Assembly (NCBI RefSeq): GCF_019200975.1
Contig: NZ_JAHTMR010000002.1
Coordinates: 479,679 to 543,678 of the forward strand
Length of the DNA: 64,000 nucleotides
Source: Pseudomonas sp. PD9R
Lineage (GTDB): Bacteria; Pseudomonadota; Gammaproteobacteria; Pseudomonadales; Pseudomonadaceae
Direction: 5' to 3'
Below the pieces are notes generated by a model. That model saw only the letters and a program-made list of their open reading frames with translations. It was not told the DNA's origin and made no database searches. Positions within the stretch are counted from its first letter, which is position 1; each line of letters opens with the position of its first letter. The position numbers and the translations under genes were made by a program. Positions 1-64,000 of the stretch are shown in pieces.

Positions 1-192
1 TACGACGCCGAACTGCTGGCGACTCGCCTCGATGATCGACGCTTTCAGGTGGTGACCCTGGAGCCGCTGGTGATCAATGCCGAAGACTTTGACCTGGTGC
101 CGGCTCTGGAGTCGTTGCGCAAGGTGGCCGGTCTGTCGGCCATCAGCTTGTCGGTGCCGGTGGGTGCCGTCCTGATTTTCACGGCGCGTTGA
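1..192 (+). CDS. 3' end of an unidentified gene (partial)
   Basis: Only the last 63 codons are in the window, open from base 1 to a TGA at 190-192. The visible C-terminus has a charged part followed by a hydrophobic stretch of about 17 residues just before the final Thr-Ala-Arg. I do not recognise the family. A single base separates its stop from the next ATG (TGAcATG), so the two genes are probably co-transcribed and translationally coupled. Confidence 0.6.
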   Translation, partial: YDAELLATRLDDRRFQVVTLEPLVINAEDFDLVPALESLRKVAGLSAISLSVPVGAVLIFTAR

Positions 193-193
193 C

Positions 194-1351
194 ATGGCCG
201 GCCCGGTTTTTCCCTGGCGGGAAGGCAACAGCTTCGAGTTGCTGATCGACGGCCCGCAATTCTTCCCGCGCATGCTGGTAGCGATTGCTCGCGCCGAAGA
301 ACAAGTCGAATTGGAACTGTATCTAGTAGAGGCGGGCGCCTGTGCCGAGGCCATGGTCCAGGCACTGACCCAGGCCGCCGAACGTGGCGTGCGGGTACGT
401 TGCCTGTTCGATGATTACGGCAGCCTCGCCTTTACCCTGAACCTGCGGCAGCGCCTGATGGCCGCCGGGGTGGAACTGCGTTTTTACAATCGCCTGAACT
501 GGCGGCGCTGGGTCGGTAACTTCTACCGCGATCACCGCAAGCTGCTGTTGGTCGACCAATGCATGGCCGTGGTCGGCGGCACTGGCGTTACCGATGAGTT
601 CTGGACGCCGGGCGAGGACGTCAGTGAGTGGCACGAAGTGATGGTGGAAATCACCGGCCCGCTGGTGCTCGACTGGCAGTTGCTGTTCGACCGCCAATGG
701 ATCGCCAACCGCCATCGCCGCGCCTGGAAACCCGCCTCGCATTTTGGCTTGCCGCGTTTGCCCCGCGTGCCATCGGCGGGCGAGGGCATGGGTCGGGTCG
801 CCTATGCCGACGCCCGTCAGCACCGGGACATCCTGCAATCGCTGGTGCGTGCCTTGAACAGCGGGCAGCGGCGAGTCTGGCTGGCCACGCCGTATTTCCT
901 GCCGACCTGGAAAGTCCGCCGCTCACTGCGCCGCGCGGCCGGTCGAGGTGTGGATGTGCGTTTGCTGCTGACCGGGCCACGCACCGATCACCCTTCCGTG
1001 CGCTACGCCGGGCATCGCTACTACCCGCGCTTGCTCAAGTCCGGGGTGAAGATTTTCGAGTACCAGCCGTGTTTCCTGCACCTGAAAATGGTCCTGATCG
1101 ATGATTGGGTGAGCATTGGCTCGTGCAATTTCGATCACTGGAACCTGCGCTTCAACCTGGAAGCCAACCTCGAAGCGCTGGACCCTGGGCTGACCCGGGC
1201 GGTGGCGGCGAGTTTCGAGCATGACTTTGCGCTGAGCCAGGAGGTTAGCCTGGAGGCGTGGCAGCGCCGGCCATTGTGGCGGCGGGTGAAGCAGAGGGTG
1301 TGGGGATGGGTGGATCGGCTGGTGGTGAATCTGCTGGATCGGAGGGGGTAG
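194..1351 (+). CDS. clsB: Phospholipase D-family cardiolipin synthase, ClsB-like
   Basis: A 385-residue protein with two HKD phosphodiesterase motifs: His114-x-Lys116-x4-Asp121 followed by a Gly-Gly, and His296-x-Lys298-x4-Asp303 followed by Gly-Ser-Cys-Asn. This paired arrangement is that of the phospholipase D superfamily. The absence of N-terminal membrane segments matches the ClsB/YbhO type rather than ClsA. Expected role: joining phosphatidyl groups to make cardiolipin at the inner membrane. The start directly follows the stop of the upstream gene. Family is certain; the exact substrate is inferred. Confidence 0.85.
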   Translation: MAGPVFPWREGNSFELLIDGPQFFPRMLVAIARAEEQVELELYLVEAGACAEAMVQALTQAAERGVRVRCLFDDYGSLAFTLNLRQRLMAAGVELRFYNRLNWRRWVGNFYRDHRKLLLVDQCMAVVGGTGVTDEFWTPGEDVSEWHEVMVEITGPLVLDWQLLFDRQWIANRHRRAWKPASHFGLPRLPRVPSAGEGMGRVAYADARQHRDILQSLVRALNSGQRRVWLATPYFLPTWKVRRSLRRAAGRGVDVRLLLTGPRTDHPSVRYAGHRYYPRLLKSGVKIFEYQPCFLHLKMVLIDDWVSIGSCNFDHWNLRFNLEANLEALDPGLTRAVAASFEHDFALSQEVSLEAWQRRPLWRRVKQRVWGWVDRLVVNLLDRRG

Positions 1352-1358
1352 AGCAAGA

Positions 1359-1430
1359 TCAAGAGATCGCAGCCTGCGGCAGCTCCTACATTGATCTCTG
1401 TAGGAGCTGCCGCAGGCTGCGATCTTTTGC
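1359..1430. repeat. REPIN, family 1 (gatcgcagcc type), full palindrome
   Basis: Two inverted arms of about 28 bases, ending in the shared core gatcgcagcctgcggcagct and its complement, with a short spacer. It lies between convergent clsB and bglX and may act as a bidirectional terminator. Confidence 0.85.
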
Positions 1431-1439
1431 TTTTAACGG

Positions 1440-3731
1440 TTACAGCAACTCAAAACTCTGCTGCGTCACGTCCTGAGAATCCAGGCCGATCTGTACGTTG
1501 AACTTGCCCGGTTCCGCCGCGTACTTGAGCTGGGTGTTGTAGAACTTCAAGTCGTCCTCAGTGATGGTGAAGTGCACGACTTTCTCTTCGCCGGCCTTGA
1601 GCATCACTTTCTGGAAGTTTTTCAGTTCCTTGATCGGGCGGATCATCGAGCCGGTCAGGTCCTGGATGTACAGCTGCACCACGGTTTCGCCGTCACGCTT
1701 GCCGGTATTTTTCACCGTGACGCTGGCGTCGAGCTTGCCGGTCTTGTTCAGCGTGGTCGACGACAGGGCCATCTCGCTCAGGCTGAAGTCGGTGTAGCTC
1801 AGGCCGAAACCGAACGGGAACAGCGGGCCGGTGGTGTCATCAAAGTACTGCGAGGTGTAGTTGCCCGGTTTGCCCGGCGTGAATGGCCGGCCAATGCTCA
1901 GGTGGTTGTAGTAAGTCGGAATCTGCCCCACCGAGCGCGGGATGGTGATCGGCAGTTTGCCCGACGGGTTGTAGTCGCCAAACAGCACGTCAGCAATGGC
2001 GTTGCCGCCTTCGGTGCCGCTGAACCAGGTTTCCAGGATTGCGTCAGCCTGTTCTTTCTCTTCGAGAATCGACAGCGGACGGCCGTTCATCAATACCAGT
2101 ACCAGCGGCTTGCCGGTGGCTTTCAGGGCGCGGATCAGCGCTCGCTGGTTTTCCGGGATGTTCAGGTCGGTACGGCTCGACGATTCGTGGGACATGCCAC
2201 GGGACTCGCCCACGGCTGCAACCACCACGTCGGCATCCTTGGCCGCTTTCACAGCCTCGTCGATCAGCACATCCGCCGAACGCGGGTCATCGACCACTTC
2301 CGGGGCATCGAAGTTGAGGAAGTTCAGGTAACCGAGGATTTTCTTGTCGCTGGTGATGTTGGCACCACGGGCGTAAATCAGCGTCGATTGCGCACCGAGG
2401 GCGTTGGTCATGCCGTCGAACAGGGTGACCGATTGCGCCGGTTTACCCGCAGCGGCCCAACTGCCCATCATGTCGATTGGCGCCTTGGCCAGCGGACCGA
2501 CCAAGGCGATCTTCGCGGTTTTCTTCAGTGGCAGGGTTTCGTTCTGGTTCTTCAGCAACACCTGGCTGCGACGGGCGACATCACGGGCCTCGGTGCGGTG
2601 CAGGCGGCTGTCGGCGTAGGTGTCGACCGGATCATCCTCAGCCTTGCCGATGCGCAGGTACGGGTCTTTGAACAGGCCCATGTCGTATTTGGCGTCCAAC
2701 ACTGCACGTACAGCGTTGTCGATGTCGCTCTGCTTGATCTCGCCAGCCTTCAACAACCCCGGCAGTTCCTTGCCATACAGGGTGTCGTTCATGCTCATGT
2801 GGATGCCAGCCTTGATCGCCAGCTTCGCGGCTTCGCGACCGTCAGCGGCGACGCCATGCTTGATCAGCTCGAAGATCGCCCCGTGGTCACTGACCGCCAG
2901 GCCCTTGAAGCCCCACTCCTTGCGCAGCAGGTCGTTCATCAGCCAGGTGTTGGCGGTGGCCGGCACGCCGTTGATCGAGTTCAGCGCAACCATTACCCCG
3001 CCAGCACCGGCATCAATCGCCGCGCGGTACGGTGGCAGGTAGTCCTGGTACATCTTGACCGGGCTCATGTCGACCACGTTGTAGTCGCGGCCGCCCTCGA
3101 CTGCGCCGTACAAGGCGAAGTGTTTGACGCTGGCCATGATGCTGTCGGCCGCGTTCGGGCCAGAGCCCTGAAACGCCTTGACCATCACGCCGGCAATCCG
3201 CGACACCAGGTAAGTGTCTTCACCGAAACCTTCGGACGTGCGGCCCCAGCGTGGGTCGCGGGAGATGTCGACCATTGGCGCGAACGTCAGGTCGAGGCTG
3301 TCAGCCGCGGCTTCTTTAGCGGCGATGCGCCCGGACAGGCCGATGGCGTCCATGTCCCAGCTCGACGCCAGGGCCAGCGGGATCGGGAAAATGGTGCGGT
3401 GGCCGTGGATCACGTCATAGGCGAAGAACATCGGGATCTTCAACCGGCTGCGCATGGCCGCGTCCTGCATCGGACGGTTTTCCGGGCGGGTGATCGAGTT
3501 GAACGTACCGCCGATGTTGCCGGCGGCGATTTCCTTGCGGATCAGCTCACGGGGCATTTCCGGGCCGATGCTGATCAGGCGCAACTGGCCGATTTTTTCA
3601 TCGAGGGTCATTTGCTTCATCAGGTTGCTGATGAAGGCGTCCTTGTTCTCCAGGGGTGCGGGCGTCGTGGCGGCCAATACGTTATGACTGGCCAGGCTGA
3701 CGAACAGGCCCAGCAAACACAGCTTCTTCAT
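1440..3731 (-). CDS. bglX: Periplasmic beta-glucosidase BglX, glycoside hydrolase family 3
   Basis: A 763-residue protein beginning MKKLCLL with a signal peptide cleaved near residue 20 (after VLA). It has the GH3 N-terminal barrel, the nucleophile in the motif AVSDHGA (Asp282), the GH3 C-terminal domain and a fibronectin-III-like tail. It hydrolyses beta-glucosides in the periplasm. The frame stays open upstream, but the Met with a clear signal peptide is the better start and gives the family's usual length. It diverges from the lemA-like gene across about 260 bp. Confidence 0.93.
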   Translation of the reverse strand: MKKLCLLGLFVSLASHNVLAATTPAPLENKDAFISNLMKQMTLDEKIGQLRLISIGPEMPRELIRKEIAAGNIGGTFNSITRPENRPMQDAAMRSRLKIPMFFAYDVIHGHRTIFPIPLALASSWDMDAIGLSGRIAAKEAAADSLDLTFAPMVDISRDPRWGRTSEGFGEDTYLVSRIAGVMVKAFQGSGPNAADSIMASVKHFALYGAVEGGRDYNVVDMSPVKMYQDYLPPYRAAIDAGAGGVMVALNSINGVPATANTWLMNDLLRKEWGFKGLAVSDHGAIFELIKHGVAADGREAAKLAIKAGIHMSMNDTLYGKELPGLLKAGEIKQSDIDNAVRAVLDAKYDMGLFKDPYLRIGKAEDDPVDTYADSRLHRTEARDVARRSQVLLKNQNETLPLKKTAKIALVGPLAKAPIDMMGSWAAAGKPAQSVTLFDGMTNALGAQSTLIYARGANITSDKKILGYLNFLNFDAPEVVDDPRSADVLIDEAVKAAKDADVVVAAVGESRGMSHESSSRTDLNIPENQRALIRALKATGKPLVLVLMNGRPLSILEEKEQADAILETWFSGTEGGNAIADVLFGDYNPSGKLPITIPRSVGQIPTYYNHLSIGRPFTPGKPGNYTSQYFDDTTGPLFPFGFGLSYTDFSLSEMALSSTTLNKTGKLDASVTVKNTGKRDGETVVQLYIQDLTGSMIRPIKELKNFQKVMLKAGEEKVVHFTITEDDLKFYNTQLKYAAEPGKFNVQIGLDSQDVTQQSFELL

Positions 3732-3990
3732 GAATAGTTTTCTCAAGGGCCCAAACGGCGATGTACACGCCGGCCAGCCAAAATTTAGGGAGCGTCTATT
3801 GTTGTTCGGGTGCTGACTCAAAAAACGCCAGCAAAAAAACGTCAGCCGAAGTCCGGATACGTTTCGCGCAGGGCATCTTTTAGCCCATTGCCCCGATGCA
3901 ATCCAGTGGCGCGGCCGATTATGCCCGAAGAGCCGGCCGAGAGGGTTGCCGGTTGTTTTTTCCATGAAATGTGTAGGGAGCATCACTCTG

Positions 3991-4596
3991 ATGAATGTAC
4001 GACAGACCCACCGGTCGAGGCTGCAAATTGCCACGTTGCTGGTGCTGGCGACGTTGCTGACCGCCTGCGGCATCAACAACATCCCGACCCTCGATGAGCA
4101 GGCCAAGGCCGCTTGGGGGCAGGTGCAGAACCAGTATCAGCGTCGTGCCGACCTGATTCCCAACCTGGTGGAAACCGTCAAGGGCTACGCCAAACACGAA
4201 GAAGAGACCCTGACCGCAGTGATCGAGGCCCGGGCCAAGGCCACTTCGATCCAGGTCGATGCGTCTACGTTGGATAATCCCGAGAAACTCAAACAGTACC
4301 AGCAGGCTCAGGATCAGCTCAGTGGTGCCTTGAGTCGCTTGATGGTGGTGTCCGAGCGTTATCCGGACCTGAAAGCCAACCAGAACTTCCTCGCGCTGCA
4401 ATCGCAACTGGAAGGCACTGAAAACCGGATCAGCGTGGCCCGGCGCGATTTCATCCTGGCCGTGCAGAACTACAACACTGAAATCCGCACGTTCCCCGGC
4501 CGCCTTTGGCACAGCGTGATGTACAGCAACCTGCCGGTTCGCGAGACCTTCGAAGCCACGCCGGGTTCGGAAAAGGCACCGCAAGTGAAATTCTGA
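3991..4596 (+). CDS. lemA: LemA family lipoprotein
   Basis: About 201 residues. An N-terminal hydrophobic segment ends in the lipobox LLTAC, so this is a lipoprotein with most of the chain in the periplasm. The body carries the LemA signature (YQRRADLIPNLVETVKGYA) and long amphipathic helices. The start is chosen for the AGGGA 11 bases upstream; an in-frame ATG at 3964 is possible. LemA proteins often sit beside TPM-domain genes, as here. Molecular function is unknown for the family. Confidence 0.88.
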   Translation: MNVRQTHRSRLQIATLLVLATLLTACGINNIPTLDEQAKAAWGQVQNQYQRRADLIPNLVETVKGYAKHEEETLTAVIEARAKATSIQVDASTLDNPEKLKQYQQAQDQLSGALSRLMVVSERYPDLKANQNFLALQSQLEGTENRISVARRDFILAVQNYNTEIRTFPGRLWHSVMYSNLPVRETFEATPGSEKAPQVKF

Positions 4597-4604
4597 ATGA
4601 ACAC

Positions 4605-4708
4605 TGTAGGAGTTGCCGAAGGCTGCGATCTTTTGATCTTGTTTTTCAACGATTGAGAAAAGATCAAAAGATTAGGATCAAAAGATCGCAGCCTGCGGCA
4701 GCTCCTAC
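4605..4708. repeat. REPIN, family 1
   Basis: Inverted arms tgtaggagttgccgaaggct and, reversed, gcagcctgcggcagctccta, with a longer AT-rich centre than other copies. It separates the lemA-like gene from the first TPM gene. Confidence 0.8.
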
Positions 4709-4736
4709 CGGGCCGGGCTTGGGAGATGTGTTGCCG

Positions 4737-5489
4737 ATGCGCATATTGAAAGTGGGCCTGGTGCTGTGGCTCTGGGTGTTTGCCCTGACGGCCCAGGCCG
4801 AATTGAAGTTCCCGGAGCTGACCGGACGGGTGGTGGATAACGCCCAGATGATCGAGCCGGCGGTGCGCGAGCAGCTTGCTCAACAGCTTCAGGCCCACGA
4901 AAAAACCACCGGCGAACAGTTGGTAGTCGTTACGTTGCCAGACTTGCAGGGCACAGACATTGCCGATTTCGGCTATCAACTGGGGCGCTACTGGGGCATC
5001 GGGCAGAAGGACAAGAATAACGGCGCACTGCTGATCGTCGCCCGGGACGAGCGCAAACTGCGCATCGAAGTCGGCTATGGCCTGGAAGATCGCCTGACCG
5101 ATGCGCAGAGTTCGGTGATCCTTAATCAGGTAATCACCCCGGCATTCAAGGCCGGCAATTACAGCAAAGGCATCAGCGACGGCGTTGCGGCGATGCTGGT
5201 GGTGCTGGGCGGCAATCCCCTGGACGAGCCGTCGACGGTGTATGACTCCAACGGCGACCCTGGCGACGATTTCGTCTCGCGGCATCCTGGCTTGTTCGTA
5301 TTTTTGGTGCTGTTGTTCATCCTGACTGTTTTTGTTTGCCAGATGATCGGTATCCTTCCCGCCGGTCGCGGTGGTTCGGGCGGTTCCGGAGGTGGTTTCG
5401 GCGGTGGCGGTTTTGGCGGCGGCGGTGGAGGCGGCTTCAGCGGCGGCGGGGGCAGTTTCGGTGGCGGTGGTTCGTCGGGCGGCTGGTGA
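4737..5489 (+). CDS. TPM-domain membrane protein with Gly-rich tail (YgcG-like)
   Basis: About 250 residues: signal peptide (cleavage near TAQA), a TPM domain (ELTGRVVDNAQMIEP through the GYGLEDRLTDAQ motif), one membrane helix around residues 180-200, then a tail made almost entirely of Gly with Phe and Ser. This is the usual YgcG/TPM_phosphatase layout. The start follows a GGGAG at 4721-4725. The following gene is a second TPM protein and the previous one is LemA, a recurring trio. The biochemical role is unsettled in the family. Confidence 0.85.
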   Translation: MRILKVGLVLWLWVFALTAQAELKFPELTGRVVDNAQMIEPAVREQLAQQLQAHEKTTGEQLVVVTLPDLQGTDIADFGYQLGRYWGIGQKDKNNGALLIVARDERKLRIEVGYGLEDRLTDAQSSVILNQVITPAFKAGNYSKGISDGVAAMLVVLGGNPLDEPSTVYDSNGDPGDDFVSRHPGLFVFLVLLFILTVFVCQMIGILPAGRGGSGGSGGGFGGGGFGGGGGGGFSGGGGSFGGGGSSGGW

Positions 5490-5521
5490 TAAAAACAATA
5501 GCGAACAGGCATTTTCAAGAC

Positions 5522-6139
5522 ATGGCATTACTGACTGAACACGAACAACGCAAAGTTGCCGAGGCGATTGCCCGGGTCGAACGCGACACCGACGCCGAAC
5601 TGGTGACCGTACTCGCGGCCCGCGCCGACGACTACGCGTACATCCCGCTGCTCTGGGCCAGCCTGCTGGCGCTGGTGGTGCCGGGAATCGTGCATTACCT
5701 GACAGGCTGGCTGACCCTGCACAGTCTGTTGCTGGTGCAGTGGGTCAGTTTCATCGTCCTGTGCCTGGTGTTCCGGCTGCCGAAAATCACCACCCACCTG
5801 ATCCCGCGTTCCGTACGCCACTGGCGCGCCTCAAACCTGGCGCGTCGGCAGTTCCTGGAGCAAAACCTGCATCACACCGTGGGCAGCACCGGCGTGCTGA
5901 TTTTCGTCTGCGAAGCCGAGCGCTATGTGGAGATCCTGGTGGATGAGGGGATTTCCAGCCGCCTGGACAACAAAAACTGGGACGTGATTGTCGCGGCATT
6001 CACCCAGCAAGTGCGGCAAGGGCAGACCCTGCAAGGCTTTGTCAGCTGCGTCGAAGCGTGCGGTGAGTTGCTCAAGGTGCATGTGCCCGTCACGCACGTA
6101 CGTAATGAGTTGCCGAATCGGTTGGTGGTGTTGGGGTAG
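5522..6139 (+). CDS. TPM-domain membrane protein, second copy
   Basis: About 205 residues without signal peptide. It starts MALLTEHEQRKVAEAI, has two hydrophobic segments around residues 42-85, then a TPM half with ILVDEGISSRLDNKNWD. It begins 32 bases after the first TPM gene ends, so the two are probably in one operon with the lemA-like gene. Function unknown. Confidence 0.83.
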   Translation: MALLTEHEQRKVAEAIARVERDTDAELVTVLAARADDYAYIPLLWASLLALVVPGIVHYLTGWLTLHSLLLVQWVSFIVLCLVFRLPKITTHLIPRSVRHWRASNLARRQFLEQNLHHTVGSTGVLIFVCEAERYVEILVDEGISSRLDNKNWDVIVAAFTQQVRQGQTLQGFVSCVEACGELLKVHVPVTHVRNELPNRLVVLG

Positions 6140-6196
6140 ATCAAAAGATCGAACTCGGCCTCCTGTAGGAGCTGCCGCAGGCTGCGATCTTTTGAT
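6139..6196. repeat. REP, family 1, one good arm and one degenerate arm
   Basis: The right arm tgtaggagctgccgcaggct is intact. The left arm is reduced to atcaaaagatcgaac. It lies just after the TPM gene stop. Confidence 0.7.
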
Positions 6197-6292
6197 TCTG
6201 CACCGTTCGTAAATAACTGCGTGTTCCAAACCCGCATCCCCCCTAAAATACCCGCCATTCCCCGATCCGCACCGCCCTGAGGCCGTTCTTCC

Positions 6293-7510
6293 ATGTCTGT
6301 CACCGCCACTCCCGCCAGCCTCGCGCCGGATCAACACGCCCAGTTCATCGACCTGTTGCAAACCAGCCTCGATGCCAACGCCTTCATAAAGCTCGTGCTG
6401 GCCAAGTACGCAGGCACCGAAGCGGACTTGCAGCGGATCATCATCAAACCGGTCACGGTCAAGGCGCAGCCGTGCCTGTCTTTCGTTTATCGCTACAAGA
6501 CCCGCGACATCACCAAAAACCTGCCGCTGGCCGAAGGCGTCGAGACCATTGCCTCATTGCTGCCAGCGTCGTTCAAAAATGCGCATTTGCTGGCGTTGAC
6601 CGATGAAGCCCAGCTCGAATACAGCAAAAAGGGCAAGCCATCGCTGTTCAAGAGCAAACCTCAGCAATTGCGCGAAGTGCCGTCCGCCGAGCACAACCGC
6701 GAGAAAAACCGCTTCCTCGACTTGAGCCGGCCATTTCTCGCCGACCTTGGCGTGACCAACAAGCAACATGAGCTGATCCCGGCCATGTCGCGCAAGTGGA
6801 AGCAGATCAACAAGTTCATCGAAGTCTTCAGCCATGCCCTGACCTCGTCGCCGCTGGCGCTGGACAAACCGGTACGTGTGGCGGACTTCGGTTCGGGCAA
6901 GGGCTACCTGACCTTCGCCATTCACGACTACCTGCGCAATACCTTGAAGGCCGAAGGCGAAGTGACCGGCGTCGAGCTGCGTGAAGACATGGTCACCTTG
7001 TGCAACGCAGCGGCGGCAAAACTTGAGCATCCGGGGCTGGTGTTCAAGTGTGGTGACGTGCGCAGCGTGGCACCGAGCGAGCTGGACGTAATGATCGCGT
7101 TGCATGCCTGCGACATCGCCACCGACTACGCGATCCACACCGGCATCCGCTCCGGCGCCTCGATCATCATGTGCTCGCCGTGCTGCCACAAACAGATTCG
7201 CCTGCAAATCCAGAGCCCGGCGCTGCTCAAACCGATGCTGCAATACGGGCTGCACTTGGGCCAGCAGGCGGAAATGGTCACCGACAGTCTGCGTGCGCTG
7301 TTCCTCGAAGCCTGTGGTTACGAGACCAAAGTGTTCGAGTTCATCTCATTGGACCATACCAACAAGAACAAGATGATCCTGGCGGTCAAACGCGCCGAGC
7401 TGATCGATCCGGCCCAGCTGTTGGCGAAAATCCAGGAACTGAAGGATTTCTACCAGATCACCGACCATTGCCTGGAAACGTTACTGCGTGCTGACGGCTA
7501 TTTGAGTTAA
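6293..7510 (+). CDS. SAM-dependent methyltransferase, Methyltransf_32-like
   Basis: A 405-residue protein. The N-terminal 180 residues are unassigned. A class I SAM-binding motif (VADFGSGKGYLTFAI) lies near residues 198-212 and a Cys/His-rich motif (CSPCCHKQI) near 293-301. This combination is typical of the Methyltransf_32 family, which includes GSTCD-like proteins. The substrate is unknown; RNA modification is a guess. The gene stands alone between a REP and a convergent exporter. Confidence 0.8.
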   Translation: MSVTATPASLAPDQHAQFIDLLQTSLDANAFIKLVLAKYAGTEADLQRIIIKPVTVKAQPCLSFVYRYKTRDITKNLPLAEGVETIASLLPASFKNAHLLALTDEAQLEYSKKGKPSLFKSKPQQLREVPSAEHNREKNRFLDLSRPFLADLGVTNKQHELIPAMSRKWKQINKFIEVFSHALTSSPLALDKPVRVADFGSGKGYLTFAIHDYLRNTLKAEGEVTGVELREDMVTLCNAAAAKLEHPGLVFKCGDVRSVAPSELDVMIALHACDIATDYAIHTGIRSGASIIMCSPCCHKQIRLQIQSPALLKPMLQYGLHLGQQAEMVTDSLRALFLEACGYETKVFEFISLDHTNKNKMILAVKRAELIDPAQLLAKIQELKDFYQITDHCLETLLRADGYLS

Positions 7511-7540
7511 CGACACAACCCCTGCAGCAGCGCCTACAGG

Positions 7541-8431
7541 TTAGGCGGTGGCTACGCGGGCGGGTTTGATTGCGGTTTTTCGCCCCAGCATCACAGTCAA
7601 AATCACCCCGCCAGCAAACAGCCAGGTAATCGGCTCGACGTGCTCGCCGAAGAACAACGCTGAAAAAGCGATGGTGAAGAAGATCTGCAACAACTGGATC
7701 TGACTGACCCGGGCAATGCCACCCATGGCCAGCCCGGCATACCAGGCGAAGAAACCGATGAACTGCGAGAACAGCGAGACATAACCAAACGCCCACCAGG
7801 TTTTGGTGGAGATCTCGCCCTGATGTTGCAGTGCTAGGTACACCACCGGTCCGATCAATAACGGCGTCGACAGCACCAGCGCCCAGCAGATCACCTGCCA
7901 GCCGCCCATTTCCTTGGCCAGCCGGCCGCCCTCGGCGTACCCCAGGCCGCCCACCGCAATCGCTCCGAGCATCAGTAAGTCACCGGCCTGAATGCTGCCG
8001 GCACCGCTGATCAGCGCATAACCCAGTACCAGCGCACTGCCCAACGCGGCGCAGGCCCAGAACGCTTTCGATGGACGTTCATGGGACAGCCACGCGGCGT
8101 ACAACGCCACGCACAGCGGCTGCAAACCGTTGACCAATGCGCCGTGGGACGCCGGCAGCGTCTGCATGGCCCAGGCCGACAACACCGGGAAGCCGAGAAT
8201 CACCCCGGCAATCACCAGCGTCAGGCCTTTGATCTGTTTCCAGGTCGGCCATTTCTCACGGCGCCAGAGCAACAGCAACGCCGCCGGAACCGCCGCGAAC
8301 AGCGCACGGCCAAGGCCGTTGAGCAGCGGATGAAGTTCCTGCACGACGATCCGTGTGAAGGGCAGGGTGAGGCTGAAGATCACAACGCCGAGCAGGCCCA
8401 GGGCCATGCCGGTGTTTTCGCGGGAGGACAT
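7541..8431 (-). CDS. EamA/DMT family transporter
   Basis: A 296-residue polytopic protein with about ten hydrophobic helices in two similar halves, the EamA (RhaT/YdcZ superfamily) pattern. The first helix begins after MSSRENT. Such carriers usually export metabolites or amino acids; the substrate cannot be read from sequence. It converges on the methyltransferase gene. Confidence 0.88.
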   Translation of the reverse strand: MSSRENTGMALGLLGVVIFSLTLPFTRIVVQELHPLLNGLGRALFAAVPAALLLLWRREKWPTWKQIKGLTLVIAGVILGFPVLSAWAMQTLPASHGALVNGLQPLCVALYAAWLSHERPSKAFWACAALGSALVLGYALISGAGSIQAGDLLMLGAIAVGGLGYAEGGRLAKEMGGWQVICWALVLSTPLLIGPVVYLALQHQGEISTKTWWAFGYVSLFSQFIGFFAWYAGLAMGGIARVSQIQLLQIFFTIAFSALFFGEHVEPITWLFAGGVILTVMLGRKTAIKPARVATA

Positions 8432-8530
8432 GATGGCAACCAGAATTCAGGATGACGGGAAGAGTCCTCATCTAGCCATAAACCGCTGATTTTCTCGCTT
8501 ACAGCTGTTCACAGAAATATCCGTACAGTT

Positions 8531-8611
8531 ATGGAGCTGCCGAAGGCTGCGATCTTTTGATTTTATTTTTAACATCAAGATCAAAAGATCGCAGCCTTCG
8601 GCAGCTCCTAC
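8531..8611. repeat. REPIN, family 1, full palindrome
   Basis: Arms ggagctgccgaaggctgcga and the reverse complement flank a 25-base AT-rich centre. It lies between divergent eamA and the PfpI-like gene. Confidence 0.85.
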
Positions 8612-8708
8612 ATTGATCGGCGTAGTAGGCGGTTATTACCTGCCTGGCTGATTAAGGACTACCTTGAATACTCCCGCATGCCCACGTTTTTCCAGAGGAG
8701 TCCTCCCC

Positions 8709-9290
8709 ATGGCTGCTAAAAAAATTCTGATGCTGGTTGGCGATTACGTCGAAGACTACGAAGTGATGGTGCCATTCCAGGCGCTGCTGATGGTCGGCCA
8801 TACGGTGCATGCCGTTTGCCCGGACAAAACCGCAGGCCAGACTGTGCGCACGGCGATTCATGACTTCGAAGGCGATCAGACCTACAGCGAAAAACCCGGT
8901 CACCTGTTTGCCCTGAACTTCGATTTTTCCAAGGTTGCAGCGGCGGATTACGACGCACTGCTAGTACCCGGCGGTCGTGCGCCGGAGTACCTGCGCTTGA
9001 ACGAAAAAGTCCTGGAACTGGTGCGGGACTTCGACAAGGCCGGCAAGCCGATCGCCGCCGTGTGCCACGGTGCGCAACTGCTGGCAGCGGCAGGGATCCT
9101 CGAAGGGCGTGAGTGCAGCGCCTACCCGGCCTGCGCGCCGGAAGTACGCCTGGCGGGCGGTACGTTCATCGATATCCCGGTGACGGACGGCCACGTTCAA
9201 GGCAATCTGGCCACAGCGCCGGCATGGCCCGCCCACCCGAAATGGCTCGCGGGTTTCCTCGGGTTGCTGGGCACCAAAATCACGCTGTAA
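8709..9290 (+). CDS. DJ-1/PfpI family protein
   Basis: 193 residues, single domain. It has the family's acidic turn (DYVEDYE) near residue 14 and the nucleophile-elbow Cys in [10 protein letters not shown] near residue 119. Members include deglycase/chaperone-like and protease-like enzymes, and the substrate is not predictable. A GAGGAG lies just upstream of the ATG at 8709. The RHH gene follows after 13 bases, so they form an operon. Confidence 0.9.
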
Positions 9291-9303
9291 CGAGGGACCT
9301 TCC

Positions 9304-9603
9304 ATGTGCGAGCTCTACGTCAAAGCCGACCCGATTCTCTACGAATCGCGCTCTCGCTCGCTGCGCATCTGCGGGGTGGTGACCACCCTGCGGCTGGAGA
9401 ATCAGTTCTGGGACATCCTCAGCGAAATCGCCGAGGTCGACGGCATGACCACTAACCAGTTGATCGCCAAGCTGTATGAAGAGGTGATGGACTACCGCGG
9501 CGAGGTGGTGAATTTCGCCTCGTTTTTGCGGGTGAGTTGTACGCGGTATTTGAGTCAGCGGCGGGCTTCGGTGACTCAGATGGCGGTGGTTCGAACAGCG
9601 TGA
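9304..9603 (+). CDS. Ribbon-helix-helix domain protein
   Basis: 99 residues. Residues 20-60 (RICGVVTTLRLENQFWDIL...) fit a ribbon-helix-helix fold of the RHH_4 type: a short strand, then two helices with TTNQLIAKL. It may bind DNA and regulate its own operon with the upstream PfpI-like gene. Target unknown. Confidence 0.78.
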   Translation: MCELYVKADPILYESRSRSLRICGVVTTLRLENQFWDILSEIAEVDGMTTNQLIAKLYEEVMDYRGEVVNFASFLRVSCTRYLSQRRASVTQMAVVRTA

Positions 9604-9708
9604 AAAGCAAAAGATCGTCCGAACGCGGCCCGAACGGTCCTTTGATCTTGCTGGCCTGGTGGTCTTTACTCTGAAGCGCGCAACTCTCAATCGCCCAGGA
9701 GAAAGAGC

Positions 9709-10053
9709 ATGTCCGGATGGTATGAAGTGAGCAAAAGCATCAACGGTCAGTTCAGGTTTGTGTTGAAAGCGGCGAATGCCGAAACCATTCTGACCAGCGA
9801 GCTGTACACCACCCGCGCCGCCGCCGATAAAGGCATCGCCTCGGTCCAGGCCAACAGCCCGCTGGATGAGCGTTTTGAAAAGAAAACGACCAAAGATGGC
9901 CATCCTTATTTCAATCTCAAGGCCGGTAACCACGAAATCATCGGCAGCAGCGAAGCCTATGCCTCCGATGCCGCAATGGAAAAAGGCATCGCCAGCGTCA
10001 AGGCCACCGGTCACACTACCGTTATCAAGGACAAGACCTTGCCGGTACTCTAA
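9709..10053 (+). CDS. YegP family protein, two DUF1508 repeats
   Basis: 114 residues made of two tandem DUF1508 units of about 50 residues. The first runs from WYEVSKSINGQFRFVLKA to KGIASVQANS, the second from YFNLKAGNHEIIGSSEAY to KGIASVKAT. GGAGAAAG lies before the ATG. Family function is poorly defined; small soluble protein. Confidence 0.88.
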   Translation: MSGWYEVSKSINGQFRFVLKAANAETILTSELYTTRAAADKGIASVQANSPLDERFEKKTTKDGHPYFNLKAGNHEIIGSSEAYASDAAMEKGIASVKATGHTTVIKDKTLPVL

Positions 10054-10055
10054 AA

Positions 10056-10118
10056 ATCAAAAGATCGCAGCCTGCATCAATCCCTGTAGGAGCTGCCGCA
10101 GGCTGCGATCTTCTGATC
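10056..10118. repeat. REP, family 1, one arm shortened
   Basis: The left arm is atcaaaagatcgcagcctgc and then breaks off. The right arm tgtaggagctgccgcaggct is complete. It lies between the convergent YegP-like and DUF4917 genes. Confidence 0.78.
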
Positions 10119-10123
10119 TCGCT

Positions 10124-11143
10124 TCAGACCTCTACAGGAACGGTCAGCTTCGGGCTGCCCAGCCCATGGCTCTTCGAATCAAAAAACCGCAACTCGGCGC
10201 CAGTCCCCTCAAACACCTTCGCGTAATGCCGCTTCTGATGCTGGATAAAAGCCTTGCTGCGCGGGTAGATGGATATCGCCACCACCTTCGGTTGCGCCTG
10301 ACGCAAGGCATGCACGATGTGGCTGTCCTGCTCGCCCAACGCATGACCGAAGATGCACAAGCCATCACCATGACCGAGTAACTGGTCGTAGCAGAACGAC
10401 AAATAATCCGAGCTGCGGATGGTCTTGAGCTTGTCTGCGCTCGGGCCTTCGTTGACGAACAGCGGCACGTCGTCCAGGGTCTTGATCGTGTTGTTGATGG
10501 CGAAACTGCCCAGCAATGTGCCTTCGGTCGACATCAGTTTGCGCGCCGTGCCGTCCTGATTGCGCACCAGGTGCAGGCCGCCGTGCAAGTACAACAAACG
10601 GGTTTTATCGGTAGCAGTGGCGCTCAGGTCGAAGCCGGGTTCGTTCCCCTGGAACAGATCGCTGATCGCGTCAGGTTGCTGCTGAATGGCCCAATAATTA
10701 AGCAAGTCGTAATTGGTGGTGAACACCGTGCGATAGGTGGCCAGTTCCTGACTGATCGTTGTCAGGCTCGAGGCCTGGACCAGTCGCCACGGAATGTGCA
10801 CCGCATGCACGCTGTTGATCAGCGCTTCCTTGATCGCGTAGTAACGATTGCGCGGTGCGGCAGAGCTGACCGCCAGGGCCTTGTTGACGCGGCTGGTGGT
10901 TTTCAACGCGCTCAGCACTTGTTCGAAACTGCGCGTCTGCAGGGCGTCAAAAACGCTCAGTTCCGATTGGCTCAGCGGTTTTTCTTCCACGGTACGGGCG
11001 TTCTCGAACAGCGAGTCGTAGCCGAAATCGTCCCACACCGCGCGGCTGGCGCCGTTGCCCACCAGCAGGCCGCCGAACGCTGCGCTGGTGCGCAAGACGT
11101 TCCAGTCTTCAAGTTGGGCGTCGACATCCTGGAAATCGGTCAT
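10124..11143 (-). CDS. DUF4917 protein with SIR2-like motifs
   Basis: 339 residues. Motifs recall the SIR2-like NAD-binding fold: LLVGNGAS (residues 27-33), FTTNYD (141-146), LYLHGG (184-189) and, further on, IFGHALGEQDSHI. No other domain is apparent. SIR2-like proteins with these motifs occur as NAD-consuming effectors in phage defence as well as in uncharacterised roles. It stands alone, divergent from a LysR gene across about 150 bp. DUF4917 assignment is by recall; catalytic activity is inference. Confidence 0.75.
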   Translation of the reverse strand: MTDFQDVDAQLEDWNVLRTSAAFGGLLVGNGASRAVWDDFGYDSLFENARTVEEKPLSQSELSVFDALQTRSFEQVLSALKTTSRVNKALAVSSAAPRNRYYAIKEALINSVHAVHIPWRLVQASSLTTISQELATYRTVFTTNYDLLNYWAIQQQPDAISDLFQGNEPGFDLSATATDKTRLLYLHGGLHLVRNQDGTARKLMSTEGTLLGSFAINNTIKTLDDVPLFVNEGPSADKLKTIRSSDYLSFCYDQLLGHGDGLCIFGHALGEQDSHIVHALRQAQPKVVAISIYPRSKAFIQHQKRHYAKVFEGTGAELRFFDSKSHGLGSPKLTVPVEV

Positions 11144-11297
11144 TGCGTTTGTCGTCTCAAAGCGAAAGGGCTGATGGGCGGCGACTTTATCACGAGCGTG
11201 CCAGGAAAATTTCCGCCGCGCGTTTTAACCCCAGGCACGACGTCGGTGAAGAACGTTATGCTGCGACTTCGTCCGAGCCGACACTACCGAGTTCCTG

Positions 11298-12218
11298 ATG
11301 CTGCAAAAAAGCCTGATCCGCCGCCTCGACCTGATCACTCTGCAACTGTTTGTCGCTGTCCACGAAGAGGGCACGCTGACCCGTGCCGCCGCGCGTGAAG
11401 CGATTGCGGTGTCGGCGGCGAGCAAGCGTTTGATGGAGTTGGAAGAAGCGCTGGGCATCAGTCTTTTCGTGCGTCAGGCCAAGGGCATGACGCTGACGCC
11501 GGCGGGTGAAACCTTGCTGCACCATGCCCGGCAGATGCTGTTCAACGTGGAAAAAATGGGCCTTGAGCTGGGCGAGCACAGCCACGGGGTGCGGGGTTAT
11601 GTACGGATGCTCGCCAACCTGTCGGCGATCATCCAGTTTCTGCCGGAAGACCTGAGGGACTTTTCCGAACGCCATCCACAGGTCAAGACCGACCTCGAAG
11701 AACGGCCCAGCAGCGGGGTGATTCAGGGTGTGCTGGATGGCGTGGCCGATCTCGGGATCTGTTCCATCGACAGCGACGTCAAGGGCCTGCACAGCGTGCT
11801 GTATCGCCAGGACAAACTGGTGGTGGTGATGCTGCCCGAGCATCCATTGGCCGCGCGCGAATCGGTGGCGTTCGCCGAGAGTCTGGACAGTGATTACGTC
11901 GGCCTGCACGCCGCCAGTTCGATCAACATGCGCACCCACGCGGCAGCGCGTCAGGCCGGCAAGGTTTTGCGCATCCGCATCCATGTGCCCGGTTTCGATG
12001 CGGTGTGTCGCATGGTGCAGGCCAACATGGGCATCGGCATCCTCCCGCAGCGGGCCTATGAATTATTTGGTCGGGCGCTGGGGCTGACGGCCGTGCCGTT
12101 GACCGATGACTGGTCGGATCGCGCCTTGATCGTGGTGGTCCGCGATGAAGCGTTGCTGTCGCCGGTGAGCCGGATGTTGTTTGAGCATCTGCGTGGATCA
12201 CCGACCCACACCCTGTAG
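11298..12218 (+). CDS. LysR-family regulator of the adjacent CoA-transferase/lyase genes
   Basis: 306 residues. The N-terminal winged helix-turn-helix (LQLFVAVHEEGTLTRAAARE through SKRLMELEEALG) is followed by a periplasmic-binding-like effector domain. It precedes, on the same strand, a CaiB-type transferase, an HMG-CoA lyase-like gene and an MFS carrier, so it probably activates them in response to their organic-acid substrate. Confidence 0.88.
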   Translation: MLQKSLIRRLDLITLQLFVAVHEEGTLTRAAAREAIAVSAASKRLMELEEALGISLFVRQAKGMTLTPAGETLLHHARQMLFNVEKMGLELGEHSHGVRGYVRMLANLSAIIQFLPEDLRDFSERHPQVKTDLEERPSSGVIQGVLDGVADLGICSIDSDVKGLHSVLYRQDKLVVVMLPEHPLAARESVAFAESLDSDYVGLHAASSINMRTHAAARQAGKVLRIRIHVPGFDAVCRMVQANMGIGILPQRAYELFGRALGLTAVPLTDDWSDRALIVVVRDEALLSPVSRMLFEHLRGSPTHTL

Positions 12219-12300
12219 GCGCTGCCGAAGGCTGCAATCTTTTGATTTTGCTTTTAAAAACACAATCAAAAGATTGCAGCCTTCGGCAGCGCCTACAGGG
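12211..12300. repeat. REPIN, family 1, near-perfect 36-bp arms
   Basis: Arms of about 36 bases from ccctgtaggcgctgccgaag to the mirror end. Both arms carry gcaatc/gattgc instead of the usual gcgatc/gatcgc, a compensated change that keeps pairing. Confidence 0.88.
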
Positions 12301-12405
12301 AGCATTCGCGTTTCGCGAACGCCCGTTGCCAACTGAAGGTTGGATTCCTCACCCGGTCGTCCTCTAGCCTTGGCACCTATTCCAAGAACAAGAGGTACCC
12401 CCGCG

Positions 12406-13599
12406 ATGACTGCCCCCCTGAGTGCAATCAAAGTGATCGAGATCGGCACGCTGATCGCCGCGCCGTTCGCCGCGCGCATGCTGGCCGAGTTCGGCGCCGA
12501 GGTGATCAAGATCGAAGCCATGGGTCAGGGCGACCCGCTGCGCAAATGGCGCAAGCTGCACGAAGGCACTTCGCTGTGGTGGTACCTGCAATCGCGCAAC
12601 AAGAAATCGTTGGCGCTGAATCTGAAATCCCCTGAAGGCATTGAGCTGGTCAAGCAACTGGCGACCAGTGCTGATGTGCTGATCGAAAACCTGCGCCCCG
12701 GCGCACTGGAGAAACTCGGTCTGGGCTGGGACGTGCTGCACGCCCTGAACCCTAACCTGACGCTGGTGCGGATTTCCGGTTATGGCCAGACTGGCCCGTA
12801 CCGCGATCGTCCGGGCTTCGGTGCCATCGGTGAGGCCATGGGCGGAATCCGCTACACCACCGGCACCCCAGGCTCACCGCCGGCGCGGGTCGGCGTCAGC
12901 CTCGGCGATTCGCTGGCGTCGCTGCACGCGGTGATCGGCGCGCTGATGTCGCTGCTGCGGGTCAAGACAGGGCAGGGTGGCGGCCAAATCGTTGATGTGT
13001 CACTGGCCGAAAGCGTGTTCAACGTCATGGAAAGCCTGGTGCCGGAATACGACATGCTCGGCCATGTGCGTGAACGCAGCGGTGGTGCCTTGCCGGGCAT
13101 CGCGCCTTCCAATACTTACCTGACGGCCGATGGCGCTTATGTGGTCATCGCTGGTAACAGTGACCCGATCTACAAGCGGTTGATGAACGTGATCGGCCGC
13201 GCGGATCTTGCCGACGCCCCGGAATTCGCCCACAACGACGGACGCGCGGCCAAGAGCGGTTTGCTCGACGCGGCAATCACCCACTGGACCAGCAGCCTGC
13301 CAATCGATGATGTGCTGGCGGCGCTGGAAACTGCCGAAGTGCCGGCCGGGCGCATCTATTCGGTGGCCGACATCGTTGCCGATCCGCACTATCAGGCCCG
13401 GGACATGTTGCTCAGCGCCGAGCTGCCTGGCGGCGCCACGGTGAAGATGCCGGGCATCGTGCCGAAACTCTCGGAAACCCCCGGTGGCGTGAACTGGTCG
13501 GGCCCAGGTTTGGGCCAGCACACCGATGGCATCCTCGCGCAGCTGGGCCTCACCGCGGCGGACATCGAACGCCTGAAACTCGAAGGAGTGGTGCAATGA
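12406..13599 (+). CDS. CaiB/BaiF family CoA-transferase
   Basis: 397 residues with family III CoA-transferase features: LSAIKVIEIGTLIAAPFAARML at the start, VLIENLRPGALEKLG, and the GFGAIGEAMGG loop region. It should move CoA from a donor such as succinyl-CoA to a carboxylic acid. Its stop overlaps the ATG of an HMG-CoA lyase-like gene, so the acid is likely 3-hydroxy-3-methylglutarate or a close analogue. The start is the Met before TAPLSAIK. Confidence 0.88.
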   Translation: MTAPLSAIKVIEIGTLIAAPFAARMLAEFGAEVIKIEAMGQGDPLRKWRKLHEGTSLWWYLQSRNKKSLALNLKSPEGIELVKQLATSADVLIENLRPGALEKLGLGWDVLHALNPNLTLVRISGYGQTGPYRDRPGFGAIGEAMGGIRYTTGTPGSPPARVGVSLGDSLASLHAVIGALMSLLRVKTGQGGGQIVDVSLAESVFNVMESLVPEYDMLGHVRERSGGALPGIAPSNTYLTADGAYVVIAGNSDPIYKRLMNVIGRADLADAPEFAHNDGRAAKSGLLDAAITHWTSSLPIDDVLAALETAEVPAGRIYSVADIVADPHYQARDMLLSAELPGGATVKMPGIVPKLSETPGGVNWSGPGLGQHTDGILAQLGLTAADIERLKLEGVVQ

Positions 13600-14522
13600 T
13601 CACTGACTATTCCGACCGCCTGATCGTTCAGGAAGTCTCCCCGCGTGACGGCTTGCAGATTGAGCCGACCTGGGTCGAGACCGTCGACAAGATTGCCCTG
13701 ATCGATCAGCTGTCGCTGGCCGGGTTCAGCCGCATTGAAGCCGGTTCGTTCGTCTCGCCTAAAGCCATTCCGGCATTGCGCGATGGCGAATTGGTGTTCA
13801 AAGGCATCACCCGGCAACCGGGGGTGATCTACGTGGCGTTGATCCCGAACCTCAAGGGCGCGCAACGGGCGCTGGCGTGCAGCGCCGATGAGTTGAATCT
13901 GGTGATGTCCGCCAGCCAGACCCACAACCTGGCGAACATGCGCATGCGTTGCGAAGACTCATTGGGCGCGTTCGGCGAGATCGTCCGGTTCGTGAACGGA
14001 TCAAAGGTGCGACTCAACGCCAGCATCGCCACAACCTTTGGTTGCCCATTCGAAGGCAAGATCGATGAGGACCGGGTGCTGCAGATCGTCGACGCCTATC
14101 AGGAACTCGGCATCCAGGGCATCACCCTGGCCGACACCACCGGCATGGCCAACCCACGACAGGTCGACCGGTTGGTGCGGCGGGTGTTGCAGCGGGTATC
14201 GCCCGCAGATTTGACCCTGCATTTCCACAACACCCGTGGCCTCGGTTTGTGCAACGTGCTGGCCGCCTACGAGGCCGGTGCCCGACGTTTCGATGCGGCT
14301 TTGGGCGGTCTCGGTGGATGCCCATTTGCGCCGGGTGCCTCGGGCAATATCTGCACTGAAGACCTGGTGAATTTGTGCGATGAAATCGGCATTCACACCG
14401 GCATCGATTTGCCGCTGTTGCTGACTTTGTCGCGGGGACTGCCGGCGCTGCTAGGCCACGAAGTACCCGGCCAGTTGGCCAAGGCGGGACGCAATTGTGA
14501 TTTGCACCCGATCCCTACCTGA
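13596..14522 (+). CDS. Hydroxymethylglutaryl-CoA lyase-like enzyme
   Basis: 308 residues of the HMGL/DRE-TIM family: the N-terminal VQEVSPRDGLQ metal and active-site motif, LHFHNTRG, and GGLGGCPFAPGASGN near the C-terminal side. It cleaves a 3-hydroxyacyl-CoA to acetyl-CoA (or pyruvate) plus a ketoacid. It overlaps the CoA-transferase by ATGA (13596-13599), which implies coupled translation. It may act on HMG-CoA or a methyl/hydroxy analogue. Confidence 0.88.
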   Translation: MITDYSDRLIVQEVSPRDGLQIEPTWVETVDKIALIDQLSLAGFSRIEAGSFVSPKAIPALRDGELVFKGITRQPGVIYVALIPNLKGAQRALACSADELNLVMSASQTHNLANMRMRCEDSLGAFGEIVRFVNGSKVRLNASIATTFGCPFEGKIDEDRVLQIVDAYQELGIQGITLADTTGMANPRQVDRLVRRVLQRVSPADLTLHFHNTRGLGLCNVLAAYEAGARRFDAALGGLGGCPFAPGASGNICTEDLVNLCDEIGIHTGIDLPLLLTLSRGLPALLGHEVPGQLAKAGRNCDLHPIPT

Positions 14523-14531
14523 CACTAATCC

Positions 14532-14625
14532 CCTGTAGGAGCGAGCCTGCTCGCGATAGCGGAGTGACATTCAACATAGATGTCGACTGACCCACCGCTA
14601 TCGCGAGCAAGCTCGGCTCCTACAG
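14532..14625. repeat. REPIN, family 2 (gcgagc type)
   Basis: Arms ctgtaggagcgagcctgctc and, reversed, gcgagcaagctcggctccta flank about 40 bases that themselves pair partly. It separates the lyase from the MFS gene. Confidence 0.85.
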
Positions 14626-14703
14626 AAAAGCATTTCGTTGACCACTTTAACCAGACAACAAAAACAATCGGACACCCACGGGAAGTCCGCCTGGAGAACC
14701 GCA

Positions 14704-16035
14704 ATGAGCCTGAATACACTGGAGGCGAGCGCGAGCCCGTCCGTTAGCCACGACGAAGAAAAAACCCTGGTCAGCAAGGTCGCCTGGCGCCTGATGCCGC
14801 TGATCATGGTCTGCTACCTGTTCGCTTTTTTCGACCGCATCAACATCAGCTTCGCCAAGTTCCAGTTGCAGACCGACCTGAGCCTGAGCGACACCGCCTA
14901 CGGTCTCGGTGCCGGGTTGTTCGTGGTCGGCTATGTGATCTTCGAAGTGCCGAGCAACATGATGCTGTATAAGGTCGGCGCCCGGCGCTGGATCGCCCGG
15001 ATCATGATGTCCTGGGGCCTCGCTACCGCGTTGATGGTTTTCGTCAACAGCGAATGGCAGTTCTATACCTTGCGTTTTGTGATCGGTGCGATGGAAGCCG
15101 GTTTTGCGCCGGGCGTGCTGTATTACCTGACGCTGTGGTTCCCGCAGCACTATCGCGGTCGCATCACCTCAATGCTGTTTCTGTCGTCGGCCTTTGCCGG
15201 TCTGGTGGGGGCGCCGTTCTCTGGCCTGGTGCTGCAACACCTCGACGGCTTTTTGGACATGCGCGGCTGGCACTGGCTGTTCCTGCTCGGTGGCGTGCCG
15301 TGCATCGGCCTCGGTTTGCTGGTGCTGACCTTGCTCAAGGACCGCATCGAAGACGCCCATTGGCTGACGTCATCGGAGAAGACTTTGCTGGCAAGCCGCA
15401 TCGCTCACCATGAACCGCACAAGGGTGGAGGCTCGTTGCTCGCGGCGCTGAAGATTCCGGGTTTCCTGACCCTCGGCCTGATCTACTTCCTGATTCAGGT
15501 GGCGTCCTACGGCTTGAATTTCTGGGCACCGCAACTGATCCGCAGCGCTGGCACCGAGAGCCCGGTGATGATTGGTTTGCTGACGGCCATCCCGTATATC
15601 TGCGGCGCCATCAGCATGGTGGTCATCGGGCGCTTGTCCGATGCCTCTGGCGAGCGGCGCAAGTTTGTCGCCGGCCTGGTGGCGGTGGGTGCGATCGGGT
15701 TTTTCTGTGCGGGAATTTTCGCCAACCACACGACGTTCCTGATTGTCGCGCTGGGCTTGCTCGGTGCCGGCATCATTGCGTCTATCCCGAGCTTCTGGAC
15801 GTTGCCACCGAAACTGCTGGCCGGTGCAGGCGCAGGGGCTGCGGGCGGGATCGCGGTGATCAACACCTTGGGCCAGTTCGGCGGTATCGTCAGCCCGGTC
15901 ATGGTCGGACGGATCAAAGACCTGACCGGCAGTACCACGCCAGCGCTGTATGTCATTGGCGTCTGCGCGTTGATCGCCGTAGCACTGCTGATGTGGGGCT
16001 TGCCGCAGAAGCTGCGCACACTCGACAAGTTCTAA
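14704..16035 (+). CDS. MFS transporter, anion:cation symporter type
   Basis: 443 residues with 12 predicted helices. The N-terminal motif CYLFAFFDRINISFAK is typical of the anion:cation symporter (ACS, tartrate/phthalate-like) family. It likely imports the acid used by the upstream CoA-transferase and lyase. The Met of MSLNTLEAS is preceded by GGAGAACC. About 180 bp including a REPIN precede it, so expression may be reduced relative to the first genes. Confidence 0.87.
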   Translation: MSLNTLEASASPSVSHDEEKTLVSKVAWRLMPLIMVCYLFAFFDRINISFAKFQLQTDLSLSDTAYGLGAGLFVVGYVIFEVPSNMMLYKVGARRWIARIMMSWGLATALMVFVNSEWQFYTLRFVIGAMEAGFAPGVLYYLTLWFPQHYRGRITSMLFLSSAFAGLVGAPFSGLVLQHLDGFLDMRGWHWLFLLGGVPCIGLGLLVLTLLKDRIEDAHWLTSSEKTLLASRIAHHEPHKGGGSLLAALKIPGFLTLGLIYFLIQVASYGLNFWAPQLIRSAGTESPVMIGLLTAIPYICGAISMVVIGRLSDASGERRKFVAGLVAVGAIGFFCAGIFANHTTFLIVALGLLGAGIIASIPSFWTLPPKLLAGAGAGAAGGIAVINTLGQFGGIVSPVMVGRIKDLTGSTTPALYVIGVCALIAVALLMWGLPQKLRTLDKF

Positions 16036-16046
16036 CGATTCGTAGA

Positions 16047-16111
16047 CTACGGCAGCTCCCACAAGGACCACGCATCCCTGTAGGAGCTGCCGAAGGCTGC
16101 GATCTTTTGAC
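16047..16111. repeat. REP, family 1, degenerate left arm
   Basis: The right arm tgtaggagctgccgaaggct plus gcgatcttttga is clear. The left side keeps only ctacggcagctccca. It lies between convergent MFS and DMT genes. Confidence 0.7.
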
Positions 16112-16113
16112 CT

Positions 16114-16602
16114 TCAAGAAGCCGCAATCACCGCTTTACCCGACGCAGAACCAAACTGAATCAACACCACCCCGCCAATCAATAACAACGCCCCCAACAC
16201 CCGCGACAACGTCATCTGCCGCTCCATCAACCCAAACCAGCCAAAGTGGTCCATCAACAGCGACGCAACCACTTGCCCCGTCAACGCCAGGGCCATGAAC
16301 CCCGAAGCCCCAAGCCTGGGCAGCAACACCAGCGCCAACGAAATAAAGCACACCCCAAACGCCCCGCCAGCCCACATCCACATCGGCGCCTTACTGATAA
16401 ACGCCAGCGACGGCAACGGCAAGCGCAGCGCCAGCATGATCGGCAACAACACCACGATACTCACCAGCAACGATGCCAGGGTTGCCCACAACGGATGGCC
16501 CAAACCGCGTCCGAGATTGGCGTTGATTGCACTCTGAAACGGCACCACCGCCCCGGCAATTACCGCCAGCAACAACAGGCCAGCCCAATGCAACGTACTC
16601 AT
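16114..16602 (-). CDS. DMT family small transporter (DUF606/YdcZ-like)
   Basis: 162 residues with five hydrophobic helices and PFQSAINANLGRGLG near the start, the DUF606 half-size member pattern of the drug/metabolite transporter superfamily. It probably dimerises. Substrate unknown. It diverges from the next LysR gene, which may regulate it. Confidence 0.83.
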   Translation of the reverse strand: MSTLHWAGLLLLAVIAGAVVPFQSAINANLGRGLGHPLWATLASLLVSIVVLLPIMLALRLPLPSLAFISKAPMWMWAGGAFGVCFISLALVLLPRLGASGFMALALTGQVVASLLMDHFGWFGLMERQMTLSRVLGALLLIGGVVLIQFGSASGKAVIAAS

Positions 16603-16679
16603 GTTTAGTCTCCAACAGGTTTTGCTGGACTCTAGAGTATTCGTCGCGCAGATTTAAATTCCGTTTTGCTATTCAGAAC

Positions 16680-17618
16680 ATGCATCAGATGAATGATCTA
16701 CGCCGCATCGACCTTAATCTGCTGGTGATCCTCGACGCCTTGCTCAGCGAGCAACACGTGACCCGCGCGGCCGAGCGCTTACACCTGAGTCAGCCGGCCG
16801 TCAGCCATGCCTTGGCACGCTTGCGGGATCTGCTCGGCGATCAGCTACTGGTGCGTGCTGGCGCCGGCCTCGCGCCGACACCGCGAGCACTGGAATTGAT
16901 CGCGCCGCTGGCCGAAGCCTTGGCCCAGGTGCAATCGTTGCTGGCGCCCAACATTTTCGACCCGGCCACCGCCAAACGTACCTTTCGCCTGGCAATGTCC
17001 GACTACGGTGCCGCCATCGTCTTGCCGGGTTTGATCCGTACCTTGCGCCGCGAAGCGCCGGCCATCGACCTGCAAATCAGCCACGCCAGCCGCGAAGGCA
17101 TGCTCGAAGGCCTAATCAACGGTGATATCGATATCGCCGTCGGCGTGTTTCCCGAGCTACCCAACGAACTGCGTAGCACAGTGCTGTTCGAAGAGCACTA
17201 CGCCTGCCTGGTTGACCGAAATAGCGTGCCCGACGACGGCGTTCTCGACCTGCCAACCTACCTGTCCCGCCCCCACGTCCTGCTGGAAATGCGTGGCAGC
17301 GGCACACCGGAAATAGAACGAGCGCTCACGTCCTTGCGTGAACGCCGTCGCGTCGCCATCAGCCTGCCTCATTGGCGCGTTGCCCCGGAACTCATCAGCG
17401 GCACTGACTTGATCCTTACCGTTGCGTCCCGCGCCTTGCGCAACATTGACCAGTCGTTACTGGTCGTCGTCCCACCACCGTTCCAGATTCCCTCGTTCAC
17501 CTTTGTATCGGCGTGGCACAAGCGACGGGGTGGGGATCAGGCGCTGAACTGGTTGAACAAAAAAATCGAAAAAACCACAACCCCCCTGCAGGAGCTGCCG
17601 AAGGCCGCGATCTTTTGA
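16680..17618 (+). CDS. LysR-family regulator with REP-derived C-terminus
   Basis: About 312 residues: helix-turn-helix RRIDLNLLVILDALLSEQHV to QPAVSHALARLRDLLG, then an effector-binding domain. A second Met at 16689 is an equally good start; no clear Shine-Dalgarno is seen for either. The last 12 residues (PLQELPKAAIF) and the stop are read from a family 1 REP element, so the native C-terminus has been replaced or extended. It is divergent from the DUF606 gene. Confidence 0.87.
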   Translation: MHQMNDLRRIDLNLLVILDALLSEQHVTRAAERLHLSQPAVSHALARLRDLLGDQLLVRAGAGLAPTPRALELIAPLAEALAQVQSLLAPNIFDPATAKRTFRLAMSDYGAAIVLPGLIRTLRREAPAIDLQISHASREGMLEGLINGDIDIAVGVFPELPNELRSTVLFEEHYACLVDRNSVPDDGVLDLPTYLSRPHVLLEMRGSGTPEIERALTSLRERRRVAISLPHWRVAPELISGTDLILTVASRALRNIDQSLLVVVPPPFQIPSFTFVSAWHKRRGGDQALNWLNKKIEKTTTPLQELPKAAIF

Positions 17619-17621
17619 TCT
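17585..17621. repeat. REP half-element, family 1, overlapping a CDS end
   Basis: The sequence ctgcaggagctgccgaaggc followed by cgcgatcttttgatc matches one arm of the family 1 palindrome with two changes. The LysR stop codon TGA lies inside it. Confidence 0.8.
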
Positions 17622-17733
17622 TCTATGTTCTGCTTGGTCAAATCCCGGCGTCCATCGACGATCAGTCAATCGATCCCCAAAAACCTGTTATAGACTGGCC
17701 CCCATTCACCCAGCAGTTCAAAAAGGACTATCC

Positions 17734-18372
17734 ATGACCCCGTCGCTGCTTATGGCCGTTCTCGCTTCCGGCTTCATCTATGGCATCACGCCCGGGCCGG
17801 GTGTACTGGCGGTGTTCGGCATTGGTGCGGCGCATGGCCGGCGGGCGGGAGCGGGGTTTCTTTGTGGGCATTTGCTGGGCGATGTGGTCTGGTGCAGCAC
17901 CGCGTTGGTGGCGATTGTCGGTGCGCGGGAAATCGGCAGCACCGCATTCGATGTCCTCGGGGTGCTCAGCGGGCTCTACCTGTTCTGGCTCGGTTGGCGT
18001 GCGGTACGCGCACGCCGCAGTGGTGCCGATGCACCGCAGGGCCCGGCGCGTCAGCCGTTCTGGCATGGCATCCTGTTTGGCCTGACCAACCCCAAGGCGT
18101 ACCCGGTGGCGGTGGCCACGTTCACGGCGTTGTTATCGAGTCGCGCAGAGTTGCTGACCTGGTCGATGCTGCCGTGGCTGATCTTCCTGAGCTTCGTCGG
18201 TGGGCTTTTCGCCTACGCTATCCTCATCGGCGTGGTCGGGGCGCAACGAGTGCGCACCTTGTATCAGCGCCATGAGCTGGCGATCACCCGGTTGTGCGGC
18301 GTCATGTTTATCGGTTTCGCCATCAACGCCCTGGCGCATGCGTTGCCGGGACTGGTGGCGAACAAGGCTTGA
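17734..18372 (+). CDS. LysE family exporter
   Basis: 212 residues with six hydrophobic helices. The N-terminal GFIYGITPGPGVLAVFGIG carries the TPGP motif of the LysE/RhtB family. GLTNPKAYPVAVATF lies near the middle. It is a probable amino acid exporter of the inner membrane. Confidence 0.9.
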   Translation: MTPSLLMAVLASGFIYGITPGPGVLAVFGIGAAHGRRAGAGFLCGHLLGDVVWCSTALVAIVGAREIGSTAFDVLGVLSGLYLFWLGWRAVRARRSGADAPQGPARQPFWHGILFGLTNPKAYPVAVATFTALLSSRAELLTWSMLPWLIFLSFVGGLFAYAILIGVVGAQRVRTLYQRHELAITRLCGVMFIGFAINALAHALPGLVANKA

Positions 18373-18462
18373 AGCTGATCGCAGGGATGCTTCAGTTGCA
18401 CACATAAAATGGGTCAGGGATGGTTTTTTATCGCGGTATTGTTCGGGCTCGTTATCGGCACC

Positions 18463-19809
18463 ATGACCACCAGAAACTCCGCTCCGTTGGCGAGCTACAT
18501 CGACCTTTTGCTGGACGCCGTTTGCGCGGTCGACAAACAAGGTCGCTTCGTTTTTGTCAGTGCTGCTTGCGAGCGCATTTTCGGCTACAGCCCCGACGAA
18601 TTGATCGGCCAGCCGATGATCGAGATGGTGCACCCTGCCGATCGCCAGCGCACCCTCGACGCTGCGCGAGAGATCATGGGCGGCGAGCCCAAGCTCAATT
18701 TCGAAAACCGCTACCTGCGCAAGGATGGCCGGGTGGTGCATATCCTCTGGTCGGCGCGCTGGTCGGAGGTCGATCAACTGCGTATCGCCGTAGCCCGCGA
18801 CATTACCGAACGCAAGCAAGCCGAGTCCCGACAAGCGGCGCTGTATGCGATTTCCGAAGCGGCGCATGCAGCGGAAGACTTACTGGCGTTGTTCAAGCGT
18901 ATCCACCTGATTATCGGTGAATGGCTGCCAGCGCTGAATTTCTCCGTCGCCTTGTACGATGAACATTGCGCGAAATTGAATTTCCCTTACCACGTCGACG
19001 ACCACGAGCCGCAGCCCGAGCAACCCGGCACGATCACCGGGCGCCTGTGTGCCGAGGTGATCCACAGCGGTCTGCCGATTCTGCTGACCCCGGACCAGCA
19101 TGAACGGCCAGAGGGGTTCGAGGCGCTGGTGATCGGTGAGAATTCGCCGTGCTGGCTAGGCGTGCCACTGAACTCGCAAAAGGGCACCATCGGCGCGTTG
19201 ATCGTCAAAAGCATGCCGGGTGCCGAGCGCTACACCGAGCAGGACAAAGAGCTGTTGCAGTACGTCTGCGCCCAGGTCGCCACTGCCATCGAACGCAAGC
19301 AATTGCACGCGCGCCTGCAACAGATGGCTCAGTACGACCAGTTAACTCAACTGCCCAACCGCGAGTTGCTGCGTGACCGGCTGAAGATTTCAATCGAGGC
19401 TGCCCGTGTAGATCGCGGACGCATGGCGCTGTTGTATGTCGATCTCGACCGCTTCAAAGAGGTCAACGACACCCACGGCCATGCGGTCGGCGACATGCTG
19501 TTGCAGACCGTCGCCAATCGGCTCAAGGGTTGTGTGCGCGAAACCGACACCGTGGCGCGCATTGGCGGTGATGAGTTTGTGGTGTTGCTGCACAGCATCC
19601 ATGCCTCGGGAGACGCCGATTGCGTGGCGATGAAAATCCGTCAGGTCCTGGCCCAGCCCCTGCGTCTGGACGGGCATAGTCTGAACATCCAGCCGAGCAT
19701 TGGCGTGGCGCAATACCCCGAGCATGGCACTGAAGAAAAACAGCTGTTCAGGCACGCCGACGAAGCGATGTACGCCGCCAAGCGCGAGAATCACCTGCGG
19801 CTCGTCTGA
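18463..19809 (+). CDS. Diguanylate cyclase with PAS, GAF and GGDEF domains
   Basis: About 448 residues. PAS at roughly 8-125 (LLDAVCAVDKQGRFVFVSAA), GAF at about 145-285, GGDEF at about 295-448. The active-site GGDEF is intact (ARIGGDEFVVLLH) and an RETD lies five residues upstream, which is the RxxD inhibitory site. It should make cyclic di-GMP and be product-inhibited. An in-frame ATG at 18409 would add a hydrophobic segment; homology of the PAS start favours 18463. Confidence 0.87.
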   Translation: MTTRNSAPLASYIDLLLDAVCAVDKQGRFVFVSAACERIFGYSPDELIGQPMIEMVHPADRQRTLDAAREIMGGEPKLNFENRYLRKDGRVVHILWSARWSEVDQLRIAVARDITERKQAESRQAALYAISEAAHAAEDLLALFKRIHLIIGEWLPALNFSVALYDEHCAKLNFPYHVDDHEPQPEQPGTITGRLCAEVIHSGLPILLTPDQHERPEGFEALVIGENSPCWLGVPLNSQKGTIGALIVKSMPGAERYTEQDKELLQYVCAQVATAIERKQLHARLQQMAQYDQLTQLPNRELLRDRLKISIEAARVDRGRMALLYVDLDRFKEVNDTHGHAVGDMLLQTVANRLKGCVRETDTVARIGGDEFVVLLHSIHASGDADCVAMKIRQVLAQPLRLDGHSLNIQPSIGVAQYPEHGTEEKQLFRHADEAMYAAKRENHLRLV

Positions 19810-19925
19810 ACATATCGTCACCGTTCGTCGTGACGATTTCAGGTTTTCTAAACCTTTTGCTTCGCGAAAATTCTGATTCTATGCGGGCGTAAGCTCCCGC
19901 GATCATTCTCAAGAGGTAGAGAATC

Positions 19926-20078
19926 ATGCCTAACTCAAGAAACTCGAACTCAGGACACTCCAACGATCGAACCAAGGCGTCTGAAGCTGGTCGCAAAGGT
20001 GGGAAAACTACCACCACGACTGTCGATAAAGAGCCTAAGCCCGACATGGGTCGTAAGCCCGCACAGAAATCCAAGTAA
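19926..20078 (+). CDS. Small KGG-motif stress protein
   Basis: A 50-residue hydrophilic protein, MPNSRNSNSGHS..., with the motif EAGRKGGK and a basic tail ending AQKSK. It resembles the short KGG-repeat stress proteins (con-10/GsiB-like), although only one KGG unit is present. AAGAGG lies 12 bases upstream of the ATG. It precedes a DUF4142 gene. Confidence 0.75.
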   Translation: MPNSRNSNSGHSNDRTKASEAGRKGGKTTTTTVDKEPKPDMGRKPAQKSK

Positions 20079-20152
20079 TGGATGTGGGTAGTTTTGATTG
20101 AGAAGCGGGGGCGAAAGCTCCCGTTTGAATTTTTACTGAGGAGGGCGCGACC

Positions 20153-20656
20153 ATGAGCCGGATGGCCACCCGATTACGCAACACCGGTTTTGCCGTGTTA
20201 CTGGGCCTGTATGTTGGCACTGCCTTCGCCCAGACCCCCACCGAATTCATCAACGATGCTTCGGCCCAAGGCGTGGCCGAAATCGAAGCCAGTCGCCTGG
20301 CGCACCAGAAGTCCGAATCCAAAGAGGTCAAGGACTACACCATCGTCGTGATCAACGACCGCACCACCGCCAACCAGCACCTGGCAAAAATCGCCAAGCA
20401 ACTGGATTTACCGGTGGCCCCACGCGAAGAAGTGGTGGGTAAGGCGAAAGCCTTGATGCCGCAAGTCATGGAAGGGACGACCTTCGATGAAGCCTACGCG
20501 GCCAGCCAGGTCAAAACCACCCAGGAAGCCATCGATCAACTTCAGCAAGCGGCACAGACTACCGACGTGCCGGAAATCAAGGCGTACGCCGAAGAAACCC
20601 TGCCTAAACTGCAAAATCACCTGCAAATGGCCAAGGCCCTGCAGGCCAGTCGCTAA
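20153..20656 (+). CDS. DUF4142 periplasmic protein
   Basis: 167 residues. Signal peptide with cleavage near AFAQ (about residue 26), then an all-helical DUF4142 domain starting TPTEFINDASAQGVAEIEASRLA. The family has a ferritin-like helical bundle and an undefined role, often stress-related. GAGG precedes the ATG. A strong hairpin terminator follows. Confidence 0.88.
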   Translation: MSRMATRLRNTGFAVLLGLYVGTAFAQTPTEFINDASAQGVAEIEASRLAHQKSESKEVKDYTIVVINDRTTANQHLAKIAKQLDLPVAPREEVVGKAKALMPQVMEGTTFDEAYAASQVKTTQEAIDQLQQAAQTTDVPEIKAYAEETLPKLQNHLQMAKALQASR

Positions 20657-20663
20657 TCATCGA

Positions 20664-20691
20664 AATGCGCGGGTCAGCCCGCGCATTTTTC
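20664..20691 (+). terminator. Intrinsic terminator after the DUF4142 gene
   Basis: Stem atgcgcggg / cccgcgcat with a four-base loop, followed by five T. Confidence 0.88.
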
Positions 20692-20692
20692 G

Positions 20693-21103
20693 TCAGCACT
20701 TATTCAAATCCTGTTTATGCTTTTCCTCGACGACCGTGCCATCAAGATCAACGGTCTGGCCTTCGCCAAGGCTGCGATATTGCTTTCTCAGCGCTTCCAG
20801 CTCTTTGAGGTCCAGCGCCTCAAGTCCGAGCATCGCGTTTTGTGCTTCCTTCGTTACCCGCAACAACTCATCGACCTTCAAATGCAAAATGTCCGTGTCG
20901 CGGTTCTGGGTGTTCTGAATCAGGAACACCATCAGGAACGTGATGATGGTGGTCGAGGTGTTGATGATCAGTTGCCAGGTATCGTTGAAATGAAAAATCG
21001 GCCCGCTCAACCCCCACAGAAAAATGAGAATGATCGCCCCTAGAAACGTCTTGGGACTGCCGGTCCAGAGGGCGAGTTTCTGCGCGACTTTTGCGAATTT
21101 CAT
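20693..21103 (-). CDS. Low-affinity iron permease family membrane protein
   Basis: 136 residues. Two hydrophobic helices (residues about 18-36 and 44-62) are followed by the motif IQNTQNRDTDILHLKVDELL, then a charged coiled tail. This is the layout of PF04120, named low-affinity iron permease from a fungal protein; iron transport by the bacterial proteins is not established. Confidence 0.82.
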   Translation of the reverse strand: MKFAKVAQKLALWTGSPKTFLGAIILIFLWGLSGPIFHFNDTWQLIINTSTTIITFLMVFLIQNTQNRDTDILHLKVDELLRVTKEAQNAMLGLEALDLKELEALRKQYRSLGEGQTVDLDGTVVEEKHKQDLNKC

Positions 21104-21173
21104 GGCCGTGTTCCTTATGGGTGGCGCCTGAATGTGTGACAGCGACAGCGGGATGAAAATTCGGCTTTTTTCA

Positions 21174-21250
21174 GATCAAAAGATCGCAGCCTTCGGCAGC
21201 TCCTACATCGATCCGTGTAGGCGCTGCCGAAGGCTGCGATCTTTTGATCT
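21174..21250. repeat. REPIN, family 1, compact palindrome
   Basis: Arms gatcgcagccttcggcagct and, reversed, gcgctgccgaaggctgcgat face each other with only about 12 bases between. Confidence 0.85.
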
Positions 21251-21342
21251 TGAAAATTGAAGGCACGCAAATCAGCACAGGCGCTGTATTGTTGCGGCTG
21301 AAGTTTTGCCCGTTGTGAAATACACACCGACAGGAGAACGCA

Positions 21343-22113
21343 ATGAGTTGGTCCGCCAAACAGTACGTCGCTTTTGAAGATGAACGCACCCGTCCCGCCC
21401 GTGACCTGCTGGCGTCGATCCCCGCCGCGAATGTGCGCTCGGCCATCGACATCGGTTGCGGCCCCGGTAACTCGACCGAGTTGCTGGTAGAGCGTTTTGC
21501 CGATGCCACGGTGCGTGGGCTGGACAGTTCAACCGACATGATCGAAGCCGCGCGCAAGCGCTTGCCGCAGGTGCGTTTCGACATCGCTGACATTGATAGC
21601 TGGAGCGACACTGGCCCCTTCGATGTGATTTTTTCTAACGCGGTGCTGCAGTGGTTGCCCGATCACGCCACGTTGCTGCCTTCGCTGGTAAACAAACTTG
21701 CACCCGGCGGCAGCCTGGCGATTCAGATGCCGGACAACCTCAATGAACCCTCTCACCGTTTGATGCGCGAAGTGGCGGCGCAAGGTCCATGGGCTGAAAA
21801 ATTGGCCGGTGCCGCTGGATTACGCACCGAAATGGCCGATGCCGCGGCCTACTATTCGATGCTGAAGCCGCACTGCGCTCGCGTTGATGTGTGGCGCACC
21901 ACCTATCATCATCCGCTAGCCGGTGGCGCCTCAGGCGTGGTCGAGTGGTTCAAGGGGAGCGGGTTACGGCCGTTCCTCGATCCGCTGGATGAGGCTGAAC
22001 GTTCTGAGTATTTGGCGCAGTATCAGGCGGCCATTGAGCAGGCTTATCCGGCGCTGGCTGATGGTTCGGTGCTGTTGCCGTTTCCGCGGTTGTTTCTGGT
22101 GGCAACTCGCTGA
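21343..22113 (+). CDS. tam: Trans-aconitate 2-methyltransferase
   Basis: 256 residues, class I methyltransferase. Motif I is [15 protein letters not shown], and [10 protein letters not shown] is a characteristic Tam segment. [23 protein letters not shown] matches the family start. It methylates trans-aconitate, a spontaneous inhibitor of the citric acid cycle. GACAGGAGA precedes the ATG. Confidence 0.9.
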
Positions 22114-22402
22114 TGCGAAAAAGGGACCGATGTGTCATCTGTCCCTTTCTTGAGCGCTGTGAACCATCACTGCGGTTTGCTTTTTTTTGAGCGTCTGGCA
22201 CTCAAGTATTCAAAAGCAAATGAAGCAAAGCCGAACAACCCGATCATTGAAACGATCATGATTCCCAACTCTGAACTGTCCATGTTGATCTCTGTGCGAA
22301 GGGTGAGCCGGGAGAATAAGGCATCTATTTGCGGGTTAGACGCCTTGCTACGGCTTCTTTACTGGGTCGTGAAGATCCTTACGCAAAATATACGAACGGC
22401 CT

Positions 22403-23131
22403 TCAGCGCTGCACACCGATCAACATCATCATCGGACGTTCCCGTTCCTCGGCCAGTGCCGGTTGCGCCGCAACCTCGGCATCACTCGGTCCCCACTCGT
22501 TGACATGCCGGATGCTGAAACCTGCGCCAATCAGCGCGTTGAGCAAGGTGCCAACGGTGCGGTGCTGCTTGATCACACCGTCCGCCAGCCAATTAGTCAC
22601 GCGCTCACCCTCCATTTGATAACTGTCCACCGGCCAGCGCTTGCGGCCCTCGCTGTCGATCAGCCAGCCCGGATTTCGCGGTGCCATGAAGATCGGATGC
22701 TCGATGGAAAACACGAAGCGTGAGCCTGGTTTAAGCGCCGCATGAATCTTGCCGAACAGACCCGGCAAATCCTTGATGTAGTGCAGCGCCAGAGAACTGT
22801 AGGCCAGGTCGAAATCGCTGGCAGGCAGGTTGAGCTGTTCCAGGTCGGCCCGGGCGTATTGGATGTTGGAGGCGGTGGTTGTTTTTCGCGCCTGCTGCAG
22901 CATTTTTTCCGATACGTCGAGCCCGAGCACATTGCTGGCGCCTTGGTCACTGGCCCAACGGCAGAACCAGCCGTACCCGCAGCCGAGGTCCACTACTTTC
23001 AAGCCTTGCATCGGCGGCAACATCGCCTTCAACGCAGGCCATTCCGGTGCTGCATCAAGACCGGAAACGGAGCGGGCCATCTGGCTGTAACCCTGGAAAA
23101 ATTCGGGATCGTCGTAGATGTTTTGGGTCAT
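22403..23131 (-). CDS. Class I SAM-dependent methyltransferase
   Basis: 242 residues. Motif I is VVDLGCGYGWFCRWA near residues 46-60, followed by VLGLDVSEKML and YSSLALHYIKDL. This is the Methyltransf_11/25 type of small-molecule methyltransferase. Substrate unknown. The 290 bp between tam and this gene hold no frame I can support. Confidence 0.85.
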   Translation of the reverse strand: MTQNIYDDPEFFQGYSQMARSVSGLDAAPEWPALKAMLPPMQGLKVVDLGCGYGWFCRWASDQGASNVLGLDVSEKMLQQARKTTTASNIQYARADLEQLNLPASDFDLAYSSLALHYIKDLPGLFGKIHAALKPGSRFVFSIEHPIFMAPRNPGWLIDSEGRKRWPVDSYQMEGERVTNWLADGVIKQHRTVGTLLNALIGAGFSIRHVNEWGPSDAEVAAQPALAEERERPMMMLIGVQR

Positions 23132-23202
23132 GTTCGGAGTGCCCTGTTTAGTTCGTCTTAAAACCAGCTACTTGGGGGGCGGATGGCTTTGAACACCGCA
23201 AT

Positions 23203-23293
23203 TGTGGGAGCGAGCTTGCTCGCGAAGAGGGCGTGTCAGTCGACTTTAATGCTGACTGGCACACCGCCTTCGCGAGCAAGCTCGCTCCCACAG
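23203..23293. repeat. REPIN, family 2, full palindrome
   Basis: Arms gtgggagcgagcttgctcgc and its complement flank a centre with its own short inverted repeat (cagtcgac...gctgactg). Confidence 0.87.
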
Positions 23294-23308
23294 GTTTTGC
23301 GCGTTACG

Positions 23309-23578
23309 TCAGGATGGTTCGGCATCCATGCGCCGTGCAATGACATCCAGCACATCGCAACCGTCGCGCAACGGTATGGCACACAGCAATGCGAAGTCGC
23401 TGAGGATGACGGAGTCTGTGCTGATTTCACCGCGCATGGCGAGGTTTTCAAGGACCTGCGTCACGGCGCTGATTCGGTAGCTGGCGCTGCTGAGCAGGGA
23501 GTGCAGGGGTTGGGTGGTGTTGACGTAAAACGTGGGGAGATCGTCGGCGTTGCTGGTTAAAGCCATGAACTCTTGCAT
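23309..23578 (-). CDS. Small hypothetical protein behind a structured leader
   Basis: 89 residues starting MQEFMALTSNADDLPTFYV, with helix-forming stretches and no membrane segment. It is preceded by GTGGAG about 10 bases before the ATG, which is why this start is preferred over longer options. Length and layout recall the small DUF3077-type proteins of Pseudomonas, but I cannot confirm the family. The strongly folded leader upstream suggests control at the RNA level. Confidence 0.65.
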   Translation of the reverse strand: MQEFMALTSNADDLPTFYVNTTQPLHSLLSSASYRISAVTQVLENLAMRGEISTDSVILSDFALLCAIPLRDGCDVLDVIARRMDAEPS

Positions 23579-23610
23579 GAGTAAAGCTCCACTTAGTTGA
23601 GGTTTACCAG

Positions 23611-23706
23611 CCGATCGTCGCCAAACGAAAGGGAGGCAACTGTACGCAGGTTGGCGAACCGGAGTGGAAGCCGGCAGATCCGAAGATCTCCCGCGTACAG
23701 TCGCCA
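23611..23706 (-). promoter_or_regulatory. Structured RNA leader with three helices and a possible pseudoknot
   Basis: Read on the minus strand. P1 pairs 23693-23705 with 23635-23647 (13 bp, one G-U). Inside it are P2, 23685-23689 with 23676-23680 closed by a UUCG tetraloop, and P3, ccgg 23671-23674 with ccgg 23659-23662. UCGCCAA at 23651-23657 can pair with UUGGCGA at 23618-23624 outside P1, making a 7-bp pseudoknot. The 89-residue gene starts 40 bases downstream. Structure is seen; function is inference. Confidence 0.6.
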
Positions 23707-23946
23707 CAAAAGGACAACTCTACAGATGCAAAAACGCCTGCAAGCAAGCCAGTGCGCTTTTGCATTCCACTTCAGGTCGCCAAACCCGACACGCCATTTG
23801 GGCGTGCTCGGACTATAGGCCTCGTGGAAAAAGCACAGCAATGCGCAAGTGTACGGACATTTCCTAACGTCGTGTAGGACGCGGCTTGTTTGAAGGTACG
23901 AGTTGCTTTTGACTTAGGACGGGTACAATCCGCGCTCCGAACCACC

Positions 23947-23972
23947 CAAATCCCACCCATAAAAAAACCGGT
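23947..23972. repeat. 26-bp direct repeat, left copy
   Basis: ccaaatcccacccat followed by a run of A and ccgg. It matches 26722-26747 at 25 of 26 positions and in the same orientation. It overlaps the upstream side of the hicB terminator. Confidence 0.75.
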
Positions 23973-23988
23973 CGCTCGGGACCGGTTG
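23962..23988 (-). terminator. Intrinsic terminator after hicB
   Basis: On the minus strand, stem aaccggtc / gaccggtt with a six-base loop followed by seven T. It lies 22 bases past the hicB stop. Confidence 0.85.
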
Positions 23989-24010
23989 ATACGCCTCTGC
24001 AATAGAGTCA

Positions 24011-24418
24011 TCAGCCCTGCTGCAACACCTTGAGCGCCGCCGAAGCCAGAAAACCCGAACGGCTTTTCTCTTCCGGGTGATGCAGCACGTACTCGTCAAT
24101 CCGGTTAAGCAGATAGCCAGGCAGGGTGATGTTCAGCTTCTGGGCCTTGCCCAAATATTTGGTAACGTCGATGTCCACCAATGCCCATGCACAGCCCGCG
24201 TATTTTGGGTTGGCTGCATGCAAGGTCACTTTGTTGGCGGGCGGAATCGGCGAACCGTCTTCGGCGAGAATCTCGAAGTGGCCTTCTATGGCTTCCCGAG
24301 CCATCGCCATCGCGTCATCCAGATCTTCCCCGGCGGAAAAGCATCCTGGAATGTCGGGGACTTCCACGCCCCAGGCGTGTTCGTCATCGCCCATTGAAAT
24401 CGAAATCGGGTAAAGCAT
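24011..24418 (-). CDS. hicB: HicB family antitoxin
   Basis: 135 residues. The N-terminal HicB fold has MLYPISISMGDD and VPDIPGCFSAGEDLDDAMAMAREAIE, a partial RNase H-like domain. The C-terminal part (INITLPGYLLNRIDEYV...) looks like a ribbon-helix-helix DNA-binding region. It should neutralise HicA and repress the pair. It lies 37 bases downstream of hicA, toxin first, which is the usual hicAB order. Confidence 0.92.
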   Translation of the reverse strand: MLYPISISMGDDEHAWGVEVPDIPGCFSAGEDLDDAMAMAREAIEGHFEILAEDGSPIPPANKVTLHAANPKYAGCAWALVDIDVTKYLGKAQKLNITLPGYLLNRIDEYVLHHPEEKSRSGFLASAALKVLQQG

Positions 24419-24455
24419 GTTCGTTGTCCTCCAAGGACGTCGCGCGTCGGTCTCT

Positions 24456-24635
24456 CTAGAGCAGCGCCTGTTGCAAAATACTGATGGCCGTTTTCTTGAG
24501 CAGGTCTTTTTTGGGATGTGGAACTGTCACCAGCCCCGGCTTAATTGAGTGCTTGAAGTGATGATGGCTGCCTCTGATTCGCACCAGATACCAGCCGTCC
24601 GCAATAATTTGGCTTATCAAAAATCGGCTATTCAC
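24456..24635 (-). CDS. hicA: HicA family mRNA interferase toxin, GTG start
   Basis: 59 residues with the start at GTG 24635, eight bases from AAGGAGGT, a very strong ribosome site. It has the HicA double-stranded-RNA-binding-like fold: NSRFLISQIIADGWYLVRI, then RGSHHHFKH with the catalytic His24, and VPHPKKDLLKKTAISILQQA. It is expected to cleave mRNA until bound by HicB. The gene is complete and all key residues are present. An ATG-only search misses it. Confidence 0.92.
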   Translation of the reverse strand: MNSRFLISQIIADGWYLVRIRGSHHHFKHSIKPGLVTVPHPKKDLLKKTAISILQQALL

Positions 24636-24759
24636 ATCACCTCCTTGTGGTGTGCTTGTGGTTACTATACCTACTGATTTTTACTAATCAACACTATAAC
24701 CACCGAGCCCTCCTGGATTCGGTAAAGTGCGTGGTATCGGTCGAGTCTAGGAGTGCGCT

Positions 24760-24822
24760 ATGGCAATGGCTCTGGGCAAGCCTGAATTGAAGTGTTTTGT
24801 GTGTTGCGAGGTTTTGCCGTGA
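24760..24822 (+). CDS. Possible 20-residue ORF with a Cys cluster
   Basis: MAMALGKPELKCFVCCEVLP, preceded by AGGAG six bases before the ATG. It lies in the AT-rich gap between hicA and the glycosyltransferase. Length is too short to judge; it could be a chance frame. Confidence 0.2.
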   Translation: MAMALGKPELKCFVCCEVLP

Positions 24823-24864
24823 GGTACAGCAATTCAGACATAAAAATCTGCCACCTCAATACAC

Positions 24865-26460
24865 CTATTGAACCGACGCTTGCGTTGCAGCTTGTCCGGC
24901 CACAGGGTTATCCGTCGTTTTCACGTTGGGAATGAACGCGGCGCTGCCGGATTCATTAGCGTGAAACAACCGGGTGCCGTTGTCTGGCTTGGTGGTGATC
25001 AACTGATAGTCGGCAGTCAGATAAGCCAAGGGCAGTTGTTTGATGTCTTTGTACTGTTCCACGATGATCGTGCGTTCAGGGTTCCAGGCCTCGCCGCTTT
25101 CTTTTTCCAGCCATGCCATGAGTGCTGCACTGCCGCCTTCGCGTGGAATGTCCGAATTCGGGAGAACGTAGTAGAACGGTGAGCCATTATTTTGCAGGTA
25201 CATGGGTACCTTATTGTCGACATCCACCAGCACCATGCGCCATTCGTTCCACGGCGCACGTTTGATGGCTTGTGCTCGCACCTCTTGAGTGAACTGTATG
25301 ACGCCACCACCACCGTTGGTCCAGGGATAGGCAATGCCGAGTATCAAAAACAACATCCCCGCTGCCCCGGCAATACCCTTCGTCCAGCCGGGCCCGCTGA
25401 CTTTACCGGCAGCATGACGCTCGGCCACTCGCCGGGTGACCCACCAGGCGGCCAGCAATTGGGCAAATGGCACCAGAGGCAATACGTAGTAGCTGCGGCG
25501 GCTGCCACTGGCGGTGAAGAAAACGAACAGCAACGCCAAGCCCCAGATCAGCCAGCGAATGTTGGGTTCTGTGTGCTTCCAGCCGCGTATTGCCACCCAC
25601 AGGCCGAGTATCCAGCAGGGTGCCCACGGCAGGGTGTAGATCGGCAGATAGAGCAGATAGGTATAGATCGGGCCGATGTTGTCGAAAGGCTTGAAGAATC
25701 GAACCACGTTTTCCCGAAATACCAAGCCAAGCCCACTTTCCCCATAAGTAGGCGCGCCATAGCGGTGCGACAGCATGAACGGCACCATATAGAACGCGGC
25801 CCCCACCAGCATCGCCAGGCACATGCGTGGATTGAGATGGTTTTTCCAGCGTCCCTCGCTCAGCAAATGCGGCAGCAGCATCAGCCCTGGAAGGATGAAC
25901 CCGATCAAGCCCTTGAAGAGCGACGTCAGTGCCAGAATCAGGAAAAATACGATGTACCGACCCAGGCGAGTGTCATCCGGGCCGCGCCAATACCACCAGA
26001 CAGCTGCCAGGACACCGCAAACAGTCAGGATGTCCGCCGTTGCGACCCGAGCCCAGAAAACATAAAAGAAAGTCGTTGCCAGAAACCAGCCGGCAATCAG
26101 GCCGGTGCCTCTGTTATATAACTGTTTGCCAATCAGGTAGACCAGCCAGATGCTCAGCCAGGCAGCCATCACCGAGGACAGGCGCAGCGACCAGTGTCCG
26201 AGGCCGCCCATGAGGTGAGCAGTGGCAGCAATCAACCAATAAGAAGGCAGAGGCTTGTCGTAATAGGGAGAGCCTTTGAGATAAGGGTCGAAATAATCGC
26301 CTGATTGCAGCATTTGCAGGGCGATGTTCGCCCAGCGCGTTTCTGCCCCCCAAAGCTCTCTTGACCCCAAGCCGAATAGCAGTAGAAACGCGGATACGCC
26401 AAGCAGAAGTATCAGCGCACCACGGTCACTTTTAAAAAACCTGACTAACGACTCTTTCAT
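24865..26460 (-). CDS. ArnT-like glycosyltransferase family 39 membrane protein
   Basis: About 531 residues with 11-12 hydrophobic helices. The first periplasmic loop holds RELWGAETRWANIALQML, the conserved acidic site of GT39/ArnT enzymes, and a C-terminal soluble part. These transfer a sugar from a polyprenyl phosphate to lipid A, a glycan or protein. MKESLVRFF is chosen as start because it leads straight into helix 1; the frame remains open to 26514. It has no arn partners here. It lies between 26-bp repeats together with hicBA. Confidence 0.85.
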   Translation of the reverse strand: MKESLVRFFKSDRGALILLLGVSAFLLLFGLGSRELWGAETRWANIALQMLQSGDYFDPYLKGSPYYDKPLPSYWLIAATAHLMGGLGHWSLRLSSVMAAWLSIWLVYLIGKQLYNRGTGLIAGWFLATTFFYVFWARVATADILTVCGVLAAVWWYWRGPDDTRLGRYIVFFLILALTSLFKGLIGFILPGLMLLPHLLSEGRWKNHLNPRMCLAMLVGAAFYMVPFMLSHRYGAPTYGESGLGLVFRENVVRFFKPFDNIGPIYTYLLYLPIYTLPWAPCWILGLWVAIRGWKHTEPNIRWLIWGLALLFVFFTASGSRRSYYVLPLVPFAQLLAAWWVTRRVAERHAAGKVSGPGWTKGIAGAAGMLFLILGIAYPWTNGGGGVIQFTQEVRAQAIKRAPWNEWRMVLVDVDNKVPMYLQNNGSPFYYVLPNSDIPREGGSAALMAWLEKESGEAWNPERTIIVEQYKDIKQLPLAYLTADYQLITTKPDNGTRLFHANESGSAAFIPNVKTTDNPVAGQAATQASVQ

Positions 26461-26721
26461 GGCTATTTCGCATTTTGCGCTCGCCGTGGCGTCGGGGAGC
26501 GGCTGGAACATCAAGGCTATCTGGCGAAATGTGATGGCAATGTCAGTGGTTTGCGAATAAACCGTGAGTTCGAATATAAAAGTGTCGGCCGCTTAAGTAG
26601 ACATAATGTTTTGATTTATAACGTGAAATTAACTTGTCGTGTTTCGTCAGCGAGCACGCCTTATAAATGTAAGCGTCTTCACCGAACTTGAATGGCCAAG
26701 TCTCCCGCGCGCCCGATTCCA
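26461..26721. other. AT-rich gap upstream of the glycosyltransferase gene
   Basis: About 260 bp, clearly richer in A and T than the surroundings, without a frame I can support. It presumably contains the promoter of the GT39 gene. Confidence 0.5.
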
Positions 26722-26747
26722 CCAAATCCCACCCACAAAAAAACCGG
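26722..26747. repeat. 26-bp direct repeat, right copy
   Basis: ccaaatcccacccac followed by a run of A and ccgg, 25 of 26 identical to 23947-23972. It lies about 70 bp past the 3' end of the tRNA-Gly gene. Confidence 0.75.
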
Positions 26748-26767
26748 CCACTGTGGACCGGTTTTTT
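26737..26767 (-). terminator. Intrinsic terminator after tRNA-Gly
   Basis: Stem aaccggccac / gtggaccggtt with runs of A and T on both sides, so it can work in both directions. Confidence 0.85.
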
Positions 26768-26817
26768 CTGTCTCTACATCCCCCGTCAAAACCATCCGAC
26801 GTGAGACCAAATTCGAT

Positions 26818-26891
26818 TGGAGCGGGTGAAGGGAATCGAACCCTCGTTATCAGCTTGGGAAGCTGGAGTAATGCCATTATACGACACCCGC
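26818..26891 (-). tRNA. tRNA-Gly (anticodon CCC)
   Basis: 74 bases with the acceptor stem GCGGGTG / CACCCGC, discriminator T and encoded CCA. The anticodon loop is TTCCCAA, giving anticodon CCC. The T arm contains GGTTCGATTCC. Confidence 0.95.
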
Positions 26892-26999
26892 TCAGAGCGG
26901 CTGACTTTGTACCAGATGTGCGCGTGGAAATGAAGTTTTTCTTTGTTCTTTATGGCTTTAGCGCAGATTAAACAAATAGCAAAGACCGCGTGACGGTCA

Positions 27000-27046
27000 T
27001 TCGCGGGCAAGCCTCGCTCCTACAGGGCCGGGGCTTGCTCGCGATG
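27000..27046. repeat. REP, family 2 variant, degenerate pair
   Basis: Arms cgcgggcaagcctcgctcct and ggggcttgctcgcga face each other with about ten bases between. Confidence 0.65.
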
Positions 27047-27054
27047 ACTCTGTT

Positions 27055-27939
27055 TCAGATTGCCAATGCATGGTGGTCCTGGACGTAGTGGTAACGTGGC
27101 CGGCTTTCGTGCTGTGCCGGTTTCAGGAAACCCATCAACGCGTTGCGGCTGTCGCGGCAGGCGGCTTTGTGTTCCATGTCGAGAAAGTGCCCGGTGGCCT
27201 CCAGGGTGGTGAAGGTGGCGTGCTGCACGTGGTTGGCGAACAACCGGGCGCCATCGGCGGCGGTGTATTCGTCCCATTCGCCGTTCATGAACAGCACTGG
27301 CACGTTGATTTTCTGTGCAGCTTGGAAGAAGCACTGACGATCACTGTGCAGCAGGTCGCTGATATGGAAGTGCATCTGCCCGTATTCATGCTCTGCCAGG
27401 CTGCTGACGTGCCGATAATTGAAGCGCTTGAACAGTGTCGGCAAGTGTTTGCCAATGGTGCTGTTCACCAGGTTGCCAACCCGGTCGCCATCGCGGCTGC
27501 CGAGGTAATCCACGCCGCGTTCGAGGTAGTCGAGCATGTGCGCGTTGATCTCCGGCGAGAACGAGCTGATGACGGCCTTTTCGATGCGTCGTGGCCGTTG
27601 CGAGAGCGCGACTAGCGTTGCGGCACCCCCCCAGGAAAACGACATCACGTGTTCGGCGGCGAAGTGGTCGATCAGCTCCAGCAGGATCTGACCCTCGATT
27701 TCCTTGGTCAGCGGTTTTTCATGCACGTTGTGGGCTTTGGACTTGCCCGCGTAGGGCTGGTCGTAGCAGACCACATTGAATTGCGGATGCAGGTTTTTCA
27801 CGGTTTGTGCAAACGACGCAGTCGTGGCCATCGAGCCGTTGACCAGAATAATGGTCTTCTCTGCGGCGTCTGCGCGATAGAACTCCGTGTAAACCCGATA
27901 CTGACCCTGTATATCCAGCACAGCAATTTCTGGCCTCAT
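27055..27939 (-). CDS. phaG: PhaG-type (R)-3-hydroxyacyl-ACP:CoA transacylase
   Basis: 294 residues, alpha/beta hydrolase fold of the PhaG/RhlA family. It starts MRPEIAVLDIQGQYRVYTEF, has VNGSMATTASFAQT, the nucleophile elbow FSWGG (Ser102) and ATGHFLDME for the catalytic His, and ends HHALAI. Close agreement with the start, length and end that I know for Pseudomonas PhaG favours PhaG over RhlA. It links fatty acid synthesis to medium-chain polyhydroxyalkanoate. CAGGAG lies before the chosen ATG. Confidence 0.9.
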   Translation of the reverse strand: MRPEIAVLDIQGQYRVYTEFYRADAAEKTIILVNGSMATTASFAQTVKNLHPQFNVVCYDQPYAGKSKAHNVHEKPLTKEIEGQILLELIDHFAAEHVMSFSWGGAATLVALSQRPRRIEKAVISSFSPEINAHMLDYLERGVDYLGSRDGDRVGNLVNSTIGKHLPTLFKRFNYRHVSSLAEHEYGQMHFHISDLLHSDRQCFFQAAQKINVPVLFMNGEWDEYTAADGARLFANHVQHATFTTLEATGHFLDMEHKAACRDSRNALMGFLKPAQHESRPRYHYVQDHHALAI

Positions 27940-28251
27940 GTCATCAGACTCCTGGCAAGCGGGTATGCGCGCAAAAGAGATTGCACGAGCTTTGTGACAG
28001 GTAGGCATACGCCTGGAATTTGAGAGGCCCATGTCGATCCGGTAAAGCAGGTCGACGGGTATTATTATTGGCGGGCAGTCTGCCGGTGCAACGCGGAACC
28101 TTAAGGCTCTCTACCGACAAAAAGTTTCTTAGAAGTATGTTGTGACTCGTCAGTCACATTTCGGCTGACGTCCTGATTCAAGCAGGGGTGGAGCGATCGC
28201 GCAAGTGCCTATGGCAAATTGTTCGACAACTTCTGCTCAGCGGTAGGCTGC
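27940..28251. other. Upstream region of phaG
   Basis: About 310 bp containing the phaG ribosome site next to the gene. I see no further gene and no convincing sigma-54 or sigma-70 promoter pair. Confidence 0.4.
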
Positions 28252-28944
28252 TTAGATCAATCCGATCTCTTCATCGCTCAGCGAGCGGTATTCGCCCGGT
28301 TTCAACGCGTCGTCAAGCACCAAAGGGCCCATGCGTTCGCGGTGCAGGCGCATCACTTTGTTGTCGAAGTGGCCGAACATGCGCTTCACCTGGTGATAAC
28401 GACCCTCGACGATGCTCAGGCGTGCGGATTTCGGCCCCAGCAGCTCTAGCTCGGCGGGTTGGGTGGTGAGGTCTTCGAAGGCGAAGTACAGGCCTTCGCC
28501 GAATTTGATCGCGTATTCGGGGCCGATGTCCTGTTCGGTTTCGACGTAATAGACCTTTGGCAATTTGGTTTGCGGTTGGGTCAGGCGTCGCGACCAGCTG
28601 CCGTCGTTGGTGATCAGCATCAGGCCGGTGGTGTTGAAATCCAGGCGACCGGCGATGTGCAGTTCGTCCTTGTCTGGCTCGTGGATCAGGTCGAGTACAG
28701 TCGGATGCTGCGGGTCACGGGTCGCGCTCACGCAACCGGCCGGTTTGTGCAGCATGAAGTGACGCAGCGCTTTGCCAAGTTGCAGTACCTCATCGTCAAC
28801 GTCGACACGGCTGAACTCGCGGACTTCGGCGTGGGGGTCGCAGACGATTTCTCCGTCAATCCTGATGCGCTTTTCCACCAGCAACAGGCGCACCTGCTTA
28901 CGGTTGAAGCGGGGCAGGTTACTGAGGAAACGGTCGACGCGCAT
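28252..28944 (-). CDS. rsuA: 16S rRNA pseudouridine synthase RsuA-like
   Basis: 230 residues. S4 RNA-binding domain at the start (MRVDRFLSNLPRFNRKQVRLLLVEKR), then the pseudouridine synthase domain with catalytic Asp in AGRLDFNTTGL and EGRYHQVKRMF. Length and motifs fit RsuA, which modifies position 516 of 16S rRNA. Confidence 0.9.
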   Translation of the reverse strand: MRVDRFLSNLPRFNRKQVRLLLVEKRIRIDGEIVCDPHAEVREFSRVDVDDEVLQLGKALRHFMLHKPAGCVSATRDPQHPTVLDLIHEPDKDELHIAGRLDFNTTGLMLITNDGSWSRRLTQPQTKLPKVYYVETEQDIGPEYAIKFGEGLYFAFEDLTTQPAELELLGPKSARLSIVEGRYHQVKRMFGHFDNKVMRLHRERMGPLVLDDALKPGEYRSLSDEEIGLI

Positions 28945-28977
28945 GGCTACAAATCGGCAAGAAAAGGGCCGCGCATC

Positions 28978-29196
28978 TTACTTGATCGGCCGCACCGCTG
29001 CTTGCAACTGTGCCTCGACCTCGGCGCAACGGGGACACAGGCAGGAGGTGTTGCGCAGCTCGGCCGGCAGCGCTTCGAGCACCGCCGGGTCGATGCTGAC
29101 GCCGAAGCACCAACACGCTCGATCGACGGTTCGCGGGTCGGCCAGGGTGCAGTCGTTGGGTGCGCCGCAAGCGGGGCAGAGGTCAGGCTGGCTCAT
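28978..29196 (-). CDS. Cysteine-rich CWC family protein
   Basis: 72 residues starting MSQPDLCPACGAPNDC, with Cys in CPxCG, CWCF and CLCPRC arrangements that suggest a zinc site. It matches the small cysteine-rich CWC family. Its ATG lies inside the end of the diguanylate cyclase gene, a 14-base overlap, so the two are translated together. Function unknown. Confidence 0.8.
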   Translation of the reverse strand: MSQPDLCPACGAPNDCTLADPRTVDRACWCFGVSIDPAVLEALPAELRNTSCLCPRCAEVEAQLQAAVRPIK

Positions 29197-30676
29197 AACT
29201 GGAGTGAGGCATTTCCACGCAAGTACGGTTGCGGCCACTTTGTTTGGCCCGATACATCGCATGATCGGCCCGGGACAGCAGTGTGTGCAAGGTATCGTCG
29301 GTTTGCAGAGTGGTCAGGCCGATGCTGACTGTCAGCTGCAAGCTACTGCTGTTGTAGGCATAACGCTGTTCTTCCACATGCCGACGAATTTTCTCGGCGA
29401 TCATCAGACCGGTCTCACCGTCGGTGTCCTTGAGCAACACGATGAATTCTTCACCCCCCCAGCGGCAGACGATATCGGAATGCCGCAGGCAGCTCTCCAG
29501 ATCCCGTGCGAAGCCGATCAGCACCTGATCACCTGCCAGGTGGCCATAGGTGTCATTCAATGCCTTGAAGTGGTCCAGATCGAGCAGCAACGCGGTCAGT
29601 GGTTTGGGTTCACGCTGAGCTTCGTGCATGGCTTGCGCGGCCAACAGGTCGAAGCCGCGACGGTTGGGCAATTCGGTCAGGCTGTCGAGGGTTGCCTGGG
29701 CGTGGATTTTGCCCTGATAGCGCTTGATCACCCGGTTGAGCAAGGCCAGCACGGTCAGCGTGACGATCAGGCAGATCAGCAGGTTGAGGTACAGCGAGCG
29801 GCGGATGTCGCTGAGGTCGCCGTCTTCGAGTTTGTCGACGAACAAGTACCAGTTCAGCTCCGGGATAAACCGCACATTGAGGAAATGTCCCTGGCCCTGG
29901 CCGGAATATTCGTAGCTGCCGCTGTGGGGCTTGGGCACCTGGCTGACCAGGTTTTTCATGCTGTCGAGTTCGCTCAGGGCGTGTCCGGCCAGTGCGCCTT
30001 GCGGGCCACCCTCGGCGCCGGTGAGCACCAGGCGGCCAAAGGTGTCGACGAAATACACGCTGCGCTGGTAGTGCTGCTGGTACTTGTCGATCAGCTTGAC
30101 CACCGCATCGACCGTCAGACCGACGCCCGCGGCACCAATGAAACGGTCGTTGTAGTCGTAGACCTTGTAGTTGATGAAGACGGTCAGGTTGTCTTTGTTG
30201 GCGAGGTCCGGATCGACGTTGATCTCGTACGGATCTTTCATGTCGCGCACGCGAAAATACCAGGCATCACGCGGCTCAGTGGCTTTGACCTGCTTGAGCA
30301 CACCTTTGGCGTGGTAGTAAGTCAGGCTGGCATCGGAGACAAAAAACGCCGTGTAGGCGCCGTAGTGGGTCATGACCTCGTTGAGGTAGCGGGTCATCTG
30401 GTCGGCGTCGCGCTCACCGTTCACCACCCAATCGCGCATGAAGGTATCGCGGGACATCATCGAAGAAATCAGGATCGGTCTGACAAGGTCTTTCTGGATT
30501 TCCGAGTAGACGGTGTCGGATGTCAGCGGCAGTTCGGTGTTGACGATGTTGTCGCGAATCGATGCCCGCGAGGCGTAGTAACTGAGGAAGGAAGTGGCAA
30601 GGAAGCCTGCGCCCAGCAACGCGATCAGCGTGAGAATCAACGAGCGTTGAGAATACAGCGGCGAGCGGGGCGGCAT
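29183..30676 (-). CDS. Membrane diguanylate cyclase with dCache-like sensor
   Basis: 497 residues. TM helix at about 12-34, a periplasmic dCache-type sensor to about residue 290 (DAWYFRVRDMKDPYEINVD), TM helix at about 297-318, then a GGDEF domain. The active site is GGEEF (CRWGGEEFIVLL) and an upstream RHSD provides the inhibitory site. It should make cyclic di-GMP in response to a periplasmic ligand. Confidence 0.9.
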   Translation of the reverse strand: MPPRSPLYSQRSLILTLIALLGAGFLATSFLSYYASRASIRDNIVNTELPLTSDTVYSEIQKDLVRPILISSMMSRDTFMRDWVVNGERDADQMTRYLNEVMTHYGAYTAFFVSDASLTYYHAKGVLKQVKATEPRDAWYFRVRDMKDPYEINVDPDLANKDNLTVFINYKVYDYNDRFIGAAGVGLTVDAVVKLIDKYQQHYQRSVYFVDTFGRLVLTGAEGGPQGALAGHALSELDSMKNLVSQVPKPHSGSYEYSGQGQGHFLNVRFIPELNWYLFVDKLEDGDLSDIRRSLYLNLLICLIVTLTVLALLNRVIKRYQGKIHAQATLDSLTELPNRRGFDLLAAQAMHEAQREPKPLTALLLDLDHFKALNDTYGHLAGDQVLIGFARDLESCLRHSDIVCRWGGEEFIVLLKDTDGETGLMIAEKIRRHVEEQRYAYNSSSLQLTVSIGLTTLQTDDTLHTLLSRADHAMYRAKQSGRNRTCVEMPHSSYEPA

Positions 30677-30780
30677 GGCAATTCCATTGGCAGGTCATCC
30701 GATGGCAAGCATTCTAATGGCACGGCGGGGAAATAACTGCTCTATGTGCGGCGCGAATGGTCGTTCCCTGACCTTGTGGA

Positions 30781-30868
30781 TCTGTAGGAGCTACCGCAGG
30801 CTGCGATCTTTTGATCTTGATCCTGAAAAACAAGATCCAAAGATCGCAGCCTGCGGCAGCTCCTACAA
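30781..30868. repeat. REPIN, family 1, full palindrome
   Basis: Arms ctgtaggagctaccgcaggc and, reversed, gcctgcggcagctcctacaa flank an AT-rich centre. It lies at the end of the guanidine operon. Confidence 0.85.
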
Positions 30869-30875
30869 GGGAGTG

Positions 30876-32654
30876 TCAGGCCAAAACTTTGAGGTAGGCA
30901 CGCCACCCGCCCAAATGGCTGATATCCATAGCGCCCTCCAACCCATAGGCTTCACAGATAAACCCGCTCTCCCAGCGACCATCCGCCAGTTGCACCTTGC
31001 CGAGCCCCAGCGGTGCCGGGATTCCGGTCAGGAACGAACCCAGTTCGCTGCTCGGTAACTCCCACACTTCCACGGCAATCGCCACGCCTCCTTCCTTCAC
31101 CCGAACCATGCCCGGACGAAACGGCGGGCCGCCGGCCAGGGCGTACAGATGATAGTCCGGCGAACTGTGCGTGGTTTCGATCAGTCGTGCGCCGCGTCGC
31201 TTCAGTTGCCAGTTCAACGCCAGGCCATCGAGGTGCGCCCCGCAGACCACCAGTCGAGCTCGGTCATTGCGCGCGGCAGTCGACGGCGCCGGTGTGGATG
31301 AAGCTTTCTGGCGCTGCAAGCCATCGGCCACGCTCAGCAGATACTGGTCGGTAAACGCCCGCCCAAACAGCGTCACGCCCCACGGCAGGCCATTGCCCAT
31401 GAAACCACTGGGCACGGCGACGGCAGCGTAGTCGAGCAGGTTCATGAAGTTGGTGTAATAACCCAATTCCGAGTTGCGCAGCACCGGTTCTGCTTCCAGT
31501 TCCGCCAGCGTAACGGGGCGGCCGATGGTAGGCGTCACCACGCAATCGAGATTTTCCAGTGCCTTGTCGCACAAGGCTTTCAGCGCTTGCAGTCGATATT
31601 GCGCGCGGAAAGTCTGCACGCCACTGACTGCCGGCGCTTTGGCTAGCACGGCGCGGATCACCGGCAACACGGCTTCGGGATTTTGCTCCATCAGCTCACC
31701 GGCCACGCTATAGCGCTCGGCTACCCACGGGCCTTCGTACAGCAAACGTGCAGCTTCAAGGAACGGCGACAGATCGAGTTCCACCGCTTTGCCGCCCAGG
31801 GCCTTGAGTCGCTCAATGGCATCAGCAAATAACGTTGGGCCTTGCGTGCAGCCGAAGAACTCCAGGTCCTGCGCCCGAGGCACGCCAAAGCGAAATGGAC
31901 GAGCCGCACCAAACGCCGAACCATCATTCCACTGCGGATTGCTGCGGCTGTACTCGTCCCGTGGATCAAGGTGCGCGATGAGCGCCAGCAACTGACTGGC
32001 CTCGCGCGCGGTGGTGGTAAATGTGGTCACGCAATCGAGCGTACGACAGGCCGGCACCACGCCAGCGGTGGAGATCAGCCCTTTGGTCGCCTTCAAACCA
32101 ACCAGATTGTTCAGTGCCGCCGGCACACGCCCGGAGCCGGCTGTGTCGGTGCCCAAGGAAAAACTCGCCACACCGAGTGCCACCGCCAGCGACGAACCGG
32201 CACTGGAACCGCCCGACGGATACTCCGGCAACACGCTGTTCGGGCACGCGCCATACGGTGAGCGACTGCCGTTGAGGCCGGTGGCGAACTGATCAAGGTT
32301 GGTCTTGCCCAGCGGGATCGCGCCTAACGCCAGCAGTTGCTCGACGATGGTCGCCGAGCGTTCTGGCACATAAGCAAACTCAGGGCAGGCTGCCGTGGTC
32401 GGAATGCCCGCCAGGTCGATGTTGTCCTTGATCGCGAACGGCACGCCGTACAGCGGCAAGCTATCGATGTCGCGACTGTCGAGCGCGGCGAGGTAGGGTT
32501 CCAGTTCTTCGACACTGAGCAAGTGAATGAACAGGTGATAGTCCGGGTTCAGCGCCGCGGCCTTGTCGCGCAAGCTCAGCAGCAATTGCCGAGGCGTGGT
32601 GCTGCCGTCGCGGTAGGCGTTGCGCAGGGCGTCGAGTTGCAGATTGATGTTCAT
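30876..32654 (-). CDS. atzF: Allophanate hydrolase
   Basis: 592 residues. Amidase-signature domain with the Lys-Ser-Ser triad: Lys76 (FAIKDN), Ser150/151 (PSGGSSAGSS) and Ser174 (TAGSGRVPA). A C-terminal domain of about 130 residues is typical of AtzF. It splits allophanate to carbon dioxide and ammonia. It is the last gene of the riboswitch-led operon, 24 bases after the carboxylase, and completes nitrogen release. Confidence 0.93.
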   Translation of the reverse strand: MNINLQLDALRNAYRDGSTTPRQLLLSLRDKAAALNPDYHLFIHLLSVEELEPYLAALDSRDIDSLPLYGVPFAIKDNIDLAGIPTTAACPEFAYVPERSATIVEQLLALGAIPLGKTNLDQFATGLNGSRSPYGACPNSVLPEYPSGGSSAGSSLAVALGVASFSLGTDTAGSGRVPAALNNLVGLKATKGLISTAGVVPACRTLDCVTTFTTTAREASQLLALIAHLDPRDEYSRSNPQWNDGSAFGAARPFRFGVPRAQDLEFFGCTQGPTLFADAIERLKALGGKAVELDLSPFLEAARLLYEGPWVAERYSVAGELMEQNPEAVLPVIRAVLAKAPAVSGVQTFRAQYRLQALKALCDKALENLDCVVTPTIGRPVTLAELEAEPVLRNSELGYYTNFMNLLDYAAVAVPSGFMGNGLPWGVTLFGRAFTDQYLLSVADGLQRQKASSTPAPSTAARNDRARLVVCGAHLDGLALNWQLKRRGARLIETTHSSPDYHLYALAGGPPFRPGMVRVKEGGVAIAVEVWELPSSELGSFLTGIPAPLGLGKVQLADGRWESGFICEAYGLEGAMDISHLGGWRAYLKVLA

Positions 32655-32678
32655 CGTGTGCGTCCTTATGAAATGAGT

Positions 32679-35600
32679 TCAGTTGAGTTCCAGCACCACG
32701 ACGCGCTGACCGGCACGCACCGCCGAACCTGGCTGCACGCGAATCTCCCGCACCACGCCGGCCATCGGCGCGAGCAGCGGGATTTCCATCTTCATCGACT
32801 CCAGAATTACCAGCACATCACCGGCCTCGACCCGGCTGCCGGTTTCGACCTGAACCTGCCAGAGGTTGCCGGCGATGTGGCTCTCGACACTCTGCTGACC
32901 GCTGGCCAACGGCGCATCCTCGGTTACTTCTGGGGCCAGTTCCTCACTGTCGAAATGCGCCTGGCCGCTGGCGATCCAGCGCTCGCGCTCGGCGTTGAAC
33001 GCGCCTTGTTGTTGGCTGCGAAATGCGGCAATGCTCTCGGCTTCCTTGGCCAGAAACGCCTGGTAGTCCGCCAGGTTCAGCTGGCTGTGCTCGATGTTCA
33101 AATCGAAGCGCCCGAGGGGGAAATCCCGGCGGATGTGCAGCAGTTCTTCGGCGCTCACCGGGTAGAAACGGATCTGGTCGAAGAAGCGCAACAGCCACGG
33201 TTTGCCATCGAATGCCGCGACTTCGCGGTAGCGATTCCACATCTGCAAGGTGCGACCGACAAACTGATAACCACCGGGGCCTTCCATGCCGTATACGCAC
33301 ATGTAGGCGCCACCGATACCCACCGAATTTTCGGCGGTCCAGGTGCGGGCCGGGTTGTACTTGGTGGTCACCAGGCGATGACGCGGGTCGAGCGGGGTGG
33401 CGACCGGCGCGCCGAGGTAAACGTCGCCCAGGCCCATCACCAGATAGCTGGCGTCGAACACCGTGCGCTGCACTTCATCGAGGTTCGGCAGGTCGTTGAT
33501 GCGGCGGATGAACTCCAGGTTGCTCGGGCACCACGGTGCGTCCTTGCGCACGGTGGTCATGTATTTTTCGATCGCCAATTGGCACGCAGGGTCGTCCCAC
33601 GACAATGGCAGATGCACGATGCGCGACGGTACTTGCAGATCCTTGGCGGCGCACACGGCGTCCCATTGGCCGGCGACGATACCGAGCAGATCCGCCAACG
33701 ATAATTGTTCGGGTTGGTAGTGCACTTGCAGCGAGCGGATGCCCGGTGTCAGGTCGATCACGCCGTGCAGGGTTTTGCTTTCAAGGGCCTGCATCAGGGC
33801 GTGGGCGCGAAAGCGCAGGACAAGGTCGAGTTCTGGGGCACCGATTTCCAGCAGCAAGTGCGTGTCACCGGAAAGGCGTGCAACCAGCCGCGTATCTCCC
33901 TGACCAATATCCAATACAACAGGCGACACAATCCCCTGTAGGAGCGAGCCTGCTCGCGATTGCGCTGTTTCAGTCACAGAGATGTCGGATGTGATGCCGT
34001 CATCGCGAGCAGGCTCACTCTTACAGTAGGTATTCCATTTCAACGCGAGGTTGCGGGCGGTTTTGAGATCGACCGGCACGAACTGCACCTTGTCCCCAGC
34101 CTTGAGCTGACCAAGCTGCCAAAGATCCGCTTCAATCACTGTCACCGGGCACACAAACCCGCCGAGGCTCGGGCCGTCCGGGCCGAGGATCACCGGCATG
34201 TCGCCGGTGAAATCCACCGCACCAATCGCATACGGATTGTCATGAATGTTCGACGGGTGCAAACCGGCCTCGCCACCGTCGGCTCGTACCCATTCAGGCT
34301 TGGGTCCGATCAACCGGACACCAGTACGGCTGGAGTTGAAATGCACTTCCCACTGTGTGGCGAAGAAGGTGCCGATGTAGTTTTCGGTGAAGTATTCCGG
34401 CGCACCGTGCGGGCCGTAAATCACCCGGATTTGTCGTACGGTTGGCAGCTCGCTGAGCTGAGTTTCAGGCAATTGTGCGCCGGCATCGCGGTCGCTCAAT
34501 GCCGGTACGTGCAACACGTCGCCAGCGCGTAACGCGCGACCACCGTGTCCACCAAACTGGCCGAGGGTGAAGGTGCTTTTGCTGCCCAGATAATCGGGCA
34601 CTTGCAGGCCACCACGCAGGCACAGATAGCTGCGCGCACCGGCCCCGGCAATCGTCCCCACGCTTAACGTTGCCCCTGCTGGAACCAGCAGCGCCGTGTT
34701 CATTGGCACGGCTTCACCGTTCAGCATCAAAGGAATCACGGCGCCTGTAACCGCCACAACGGCATCGCAATTGAAGCGCAGCAATGGCCCGCTCATGGTG
34801 ATTTCCAGCGCGGCGGCGCCTTCGTCGTTACCCAGCAAAAGATTGCCCAAGCGCAAGGCGCGACTGTCCATCGGCCCCGAGGGTGGAACCCCTACCGCCC
34901 AATAACCGAGGCGGCCGGGGTAGTCCTGAACGCTGGTCTGTGTGCCAGCGCCGAGCACTTCGAAGGTATTGGCCTGATAGACCAGACCTTCCAGGCAACG
35001 GGTCCATGGTTGGCCGCTGGCGAAGGGTGCATCGAGCAGAATCTGCCGCAGGTAGTCGCGATTGGTTTCTACGCCATAGAGCAGGCTTTCGCCCAAGGCC
35101 TGATGCAGATCGGCAGCGGCTTTTTCGCGGGTCGGTGCCCAACTGATGACCTTGGCAATCATCGGATCGAAGTACGGAGGGATCTCGCAGCCTGCTTCGA
35201 CCCAGGTGTCGATACGCAGTTGTACGCCGTTGGCGACGGGGAAGTTCACGGCGGTCAGCAGACCTGGGCTCGGCTGAAAATCACGACCCGGATCTTCGGC
35301 ATAAAGCCGTGCCTGAATCGCGTGGCCCTCGGCCTTCAACCCTTGGCTCAATACTGACAACGGCGGTAAATCACCGGCCGCCAGTTCCACCATCCAGCGC
35401 ACCAGATCGACACCCCACACCTGTTCGGTGACGCCATGCTCGACCTGCAAGCGAGTGTTCACTTCAAGGAAATAGAAACGCTGGGCGTCGCTGTCGAACA
35501 CAAACTCGACGGTGCCGGCGCTGCGGTAATTCACTGCTTTGGCAAGCTTGATTGCCGCCGCGCAGAGCTCTTCAGCCATGCCCTCAGGCAAGTTCGGCGC

Positions 35601-36326
35601 CGGGGTTTCTTCGAGGACTTTCTGGTTGCGTCGCTGCACCGAGCAATCGCGCACGCCGAGGGCAATCACTTCGCCGCGGCCGTCACCGAACACCTGCACT
35701 TCCAGATGCCGCGCACGCTGGATGTACTTCTCGATGAATACACCGGCATCGCTGAAGTTGTTTTGGCCGAGGCGTTTGACCGCTTCAAAGGATTCGCTCA
35801 ATTCAGCTGCGCTGCGGCACACGCGCATGCCGATGCCGCCACCGCCGGCGGTGCTTTTGAGCATCACCGGGTAGCCGACCTGTTCGCCAGCGACCAGTGC
35901 GGATTCGAGGCTGTCGAGCAGCTCGGTGCCTTCGAGCATGGGCACGCCGTGTTGCCTGGCCAAGGCGCGGGCGGTGTGCTTGAGACCAAATACGCGCAGT
36001 TGCTCAGGCGTCGGGCCGATGAAGGCGATGTCGGCGGCTTCGCAGGCTTCGGCGAATGCGGCGTTTTCCGAAAGGAAGCCGTAGCCGGGATGGATCGCGG
36101 TGGCGCCGGTGACTTTGGCGATGGCGAGGATTTTTTCGACCGCCAGATAGGTGCCGGCCGCCGCGCCTTCACCGAGGCTGTAGGCTTCATCGGCCTGCAA
36201 GATGTGCAGGCTGGCGGCATCGGCTTCGGAGTACACGGCAACGCCCTGGACTTCCAAGTCGCGCAGGGTGCGCAGGATGCGGCAGGCAATGGCGCCACGG
36301 TTGGCAATCAGGACTTTTTCGAACAT
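32679..36326 (-). CDS. Biotin-dependent guanidine/urea carboxylase
   Basis: 1215 residues: biotin carboxylase with ATP-grasp (about 1-450), KipA-like domain (about 465-766), KipI-like domain (about 797-1010), and a C-terminal biotinyl domain with Lys in ESMKMEIP near residue 1179. Usually labelled urea carboxylase. The guanidine-I riboswitch and two DUF1989 partners make guanidine the likelier substrate. Residues about 767-797 (SEPARDDGITSD...) are encoded by an inserted REPIN at the linker between the two carboxyltransferase parts. The frame is intact. Confidence 0.92.
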   Translation of the reverse strand: MFEKVLIANRGAIACRILRTLRDLEVQGVAVYSEADAASLHILQADEAYSLGEGAAAGTYLAVEKILAIAKVTGATAIHPGYGFLSENAAFAEACEAADIAFIGPTPEQLRVFGLKHTARALARQHGVPMLEGTELLDSLESALVAGEQVGYPVMLKSTAGGGGIGMRVCRSAAELSESFEAVKRLGQNNFSDAGVFIEKYIQRARHLEVQVFGDGRGEVIALGVRDCSVQRRNQKVLEETPAPNLPEGMAEELCAAAIKLAKAVNYRSAGTVEFVFDSDAQRFYFLEVNTRLQVEHGVTEQVWGVDLVRWMVELAAGDLPPLSVLSQGLKAEGHAIQARLYAEDPGRDFQPSPGLLTAVNFPVANGVQLRIDTWVEAGCEIPPYFDPMIAKVISWAPTREKAAADLHQALGESLLYGVETNRDYLRQILLDAPFASGQPWTRCLEGLVYQANTFEVLGAGTQTSVQDYPGRLGYWAVGVPPSGPMDSRALRLGNLLLGNDEGAAALEITMSGPLLRFNCDAVVAVTGAVIPLMLNGEAVPMNTALLVPAGATLSVGTIAGAGARSYLCLRGGLQVPDYLGSKSTFTLGQFGGHGGRALRAGDVLHVPALSDRDAGAQLPETQLSELPTVRQIRVIYGPHGAPEYFTENYIGTFFATQWEVHFNSSRTGVRLIGPKPEWVRADGGEAGLHPSNIHDNPYAIGAVDFTGDMPVILGPDGPSLGGFVCPVTVIEADLWQLGQLKAGDKVQFVPVDLKTARNLALKWNTYCKSEPARDDGITSDISVTETAQSRAGSLLQGIVSPVVLDIGQGDTRLVARLSGDTHLLLEIGAPELDLVLRFRAHALMQALESKTLHGVIDLTPGIRSLQVHYQPEQLSLADLLGIVAGQWDAVCAAKDLQVPSRIVHLPLSWDDPACQLAIEKYMTTVRKDAPWCPSNLEFIRRINDLPNLDEVQRTVFDASYLVMGLGDVYLGAPVATPLDPRHRLVTTKYNPARTWTAENSVGIGGAYMCVYGMEGPGGYQFVGRTLQMWNRYREVAAFDGKPWLLRFFDQIRFYPVSAEELLHIRRDFPLGRFDLNIEHSQLNLADYQAFLAKEAESIAAFRSQQQGAFNAERERWIASGQAHFDSEELAPEVTEDAPLASGQQSVESHIAGNLWQVQVETGSRVEAGDVLVILESMKMEIPLLAPMAGVVREIRVQPGSAVRAGQRVVVLELN
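33936..34026. repeat. REPIN, family 2, inside the carboxylase coding sequence
   Basis: Arms ctgtaggagcgagcctgctc and, reversed, gcgagcaggctcactcttac flank a centre of about 50 bases. The element keeps the reading frame and has no stop in that frame. Confidence 0.9.
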
Positions 36327-36439
36327 GGCATAACCCCCGGAGGCGATAGCGCATCAGCCTCGACCTGGGATGCGGGCCGTCCCGCAGTTTTTCGAAATGC
36401 ACCCGGGCCGTCCCGGATGACTGAAGATTTCGCCTTCCT

Positions 36440-36529
36440 CTGTAGGAGCTGCCGAAGGCTGCGATCTTTTGATCTTTAAAAAACCACATCAAAAGATCGC
36501 AGCCTCGTTGCACTCGACAGCTCCTACAG
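36440..36529. repeat. REPIN, family 1, disrupted right arm
   Basis: The left arm ctgtaggagctgccgaaggc is intact. The right arm gatcgcagcc is interrupted by a dozen unrelated bases before cagctcctaca. It lies between the carboxylase and the shorter DUF1989 gene, inside the operon. Confidence 0.8.
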
Positions 36530-36605
36530 GGAGGAGGTTATTTGATGCACTGGCCTGAACGGGCCTGGCACAGGGCAAACAACCATTTACGCAAACGGGT
36601 GAGTT

Positions 36606-37247
36606 TCAGTTCCATACCAGCAGCTCCGCAGGGGTTGGGTTGTAGGCGTTGCACGGGTTATTCAGTTGCGGGCAGTTGGAGATCAGCACGATCACGTCCA
36701 TCTCGGCACGCAGGTCGACGTACTTGCCCGGTGCGGAAATTCCGTCTTCGAACGTCAGCCCGCCATCGGCAGTCACCGGCACGTTCATGAAGAAATTGAT
36801 GTTCGGCCCGATGTCGCCCTTGCCCAGTCGCCCGTCATGAACGCAGGCACGTAGGTAGTTGTCGCGGCAGCTGTGCATGTAGCGTTTTTCCAGGGCGTAG
36901 CGCACGGTATTGCTTTCTTGCGCGCAGGCGCCGCCGAGGGTGTCGTGACGCCCGCAAGTGTCGGCGACGATGGTCAACATCGGTTTGCCGAGGTTGGAAT
37001 ACAGCACGCTTCCGGTGCTCAGGTAGACGCTGTTCTGTCGGCGCAAGGTGCGTTGTACGTCGTAGCGTTCCTTGGGATTGGCGACGCTGTAGAACAAAGT
37101 GTCGACCGCCTGATTGCCTTCCAGGTCGAGGATGCGCAAAGTCTGGCCGGCCTTGACCTCCATCAGCCAGGGTTCGCCGGCGGGGATGGTGGCGCGGTAG
37201 ACCGCCGTTTCGGGAAGCTGTTGGGCGGTGGCGATAGCGAGTGACAT
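36606..37247 (-). CDS. DUF1989 protein, urea-amidolyase-associated type 2
   Basis: 213 residues. It starts [19 protein letters not shown] and has [30 protein letters not shown] and a Cys/His pattern consistent with metal binding. This is the UAAP2 type of DUF1989. In guanidine-degrading bacteria two such proteins form the heteromeric carboxyguanidine deiminase (CgdA/CgdB), which yields allophanate and ammonia. It lies 11 bases after its partner. Which Cgd subunit this is I cannot say. Confidence 0.88.
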
Positions 37248-37258
37248 GGCAGCGATCC

Positions 37259-37984
37259 TCAGGTGAACAGACGGTCGGTGTTGATGAAGCCGCGCTCGTT
37301 TTCCGGGCGCGAGGTGCGGCAGTGTTCGGCGACGCTGGCGTCGGCGTTCATCCAGCTGAGCTTCAGCGGTTTGGGGGCGTAGTCCGGCGATGGGTCCATC
37401 GGGTGTTGCAGCGCGGTGAGCACCACCAGCGTGTCCATCGGCGCGTAAAGCTCGATGTAATCACCAGCCTTGGAATTGCCCTCGACGAAATGGAAACGCC
37501 CGGCCTCATCGACGTTCACCCGGCTGAACAGGTTGAGCGTCATCAGCAGGTCCGACAGGCCCAAACCCCATTTACCCAGCTCCACCAGCAGGTTGTCGGT
37601 GCCGTTGCGAAAGAAGCCGTTGCGCAGTTCCTGATAGCGGCCCGCACCGTATTTTTCCGCCACTTCTTCAGCGCAGAGCACGCCGCCCAGGCTGTCACTC
37701 CAGCCGCAGGTGTCGGCGGTGATGGCTGCCAGTACGCGGCCCATGTCCGAGTACAGGCAATGGCCGGCGGTGAGTTTGGCGGTGTGTTGGCATTTGAGGC
37801 TGTCGGGCAGGTTCAGGCGTTCGGTTTTTTCATGGGCGTTAAGCAACGTCAGGCTGACGTTGGCGCCGCCGCGAATATCGGTCAGGCGCAGCAGTTGGCC
37901 GCGCTTCAATACGAAGGAACGATGGCCGCCACCGGGGAGCATTTCTTCGGCGAAGGGTGGGAACAGTTGAGTCGAATCAGTCAT
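37259..37984 (-). CDS. DUF1989 protein, urea-amidolyase-associated type 1
   Basis: 241 residues beginning [20 protein letters not shown], with [18 protein letters not shown] and [13 protein letters not shown], parallel to its neighbour and so an ancient paralogue. UAAP1 type. It is the expected second subunit of a carboxyguanidine deiminase. The frame extends upstream into the ABC gene, but this Met gives the normal family length and lies just after the ATPase stop. Confidence 0.88.
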
Positions 37985-37995
37985 CTTCAAATCCT

Positions 37996-38784
37996 CTAAG
38001 CGGTGCGAAGCGTGCCTGCCAGTTGCATCGGCAGGGCGTCGACGGCGGCACGGTTGGCGCGGCGGTCGCTGTTCAAAGGGATGTCGTAGGTGATGCGTGC
38101 GCCATAGGCGCCGGGGGCGTGCGGGTCGACGCGGACTTTGTCGAACACCAGCAAACGGGTGCCGAGGCTGAAGCCTTCGGACAGGTCGTGGGTGACCATG
38201 AACACCGTCAGTTGCGTCTCGCGCCACAGCTCCAGGAGCAAGCCGTGCATGTCTTTGCGGATGCCAGGGTCGAGAGCGCCGAACGGTTCGTCTAGCAGCA
38301 ACACGCGTGGCTTCATGACCAGCGCCTGGGCGATGGCCAGCCGTTGCTGCATGCCTCCGGAAAGCTGCGCCGGGTATTTGTCCAGCGAGTGGCCGAGGCC
38401 GACTTTATGCAGTAGCACTGATGCCTGTTCGCGGGCCTCTTTTTTCGCGCTGCCAAACAAGCGCCCGAGCAACGGCGAGCGCGGCAGTTCCAGGCCGAGG
38501 GCGACGTTGTTCAGCACACTCAGATGCGGGAACACCGAGTAGCGCTGGAACACCACGCCACGGCTGGCATCCGGTTCGCCAGCCAAGGCGTGGCCGTCCA
38601 ACAGAATCTCGCCGCGACTGGCTTTTTCCTGACCCAGCAGCAGGCGCAGGAAGGTCGATTTGCCGCAACCGGACGCGCCCACAAGCGTGCAGAACTCACC
38701 CTCGTTGACGTTCAGATTCAGGCCTTCGAGCACCACTTGATCGGCGTATTGCTGCCAGACGTTTTTCACGGTGATGAAGCTCAT
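37996..38784 (-). CDS. ABC transporter ATPase, NitT/TauT type
   Basis: 262 residues starting MSFITVKNVWQQYADQVVLEG. Walker A GASGCGKST, signature LSGGMQQR and Walker B VLLLDEPFGALD are all present. It powers import with the adjacent permease and binding protein. Its ATG overlaps the permease stop by four bases. Confidence 0.93.
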   Translation of the reverse strand: MSFITVKNVWQQYADQVVLEGLNLNVNEGEFCTLVGASGCGKSTFLRLLLGQEKASRGEILLDGHALAGEPDASRGVVFQRYSVFPHLSVLNNVALGLELPRSPLLGRLFGSAKKEAREQASVLLHKVGLGHSLDKYPAQLSGGMQQRLAIAQALVMKPRVLLLDEPFGALDPGIRKDMHGLLLELWRETQLTVFMVTHDLSEGFSLGTRLLVFDKVRVDPHAPGAYGARITYDIPLNSDRRANRAAVDALPMQLAGTLRTA

Positions 38785-39602
38785 GCCCGCGCTCCTTCGT
38801 ACCAGGGAAATGCACGTTGAGTCAGGCGCTTGAGGCCCCAATCCATCAGCCAGGCGAGCAGGGTGATCCACACCACATACGGCAGAATCACATCCATCGC
38901 CAGGTAGCGGCGTACCAGGAAAATCCGGTAGCCGAGGCCGTCGGTGGAGGCGATGGCTTCGGCGGCGATCAAGAACAGCCACGCCGAACCAAGCATCAGT
39001 CGAAGCGAGATCAGCAAGCGTGGCAGCAATTGCGGCAGCACCACCCGCAGCATCAACGTCCAGGTTGAAGCGCCGAGGGTCTGGGCCTTGATCAGCAACT
39101 CCACGGGAATCTCCCGGGCGCGCTGTTCCAGATCACGGGCCAGGGCCGGAGTGATGCCGATGACGATCAACATCACTTTTGACAATTCCCCCAAACCGAA
39201 GACGATGAACAGGATCGGCAGAATCGCCAGCGGCGGCACCATCGACAGCACCGTCAGCAACGGCGACAACGGTGCGCCGAACAGCGGCAGCGTGCCGGCC
39301 GCCATGCCCAGGCACAGCCCGGCCAGTGCGCTGATGCCCAAACCAATGGCCAGGCGTCGCAGGCTGGAAGCGGTGTCCTGCCAAAGCACGTATTCACCGG
39401 TGCGGCTGTCGGCGACGAAGGCCAGGCGTTTCACCGCGTCGGTCATCTGCACGGCGCTTGGTAGCAGCTTGTCGTTGGGGTTGTCTGTCAGCCGCTCGGC
39501 CGAGCCCATGAAGTAGGCGAACAGCACCAGGGCGAATGGCAGGATCACCAACAGCAGGCGACTCGGGCGATCGGGGTGGCGATTGATCAGGCGCATGGCC
39601 AA
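38781..39602 (-). CDS. ABC transporter permease, NitT/TauT type
   Basis: 273 residues, about six helices, with the EAA-like loop (LIKAQTLGASTWTLMLRVVLPQLLPRLL). The start may be Met1 or the third residue. In this operon it likely imports guanidine or a guanidino compound. Confidence 0.92.
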   Translation of the reverse strand: MAMRLINRHPDRPSRLLLVILPFALVLFAYFMGSAERLTDNPNDKLLPSAVQMTDAVKRLAFVADSRTGEYVLWQDTASSLRRLAIGLGISALAGLCLGMAAGTLPLFGAPLSPLLTVLSMVPPLAILPILFIVFGLGELSKVMLIVIGITPALARDLEQRAREIPVELLIKAQTLGASTWTLMLRVVLPQLLPRLLISLRLMLGSAWLFLIAAEAIASTDGLGYRIFLVRRYLAMDVILPYVVWITLLAWLMDWGLKRLTQRAFPWYEGARA

Positions 39603-39612
39603 GTCCTCGTTC

Positions 39613-40680
39613 TTACAACTTGGCGTCGGCAGCCATCTGCACGTAGCTCGGGTCGAAGCGCAGCTTGAGGTTGCCCTTATCGCCGCTGGTCACGCCGTTG
39701 GCGAAAGCCATGCCGACCGCGCTGGTGTCCTTGGCGCCTTCACCCAGTAAACCGTGCTGGAAGGAGAACTCGGCGACTTTGCGCATAGTCTCTGGCAGTT
39801 GCTTGCTGGTGCTGAAGGCCAGGGCTTCCTTGGGCGTGGCGAACAATTTGGTGGTGTCGAGTTGTGCCTGGAAACCTGGCAGGTCGGTGCCCGAGGCTTT
39901 GGCCATGTGTTCCAGCGCAACCTTGCTGGCGGCGTTTTTGGCGTTCATCAACTCGACCACTTCAAACCACGCACCGGTCAGGGCTTTGCCCAGGGCCGGG
40001 TTGTCTTTGAGGGTGGCGCTGTTGACCACCATCATGTCCATGATTTCGCCGGGAATCTGGCTGGAGTTGAAAACTTCGGTCACCGCAGGCTTGGCCTTGA
40101 TGTCCGAGAGCATCGGGTTCCAGGTGGTGACGGCGTTGACTTGATCGGTGTTGAAGGCGGCCGAGATATCGGCGTCGGAGGTGTTGACCACTTTCAGGTC
40201 TTTCTCGGTGAGGTCCACCGAATCCAGCGCCCGGGCCAGCAGGTAATGGGACACCGAGAGTTCGACCAGATTGACGTCCATGCCCTTGAGGTCGGTGACC
40301 TTCTTGCCTTCGCCTTTAAGCACGATGCCGTCGTTGCCGTTGGAGAAATCGCTGACGATCAGCGCGGTGCTGTCGACGCCACCGGCCGCCGGAATGGTCA
40401 GCGCGTCCATGTTGGTCATGGTGCAGCCGTCGAACTGGCCGGCGGTGTATTGGTTGATCGATTCGACGTAGTCGTTGAGCTGTACCACATCAATCTTGAT
40501 ACCGTACTTCTTCGCCCATTTGTCGACGATGCCTTGGCTGCCGGCGTATTCCCAGGGCATCCAGCCGGCGTAGATCGTCCAGCAGACGCTGAAGTGGTCT
40601 TTCTGTGCGGCTTGGGAAGAGACGCTCACGAGGGCTGCGAAAGCGGCGGCGAGCAGGGCGGGTAAACGAAGCTGGGACAT
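39613..40680 (-). CDS. ABC transporter substrate-binding protein, NitT/TauT type
   Basis: 355 residues. Signal peptide with cleavage near SQAAQ (about residue 25), then a periplasmic binding fold with CWTIYAGWMPWEYAGSQGIVDKW. The ATG at 40680 follows GGAG within a 55-base stretch below the riboswitch. It is the first gene of the operon and captures the substrate, which the riboswitch points to as guanidine. Confidence 0.92.
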   Translation of the reverse strand: MSQLRLPALLAAAFAALVSVSSQAAQKDHFSVCWTIYAGWMPWEYAGSQGIVDKWAKKYGIKIDVVQLNDYVESINQYTAGQFDGCTMTNMDALTIPAAGGVDSTALIVSDFSNGNDGIVLKGEGKKVTDLKGMDVNLVELSVSHYLLARALDSVDLTEKDLKVVNTSDADISAAFNTDQVNAVTTWNPMLSDIKAKPAVTEVFNSSQIPGEIMDMMVVNSATLKDNPALGKALTGAWFEVVELMNAKNAASKVALEHMAKASGTDLPGFQAQLDTTKLFATPKEALAFSTSKQLPETMRKVAEFSFQHGLLGEGAKDTSAVGMAFANGVTSGDKGNLKLRFDPSYVQMAADAKL

Positions 40681-40734
40681 GGTGGTTCTCCAGTTGATCA
40701 AGGGCGGGCAGGAAGGCAGCGGCACCGCGAACGG

Positions 40735-40840
40735 TGGCTTGTCTCCCGGGCTTTTGTCCCGCCGTGTAACCTCAACTGGAGGTCGCCAACTCTCGGACCA
40801 GCCACTCGCCATTGCGAGCCGGAACCCTAGTCAGCCATTG
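40735..40840 (-). promoter_or_regulatory. Guanidine-I (ykkC) riboswitch
   Basis: On the minus strand the hallmark segments occur in order: CTAGGGTTCCG (40820-40830), CTGGTCCGAGAG (40790-40801) and ACGGCGGGACAAAAGCCCGG (40746-40765). GGCT near 40836 can close P1 with AGCC near 40737. A CACCG-TTCG-CGGTG hairpin at 40723-40736 abuts P1 and may be the expression platform, as no T-run terminator follows. Guanidine binding should switch on the downstream operon. Confidence 0.93.
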
Positions 40841-41117
40841 CAAATTGTGGTGCCGCGAACCTGTTTTGACTCCTGCACGCTTTTGCTTAAGCGAGAGCCG
40901 TGCCAAGTCCTGTCGAGGCGTCTGGCGCGGGGATTGCCGATCCCCGGGACGATGCAATAAGCGTTCACTGCTTCGTGATGGTGCGCCGGTGCACTGAGAT
41001 GCAGCGTGATCAGCCGCTGATCCGAAGTCGTCCGCCGCCCGGCACTCGGTGCAATATTGCCAGTCAAAACAGGTGTCAGTCGGCCTGTACCGACTGCGGG
41101 TCTTTCAGGAGGCCGCC
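40841..41117. other. Divergent promoter region between the guanidine operon and the lipoprotein genes
   Basis: About 275 bp beyond the riboswitch. It should hold promoters for both directions; I see no unambiguous -35/-10 pair and no further gene. Confidence 0.45.
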
Positions 41118-41381
41118 ATGTTTCGTCGACTGTTGCTAAGTGCGGTGTTGGGGCTTGGATTATCTGCCTGCTATTACTACGCCGGCTCCTACGATGCTTA
41201 TCCCACGCCTTATTACTATCCCGGCTATGCGCCATATTCCTACTATTACGGCCCGCGCTATTACTACGGCGGACCGCGCTTTTATGGCGGTTATAGCCAC
41301 TATTACTACGGCGGTCACGGTTATTACGGTGGTCGCGGAGGGCGTTATTACGGCGGTGGATATCACGGTGGCCACCACTAA
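41118..41381 (+). CDS. Tyr/Gly-rich lipoprotein, copy 1
   Basis: 87 residues. Short signal with lipobox GLSAC, then a low-complexity body of Tyr, Gly, Pro and His (SYYYGPRYYYGG). CAGGAGGCCGCC leads directly into the ATG. No enzymatic domain. It may be a surface or envelope-stress lipoprotein; function unknown. It is related to the next gene in leader and layout. Confidence 0.82.
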   Translation: MFRRLLLSAVLGLGLSACYYYAGSYDAYPTPYYYPGYAPYSYYYGPRYYYGGPRFYGGYSHYYYGGHGYYGGRGGRYYGGGYHGGHH

Positions 41382-41548
41382 TCAGCCGATGAATAGATGA
41401 AAAACCTTTCATCGGTCAGTTGTTTCAACTTGTTACGGAGTCGCACCAGATTCCGAATTCGATGTCAGATATTTCGACAGTTACAAAACAAGTGACTGTC
41501 GCCTGCCAGCGTCGCTGGTATGGCTCACTCGCGGTCCAGGAGGCCGCC

Positions 41549-42025
41549 ATGCTCTGTCAAAAAAAGCTCCGCCGAATTCTACTCATTGCTATGTTGGGAT
41601 TGTCCGTTGGTGGGTGCGTGCCTTATTCCGATGGAGGAGCCAGCTACTACAGTTCCGAGGTCTATACCTCGCCAGCACCGGCCTATTACGCCGGCGGCAG
41701 TTCTTACTACTCAAACGGCGGCGGTTACTACACGCCACCGGCCCGGTATTACGCGCCGCCTGCACGGTATTACCAGCCCACCCCGCGGTATTATTCGCAA
41801 CCGCGGGTCTATCAACCGGCGCCGCACTATTACCAATCACCATCGCGTAATTACCAGCCGCCTCGGGCCGACTACCGGGCGTATCAGAATCATGGCTGGG
41901 ACGGCCGAAACCGTGGCGGTTGGAACAATGACTACCAAGGGAATGGCGGGCGCAATAACAATCACGGCGGCCGTGGCGACCGTAACGGTCACGGTGACCA
42001 CGACGGTCGGGGCGATCACCGTTAA
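41549..42025 (+). CDS. Tyr/Gly-rich lipoprotein, copy 2
   Basis: 158 residues. Signal with lipobox VGGC, a middle with YYxPxxRYY repeats and a C-terminus rich in Asn, Gly, Asp and His ending GDHDGRGDHR. The ribosome site CAGGAGGCCGCC is the same as in copy 1 and the upstream 60 bases are also similar, so the two arose by duplication and then diverged. Function unknown. Confidence 0.82.
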   Translation: MLCQKKLRRILLIAMLGLSVGGCVPYSDGGASYYSSEVYTSPAPAYYAGGSSYYSNGGGYYTPPARYYAPPARYYQPTPRYYSQPRVYQPAPHYYQSPSRNYQPPRADYRAYQNHGWDGRNRGGWNNDYQGNGGRNNNHGGRGDRNGHGDHDGRGDHR

Positions 42026-42045
42026 TCACCTATAAAAATCCAGCA

Positions 42046-42136
42046 TGTGGGAGCGAGCCTGCTCGCGATGGCAGTGTGTCAGACAACATTAATGTCAACT
42101 GACACAGCGCCTTCGCGAGCAAGCTCGCTCCCACAT
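42046..42136. repeat. REPIN, family 2, full palindrome
   Basis: Arms tgtgggagcgagcctgctcg and its near complement flank a centre with its own inverted repeat (gtgtcag...ctgacac). Confidence 0.87.
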
Positions 42137-42141
42137 TTTAT

Positions 42142-43254
42142 TTAGTACTGCGACAGATCCGCCAACGGATGCCGGCCTTCCCATGCCTTGTGGAAGTGCG
42201 CCTCCACCACCGCATCCGGCACGTTGTTGATATCCGGCCAATGCCAGTGCGGTTTGTGGTCCTTGTCGATCAACCGCGCGCGCACGCCTTCGCTGAATTC
42301 CGGATGTCGGCAGCAGTTCAGGCTCAAGGTGTATTCCATTTGAAAAACCTGAGCCAGTGACATATGCCGGGCGCGGATGATTTGTTCCCACACCAGATGC
42401 GCGGTTAGCGGAGAGCCTTCGCTCATGGTTTTCGCCGCACGGCTGAGCAGCAGATCCGTGCTGTCGCGCAACTGGCTGATGGCCTTCCAGGCGCAACGCA
42501 CGTCACTGACATCCAGCAGTTCATCGATGCGCTGGCGTCGCGGCAACCATTGGGCCTCGGGCATTTTGGCGAGAGCTTCCTGCTGCATGGCCTTGAGCAA
42601 GCTGTTGAGCTGCATCGGCGTTTGTTCCTGCCAGTTCAACTGCAACAAACCTTCGATCAGCGCTTCCTGCTGTTCATCGAGCAGGAAACGGTCGGCGAGG
42701 TCCAGATCGATCACATCACGACCGTTCATATGGGCGCCGGTCAGGCCGAGGAACAAGCCGAGCTTGCCGGGCAGCCGTGATAGAAACCAACTGGCCCCGA
42801 CGTCCGGGTACAGGCCGATGCTGATTTCCGGCATTGCCAGGCGACTGCTGGGCGTGACGATGCGAATGCTTGCGCCTTGCAGCAGTCCCATGCCACCGCC
42901 GAGCACATAACCATGGCCCCAGCAAATCAGTGGTTTGGGGTAGGTGTGCAGGCTGAAGTCCAGGCGATATTCTGCGGCGAAGAACTGCGCGGCCAAGGGT
43001 GGCACTTCACCGGGATGGGCGCGGCAAGCTTGAACCAGGCTGCGCACTTCGCCACCGGCGCAAAAGGCCTTGGTGCCGTTACCGCGTAACAGGACGCAGA
43101 CGATTTGCGGTTCCTTGGCCCAGGCGTCCAGTTGATCGCGCAGGGCGTTGATCATCGGCAAGGACAGGGCATTGAGCGACTGTTCGGCATCCAGGCTGGC
43201 AATGCCGATGCGGGCACCGTCGGTGCCGGTGAGTTCTTCGAAGTGCAGATTCAT
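42142..43254 (-). CDS. Enoyl-CoA hydratase/3-hydroxyisobutyryl-CoA hydrolase-like (ECH_2)
   Basis: 370 residues. Crotonase fold with KAFCAGGEVRSLV for the oxyanion loop and YVLGGGMGLLQGAS, followed by the long C-terminal helical part of the ECH_2 group. This group includes 3-hydroxyisobutyryl-CoA hydrolase of valine breakdown. The acidic residues in PEISIGLYPDVGAS fit. The start is MNLHFEEL, since longer starts lack conserved sequence. Confidence 0.85.
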   Translation of the reverse strand: MNLHFEELTGTDGARIGIASLDAEQSLNALSLPMINALRDQLDAWAKEPQIVCVLLRGNGTKAFCAGGEVRSLVQACRAHPGEVPPLAAQFFAAEYRLDFSLHTYPKPLICWGHGYVLGGGMGLLQGASIRIVTPSSRLAMPEISIGLYPDVGASWFLSRLPGKLGLFLGLTGAHMNGRDVIDLDLADRFLLDEQQEALIEGLLQLNWQEQTPMQLNSLLKAMQQEALAKMPEAQWLPRRQRIDELLDVSDVRCAWKAISQLRDSTDLLLSRAAKTMSEGSPLTAHLVWEQIIRARHMSLAQVFQMEYTLSLNCCRHPEFSEGVRARLIDKDHKPHWHWPDINNVPDAVVEAHFHKAWEGRHPLADLSQY

Positions 43255-43386
43255 CGTGACCTCGATCGGGAATTTGAGGGTTGAGTATGATCGCTGTGTG
43301 GGAAAGTGCCGGATCTGCGTCAGATCAATTGACAAGCGTGGTGGGCCTTCTTAGGGTTCGCCCCATTGTTTTTACCGGATATGACC

Positions 43387-44079
43387 ATGACTGCTGACGA
43401 CCGTATCAAACTCGAACCGAGCTGGAAGGAGGCGCTGCGTGCCGAATTCGACCAGCCCTACATGGCAGAGTTGCGAAAATTCCTGCAAGAGGAGCGGGCG
43501 GCCGGCAAGGAAATCTATCCACCGGGTCCGATGATTTTCAACGCGCTCAACTCAACGCCGCTGGACAAGGTCAAGGTGGTCATCCTTGGCCAGGACCCGT
43601 ATCACGGCCCTGGCCAGGCCCATGGCTTGTGCTTCTCGGTGCAACCGGGGGTGCCCGCGCCGCCATCGCTGGTGAATATCTATAAAGAGTTGAAACGCGA
43701 CCTGAATATCGACATTCCCAGCCACGGCTACCTGCAAAGCTGGGCCGATCAAGGTGTGTTGATGATCAACACCACCATGACCGTGGAGCGCGCCAATGCC
43801 AATGCGCACAAAGATAAGGGCTGGCAGTTTTTTACGGATCGGATCATTGAAGTGGTCAGTCAGCAGCAACCGCATCTGGTGTTTATGCTGTGGGGCGCGC
43901 ATGCCCAAAGCAAACAGAAACTCATCGATGCCACCAAGCACCTGGTGCTGACCTCGGTGCATCCGTCACCACTGTCTGCCTATCGCGGCTTTCTTGGTTG
44001 CGGGCACTTCAGCCGGACCAACAAGTTTCTGGAACAGAATGGCGAGACGCCGATCGAGTGGCGATTGCCACCAGTCTAA
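43387..44079 (+). CDS. ung: Uracil-DNA glycosylase, family 1
   Basis: 230 residues. [13 protein letters not shown] with the catalytic Asp70, and [10 protein letters not shown] with His192, both intact. Removes uracil from DNA in base excision repair. [13 protein letters not shown] is the chosen start; an ATG two codons earlier (43381) is possible. Confidence 0.95.
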
Positions 44080-44083
44080 AAGC

Positions 44084-44150
44084 TTCGCGGGCAAGCCTCG
44101 CTCCTACAGAAAAATTACATTCCTCTGCAGGAGCGAGGCTTGCCCGCGAA
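44084..44150. repeat. REP, family 2 variant (gcgggcaagcct type), palindrome
   Basis: Arms cgcgggcaagcctcgctcct and the exact reverse form gaggcttgcccgcg flank about 25 bases. It lies between convergent ung and the AbrB-family gene. Confidence 0.85.
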
Positions 44151-44164
44151 GGGTACAACTCGGT

Positions 44165-45208
44165 CTATGAATCTGACTTCGGAAGCCGGTTCCAATACTT
44201 GAACAACGGCTCCGCCAGAAACAGCACAAATAACAGCCGCATCACCTGCATCGCCGTCACGAGCGGCACCGACAATTGCAGGGTTTCCGCCGTCAGGCTC
44301 ATCTCCGCAATCCCGCCAGGCATCATGCCCAAAGTCAACGAGCGCAGATCCAGATGAGTCAGCGCGCTCAAACCCAATGCCGCCGCCGTGGCGATCAACA
44401 TCGTCAGCACCGTGCCAATCAATGTCCGGCCCATGAACGATGGCGCGCGACGGAAAAACTGCCGATTGAAGTGACAACCCAAACCGCTGCCGATCAGCCA
44501 TTGACCGATCTGGCTGCCACCGTGAGGTAAACCGGTATGCAGATCCCAACCGATGCTCACCGCCGCACTCACCAGCAACGGCCCGAACAGCCAGGGGTTG
44601 GGTTGACGCAGACGCTCCCAGATCCACGCCGCCAACGCACCGGCAGGAAACAGCAGGGCCAGCCAGCGCCAGTCGACCGCCGTAGCCTGCAACACCGGCG
44701 TACCGTCGCCTAATAAATATTTGAAGGCTGCCGGCACGCAAAGCACCACCACCAGCACCCGCAAACTCTGCCCTGCGGCAACGCGACTGAGCACCGCGCC
44801 ATTACGGGCACCGAGGTTGACCATCTCCCCGGAACCGCCCGGCATGCTGGAAAAGAATGCGGTGGCGCGATCCTCACCGGTGCGCCGCATCAACCAGACC
44901 CCGACCACTGCGGACAGGCTGGTCACCAACGCACCGAAGAAAATCAGCCCGAAGTGGCCTAGCACCTGCTCCATCACCACCGGCGTAAAGTGCAGGCCGA
45001 TGCCGATTCCTACAACCCACTGACCGCATTTGCGGCCACCAGGAATTTCCGCCAATTGCCAGGGCGTCAGGCAGCGCACCAGGATGATCGCCAGCAGCGA
45101 GCCGACCATCCACGGCAACGGCCAGCCGATCTGGCTGGCGACATAGCCGCCCAGCAGACCGACTAGCGGGGTTCCCCACCAGGCTTTGAAAGGTGTTCGA
45201 TCAGACAT
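44165..45208 (-). CDS. AbrB family membrane protein (PF05145)
   Basis: About 347 residues with ten or so hydrophobic helices in two similar halves, each with a PGG motif (SSMPGGSGEMVNLGARNG and GMMPGGIAEMSL). It is the family often misnamed ammonia monooxygenase. The start overlaps the end of tctA by eight bases, so it is co-translated with the tricarboxylate transporter. It may work with that uptake system; role unknown. Confidence 0.85.
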   Translation of the reverse strand: MSDRTPFKAWWGTPLVGLLGGYVASQIGWPLPWMVGSLLAIILVRCLTPWQLAEIPGGRKCGQWVVGIGIGLHFTPVVMEQVLGHFGLIFFGALVTSLSAVVGVWLMRRTGEDRATAFFSSMPGGSGEMVNLGARNGAVLSRVAAGQSLRVLVVVLCVPAAFKYLLGDGTPVLQATAVDWRWLALLFPAGALAAWIWERLRQPNPWLFGPLLVSAAVSIGWDLHTGLPHGGSQIGQWLIGSGLGCHFNRQFFRRAPSFMGRTLIGTVLTMLIATAAALGLSALTHLDLRSLTLGMMPGGIAEMSLTAETLQLSVPLVTAMQVMRLLFVLFLAEPLFKYWNRLPKSDS

Positions 45209-46715
45209 CGGCAATCGCGCGTTGAGCCGCTGAGCGTTTGCGCCAGATACGGATGATCGGCATCAGCAGCATGATCGCCGTCAGGACCCAGCAACCGAAA
45301 GTGATCGGGCTCGACCAGAGGATTTCCAGCGCACCGTTGGAGATCGACAGGGCACGACGCAGGTTTTGCTCCATCAGGCCGCCGAGGATGAAACCCAGCA
45401 ACAGTGGCGACAACGGGAAGTCCAGCTTGCGCAGGATGTAACCGAAGATGCCGATGCCGATCATCAGGAACAGGTCGAACGTGGTGGCGTGCACCGCATA
45501 GACGCCGATCCCGGTGATGATCGCGATCACTGGCACCAGTGCCCAGTTCGGCACGGCGAGGATGCGGGTGAAGATGCGGATCATCGGAATGTTGAGGATC
45601 ACCAGCATGACGTTGGCGATGAACAACGAAGCAATCAGGCCCCAGACGATGTCGGGTTGCTGTTGGAACAGCAGTGGACCCGGCGTGATGTTGTACAGCG
45701 ACAACGCGCCGATCATCACCGCCGTGGTGCCCGACCCCGGAACACCCAGGGTCAGCATCGGCACCAGCGCCCCACAGGCCGCGCCACCGATGGCGGTTTC
45801 CGGTGCGGCGAGGCCGCGTTTGTCGCCTTCACCGAACTTGCCGTTGGCACCGGCAATGCGCTTCTCGGTCATGTAGGCCACGGCACTGGCCAGGGTCGCG
45901 CCGGCACCTGGCAACACGCCCATGATGAAGCCAAGTACGCCGCAGCGAAGGTTCACCGTGAACACCGACGCCGCTTCCTTGAAGTTGAACATCATGCGCC
46001 CGGTGGCTTTCACCGCTTCCTGGCCGTGGTGGGTTTTTTCCAGCAACAGGAGGATTTCGCTGATGGAGAACAGACCCAGCACCAGCACCACGAATTGAAT
46101 GCCGTCAGTCAGGTGAATGTTGTCGCCGGTGAAACGGTACACACCGCTGTTGGCATCGATGCCGACCGTCGACATGAACAAGCCGATCAGTGCCGCGATA
46201 AAAGTCTTGAGCGGTCGATCACCGGCCATGCCGCCCAGGCAAACGATCGCGAACACCATCAATACGAAGTATTCCGCCGGGCCGAAGGCAATCGCCCATT
46301 TCGCCAGCAGCGGGGCGAACAACACCATGCCGCAGGTGGCGATGAACGCGCCGATGAACGAACTCCACGCTGACAACGACAGCGCCACGCCGGCCAAACC
46401 CTGGCGGGCCATCGGATAGCCGTCGAGGGTGGTCATCACGGTGGAAGCTTCGCCCGGAATGTTCAGCAGGATCGAACTGATCCGGCCGCCATATTCACAA
46501 CCCAGGTACACCGCCGCCAGCAGGATCAATGCAGACTCCGGTGGCAGGCCGAGGGCGAATGCTATCGGTATCAGCAACGCCACGCCGTTGATCGGCCCCA
46601 GGCCCGGTAACAGGCCAACCACGGTGCCAATCAGGGTGCCGCACAATGCGGTTACCAGGTTGTACGGGCTCAGCGCGACGCCGAAGCCCTGACCCAAATA
46701 GCCAAGAGTATCCAT
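45201..46715 (-). CDS. tctA: Tripartite tricarboxylate transporter, large permease TctA
   Basis: 504 residues, about 11-12 helices, with the repeated TctA signatures GTVVGLLPGLGPINGVALL and GVLPGAGATLASAVAY. It forms the channel with TctB and uses TctC as binding protein. One base after the tctB stop separates them. Confidence 0.94.
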   Translation of the reverse strand: MDTLGYLGQGFGVALSPYNLVTALCGTLIGTVVGLLPGLGPINGVALLIPIAFALGLPPESALILLAAVYLGCEYGGRISSILLNIPGEASTVMTTLDGYPMARQGLAGVALSLSAWSSFIGAFIATCGMVLFAPLLAKWAIAFGPAEYFVLMVFAIVCLGGMAGDRPLKTFIAALIGLFMSTVGIDANSGVYRFTGDNIHLTDGIQFVVLVLGLFSISEILLLLEKTHHGQEAVKATGRMMFNFKEAASVFTVNLRCGVLGFIMGVLPGAGATLASAVAYMTEKRIAGANGKFGEGDKRGLAAPETAIGGAACGALVPMLTLGVPGSGTTAVMIGALSLYNITPGPLLFQQQPDIVWGLIASLFIANVMLVILNIPMIRIFTRILAVPNWALVPVIAIITGIGVYAVHATTFDLFLMIGIGIFGYILRKLDFPLSPLLLGFILGGLMEQNLRRALSISNGALEILWSSPITFGCWVLTAIMLLMPIIRIWRKRSAAQRAIADV

Positions 46716-46716
46716 A

Positions 46717-47175
46717 TCAGTTCTCCAGAACGTCGAGCACGCCCAAGGGCAGCGGCACGTCCATCAACTTGTCGAACAGCAGGTAAAGGCCGACGGCCAT
46801 CAGGCTGATAATCACGACGCTAGGCAACCAGCGACCGCCATACAGGCGCGCCATCGGCACACCGGTCAGGATGCTGGCGACGATGAAACCCAAGGGTTCG
46901 AAGGTGCCGGCGAACACCAGCAACAGCACCACGCAGAGACCGATTTTGGTCAGGGTTTCGCGATCCAGCGGCGGTTCCTCAGCACTGTGTTTGATCGGCG
47001 CCGGACGAAAAATCATGTACAGCAGCGCCGCACCCATCAGGCCAATCATCAACAATGGGAAGGCCCGAGGCCCTACCGGTTCGTAGGAAAAAGCCGCCTG
47101 GTACGGCCACGCCATCAGCGCCAGGCCGACGCAGACCAGCAACAGCACTGAAGCAAAAATGCGTTGTAAGAGCAT
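46717..47175 (-). CDS. tctB: Tripartite tricarboxylate transporter, small permease TctB
   Basis: 152 residues with four hydrophobic helices and the segment GPRAFPLLMIGLM, as expected of TctB. The start at MLLQRIFASV avoids a hydrophilic extension and has a purine-rich site upstream. Confidence 0.92.
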   Translation of the reverse strand: MLLQRIFASVLLLVCVGLALMAWPYQAAFSYEPVGPRAFPLLMIGLMGAALLYMIFRPAPIKHSAEEPPLDRETLTKIGLCVVLLLVFAGTFEPLGFIVASILTGVPMARLYGGRWLPSVVIISLMAVGLYLLFDKLMDVPLPLGVLDVLEN

Positions 47176-47233
47176 GGGAAACTCCTGTGCCACGGCCTCG
47201 CAAGCGGAGGCCGTAGCCGCTAGACAAAGGCGA

Positions 47234-48211
47234 TCACTGAATCAGGCCGAACTCTTTGGCCAGCACTTTGTAGTCCGCGACTTGCTTCTTCACGTAGGTG
47301 TCCAGCTCCGGGCCGGTCATGGCGAACGGGAACAGTTCACGCTGATCGCGCAGCTTGGCGAAGTCTTCGGACGCCAGCAGTTTGTCGAAGGCCGCTTTCC
47401 ACCAGGCGTAGTCTTCATCGCTGACTTTTGGCCCGAGGTAGAAGCCGCGAACCACCGGCCAGACGATGTCGTAGCCTTGCTCTTTGGCAGTCGGGATGTC
47501 TTTCATCTCTGGCTCGTCGAGGCGCTTGTCGGCGAACACTGCCAGCAAGCGCATATCGCCGCTGAGGATGTGTGGCATGGAGTCGGAAATGTCGGTGCTG
47601 CCGACCTGGATGTGGCCGCCGAGCAGGGCAGTGGCGATTTCACCGCCGCCTTCGAGGGCGACGTAGCGCAAGTCGCGCGGGTTGATACCGGCGGCTTTGG
47701 CGATCAACGCGGTTTGCATCCAGTCCTGGCTGCCGACGGTGCCGCCGGAACCGATCACCACTTTGCTCGGATCTTTCTTCAGCGCCTGTACCAGATCGTC
47801 GAGGGTCTTGTAGGGCGAATCGCTTTTCACCGCGATGGCACCGTAACTGGTGCCAACGGCGGCCAGCCAGCGCACATTGGTTTCATCGAAACGCCCGAAC
47901 TTACCCTGAGCCAGGTTCAACAGCGAACCGCTGGACCAGGCCACCAGAGTGCCGGCATCCGCTGGGCGCTGAGCGACCACCGCGTTGTACGCGACCGCGC
48001 CAACACCGCCGGGCATGTAGGTCACGCGCATCGGTTTGGTCAGCAGTTTCTCGTTGACCAGCGCGCTTTGCGCCAGTTTGCAGGTCAGGTCGAAACCACC
48101 ACCCGGCGACGCCGGCGCAATGCATTCCGGGCGTTTGGGTTCGGCCATCAGTTGGCCGGCGAACAGCATGCAGCTGGCGGCAAGGGCGAAACGGCGCATT
48201 GATCGATTCAT
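47234..48211 (-). CDS. tctC: Tripartite tricarboxylate transporter binding protein TctC
   Basis: 325 residues. Signal peptide ending near LMA-EPKRPECIAPASPGGG, then a Bug/TctC fold with GSGGTVGSQDWMQTA and VALEGGGEIATALLGGH. It binds a carboxylate, probably citrate or similar, in the periplasm. First gene of the operon; expression is likely under the divergent tctDE. Confidence 0.93.
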   Translation of the reverse strand: MNRSMRRFALAASCMLFAGQLMAEPKRPECIAPASPGGGFDLTCKLAQSALVNEKLLTKPMRVTYMPGGVGAVAYNAVVAQRPADAGTLVAWSSGSLLNLAQGKFGRFDETNVRWLAAVGTSYGAIAVKSDSPYKTLDDLVQALKKDPSKVVIGSGGTVGSQDWMQTALIAKAAGINPRDLRYVALEGGGEIATALLGGHIQVGSTDISDSMPHILSGDMRLLAVFADKRLDEPEMKDIPTAKEQGYDIVWPVVRGFYLGPKVSDEDYAWWKAAFDKLLASEDFAKLRDQRELFPFAMTGPELDTYVKKQVADYKVLAKEFGLIQ

Positions 48212-48618
48212 TTTTAGTCTCCACGGGAGTTTTTGTTTTTGGGGATGTTTCAGGCGCGGCAGTTTCACGCCGTGCAACCGGCTACGGCGCTGGCAAGCGT
48301 AAACAATGGGGATCGAAGAAAAGGATGGGGCGGGTAAGCCTGAAGCTGTGTGGACAGCATGGTGCAGTACCTCGGTTATTGTTCTTATTGGCGAAAACGC
48401 TTCGAGGCGTTTTTCGGTAGTTACATGTCAAAGCACGTTTTCAAACTACGATTCGATGGTCGGCAGACGAAACCATCCGTGGGCCGACTCTAACGGCCCA
48501 ACCTTTCGCTAACCTTTCAGCGGGCTTTCAAGGTTTTTCAGGCTTCACAGCGACGGATGCCGCTGTAAACTCCGCGCCAAAGAAGGGCGTCGACCATTCC
48601 TGATTGAGGTGAAAATCC
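48212..48618. promoter_or_regulatory. Divergent tctC/tctD control region
   Basis: About 400 bp without a gene. It contains an inverted repeat at 48394-48413, aaaacgc-ttcgag-gcgtttt, that could be an operator or a hairpin. Promoters for both operons must lie here; none is assigned. Confidence 0.5.
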
Positions 48619-49290
48619 ATGCGTGTCCTGCTTGTCGAAGACCATCTGCAGCTTGCCGAAAGTGTCGCCCAGGCACTCAAAAGCACCGGGTTGACCGTGG
48701 ATGTGCTGCACGATGGCGTGGCTGCGGATCTGGCGCTGGGCAGCGAGGAATACGCCATGGCGATACTCGATGTCGGCCTGCCGCGCATGGATGGTTTTGA
48801 GGTGCTGGCGCGTTTGCGTGCACGGGGCAAGAATTTGCCGGTGTTGATGTTGACCGCCCGCAGCGACGTCAAGGACCGGGTCCATGGGCTCAACCTGGGC
48901 GCCGATGATTACCTGGCCAAACCGTTCGAACTCAGCGAACTCGAAGCCCGGGTCAAAGCCTTGCTGCGCCGCAGTGTATTAGGCGGTGAGCGCGTGCAGC
49001 GTTGTGGCGTGCTGGCGTACGATCTGGAGACGCGGCGCTTCACCCTCGGTGAAGAACTGTTGACCCTGACTTCCCGCGAGCAGGCTGTGCTTGAAGCGCT
49101 GATTGCTCGTCCCGGTCGGGTGATGAGCAAGGAACAACTGGCTTCCCAAGTGTTCGGCCTTGATGAAGAGGCCAGTCCCGATGCCATCGAAATCTATGTG
49201 CACCGCTTGCGCAAGAAACTCGACGGCCAGCCGGTTGCCATCGTGACGTTCCGCGGGCTTGGTTACTTGCTGGAAAGCCGCGATGCATAA
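48619..49290 (+). CDS. tctD: Response regulator TctD-like, OmpR family
   Basis: 223 residues: receiver domain (MRVLLVEDH, phosphorylated Asp in AILDVGLPRMDGF, Lys in DYLAKPFE), then a winged helix with RKKLDGQPVAIVTFRGLGYLL. It overlaps the kinase gene by eight bases. Divergent to tctCBA, it should activate that transporter when carboxylates are sensed. Confidence 0.92.
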   Translation: MRVLLVEDHLQLAESVAQALKSTGLTVDVLHDGVAADLALGSEEYAMAILDVGLPRMDGFEVLARLRARGKNLPVLMLTARSDVKDRVHGLNLGADDYLAKPFELSELEARVKALLRRSVLGGERVQRCGVLAYDLETRRFTLGEELLTLTSREQAVLEALIARPGRVMSKEQLASQVFGLDEEASPDAIEIYVHRLRKKLDGQPVAIVTFRGLGYLLESRDA

Positions 49291-50671
49291 GCCCAGCAGC
49301 CTGCGCTGGCGGTTGCTGTGGAACCTGGCGCTGTTGTTGGTGGTGTTAATGCTGGCTAGCGGATTGAGCGCCTACTGGAATGGGCGCGAAGCTGCCGATA
49401 CCGCGTATGACCGCACCTTGCTCGCTTCTGCCCGGACCATCGCCGCAGGCGTAACCCAACGTGATGGCACGCTGAGCGCCGACGTGCCTTACGTGGCCCT
49501 CGACACCTTTGCTTACGACAGCGCCGGGCGGATTTTTTACCTGGTCAACGACATCAATCAGAAGCTGATCTCCGGCTACGAAAACCTGCCTGCGCCGCCA
49601 CCAGGAACGCCGCGCACCGATGACTATCCGGCGCTGGCGCGCTTTTACAACGCGACCTACCGAGGGCAAAACGTGCGTGTGGTGAGCCTGCTTAAGCCGG
49701 TCAGCGAGCCGAACATGAATGGCATGGCGGAAATCCGCGTGGCCGAAACCGACGAGGCGCGGGTCAGCATGGCCCGAAGTCTGGCGGCGGACACGTTGTT
49801 GCGTTTGGGCATGCTCGCGGTCGGAGCGCTGATGGTGGTGTGGTTTGCCGTCAGTGCGGCGTTGCGCCCACTGGAGCGGCTGCGCACAGCGGTGGAAGAG
49901 CGCCAGCCGGACGACCTGCGGCCATTGCCATTGGTTGAAGTGCAACACGAGTTGTGGCCCTTGGTGCGCGCACTCAATCACTTTACCGAACGCCTGCGCG
50001 GACAGTTCGAGCGCCAGGCGCAGTTCATCGCCGATGCGGCCCACGAACTGCGCACCCCGTTGGCGGCGCTCAAGGCGCGCCTGGAGTTGGGCTTACGTTC
50101 GAGCGAACCCGAAACCTGGCGCAGTACCCTGGAAACCGCCGCTCAGGGCACCGATCGCTTGACTCATCTGGCCAATCAATTGCTCTCCCTGGCGCGGGTC
50201 GAAAATGGCGCCCGAGCAATTGCCGAGGGCGGCGCGCAGTTGCTCGATCTCAGCCAACTGGCGCGTGAATTAGGTATGGCTATGGCGCCGCTGGCCCATA
50301 AGCGCGGCGTGGCGCTGGCGCTGGAAGCGGACGAGCCGGTATGGATGCGGGGCGAGCCGACGTTGCTGAATGAACTGTTGAGCAATCTGGTAGATAACGC
50401 GCTGGCCCATACGCCATCGGGCGGTAACGTCATTCTGCGGGTCTCGGCGCCGGCGGTGCTGGAGGTCGAGGACGATGGGCCGGGCATTCCGCTGGATGAG
50501 CGTGATCGGGTGTTCGAGCGCTTTTACCGTCGCAATCAGCAGGTGGCAGGTTCGGGGTTGGGGTTGGCGATTGTGGGTGAGATTTGTCGGGCGCATTTGG
50601 CGCAGATCAGCCTGCATGATGGTGAAAAAGCGGGGCTGAAGGTGCGGGTGAGTTTTATAGCGGGGGAGTGA
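49283..50671 (+). CDS. tctE: Sensor histidine kinase TctE-like
   Basis: About 462 residues. TM helix near residues 10-30, a periplasmic TctE-type sensor, second TM near 170-192, HAMP, then H-box DAAHELRTPLAALKAR, N-box NELLSNLVDNALAH and G-boxes DDGPGIP and GSGLGLAI. Partner of TctD. Confidence 0.92.
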   Translation: MHKPSSLRWRLLWNLALLLVVLMLASGLSAYWNGREAADTAYDRTLLASARTIAAGVTQRDGTLSADVPYVALDTFAYDSAGRIFYLVNDINQKLISGYENLPAPPPGTPRTDDYPALARFYNATYRGQNVRVVSLLKPVSEPNMNGMAEIRVAETDEARVSMARSLAADTLLRLGMLAVGALMVVWFAVSAALRPLERLRTAVEERQPDDLRPLPLVEVQHELWPLVRALNHFTERLRGQFERQAQFIADAAHELRTPLAALKARLELGLRSSEPETWRSTLETAAQGTDRLTHLANQLLSLARVENGARAIAEGGAQLLDLSQLARELGMAMAPLAHKRGVALALEADEPVWMRGEPTLLNELLSNLVDNALAHTPSGGNVILRVSAPAVLEVEDDGPGIPLDERDRVFERFYRRNQQVAGSGLGLAIVGEICRAHLAQISLHDGEKAGLKVRVSFIAGE

Positions 50672-50690
50672 GGGTGTTTGTGCTGGTGTC

Positions 50691-50757
50691 TTCGCGGGCA
50701 AGCCTCGCTCCTGCAGAGTCACACTGTCCTGTAGGCGCGAGGCTTGCCCCGCGAAGC
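50691..50757. repeat. REP, family 2 variant, palindrome
   Basis: Arms cgcgggcaagcctcgctcct and, reversed, ggcgcgaggcttgccccgcg. Lies between convergent tctE and the HDOD gene. Confidence 0.83.
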
Positions 50758-50759
50758 TG

Positions 50760-51581
50760 TTAATAAAACATCGTCCGCGTTTCTTCCAGTTCGTCGCACA
50801 TTGCCTTGTTGTCGGGATCAATTCCGAGCTTGTTGAAGGCGGGCACGCTGAAGGGGTCGATACGCGCGAAAGGGTGATCGGTGTCTTTGTGGCAATACAG
50901 GCTGGCCACCTGTACCAGATCCACATAATCGATCTGCGCTGACTCGCGCTTGAAGTTCAGATACAGGCGCGGCACCTGCACCAGCATGTCCGGAAATTCC
51001 CAGACCCTGAGTAATTTGTCGCCGAGCAAGGGATGAATCTGATCGATCACATGATTGAGGCTGACCGCGTCGGACAGCAATTCATAGTGATCTTCGGCAT
51101 AGGTGAGGATAGGCAGCACGCCAATCTGATGCACCAAACCGCCAAGGGCGGCCTGGTCAGGCTTGAGCTGGGTGTAATTGCGACACAACGCATAGCTGAC
51201 ACCGGCGATTTCCAGGCTTTTGCGCCACACTTCGCGCATTTTCTGTTCTACCACCTCGGAGCGGGCATGGAAGATCTGTTCCATGACCAGGCCGATGGCC
51301 AGGTTGCTGCTGTAGTTGATCCCCAGGCGGGTGACCGCCGTGTGCAACTCGGTGACTTCCTGGGTCGCGCGCAGTAACGGGCTATTGACCACTTTGATCA
51401 GGCGCGCTGAAAGCGCAGCATCGCGGCCGATCACTTTGCTCAAGGCGCTGATACTGACTTCCGGGTCTTCAGCGGCCTTGCGAATCTGCAGAGCCACTTC
51501 CGGTAATGTTGGCAGAACCAGGTCATCGTTATCGATGGCCTCAACCAAATCCTGTTGGACCTTTTCCGCCAGCTCACTCAT
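50760..51581 (-). CDS. HDOD domain protein
   Basis: 273 residues, single HDOD domain from about residue 18 (LVLPTLPEVALQIRKAAED) with GRDAALSARLIKVVNSPLL. No further output domain. HDOD proteins in Pseudomonas are linked to signalling and cell-cycle control; exact role unknown. Confidence 0.88.
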   Translation of the reverse strand: MSELAEKVQQDLVEAIDNDDLVLPTLPEVALQIRKAAEDPEVSISALSKVIGRDAALSARLIKVVNSPLLRATQEVTELHTAVTRLGINYSSNLAIGLVMEQIFHARSEVVEQKMREVWRKSLEIAGVSYALCRNYTQLKPDQAALGGLVHQIGVLPILTYAEDHYELLSDAVSLNHVIDQIHPLLGDKLLRVWEFPDMLVQVPRLYLNFKRESAQIDYVDLVQVASLYCHKDTDHPFARIDPFSVPAFNKLGIDPDNKAMCDELEETRTMFY

Positions 51582-51616
51582 TTCGTTTCTCTAGGGTGTT
51601 GCAAAAAGTACTGCTG

Positions 51617-52558
51617 TTAACGCTGGATTTCGCGGTCGCGATCCAGTTGATAAGGCAGGTCGAGCAAGTGCAGGGCCGGGCCGTCGAGCGCTCCGACGTG
51701 AATGTCGCCGCCTTCTGCCGCTTCGGCTTGCAATACAGCGAGCAACTCAATGTGTTGCTCGCTGCGTGCGGCCAGAACTACTTCGCCGATTGAACTGCCG
51801 TGGCTCGGGGAAAACAGCTGAGTGCCAGGCTCAGGCAAATCGTTGGCGTCCAGTTGCACGCGATACAAGCGGCGCTTGAGTTTGCCCAGGTACTGCATTC
51901 GCGCGACGATTTCCTGGCCTGTGTAGCAGCCTTTTTTGAAACTCACGCCACCGACGGCTTGCAGGTTGAGCATCTGCGGGATGAACAACTCGCGAGTGCT
52001 CGGCATTACCTGACCGATCCCTGCGCGGATCTGGCCCAGCACCCATTGATTCAAATCGCCCTCGGCCAACAGGGCGGACAGCTTGGCCTTGATGCTGTCA
52101 GCTTGCTCGGCGGCGACCCAGAGTTCCGCACGATCCGGCGAAACCCGAATGGCGATCAAACCGTCGTTACGCACGACCTGATCGGTGTCTGCTGGCAGCT
52201 CAAGACCCAGGCTGTGCAGGGCAGCGTCACCATGATCAACGCCGAAGCGGACCCAGGCAGCGCTTTCATCTGTCAGTTTGGATTTGGAGAACACGGCGTA
52301 TTTTTTCAGGTCCGCCAACTGCGGTGCCAGCAACTCACTGGCCATGGCCATAAGTACGCCGTCACCTTCGAGCAGGATGCGGAAGCTCGACTGCATCCGG
52401 CCTTTCTGCGTGCAGCGCGCGCCGAGGCTGGCTTGAGTATCGCTCAGGTAGTTGAGATTGCAGGTCAGTTGGCCTTGCAGGAACTTGCCGGCGTCCGCGC
52501 CACGGACCGCGAGAACACCTTCATGAGACAGCGTGCAGAAAAAAGCAGAATCGGCCAT
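51617..52558 (-). CDS. ygfZ: tRNA-modifying/iron-sulfur repair protein YgfZ
   Basis: 313 residues of the folate-binding GcvT-like fold. The signature KGCYTGQEIVAR near the C-terminal third holds the conserved Cys. YgfZ supports iron-sulfur enzymes such as MiaB. It is divergent from sdhE, another assembly factor for succinate dehydrogenase. Confidence 0.92.
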   Translation of the reverse strand: MADSAFFCTLSHEGVLAVRGADAGKFLQGQLTCNLNYLSDTQASLGARCTQKGRMQSSFRILLEGDGVLMAMASELLAPQLADLKKYAVFSKSKLTDESAAWVRFGVDHGDAALHSLGLELPADTDQVVRNDGLIAIRVSPDRAELWVAAEQADSIKAKLSALLAEGDLNQWVLGQIRAGIGQVMPSTRELFIPQMLNLQAVGGVSFKKGCYTGQEIVARMQYLGKLKRRLYRVQLDANDLPEPGTQLFSPSHGSSIGEVVLAARSEQHIELLAVLQAEAAEGGDIHVGALDGPALHLLDLPYQLDRDREIQR

Positions 52559-52707
52559 GGGTCATCGCAGGGTAAAGAGTCTGGCGGACATGATAAGGGG
52601 GCGCTGTTGAAATGGGTAGTTAACAAAGGATCGCCGGTGCCCGACCAAAGCCGACTGTTCGACGAGGCGCGGGGCTGTATACTTGCGGCCTATTTGAGGA
52701 GCGCTCC

Positions 52708-52962
52708 ATGGTCGAAGATGTTGAACTGAATCGCCTCTACTGGCACAGCCGCCGCGGCATGCTTGAGCTTGACGTGTTGCTGGTGCCGTTTGTGAAAGAG
52801 GTTTATCCGCACCTTAACCAGGTCGATCGCGACTGCTACGTCAGGTTGCTCGAATGCGAAGATCAGGACATGTTCGGCTGGTTCATGGAACGTGCTGAAT
52901 CGGAAGATCCTGAGCTGCAACGCATGGTTCGCATGATTCTGGACCGTGTCCAGCCCAAGTAA
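52708..52962 (+). CDS. sdhE: Succinate dehydrogenase assembly factor SdhE
   Basis: 84 residues with the invariant RGMLE motif (Arg16-Gly-Met-Leu-Glu20), WFMERAE and the helical SdhE fold. It promotes covalent flavinylation of succinate dehydrogenase. The next gene begins within its last codons. Confidence 0.93.
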
Positions 52963-53398
52963 TGGTTTTGAATGCCGCTGGCATGCCTCACGGCAGTTGC
53001 TGGCGGCGTATCTGTTGGTCCAGCTGTTCGCGCTGGGTTCGCTGTTTCTTCTCGCTATTCCGCTTTGGGCCAGCCTGTCTGGCGCTTTTTGCTGCCTGTT
53101 GCATGGCTTTTGGGCGCTGCCTCGTCAGATTCTACTGACGCATCCGCAGGCCTTTTGCGGTTTGCGTCGCGATGCCGATGGCTGGCAGTTATGGAATCAG
53201 GCGAAGGGATGGCAGCCGGTGCAGCTACGCCCGGACAGTCTGGCGCTGCCGTTGGTCGTGGTATTGAGATTTCGTCTGCGCGGTGAGCGGCGAGTCCGGG
53301 CGATTTGCGTGCCACGGGATTCGCAGGCGGCGGATCTGCACCGACGCCTGCGGGTGCGGCTCAAGTTCAGTCGGCGTAGGTGGGCGGCACCAGAATAG
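52946..53398 (+). CDS. ygfX: YgfX/CptA-like membrane protein, GTG start
   Basis: 150 residues from GTG at 52946, overlapping sdhE by 17 bases. Two hydrophobic helices at about 19-55, then a basic soluble tail ending RRRWAAPE. This position and layout fit YgfX, described as a partner, and possibly toxin, of SdhE in enterobacteria. Its 3' end overlaps the convergent nadB by 32 bases. Confidence 0.82.
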
Positions 53399-54983
53399 TG
53401 TCGAGGGCGACCGGCAACATCTTCGGGTAGTCGAGGGTGTAATGCAGGCCACGACTTTCCTTGCGCTCCATGGCTGACAGAATCATCAGCTCGGCCACCT
53501 GGGCCAGGTTACGCAGTTCGATCAAATCCCGGCTTACTTTATAGTTGCTGTAGAACTCATCGATTTCATCGAGCAGCAGACGAACGCGGTGCTGAGCCCG
53601 CTGCAGGCGCTTGTTGGTGCGCACGATGCCCACGTAGTCCCACATGAAGCGCCGCAGTTCGTCCCAGTTATGCGCGATGATTACATCTTCATCGGAGTCG
53701 GTAACCTGGCTAGCATCCCAGACAGGCAGGGCGTCAGGCGCCGAAACCTGTGGCAACTGTTCAACGATGTCCGCCGCCGCCGAACGCGCATAGACAAAGC
53801 ACTCCAGCAGCGAGTTGCTGGCCATGCGGTTGGCGCCGTGCAGACCGGTGAAGCTGGTTTCGCCAATCGCATACAGCCCCGGCACATCAGTGCGACCCTG
53901 CTGATCGACCATCACGCCGCCGCAGGTATAGTGCGCCGCCGGGACCACCGGGATCGGTTGTTTGGTGATATCGATGGAGAACTCGAGGCAGCGCTCATAC
54001 ACGGTCGGAAAGTGCGTCTTGATGAACTCTTCGGACTTGTGGCTGATGTCCAGATAGACGCAATCGACACCAAGGCGCTTCATCTCATGGTCGATGGCCC
54101 GGGCGACGATGTCCCGAGGGGCCAATTCGGCCCGTGGGTCGAAACGCTGCATGAAGCGTTCGCCGTTGGGCAGTTTCAGGTGTGCACCTTCGCCGCGCAG
54201 GGCTTCAGTGATCAGGAAACTCTTGGCTTGCGGGTGATACAGGCAGGTGGGGTGGAACTGGTTGAATTCCAGGTTCGCTACCCGGCAGCCTGAGCGCCAG
54301 GCCATGGCGATGCCGTCACCGCAGGCGCCATCGGGGTTGCTGGTATAGAGGTAAACCTTGGCGGCGCCGCCGGATGCAAGGATGACAAAGCGCGCGCCAT
54401 AGGTGTCGACTTCGCCGGTCCCGCGATTAAGCACGTACGCGCCTAGGCAGCGATCGCCTTCAAGGCCCAGGCGTTTCTCGGTGATCAGATCGACCGCGAC
54501 GCGCTGTTCCAGCAACTCGATGTTCGGTCTTTGTTTTGCCTGGGCGAGCAGGGTTCTGAAAATTGCAGCGCCAGTAGCATCGGCGGCATGGATGATGCGC
54601 CGGTGACTGTGGCCGCCTTCGCGGGTCAGGTGAAACTCGAATCCGCCATCTTCAGTGCCGGACTGTTCATCGCGAGTAAACGGCACGCCCTGGTCGATCA
54701 GCCACTGGATCGCTTCTTTACTGTGTTCGACGGTAAAGCGCACGGCGTCTTCGTGGCACAGGCCACCGCCAGCATTGAGGGTGTCATCGACGTGGGATTC
54801 GACTGTGTCAGTGTCGTCCAGGACCGCAGCAACACCTCCTTGCGCCCAGAAGGTCGAGCCGTTGGCGAGGTCGCCTTTGCTCAGTACAGCGATGCGCAAA
54901 TGACCGGGCAAGGTCAGCGCAAGGCTCAAGCCGGCAGCGCCGCTGCCAATTACCAGAACATCGTGTTGAAACTGTTGGCTCAT
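53367..54983 (-). CDS. nadB: L-aspartate oxidase
   Basis: 538 residues. FAD site [15 protein letters not shown], then [18 protein letters not shown], the [11 protein letters not shown] substrate region and [13 protein letters not shown]. It oxidises aspartate to iminoaspartate, the first step of NAD synthesis. The start at MSQQFQHDV gives the usual family length. Confidence 0.95.
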
Positions 54984-55259
54984 TTCAGGATTCCGCTCAA
55001 AGCGACCCGGGTCGGGGTAGGCGCCAGACAACTGGACAGGCGAGTCAGGCAGCCGCACAGCCCACTAGTATATAGAGGGGGGGAGCGGCACAATACCCGA
55101 GCCCATATGGCATTGTGAAACTACCGTGACAGAAAAGACCCGACGCTTCGTCGGATGTTTTTTGGCCAGTTCGGCGACTTGAAGACTGTATCGTGGATTT
55201 AACAGTCCTTTTACCTTCAAGGTTGCACAATGTCGGCTTGGCACGGCTATAAATATTTG

Positions 55260-55287
55260 GAACTTTTGCCAAAGGCCCAAGATCAAT
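55260..55287 (+). promoter_or_regulatory. Candidate distal AlgU promoter
   Basis: GAACTT at 55260-55265, then 17 bases, then TCAAT at 55283. The -35 is a consensus AlgU/RpoE box; the -10 is a partial match. Confidence 0.5.
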
Positions 55288-55454
55288 AGACGGTTGCCTG
55301 AATCAAGGGACAGTGTCGGCTTCAGTGCAGGATCTGCAGTTGGATCCTTGCCAGTGAATTCGATAACAAGATTATTTGCGCAGCCGGGCCATCTCGCGCT
55401 GCGTTTTTCGTGCGTGCCGAATCAGAGCCCGCAGGAAACTTGCCTGGAGGGGGA

Positions 55455-55481
55455 GAACTTTTGCGAAAAGCCCGAGTCTAT
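55455..55481 (+). promoter_or_regulatory. AlgU autoregulatory promoter
   Basis: GAACTT at 55455-55460, spacer of 16, then TCTAT at 55477. This fits the AlgU consensus and lies about 60 bp upstream of the start codon, as for the autoregulated proximal promoter of algU in Pseudomonas. Confidence 0.78.
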
Positions 55482-55540
55482 GTTTGCAAGCCCGGTCGTT
55501 TAGTAATGCAAGCCTCCTCCGAGCTTATCGAGGAGTGTTC

Positions 55541-56122
55541 ATGCTAACCCAGGAAGAGGATCAGCAACTGGTCGAACGCGTTCAACGCGGCGACAAGCGT
55601 GCTTTCGATCTGCTAGTGCTGAAATACCAGCACAAAATTCTCGGGTTGATCGTGCGTTTCGTGCACGACACCCATGAAGCCCAGGATGTGGCACAAGAGG
55701 CCTTTATCAAGGCATACCGTGCGCTTGGAAATTTTCGCGGCGACAGCGCGTTTTATACGTGGCTCTACCGCATCGCCATTAACACGGCGAAAAACTATCT
55801 GGTTTCACGCGGCCGTCGGCCGCCGGATAGCGATGTAAGTTCCGAGGATGCAGAGTTCTACGATGGCGATCATGGCCTCAAGGATCTCGAGTCGCCAGAA
55901 CGAGCTTTGCTGCGGGATGAGATCGAAGGCACCGTCCATCGAACCATTCAGCAACTGCCAGAAGATTTGCGTACGGCTTTAACTTTACGTGAATTCGATG
56001 GTCTGAGTTACGAGGACATTGCGAGCGTCATGCAGTGTCCGGTAGGCACCGTGCGCTCCCGGATTTTCCGCGCCCGGGAGGCCATCGATAAAGCCCTGCA
56101 GCCGTTGTTGCAGGAAAACTAA
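55541..56122 (+). CDS. algU: Extracytoplasmic-function sigma factor AlgU (RpoE)
   Basis: 193 residues: sigma region 2 (AFDLLVLKYQHKILGLIVRF) and region 4 (LPEDLRTALTLREFDGLSYEDIASVM, GTVRSRIFRARE). GAGGAG lies before the ATG. It directs the envelope-stress and alginate regulon and is held by MucA. First gene of algU-mucA-mucB-mucD. Confidence 0.97.
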   Translation: MLTQEEDQQLVERVQRGDKRAFDLLVLKYQHKILGLIVRFVHDTHEAQDVAQEAFIKAYRALGNFRGDSAFYTWLYRIAINTAKNYLVSRGRRPPDSDVSSEDAEFYDGDHGLKDLESPERALLRDEIEGTVHRTIQQLPEDLRTALTLREFDGLSYEDIASVMQCPVGTVRSRIFRAREAIDKALQPLLQEN

Positions 56123-56153
56123 AGACAGCGGCGACAGCCAAGAGAGGAACGCC

Positions 56154-56741
56154 ATGAGTCGTGAAGCCCTGCAGGAATCGCTGTCCGCAGTGATGGATAA
56201 CGAAGCGGACGAGTTGGAATTGCGTCGGGTATTGAATGCCTGTGACGATGTTGAAACCCGTGAAACGTGGGCTCGTTATCAGATCGCTCGGGCAGTGATG
56301 CACAAGGATCTGCTGCTTCCACGTCTGGACATCGCAGCGGCTGTTTCTGCCGCACTGGCTGATGAGGCCGTACCGGCAAAAGCCACTCGTGGTCCATGGC
56401 GCAGCCTGGGTCGTCTGGCAGTTGCCGCTTCGGTAACTCTCGCGGTTTTGGCCGGTGTTCGTCTGTACAACCAGGACGAGATTGCAGGTGTCGAGCTGGC
56501 TCAGCAATCCGGTCAACAAAACCTGATCGCGCCTCAAGTTAAGGGCCCGGCCGTATTGGCAGGCTACAATGAGAGTTCGGAAGCCACTGGCCCTATGGCC
56601 AACGGCGTATTGCAAGGTCAGCCAGGCTGGCACGATCAACGTCTGCCGAGCTACCTGCGCCAACATGCTCAACAGGCTGCACTGAAAGGTACTGAGAGCG
56701 CTCTGCCTTATGCTCGTGCAGCAAGCCTGGAAAACCGTTAA
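56154..56741 (+). CDS. mucA: Anti-sigma factor MucA
   Basis: 195 residues. The cytoplasmic part (MSREALQESLSAVMDNEADELELRRVL) binds AlgU, one TM helix at about 86-103 (LAVAASVTLAVLAGVRLY), then a periplasmic tail. The frame is intact, so this strain is not a mucA-type mucoid mutant. It begins 31 bases after algU. Confidence 0.96.
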   Translation: MSREALQESLSAVMDNEADELELRRVLNACDDVETRETWARYQIARAVMHKDLLLPRLDIAAAVSAALADEAVPAKATRGPWRSLGRLAVAASVTLAVLAGVRLYNQDEIAGVELAQQSGQQNLIAPQVKGPAVLAGYNESSEATGPMANGVLQGQPGWHDQRLPSYLRQHAQQAALKGTESALPYARAASLENR

Positions 56742-56749
56742 GGAGGATC

Positions 56750-57709
56750 ATGCGCGCCATACCTTTACTTACGCTTTTGCTTGGTGGCTGGATTGTTGTT
56801 CCAGCCCACGCCGATGAAGCCCAGGACTGGTTGACCCGTCTTGGTCAAGCCGAGCAGCAGCAAAGCTTCCAAGGTACTTTCGTCTACGAGCGTAACGGTA
56901 GTTTTTCTACCCACAACATCTGGCATCGTGTCCAGGATGGCAAGGTCCGCGAGCGGTTACTCCAGCTCGATGGCTCCGCTCAGGAGGTCGTGCGCGTTGA
57001 TGGGCATACTCAATGCGTTAGCGGCACCTTGATCGCAGGGCTTGGGGATTCCCCCAACTCAGCAGCTCGTGCACTCGATCCACAAAAGCTCAAGAATTGG
57101 TATGACCTTGCTGTCGTTGGCAAGTCTCGCGTGGCCGGGCGACCGGCCGTGATTGTGACGCTGACACCTCGCGATCAACACCGCTACGGTTTTGAACTGC
57201 ATCTGGATAAAGAAACCGGCCTGCCTCTCAAGTCATTGTTGCTCAATGACAAAGGGCAGTTGCTGGAGCGGTTCCAGTTCACGCAGTTAAATACCGCTGA
57301 AGTTCCTTCTGATGGCAGTTTGCAGGCGGGCGCAGATTGCAAAGCGGTCAACCTCGACAGTGACAAGGCTTCTGCAATCAAGACCGCTCAAGTCTGGCAC
57401 TCAGACTGGCTTCCGCCCGGTTTCGAACTCACCAGCAGTACGGCGCGCAAGGATCCGGAAACCAAAACTCAGGTCAATAGCCTGATGTATGACGATGGTC
57501 TGGCGCGTTTTTCGGTATTCCTGGAGCCTTTGAATGGCGCAACAGTCACTGATGCCCGTGCTCAGTTGGGGCCAACCGTTGCTGTTTCCCGTCGCATGAA
57601 CACGCCCCAAGGCGAAATGATGGTGACGGTGGTGGGCGAAATCCCCGTAGGCACCGCTGAACGGATTGCGCTTTCCATGCGCACTGATGCCACTGCTGCC
57701 ACGCAGTGA
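56750..57709 (+). CDS. mucB: Periplasmic regulator MucB (RseB)
   Basis: 319 residues. Signal peptide cleaved near AHADE, then two MucB/RseB domains (QSFQGTFVYERNGSFST; DWLPPGFELTSST). It shields MucA from proteolysis. It lies nine bases after mucA. A hairpin follows and no mucC is present. Confidence 0.95.
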   Translation: MRAIPLLTLLLGGWIVVPAHADEAQDWLTRLGQAEQQQSFQGTFVYERNGSFSTHNIWHRVQDGKVRERLLQLDGSAQEVVRVDGHTQCVSGTLIAGLGDSPNSAARALDPQKLKNWYDLAVVGKSRVAGRPAVIVTLTPRDQHRYGFELHLDKETGLPLKSLLLNDKGQLLERFQFTQLNTAEVPSDGSLQAGADCKAVNLDSDKASAIKTAQVWHSDWLPPGFELTSSTARKDPETKTQVNSLMYDDGLARFSVFLEPLNGATVTDARAQLGPTVAVSRRMNTPQGEMMVTVVGEIPVGTAERIALSMRTDATAATQ

Positions 57710-57769
57710 GCTGAGATCGAAATGTTTCGTGAGCATTTCAATTTGCAAATTCCCCTGAGATTTTTTATA

Positions 57770-57805
57770 GGTCAGAGCCCCTCGGCTCTGGCCTTGTTTG
57801 TTGTT
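57770..57805 (+). terminator. Possible terminator between mucB and mucD
   Basis: Ten-bp stem ggtcagagcc / ggctctggcc with loop cctc, followed by a T-rich but broken run. It may attenuate rather than end transcription. Confidence 0.55.
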
Positions 57806-57887
57806 CCCGGAACAAAAATACCGGCGTATCTTTCTCGGTGTTCCTTGATCCATATCGCTTAACCATGCTCGTCGTAACGGGAGCCGT

Positions 57888-59315
57888 ATGTCGATACCAC
57901 GCTTGAAGTCTTACCTCTCCATCTTTGCCACCGTCCTGGTGCTCGGTCAGTCGGTCGCTGCTCAAGCAGTCGAATTGCCTGACTTCACGCAGCTGGTCGA
58001 ACAGGCCTCGCCTGCGGTGGTAAACATCAGTACCACGCAAAAACTGCCAGACCGCAAAGTGTCGGCCCAGCAGATGCCGGACCTGGAAGGCTTGCCGCCA
58101 ATGCTGCGCGAGTTCTTCGAACGTGGTATGCCGCCACCTCGTTCACCCCGCGGTGATCGACAGCGTGAGGCCCAATCCCTGGGTTCGGGTTTCATCATCT
58201 CGCCTGACGGCTACATCTTGACCAACAACCACGTAATCGCCGATGCCGACGAAATTCTCGTGCGCCTCGCCGATCGCAGCGAAATGAAGGCCAAGCTGGT
58301 CGGCACTGACACACGTTCTGACGTGGCATTGCTGAAAATCGAAGGCAAGGACCTGCCAGTCTTGAAACTGGGTAAATCCCAGGATCTGAAGGCCGGCCAG
58401 TGGGTCGTTGCAATCGGTTCGCCATTTGGCTTTGACCACACCGTGACTCAAGGCATTGTCAGTGCCGTCGGCCGTAGCCTGCCGAACGAGAACTATGTGC
58501 CGTTCATCCAGACCGACGTGCCGATCAACCCGGGCAACTCCGGTGGTCCGTTGTTCAACCTGAATGGCGAAGTGGTCGGGATCAACTCGCAGATCTACAC
58601 CCGTTCTGGCGGCTTTATGGGCGTATCGTTCGCGATCCCTATCGACGTGGCCATGGACGTTTCCAACCAGCTGAAAAGCGGTGGCAAAGTCAGTCGTGGC
58701 TGGCTGGGTGTCGTGATCCAGGAAGTGAACAAGGATCTGGCCGAGTCGTTTGGTCTGGAGAAGCCGGCCGGTGCGCTGGTTGCGCAGATCCAGGATGACG
58801 GCCCGGCTGCCAAGGGTGGCCTGCAAGTTGGCGACGTGATCCTGAGCATGAACGGTCAGCCGATCGTTATGTCCGCCGATCTGCCGCACCTTGTAGGCGC
58901 GCTGAAAGCGGGCGCTAAAGCCAATCTGGAAGTGATTCGCGAAGGTAAGCGCCAGAACATTGAGTTGACTGTCGGTGCTATTCCGGAAGAAGGCAAAGAG
59001 TTGGACGCCTTGCCTAAGTCCAGTGTCGAGCGCAGCAGCAATCGGCTGGGTGTTTCCGTAGTCGAACTGACCGATGAGCAGAGGAAAACCTACGACCTCA
59101 AAGGCGGAGTGGTGATCAAGGAAGTGCAGGATGGCCCTGCTTCAATGATCGGCTTGCAGCCAGGTGATGTCATTACTCACTTGAACAATCAGGCCGTTGA
59201 GTCCACCAAGCAGTTCACGGAGATCGCCAAGTCGCTGCCGAAGAATCGCTCGGTGTCGATGCGCGTTCTGCGTCAAGGTCGCGCCAGCTTCATAACCTTC
59301 AAACTGGCTGAATAA
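57888..59315 (+). CDS. mucD: Periplasmic serine protease MucD (Do/DegP-like)
   Basis: 475 residues. Signal peptide cleaved near AAQA, trypsin-like domain with His115, Asp145 and Ser218 (INPGNSGGPLFN), then two PDZ domains. It degrades misfolded envelope proteins and dampens AlgU activation. It follows mucB after about 180 bp, where mucC lies in P. aeruginosa. Confidence 0.95.
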   Translation: MSIPRLKSYLSIFATVLVLGQSVAAQAVELPDFTQLVEQASPAVVNISTTQKLPDRKVSAQQMPDLEGLPPMLREFFERGMPPPRSPRGDRQREAQSLGSGFIISPDGYILTNNHVIADADEILVRLADRSEMKAKLVGTDTRSDVALLKIEGKDLPVLKLGKSQDLKAGQWVVAIGSPFGFDHTVTQGIVSAVGRSLPNENYVPFIQTDVPINPGNSGGPLFNLNGEVVGINSQIYTRSGGFMGVSFAIPIDVAMDVSNQLKSGGKVSRGWLGVVIQEVNKDLAESFGLEKPAGALVAQIQDDGPAAKGGLQVGDVILSMNGQPIVMSADLPHLVGALKAGAKANLEVIREGKRQNIELTVGAIPEEGKELDALPKSSVERSSNRLGVSVVELTDEQRKTYDLKGGVVIKEVQDGPASMIGLQPGDVITHLNNQAVESTKQFTEIAKSLPKNRSVSMRVLRQGRASFITFKLAE

Positions 59316-59333
59316 TCCGGTTGTTGGCTGAAT

Positions 59334-59365
59334 AAAAAAACCGCCTCGAAAGAGGCGGTTTTTTT
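59334..59365. terminator. Bidirectional terminator between mucD and bepA
   Basis: Stem ccgcctc / gaggcgg with loop gaaa, seven A before and seven T after, serving the convergent mucD and bepA genes. Confidence 0.93.
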
Positions 59366-59391
59366 GTGCCTGAAATTTGTTGATAAAGCCG

Positions 59392-60825
59392 TCAGCCCAT
59401 CATGTCCTTGATCATGCGCTCTTGCTCCATCAGCTCTCGCTGACGGGCATCGATTCGCGACGACAGCGGGAAATTGCTGCCGGCTTTGCGCTTGGCGAAG
59501 TCCAGTTGCTGGATGGCCTGGCGATAGTCGCCCACCAGTGCGAAGTACTCGGCGCGCGCCTGATGCAGGCCGATGATGTTGCCTGACAGGCCGCGAGTCT
59601 CGGCAACCTGATACCAGACGTCCGGATCGTCCGGGCGCGACTTGAGCAGGCCTTCAAGGGCTTTTTCGGCGTCGGCAGCGCGGTTCTGTTTCAGCAGCAG
59701 GTCGACCCGGACCTGGTTCAGCGGATAGTTGCCCGGGTACTGGGTCAGCATTCGATCCACCCGGGATTGCGCATCCGGCAGGCGGTTATTGGTGGTGTCC
59801 AGGTCGATCTGAGCAAGGTTATAGATGATTTCGTTCGGCGACTTGGCCAGCAGCGGCTTGAGGTTTTCCCGCGCTTCGTTCAGTTGGCCACCCTTGATCT
59901 GGGCGATGGCCAAGCCATAGCGAGCGACATCGTTTTTTGGGTTTTCATCCAGCTCGGCGCGGAAGCGTTTGGCCCCCAGGCCTGGCGTTTCTTCATAAAT
60001 CAGCTGGACTCGCGCACGAATCAGCTGATAACGCAGAGTGTCTTCGATGCCGCCCTGCGGGGCCTGTTCGGCACGGTTACGGGTGTCGGCGATCCGCGAT
60101 TCGGTGACCGGGTGAGTCAGCAGGAATTCAGGTGGTTTAGCGTCATAGCGATACTGACGCCCCAGGCGCTCGAACATCGTAGGCATTGAGCGTGGGTCGT
60201 AACCTGCCTTTTCCAGGTTGAGGATGCCGATGCGGTCCGCTTCCTGTTCGTTCTGGCGTGAGAATCGCCGCTGTTCCTGAATCGCTGCCGCCTGTGTACC
60301 GGCAATGGCTGCGATACCCGCATCGCCGGCACCGGCCGCTGCGATCACGATACCGGCCAGCAAAGCAGCCATCATCGGCACTTGCATGCGTTGTTGGGCT
60401 TCGACACCACGGGCAAAGTGACGTTGCGACAAGTGAGCCAATTCGTGAGCCAGTACCGAGGCATATTCGCCTTCAGTCTGGGCATTGAGGAAAAGGCCAC
60501 CGTTCACCCCGACAATTCCGCCCGGTGCGGCGAAGGCGTTGAGTTGCGGGCTGTTGATCAGGATGAACTCCAGGCGCCGGTCATTGACCTGGCTGGTTTC
60601 CACCAGTCGATAAACGCTGGATTCGACGTAGTCCTTGAGCTGTGGATCGTTGAGCTGCGACACCTGGCTACGCAGGAGCGCCAGCCATGCACGGCCCAAT
60701 TGGTACTCCTGCTGCGGCGAGACAATGGCAGAGCTGGCGTCGCCGAGTGACGGCAGGTCGTCGGCGAAGCCTGGTGAGGCAAGCAGGCAAGCGAGCGTCA
60801 GCAGGGTAGGGCGCAAAAAAGTCAT
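59392..60825 (-). CDS. bepA: BepA-like M48 metalloprotease with TPR region
   Basis: 477 residues. Signal peptide ending near GFADD, M48 domain with HELAH (127-131) for zinc, then TPR-like helices to the C-terminus. BepA helps outer-membrane protein assembly and removes stalled LptD/BamA. The start at MTFLRPTLL is chosen because it opens the signal peptide. Confidence 0.92.
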   Translation of the reverse strand: MTFLRPTLLTLACLLASPGFADDLPSLGDASSAIVSPQQEYQLGRAWLALLRSQVSQLNDPQLKDYVESSVYRLVETSQVNDRRLEFILINSPQLNAFAAPGGIVGVNGGLFLNAQTEGEYASVLAHELAHLSQRHFARGVEAQQRMQVPMMAALLAGIVIAAAGAGDAGIAAIAGTQAAAIQEQRRFSRQNEQEADRIGILNLEKAGYDPRSMPTMFERLGRQYRYDAKPPEFLLTHPVTESRIADTRNRAEQAPQGGIEDTLRYQLIRARVQLIYEETPGLGAKRFRAELDENPKNDVARYGLAIAQIKGGQLNEARENLKPLLAKSPNEIIYNLAQIDLDTTNNRLPDAQSRVDRMLTQYPGNYPLNQVRVDLLLKQNRAADAEKALEGLLKSRPDDPDVWYQVAETRGLSGNIIGLHQARAEYFALVGDYRQAIQQLDFAKRKAGSNFPLSSRIDARQRELMEQERMIKDMMG

Positions 60826-60923
60826 GCACAAAGCCTTAGTCGACAAAGACCTTACTGTAGCCGGACACCAGCCTTGCGACCAGATATTCTAGGCAGCTCA
60901 ACGACCTGACCCGGAGTGATGCA

Positions 60924-61163
60924 ATGACCGACGCTGTAGCCCATGACGTTGAACTGGACGCCAGTGGCTTGAATTGCCCGTTGCCGTTGCTCAAGGCGAA
61001 GATGGAACTCAATCGGATGACCAGTGGCGCGGTGCTCAAGGTGATCGCCACCGACGCCGGTTCACAGCGCGACTTTCGCACCTTTGCCCGATTGGCCGGT
61101 CATACGCTGCTTCGTGAAGAAGATGAAGCGGGCGTGTACCGCTACTGGTTGAAAAAAGCCTGA
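60924..61163 (+). CDS. TusA family sulfur carrier-like protein
   Basis: 79 residues with the CPxP motif NCPLPLLKAK (Cys18), the signature of TusA/SirA/YeeD proteins. The Cys can carry persulfide. It diverges from bepA and is followed 31 bases later by an AI-2E family permease. Which TusA subgroup is unclear. Confidence 0.9.
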   Translation: MTDAVAHDVELDASGLNCPLPLLKAKMELNRMTSGAVLKVIATDAGSQRDFRTFARLAGHTLLREEDEAGVYRYWLKKA

Positions 61164-61194
61164 AACCTGCTGCGTTTGTTCCTAAGGATTATTG

Positions 61195-62265
61195 ATGTTC
61201 AAAGTGTTACGCGACTGGATTCAGCGTTACTTCTCCGATGAAGAAGCCGTGGTGCTGGCGGTCCTGCTGTTCCTGGCGTTCACCGCCGTGCTCACGCTGG
61301 GCGGCATGCTTGCGCCGGTGCTGGCGGGGATGGTCCTGGCTTACCTGATGCAGGGGCTGGTAGTGACCCTCGAACGCCTGCGTGTACCGGGCGGGGCGGC
61401 AGTGGGGCTGGTCTTTGCATTGTTCATGGGGTTGTTGCTGGTGTTCATTGTGATTGTGGTGCCGTTGCTATGGCATCAGCTGATCACGCTGTTCAACGAG
61501 TTGCCCGGCATGCTTGCCAAGTGGCAGTCGCTGTTACTACTGCTGCCGGAACGCTATCCGCATCTGGTGTCTGACGAGCAGGTGCTGCAAGCGATCGAAG
61601 TGGCGCGGGGCGAGATTGGCAAGTTCGGCCAGTGGGCGCTGACGTTCTCGCTGTCGAGCCTGCCGCTGCTGGTGAACATCATGATCTACCTGGTCCTGGT
61701 GCCGATCCTGGTGTTTTTCTTCCTCAAGGATCGGGCAATGATCGGCCAGTGGGTGCGCGGTTATCTGCCCCGTGAGCGAGCGCTGATCACCCGTGTCGCC
61801 CATGAAATGAATCGGCAGATCGCCAACTACATTCGCGGCAAGGTCATTGAGATCTTCATTTGCGGTGGCGTGACCTACATCGCGTTTGTCGTTCTGGATC
61901 TCAATTACGCGGCGCTGCTGGCATTGCTGGTTGGTGTGTCAGTGGTGGTGCCCTACGTCGGGGCTGTCGTGGTGACCGTGCCGGTCATGCTGATTGCGTT
62001 GTTCCAGTGGGGCTGGAGCGATCAGTTCATTTATTTGATGGCGGTTTACGGGATCATCCAGACACTGGACGGCAACGTGCTGGTGCCGTTGCTGTTCTCG
62101 GGAGCGGTCAACCTGCACCCGGTGGCTATCATTTGTGCAGTACTGTTGTTTGGCGGGTTGTGGGGCTTCTGGGGCGTATTCTTTGCGATTCCCCTGGCGA
62201 CGCTGTTCAAAGCCGTACTGGATGCTTGGCCGAGAAAAGAACCGATTGTGGCGCCGTTGCTTTAA
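61195..62265 (+). CDS. AI-2E family transporter (PerM-like)
   Basis: 356 residues, about seven or eight helices, with the C-terminal PLLFSGAVNLHPVAI and GVSVVVPYVGAVVV segments of the PF01594 family. Members export or balance small solutes, and the AI-2 link is not general. It starts with the ATG at 61195, preceded by TAAGGA. Confidence 0.88.
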   Translation: MFKVLRDWIQRYFSDEEAVVLAVLLFLAFTAVLTLGGMLAPVLAGMVLAYLMQGLVVTLERLRVPGGAAVGLVFALFMGLLLVFIVIVVPLLWHQLITLFNELPGMLAKWQSLLLLLPERYPHLVSDEQVLQAIEVARGEIGKFGQWALTFSLSSLPLLVNIMIYLVLVPILVFFFLKDRAMIGQWVRGYLPRERALITRVAHEMNRQIANYIRGKVIEIFICGGVTYIAFVVLDLNYAALLALLVGVSVVVPYVGAVVVTVPVMLIALFQWGWSDQFIYLMAVYGIIQTLDGNVLVPLLFSGAVNLHPVAIICAVLLFGGLWGFWGVFFAIPLATLFKAVLDAWPRKEPIVAPLL

Positions 62266-62279
62266 ATCGGTGGTGATGC

Positions 62280-62356
62280 AAAAAGATCGCAACCTGCGGC
62301 AGTTCCTGCATTGAAATACGATCCATGTAGGAGTTGCCGCAGGCTGCGATCTTTTT
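62280..62356. repeat. REPIN, family 1, full palindrome
   Basis: Arms aaaagatcgcaacctgcggc and, reversed, gccgcaggctgcgatctttt with about 20 bases between. Lies between convergent PerM-like and bcp genes. Confidence 0.86.
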
Positions 62357-62361
62357 CGGTA

Positions 62362-62835
62362 TCAAGCCTTGTTCAGCGCCTGAGCAGCTGTTAGAACCGC
62401 ATCAACATGCCCCGGCACCTTCACGCCACGCCATTCCTGGCGCAACACACCATTTTTGTCGATCAGGAACGTGCTGCGATCAACGCCCATGTATTCCTTG
62501 CCATACAGTTTCTTCAACTTGATCACATCGAACAGCTGGCACAGCGCTTCTTCCTTGTCGCTGATCAGTTCGAAGGTGAATGCCTGTTTCGCCTTGAAGT
62601 TCTCGTGGGATTTCAGGCTGTCACGCGACACGCCGAAGACTTCGGTGTTCGCCGCTTTAAACGCTTCAAGCTGATCGCGAAAGCCTTGGCCCTGGGTGGT
62701 GCAACCCGGCGTGCTGTCCTTCGGGTAAAAGTAGATCACCACCTGCTTGCCTTTAAGGGCCGCGAGGCTGACGGTCTGCCCGCTGGTGGCGGGTGCTTCG
62801 AAGTCGGCAACCGGTTGGTCGATAGCAACGGCCAT
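62362..62835 (-). CDS. bcp: Thioredoxin-dependent peroxiredoxin Bcp, without the usual resolving Cys
   Basis: 157 residues, thioredoxin fold. The peroxidatic Cys45 is in STPGCTTQGQGFRD. Position 50, the resolving Cys of the E. coli protein, is Gln here, so it likely acts as a 1-Cys enzyme or uses a different thiol (a Cys near residue 98 exists). It reduces hydroperoxides. It lies 10 bases after gcvR. Confidence 0.93.
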   Translation of the reverse strand: MAVAIDQPVADFEAPATSGQTVSLAALKGKQVVIYFYPKDSTPGCTTQGQGFRDQLEAFKAANTEVFGVSRDSLKSHENFKAKQAFTFELISDKEEALCQLFDVIKLKKLYGKEYMGVDRSTFLIDKNGVLRQEWRGVKVPGHVDAVLTAAQALNKA

Positions 62836-62845
62836 GAAAGCTTCC

Positions 62846-63406
62846 TTACATTGGGTTTTGTGGGCGCCATGGTTCGATCAGGGCATCCAGGTTCAACGCA
62901 TCGGCGAAGTCCAGGAACTGATCGCGCAACCAGCTGATTTGCACACCGGCCGGCAACGTCACGGTGAACGTGGCGTTGAGCATGGTGCCGCCGGTTTGCG
63001 GGGCCTGATAGGTGTCGCAAGTCAGGTTTTCCAACTCGACGTTATGGTCCATGAAGAACTGACACAGTTCATTGATGATGTCGGAGCGGTAGGCCGAGCT
63101 GACGTAAGCGACGTAAGGCAGAGCCTGGGGACGGTTTTCCAGCGCTGCGCTGCGCACCACGTTGACAGTGAAGGCGTGCCTTTTTGCCAATACTGGCAGG
63201 CTGCCTTCCAGGCGCGCCAGGGCATCCCAGCTGCCGGAGATTTCGAGGACCAGCGCACTGCACTCGCCATGACGCGTCAGGCGAGAAGTAACCACGGCGC
63301 AGCGATTTTCATGGCTGGCGCGGCACAGGACGTTAGTCAGCTCCATGGGGTTGGCACCGAGGGCACTGATGACAAGGAATTGTTCGCGAACTGTGGGGGT
63401 GGACAT
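62846..63406 (-). CDS. gcvR: Glycine cleavage system regulator GcvR-like
   Basis: 186 residues containing two ACT-like domains (EQFLVISALGANPMELTNVL; YVAYVSSAYRSDIINEL). This is the GcvR layout, an ACT protein that modulates GcvA. It is divergent from dapA and upstream of bcp, a common Pseudomonas arrangement. Confidence 0.87.
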   Translation of the reverse strand: MSTPTVREQFLVISALGANPMELTNVLCRASHENRCAVVTSRLTRHGECSALVLEISGSWDALARLEGSLPVLAKRHAFTVNVVRSAALENRPQALPYVAYVSSAYRSDIINELCQFFMDHNVELENLTCDTYQAPQTGGTMLNATFTVTLPAGVQISWLRDQFLDFADALNLDALIEPWRPQNPM

Positions 63407-63732
63407 GCAGCATTCCTAAAGCGATGAGCGGTCGGTACTTCTGTCGGCTTGTTCACCGGGCGAAGCCTGCGGATGCGAACTCAGAAAACCCGAGGCGCAG
63501 GTTGCAACGTGCTCCACAATGGCAGGAGCGAAAGGTGGCAACGCTGGATCGGGGCTTTTGATGCCGAAAAAGGAGGCTGAAACCCGACGTACGCGCTTAT
63601 CAGTACCGATCAAAGTCTGAAGGGTAGCGAAAAGCAACGCCAAGGGGAATGGCGGCAGCGCAGTACTTCGCTTGTACAAGCATCTTGTCGCCAGTACCAT
63701 TACCGCTCTCTTTTTCCGGCAGGAGCGGTTGC
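63407..63732. other. Divergent gcvR/dapA region
   Basis: About 325 bp. No gene or clear hairpin beyond the ribosome site of dapA. Promoters for both directions are expected but not assigned. Confidence 0.4.
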
Positions 63733-64000
63733 ATGATTGCGGGCAGTATGGTGGCACTGGTCACACCCATGGATGCACAGGGTCGTCTCGACTGGGACAG
63801 TCTGAGCAAACTGGTGGACTTTCACCTGCAAAACGGCACCCACGCCATCGTGGCGGTCGGCACTACAGGTGAGTCGGCCACTCTTGATGTGAACGAACAC
63901 ATCGAAGTCATCCGCCGTGTAGTGAAGCAGGTCAATGGTCGCATTCCAGTTATCGCCGGTACCGGCGCCAACTCGACTCGCGAAGCCATCGAACTGACCA
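63733..64000 (+). CDS. dapA: 4-Hydroxy-tetrahydrodipicolinate synthase, 5' part
   Basis: The first 89 codons are present before the window ends. [13 protein letters not shown] and the phosphate-binding [10 protein letters not shown] identify DapA, which condenses pyruvate with aspartate semialdehyde for lysine and peptidoglycan. CAGGAG lies eight bases before the ATG. Confidence 0.93.

Follow-up and report, generated by a model that had tools for sequence, protein, structure and literature searches.

The locus described here lies on the minus strand of the window, the whole stretch of 64,000 nucleotides of Pseudomonas sp. PD9R DNA that was analysed. A gene for a protein of 89 residues, with its start codon at 23576-23578, is preceded by a structured leader and followed by a methyltransferase gene, while a HicB-type antitoxin gene (Pfam; 24011-24418, minus strand) is present upstream of the leader. 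The small ORF before the HicB gene (24456-24635, minus strand) appears HicA-like by eye. Between the 89-residue gene and the methyltransferase gene there is a long inverted repeat (TGTGGGAGCGAGCTTGCTCGCG...CGCGAGCAAGCTCGCTCCCACA, 23203-23292), which we take to be of the REP type common in Pseudomonas. Elsewhere in the window, Guanidine-I (40741-40841) and Guanidine-II (36372-36419) riboswitches, both above cut-off and on the minus strand, are located less than 4.5 kb apart. The features of the leader and its gene are as follows.

23812..23841, minus strand: predicted sigma-70-like promoter (TTGCTG at 23836-23841, 18-nt spacer, TATAGT at 23812-23817)
23777..23783, minus strand: a1, upstream target copy for a' (TTGGCGA), 7/7 complementary to 23651-23657; phage P1 has its a1 in the corresponding place
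23765..23771, minus strand: b1, upstream target copy for the b' loop (AGTGGAA), 7/7 complementary to the loop TTCCACT
23730..23749, minus strand: terminator-like hairpin with T-run, between b1 and C4, inside an isrK-like segment (23731-23807)
23629..23711, minus strand: C4 antisense RNA with helices P1 (23690-23705/23635-23650), P2 (23676-23689) and P3 (23658-23675), by RF01695 and covariation
23663..23670, minus strand: C4 b' loop, which is the P3 loop, predicted to pair with b2 (6 nt) and b1 (7 nt)
23651..23657, minus strand: C4 a' arm (TCGCCAA), predicted to pair with a2 and a1, 7/7 each
23618..23624, minus strand: a2, downstream target (TTGGCGA), by 7/7 complementarity and covariation
23588..23593, minus strand: b2, target (AGTGGA) shortly before the start codon, sharing bases with the Shine-Dalgarno-like GTGGAG
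23309..23578, minus strand: gene of the 89-residue protein, a predicted two-helix hairpin with no family match

Covariance model search identifies the element as a C4 antisense RNA (Rfam RF01695) with a score of 69.6 bits (cut-off 45, E 1.7e-11); the C4 of phage P1 itself, taken as a yardstick with the same tool, scores 68.8 bits. C4 is the only Rfam match above cut-off at the element, and none of the 4227 Rfam families searched provides a riboswitch match there. At the level of sequence, we regard the membership of the element in the C4 family as firm, and the statement of the initial annotation that it could not be matched to a named class was wrong. The helices and the 7-base pairing described in that annotation are present on the minus strand, as sequence and fold confirm, with P2 being its UUCG hairpin and P3 its second hairpin, and a' the exact complement of a2. 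Its closing helix of 13 pairs is real but too short, as the helix has 16 pairs, two of them G-U. What it took for a possible pseudoknot is an exact complementarity, but the pairing is that of a C4 a' arm with its target a2. The second 7-base target copy at 23777-23783 and the pairings of the second-hairpin loop with 23588-23593 and 23765-23771 had not been noticed. The 135-nt leader folds with -53.4 kcal/mol, compared with a shuffle mean of -38.51 (sd 3.66; z -4.07; 0 of 200 shuffles as good). Together with the covariation described below, this upholds the description of the leader as structured and regulatory, with one more pairing that reaches beyond the helix.

The sequence layout of the family is present. 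Helices P1, P2 and P3 are accompanied by a free a' segment and a b' loop, a2 and b2 lie downstream (7/7 and 6 bases, with b2 at the ribosome binding site), and a1 and b1 lie upstream (7/7 each). We follow the phage P1 annotation and the available sections of PMC5320573 in calling the segment after P3 a' and the loop of P3 b'. The order of the leader (promoter-like site, a1, b1, C4, a2, b2, gene) is that of phage P1, whose record annotates promoter, a1, b1, C4, a2, b2 and icd in a row. In this comparison, which was made with P1 only, the fold, the a' and b' arms, the upstream and downstream positions of the target copies, a similar spacing and the -10 TATAGT of the P1 c4 promoter are shared. 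The b'/b2 match in the window comprises 6 bases only. A GG is present at the 5' end of closing helix P1 (23705 side). Models of the upstream part remain below cut-off in the window (RF03163 c4-a1b1, 27.1 of 46.7 bits; RF01394 isrK, 32 of 50 bits). The promoter-like site, a sequence prediction, precedes the entire element, so that prediction does not bear out a transcription start downstream of 23611, which the initial annotation had named as a refuting condition. Its TATAGT is present in all aligned leaders but L096 and L108 (28 of 30), and the exact promoter consensus is weak, being found at 14 of 102 Pseudomonas loci against 4.65 in shuffles. Upstream of the promoter, a block at about 23840-23882 (minus strand; GTCCTACA..A...GGAA.TGTCCGTA..CTTGCGCAT) is conserved in 28 of the 30 aligned leaders (not in L096 and L108) and is possibly a regulator site.

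The window element is not alone in its genome. The source genome has 17 C4 matches, all above cut-off, and a congener assembled as a single contig (G049) has 55, of which 52 are above and 3 below cut-off. These 72 copies formed our comparison set. With its own site directly downstream of C4, a' can form an uninterrupted run of 7 or more Watson-Crick pairs in 64/72 copies, compared with 3.8% of foreign combinations; with the upstream stretch, the figures are 64/72 and 5.5%. For the P3 loop, such runs are found with the own Shine-Dalgarno region in 51/72 (foreign 2.3%) and with the own upstream stretch in only 33/72 (foreign 7.2%). For covariation, 69 of the 72 copies were aligned, the three below the C4 cut-off being omitted; the structure was taken from the window copy and the a'/a2 pairing was not used for aligning. 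With a'/a2 included in the structure, 94.9% of the cells are paired, and the covariation score is 0.499. Shuffles score 0.245, with 0 of 500 attaining the real value, and slid versions score 0.065-0.133. The a'/a2 helix itself is 94.2% paired, with two-sided changes in 6 of its 7 pairs. The helices and the 7-base pairing thus covary among the paralogues, which was the check named in the initial annotation.

Scoring both arms together makes the addresses largely private. In the source genome, the own target is the unique best for all 17 C4 RNAs, and at least 6 pairs in both arms are present in 14/17 own but only 3/272 foreign combinations. Of the 55 C4 RNAs of G049, 43 have their own target as the unique best and 49 have it as best or tied, with at least 6 pairs in both arms in 43/55 own versus 14/2970 foreign combinations. 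The a' arm alone is not private (14 different 7-mers among the 17 own copies and 37 among the 55 of G049), and copies sharing a' differ in the second arm. Within a genome, copies are set apart by a', by b' or by the two together, and each C4 would therefore mainly serve its own gene. Addressed arms are missing at L073 (45.6 bits) and L076. Taken together, these observations make it very probable that the window element is a chromosomal C4 antisense RNA having its own two target pairs in the same leader.

Self-addressing extends beyond these two genomes. We also collected 60 further loci, 40 from Pseudomonas (best hit per genome) and 20 from other genera, and runs of at least 7 between a' and the downstream site are present in 38/40 and 16/20 of them, respectively; in an AT-rich genus of the same order, 27/29 loci are self-addressed (one further, truncated locus was omitted). 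A terminator-like hairpin between b1 and C4 is seen at 25/40 of the best-scoring Pseudomonas loci and 14/20 of those from other genera, compared with 11/55 in G049 (0.9-3.0 in shuffles across sets) and, with a T-run, 5/17 in the source genome, window included (0.9 in shuffles). As the hairpin is scarcer in the latter two sets, the chromosomal sets may have lost this part of the circuit to some extent.

Among 59 Pseudomonas genomes, the source included, a C4 match at E<=0.001 is present in 54, above cut-off in 53. Their counts, made with strict filters and possibly including some matches below cut-off, sum to 1003, with a median of 17, a maximum of 54 and at least 10 copies in 37 genomes. In a sample of the phylum, 42/299 genomes have a match, the copy numbers there being lower bounds (14 candidates scored per genome), and 0/14 control genomes have one. 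The Pseudomonas phages Phipami28, vB_Pae_CF145a and vB_Pae_U10 (L181, L182, L183) carry C4 and a1b1 elements above cut-off. No RNA feature is annotated in the stretches of them examined, and in U10 and Phipami28 an annotated ORF spans C4.

The 89-residue protein has no match in Pfam, NCBIfam, PHROG or PADLOC. Its gene is coding, as the differences at codon positions 1, 2 and 3 from 34 homologues (292, 112 and 1012) reveal, and judged by its sequence it is under purifying selection. Homologues (E<=1e-5) are present in 150 of 298 sampled Pseudomonas genomes, the source genome included. A scan of named genomes yielded 297 encoding stretches, of which the best 80, all from Pseudomonas, were used; with a model built from paralogues, C4 is found just upstream in 73 of these best 80, and a C4 match is missing upstream of the other 7 (L255, L274, L276, L280, L281, L289, L290). 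In this set, a' is TTCGCCAA in 58/64 leaders. Runs of at least 6 are found in 45/56 distinct leaders for b' with its own b2 (foreign 16.1%) and in 38/56 for b' with its own b1 (foreign 17.8%), the 56 being the 73 minus 9 whose P3 was missed by the pattern, with duplicates then removed.

A closer view is given by 30 close loci (29 and the window). All 30 have identical a' and a2, and 29 have retained a1, the exception being L096 with its different upstream sequence. The P3 loop varies in many of them, and b1 and b2 vary along with it (CCGTT/AACGG, GCCTT/AAGGC, CCATG/CATGG); L080 is one example of a poor fit at b2 among the orthologues. With the window counted in both, HicB lies upstream in 10/30 and a methyltransferase downstream in 7/30; at least one of the two is located within 1.5 kb at 15/30 close loci (14/29 without the window) and neither at 15/30. 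The neighbours are kept at only part of the close loci, and therefore the site appears to be common to several species but not to all relatives.

The predicted model of the 89-residue protein is a two-helix hairpin (mean pLDDT 85.0, pTM 0.72). Searched against PDB folds, this model had 0 matches at E<=0.001 (best E 1.3). With sequence profiles, DUF6124 had 0 matches among PDB sequences, and the 89-residue family did not get below E 0.08. A DUF6124 member is predicted to have the same two-helix layout in its C-terminal part (mean pLDDT 77.0, pTM 0.48), but profile comparison found no sequence link between the 89-residue family and DUF6124 (hhalign probability 0.5%) and gave no sign of a common origin.

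Across the two genomes covered in their entirety, the genes that follow C4 usually belong to DUF6124 (PF19619), which accounts for most of them, and to DUF3077 (PF11275), which accounts for some, with a few of the Bro-N antirepressor type. Behind the 17 own copies, 15 proteins were scanned and 10 DUF6124 and 2 DUF3077 were found among them; one further DUF3077 gene lies behind a coupled short ORF (L003), L008, L011 and L013 are without a family and L017 without an assignment. Conversely, 10/12 DUF6124 and 3/4 DUF3077 matches of the source genome are located directly behind a C4, the remaining DUF3077 match being one of the two remaining DUF6124 genes, which have no C4 (G000:C2:129763-129951 and C2:29136-29321; L179, L180). 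At L179, a leader-like GTGGCAGCTC stretch still stands before the DUF6124 gene, as after loss. In G049, an ORF of at least 60 residues is found at 49/55 loci (31 DUF6124, 3 DUF3077, 3 Bro-N, 12 without match), with one Bro-N locus (L075) having its C4 match below cut-off. The Bro-N gene of L055 starts with MIKVTPNPP, like DUF6124 proteins. At 55 of the 60 further loci, an ORF of at least 50 residues is present, among them 16 DUF6124, 6 Bro-N, 3 DUF3077, 2 Rha, 2 AntA, 2 HTH_35, 1 KilA-N and 1 SymE. The 40 Pseudomonas loci were kept out of the gene proportions because they are the best-scoring ones per genome and many have prophage-type ORFs.

In the DUF3077 genes of L003, L021 and L066, a programmed frameshift was considered and rejected, as a 34-38-residue ORF ends in an ATGA overlap instead. 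The overlap and a GGAGG Shine-Dalgarno-like site read, on their sequence, as translational coupling of the kind seen in icd-ant or orf45-anrP.

Within 1.5 kb of the 17 own copies, 48 mechanically chosen ORFs gave PHROG matches (E<=1e-5) in 21 families. The named ones are kinds that are also cellular (HicB-like, esterase, tRNA methyltransferase, kinase, methyltransferase, FabG-like, regulators), and the others are unnamed, including phrog_11823 of unknown function, matched by two ORFs (best E 9e-173). Capsid, terminase and integrase are absent from the PHROG matches within this distance, and prophage may lie beyond the 1.5 kb flank at single copies.

Sequence evidence covers the fold, the targets, the covariation, the addresses and the coding gene, and on this basis we propose the following course of events. 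Transcription would start just upstream of a1/b1, and some transcripts, by resemblance to isrK, would stop at the terminator-like hairpin and yield a short a1/b1 RNA. Read-through transcripts would carry C4 and the 89-residue gene together. RNase P would probably release C4 from them, as an RNA of about 77 nt if it follows the family, by cutting at the GG with which the closing helix starts, as in phage P1, for which processing and target binding are described in the available sections of PMC5320573, PMC8198154 and PMC12197685. From complementarity and covariation, a' is expected to pair with a2 and the b' loop of P3 with b2 at the Shine-Dalgarno region, so that ribosomes would be blocked and the 89-residue gene left untranslated. 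The a1/b1 copy might bind C4 as a decoy or activator.

The complementarity fits pairing in cis or in trans alike, and the whole device might act as a cis pseudoknot or alternative fold within one mRNA, with no free C4 RNA. The presence of a', b' and all their targets in one leader is consistent with this. So is the case of Gifsy-1, where, in the parts of PMC4825925 available, the long IsrK isoform is translationally inactive by internal pairing and the short IsrK activates its read-through partner in trans; by our own reading, the part of that partner concerned would be C4. In the 72 Pseudomonas leaders, moreover, the 3' strand of the C4 closing helix has a complement in a stretch like GTGGCAGCT that lies between a2 and b2, with a mean run of 5.28, above the 3.94 of shuffles. 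However, a stable cis pseudoknot looks strained on geometrical grounds because 10 nt (23625-23634) would have to bridge a helix of 16 pairs, the a1 copy is located on the opposite side of C4, and in phage P1 C4 is a processed RNA that binds its target mRNA (PMC5320573, PMC12197685, in the sections available). We consider the cis arrangement unlikely. A copy-specific pairing of the closing helix with the a2-b2 stretch was also considered and rejected, as in Pseudomonas own matches, although above shuffles, are hardly commoner than foreign ones. At L015, the a2-b2 stretch fits the unusual closing helix of the same copy (TGGCGAACT with AGTTCGCCA).

Our preferred reading, an antisense C4 acting on its own leader, leaves room for different roles of the protein. 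Proteins behind C4 are mostly of 80-130 residues and are predicted helical hairpins where modelled. Our leading, though tentative, guess is a small regulator whose binding partner would be a repressor or some other protein. It is favoured by the position of the gene, in the place that antirepressor operons have in phages, by the Bro-N genes and by the N-terminus that one of these has in common with DUF6124 proteins; a growth-inhibiting protein comes next and is a rather doubtful one. The latter would turn C4 into the RNA antitoxin of a type I-like toxin-antitoxin system. Many separately addressed copies in one chromosome are reminiscent of type I systems. The P1 C4 operon encodes Icd, a cell division inhibitor according to the available parts of the P1 literature, and at 1/20 C4 loci of other genera the ORF behind C4 belongs to the SymE toxin family (taken by eye to be L127). 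The size of the proteins and their predicted helical hairpins argue against such a system, as do the Pfam matches of 64 proteins from the two genomes, which include no toxin family, and the absence of PADLOC matches among the 15 own-genome proteins scanned. We regard a toxin-antitoxin role as improbable, with perhaps an outside chance.

It is quite improbable that the locus is a prophage remnant without present function. The switch itself is a phage one, relatives of several small proteins are found among phage families of unknown function (phrog_36471 in 2/15 and phrog_6327 in 3/15 own-genome proteins), two DUF6124 genes of the source genome lack C4 and some copies have weak arms. However, at least one neighbour of the window locus is kept in 14/29 other close loci, the gene appears to be under purifying selection, and arms and targets change together. 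A riboswitch or other ligand-sensing leader, as the initial annotation had suggested from a compact multi-helix fold upstream of a gene, is extremely improbable and is set aside on the Rfam result and the variation pattern. Members of the C4 family work through base pairing, and it is the pairing arms that vary. The partner of the 7-base arm is present upstream as well as downstream of C4, and among paralogues arm and partner change together as an antisense RNA and its target would. The same fold stands before genes of different families.

The antisense reading places the locus near three known systems. Compared with the C4 of phages P1 and P7, the window locus shows no phage hallmark gene within 1.5 kb, has the 89-residue gene in place of icd-ant, and holds one of 17 addressed copies in the genome. 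It is not a P1-type immunity operon (c4-icd-ant), since the putatively regulated gene has no antirepressor match and a methyltransferase gene comes next; elsewhere, Bro-N genes follow 3/55 C4 matches of G049, including the one (L075) below cut-off. With IsrK of Gifsy-1 (RF01394; PMC4825925, as far as its available text goes), the locus shares a promoter-like site, an a1/b1-like segment, a terminator-like hairpin and presumed read-through into a gene that would be under translational control, and a short ORF coupled to the next gene is present in L003, L021 and L066. The window copy differs in its isrK score below cut-off, and no coupled leader ORF is seen at the window locus. The Group 1 C4-like sRNAs of Acinetobacter baumannii are likewise many per chromosome (21 similar sequences) and variable in the a' loop; no target was settled on for them, and mRNAs of phage or host were proposed (PMC5320573, available sections). 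Here, each C4 is matched to sites in its own leader.

Many C4-like RNAs in one genome are thus already known from A. baumannii (PMC5320573, same sections), as is the C4 class itself; the new part is the large self-addressed C4 set before small genes. The open-access literature searched holds no description of C4 before DUF6124 or DUF3077 genes, nor of the self-addressed Pseudomonas set; in the portions of the papers available, DUF6124 is not mentioned and DUF3077 is mentioned once, in connection with furfural tolerance.

An element formerly without a class can now be named, and its supposed pseudoknot is seen as an antisense/target pair. It is possible, although we put it forward as a speculation, that Pseudomonas took the phage C4-antirepressor switch into its chromosomes and multiplied it to as many as about 50 translational switches, each with its own address and in control of one small, often two-helix protein. 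Such a repertoire would be directed against phage repressors or at the cell itself, and co-evolution of arms and targets would keep its addresses distinct. A cell with dozens of antisense RNAs that have the same fold, each matched to its gene by two short arms, would provide a natural set in which it can be tested how arms of 6-9 bases avoid cross-talk. The finding also gives a lead on DUF6124 and DUF3077, as genes that would be held off by C4 in the slot of the phage antirepressor, and it suggests that the C4-like sRNAs of Acinetobacter may primarily target their own transcripts.
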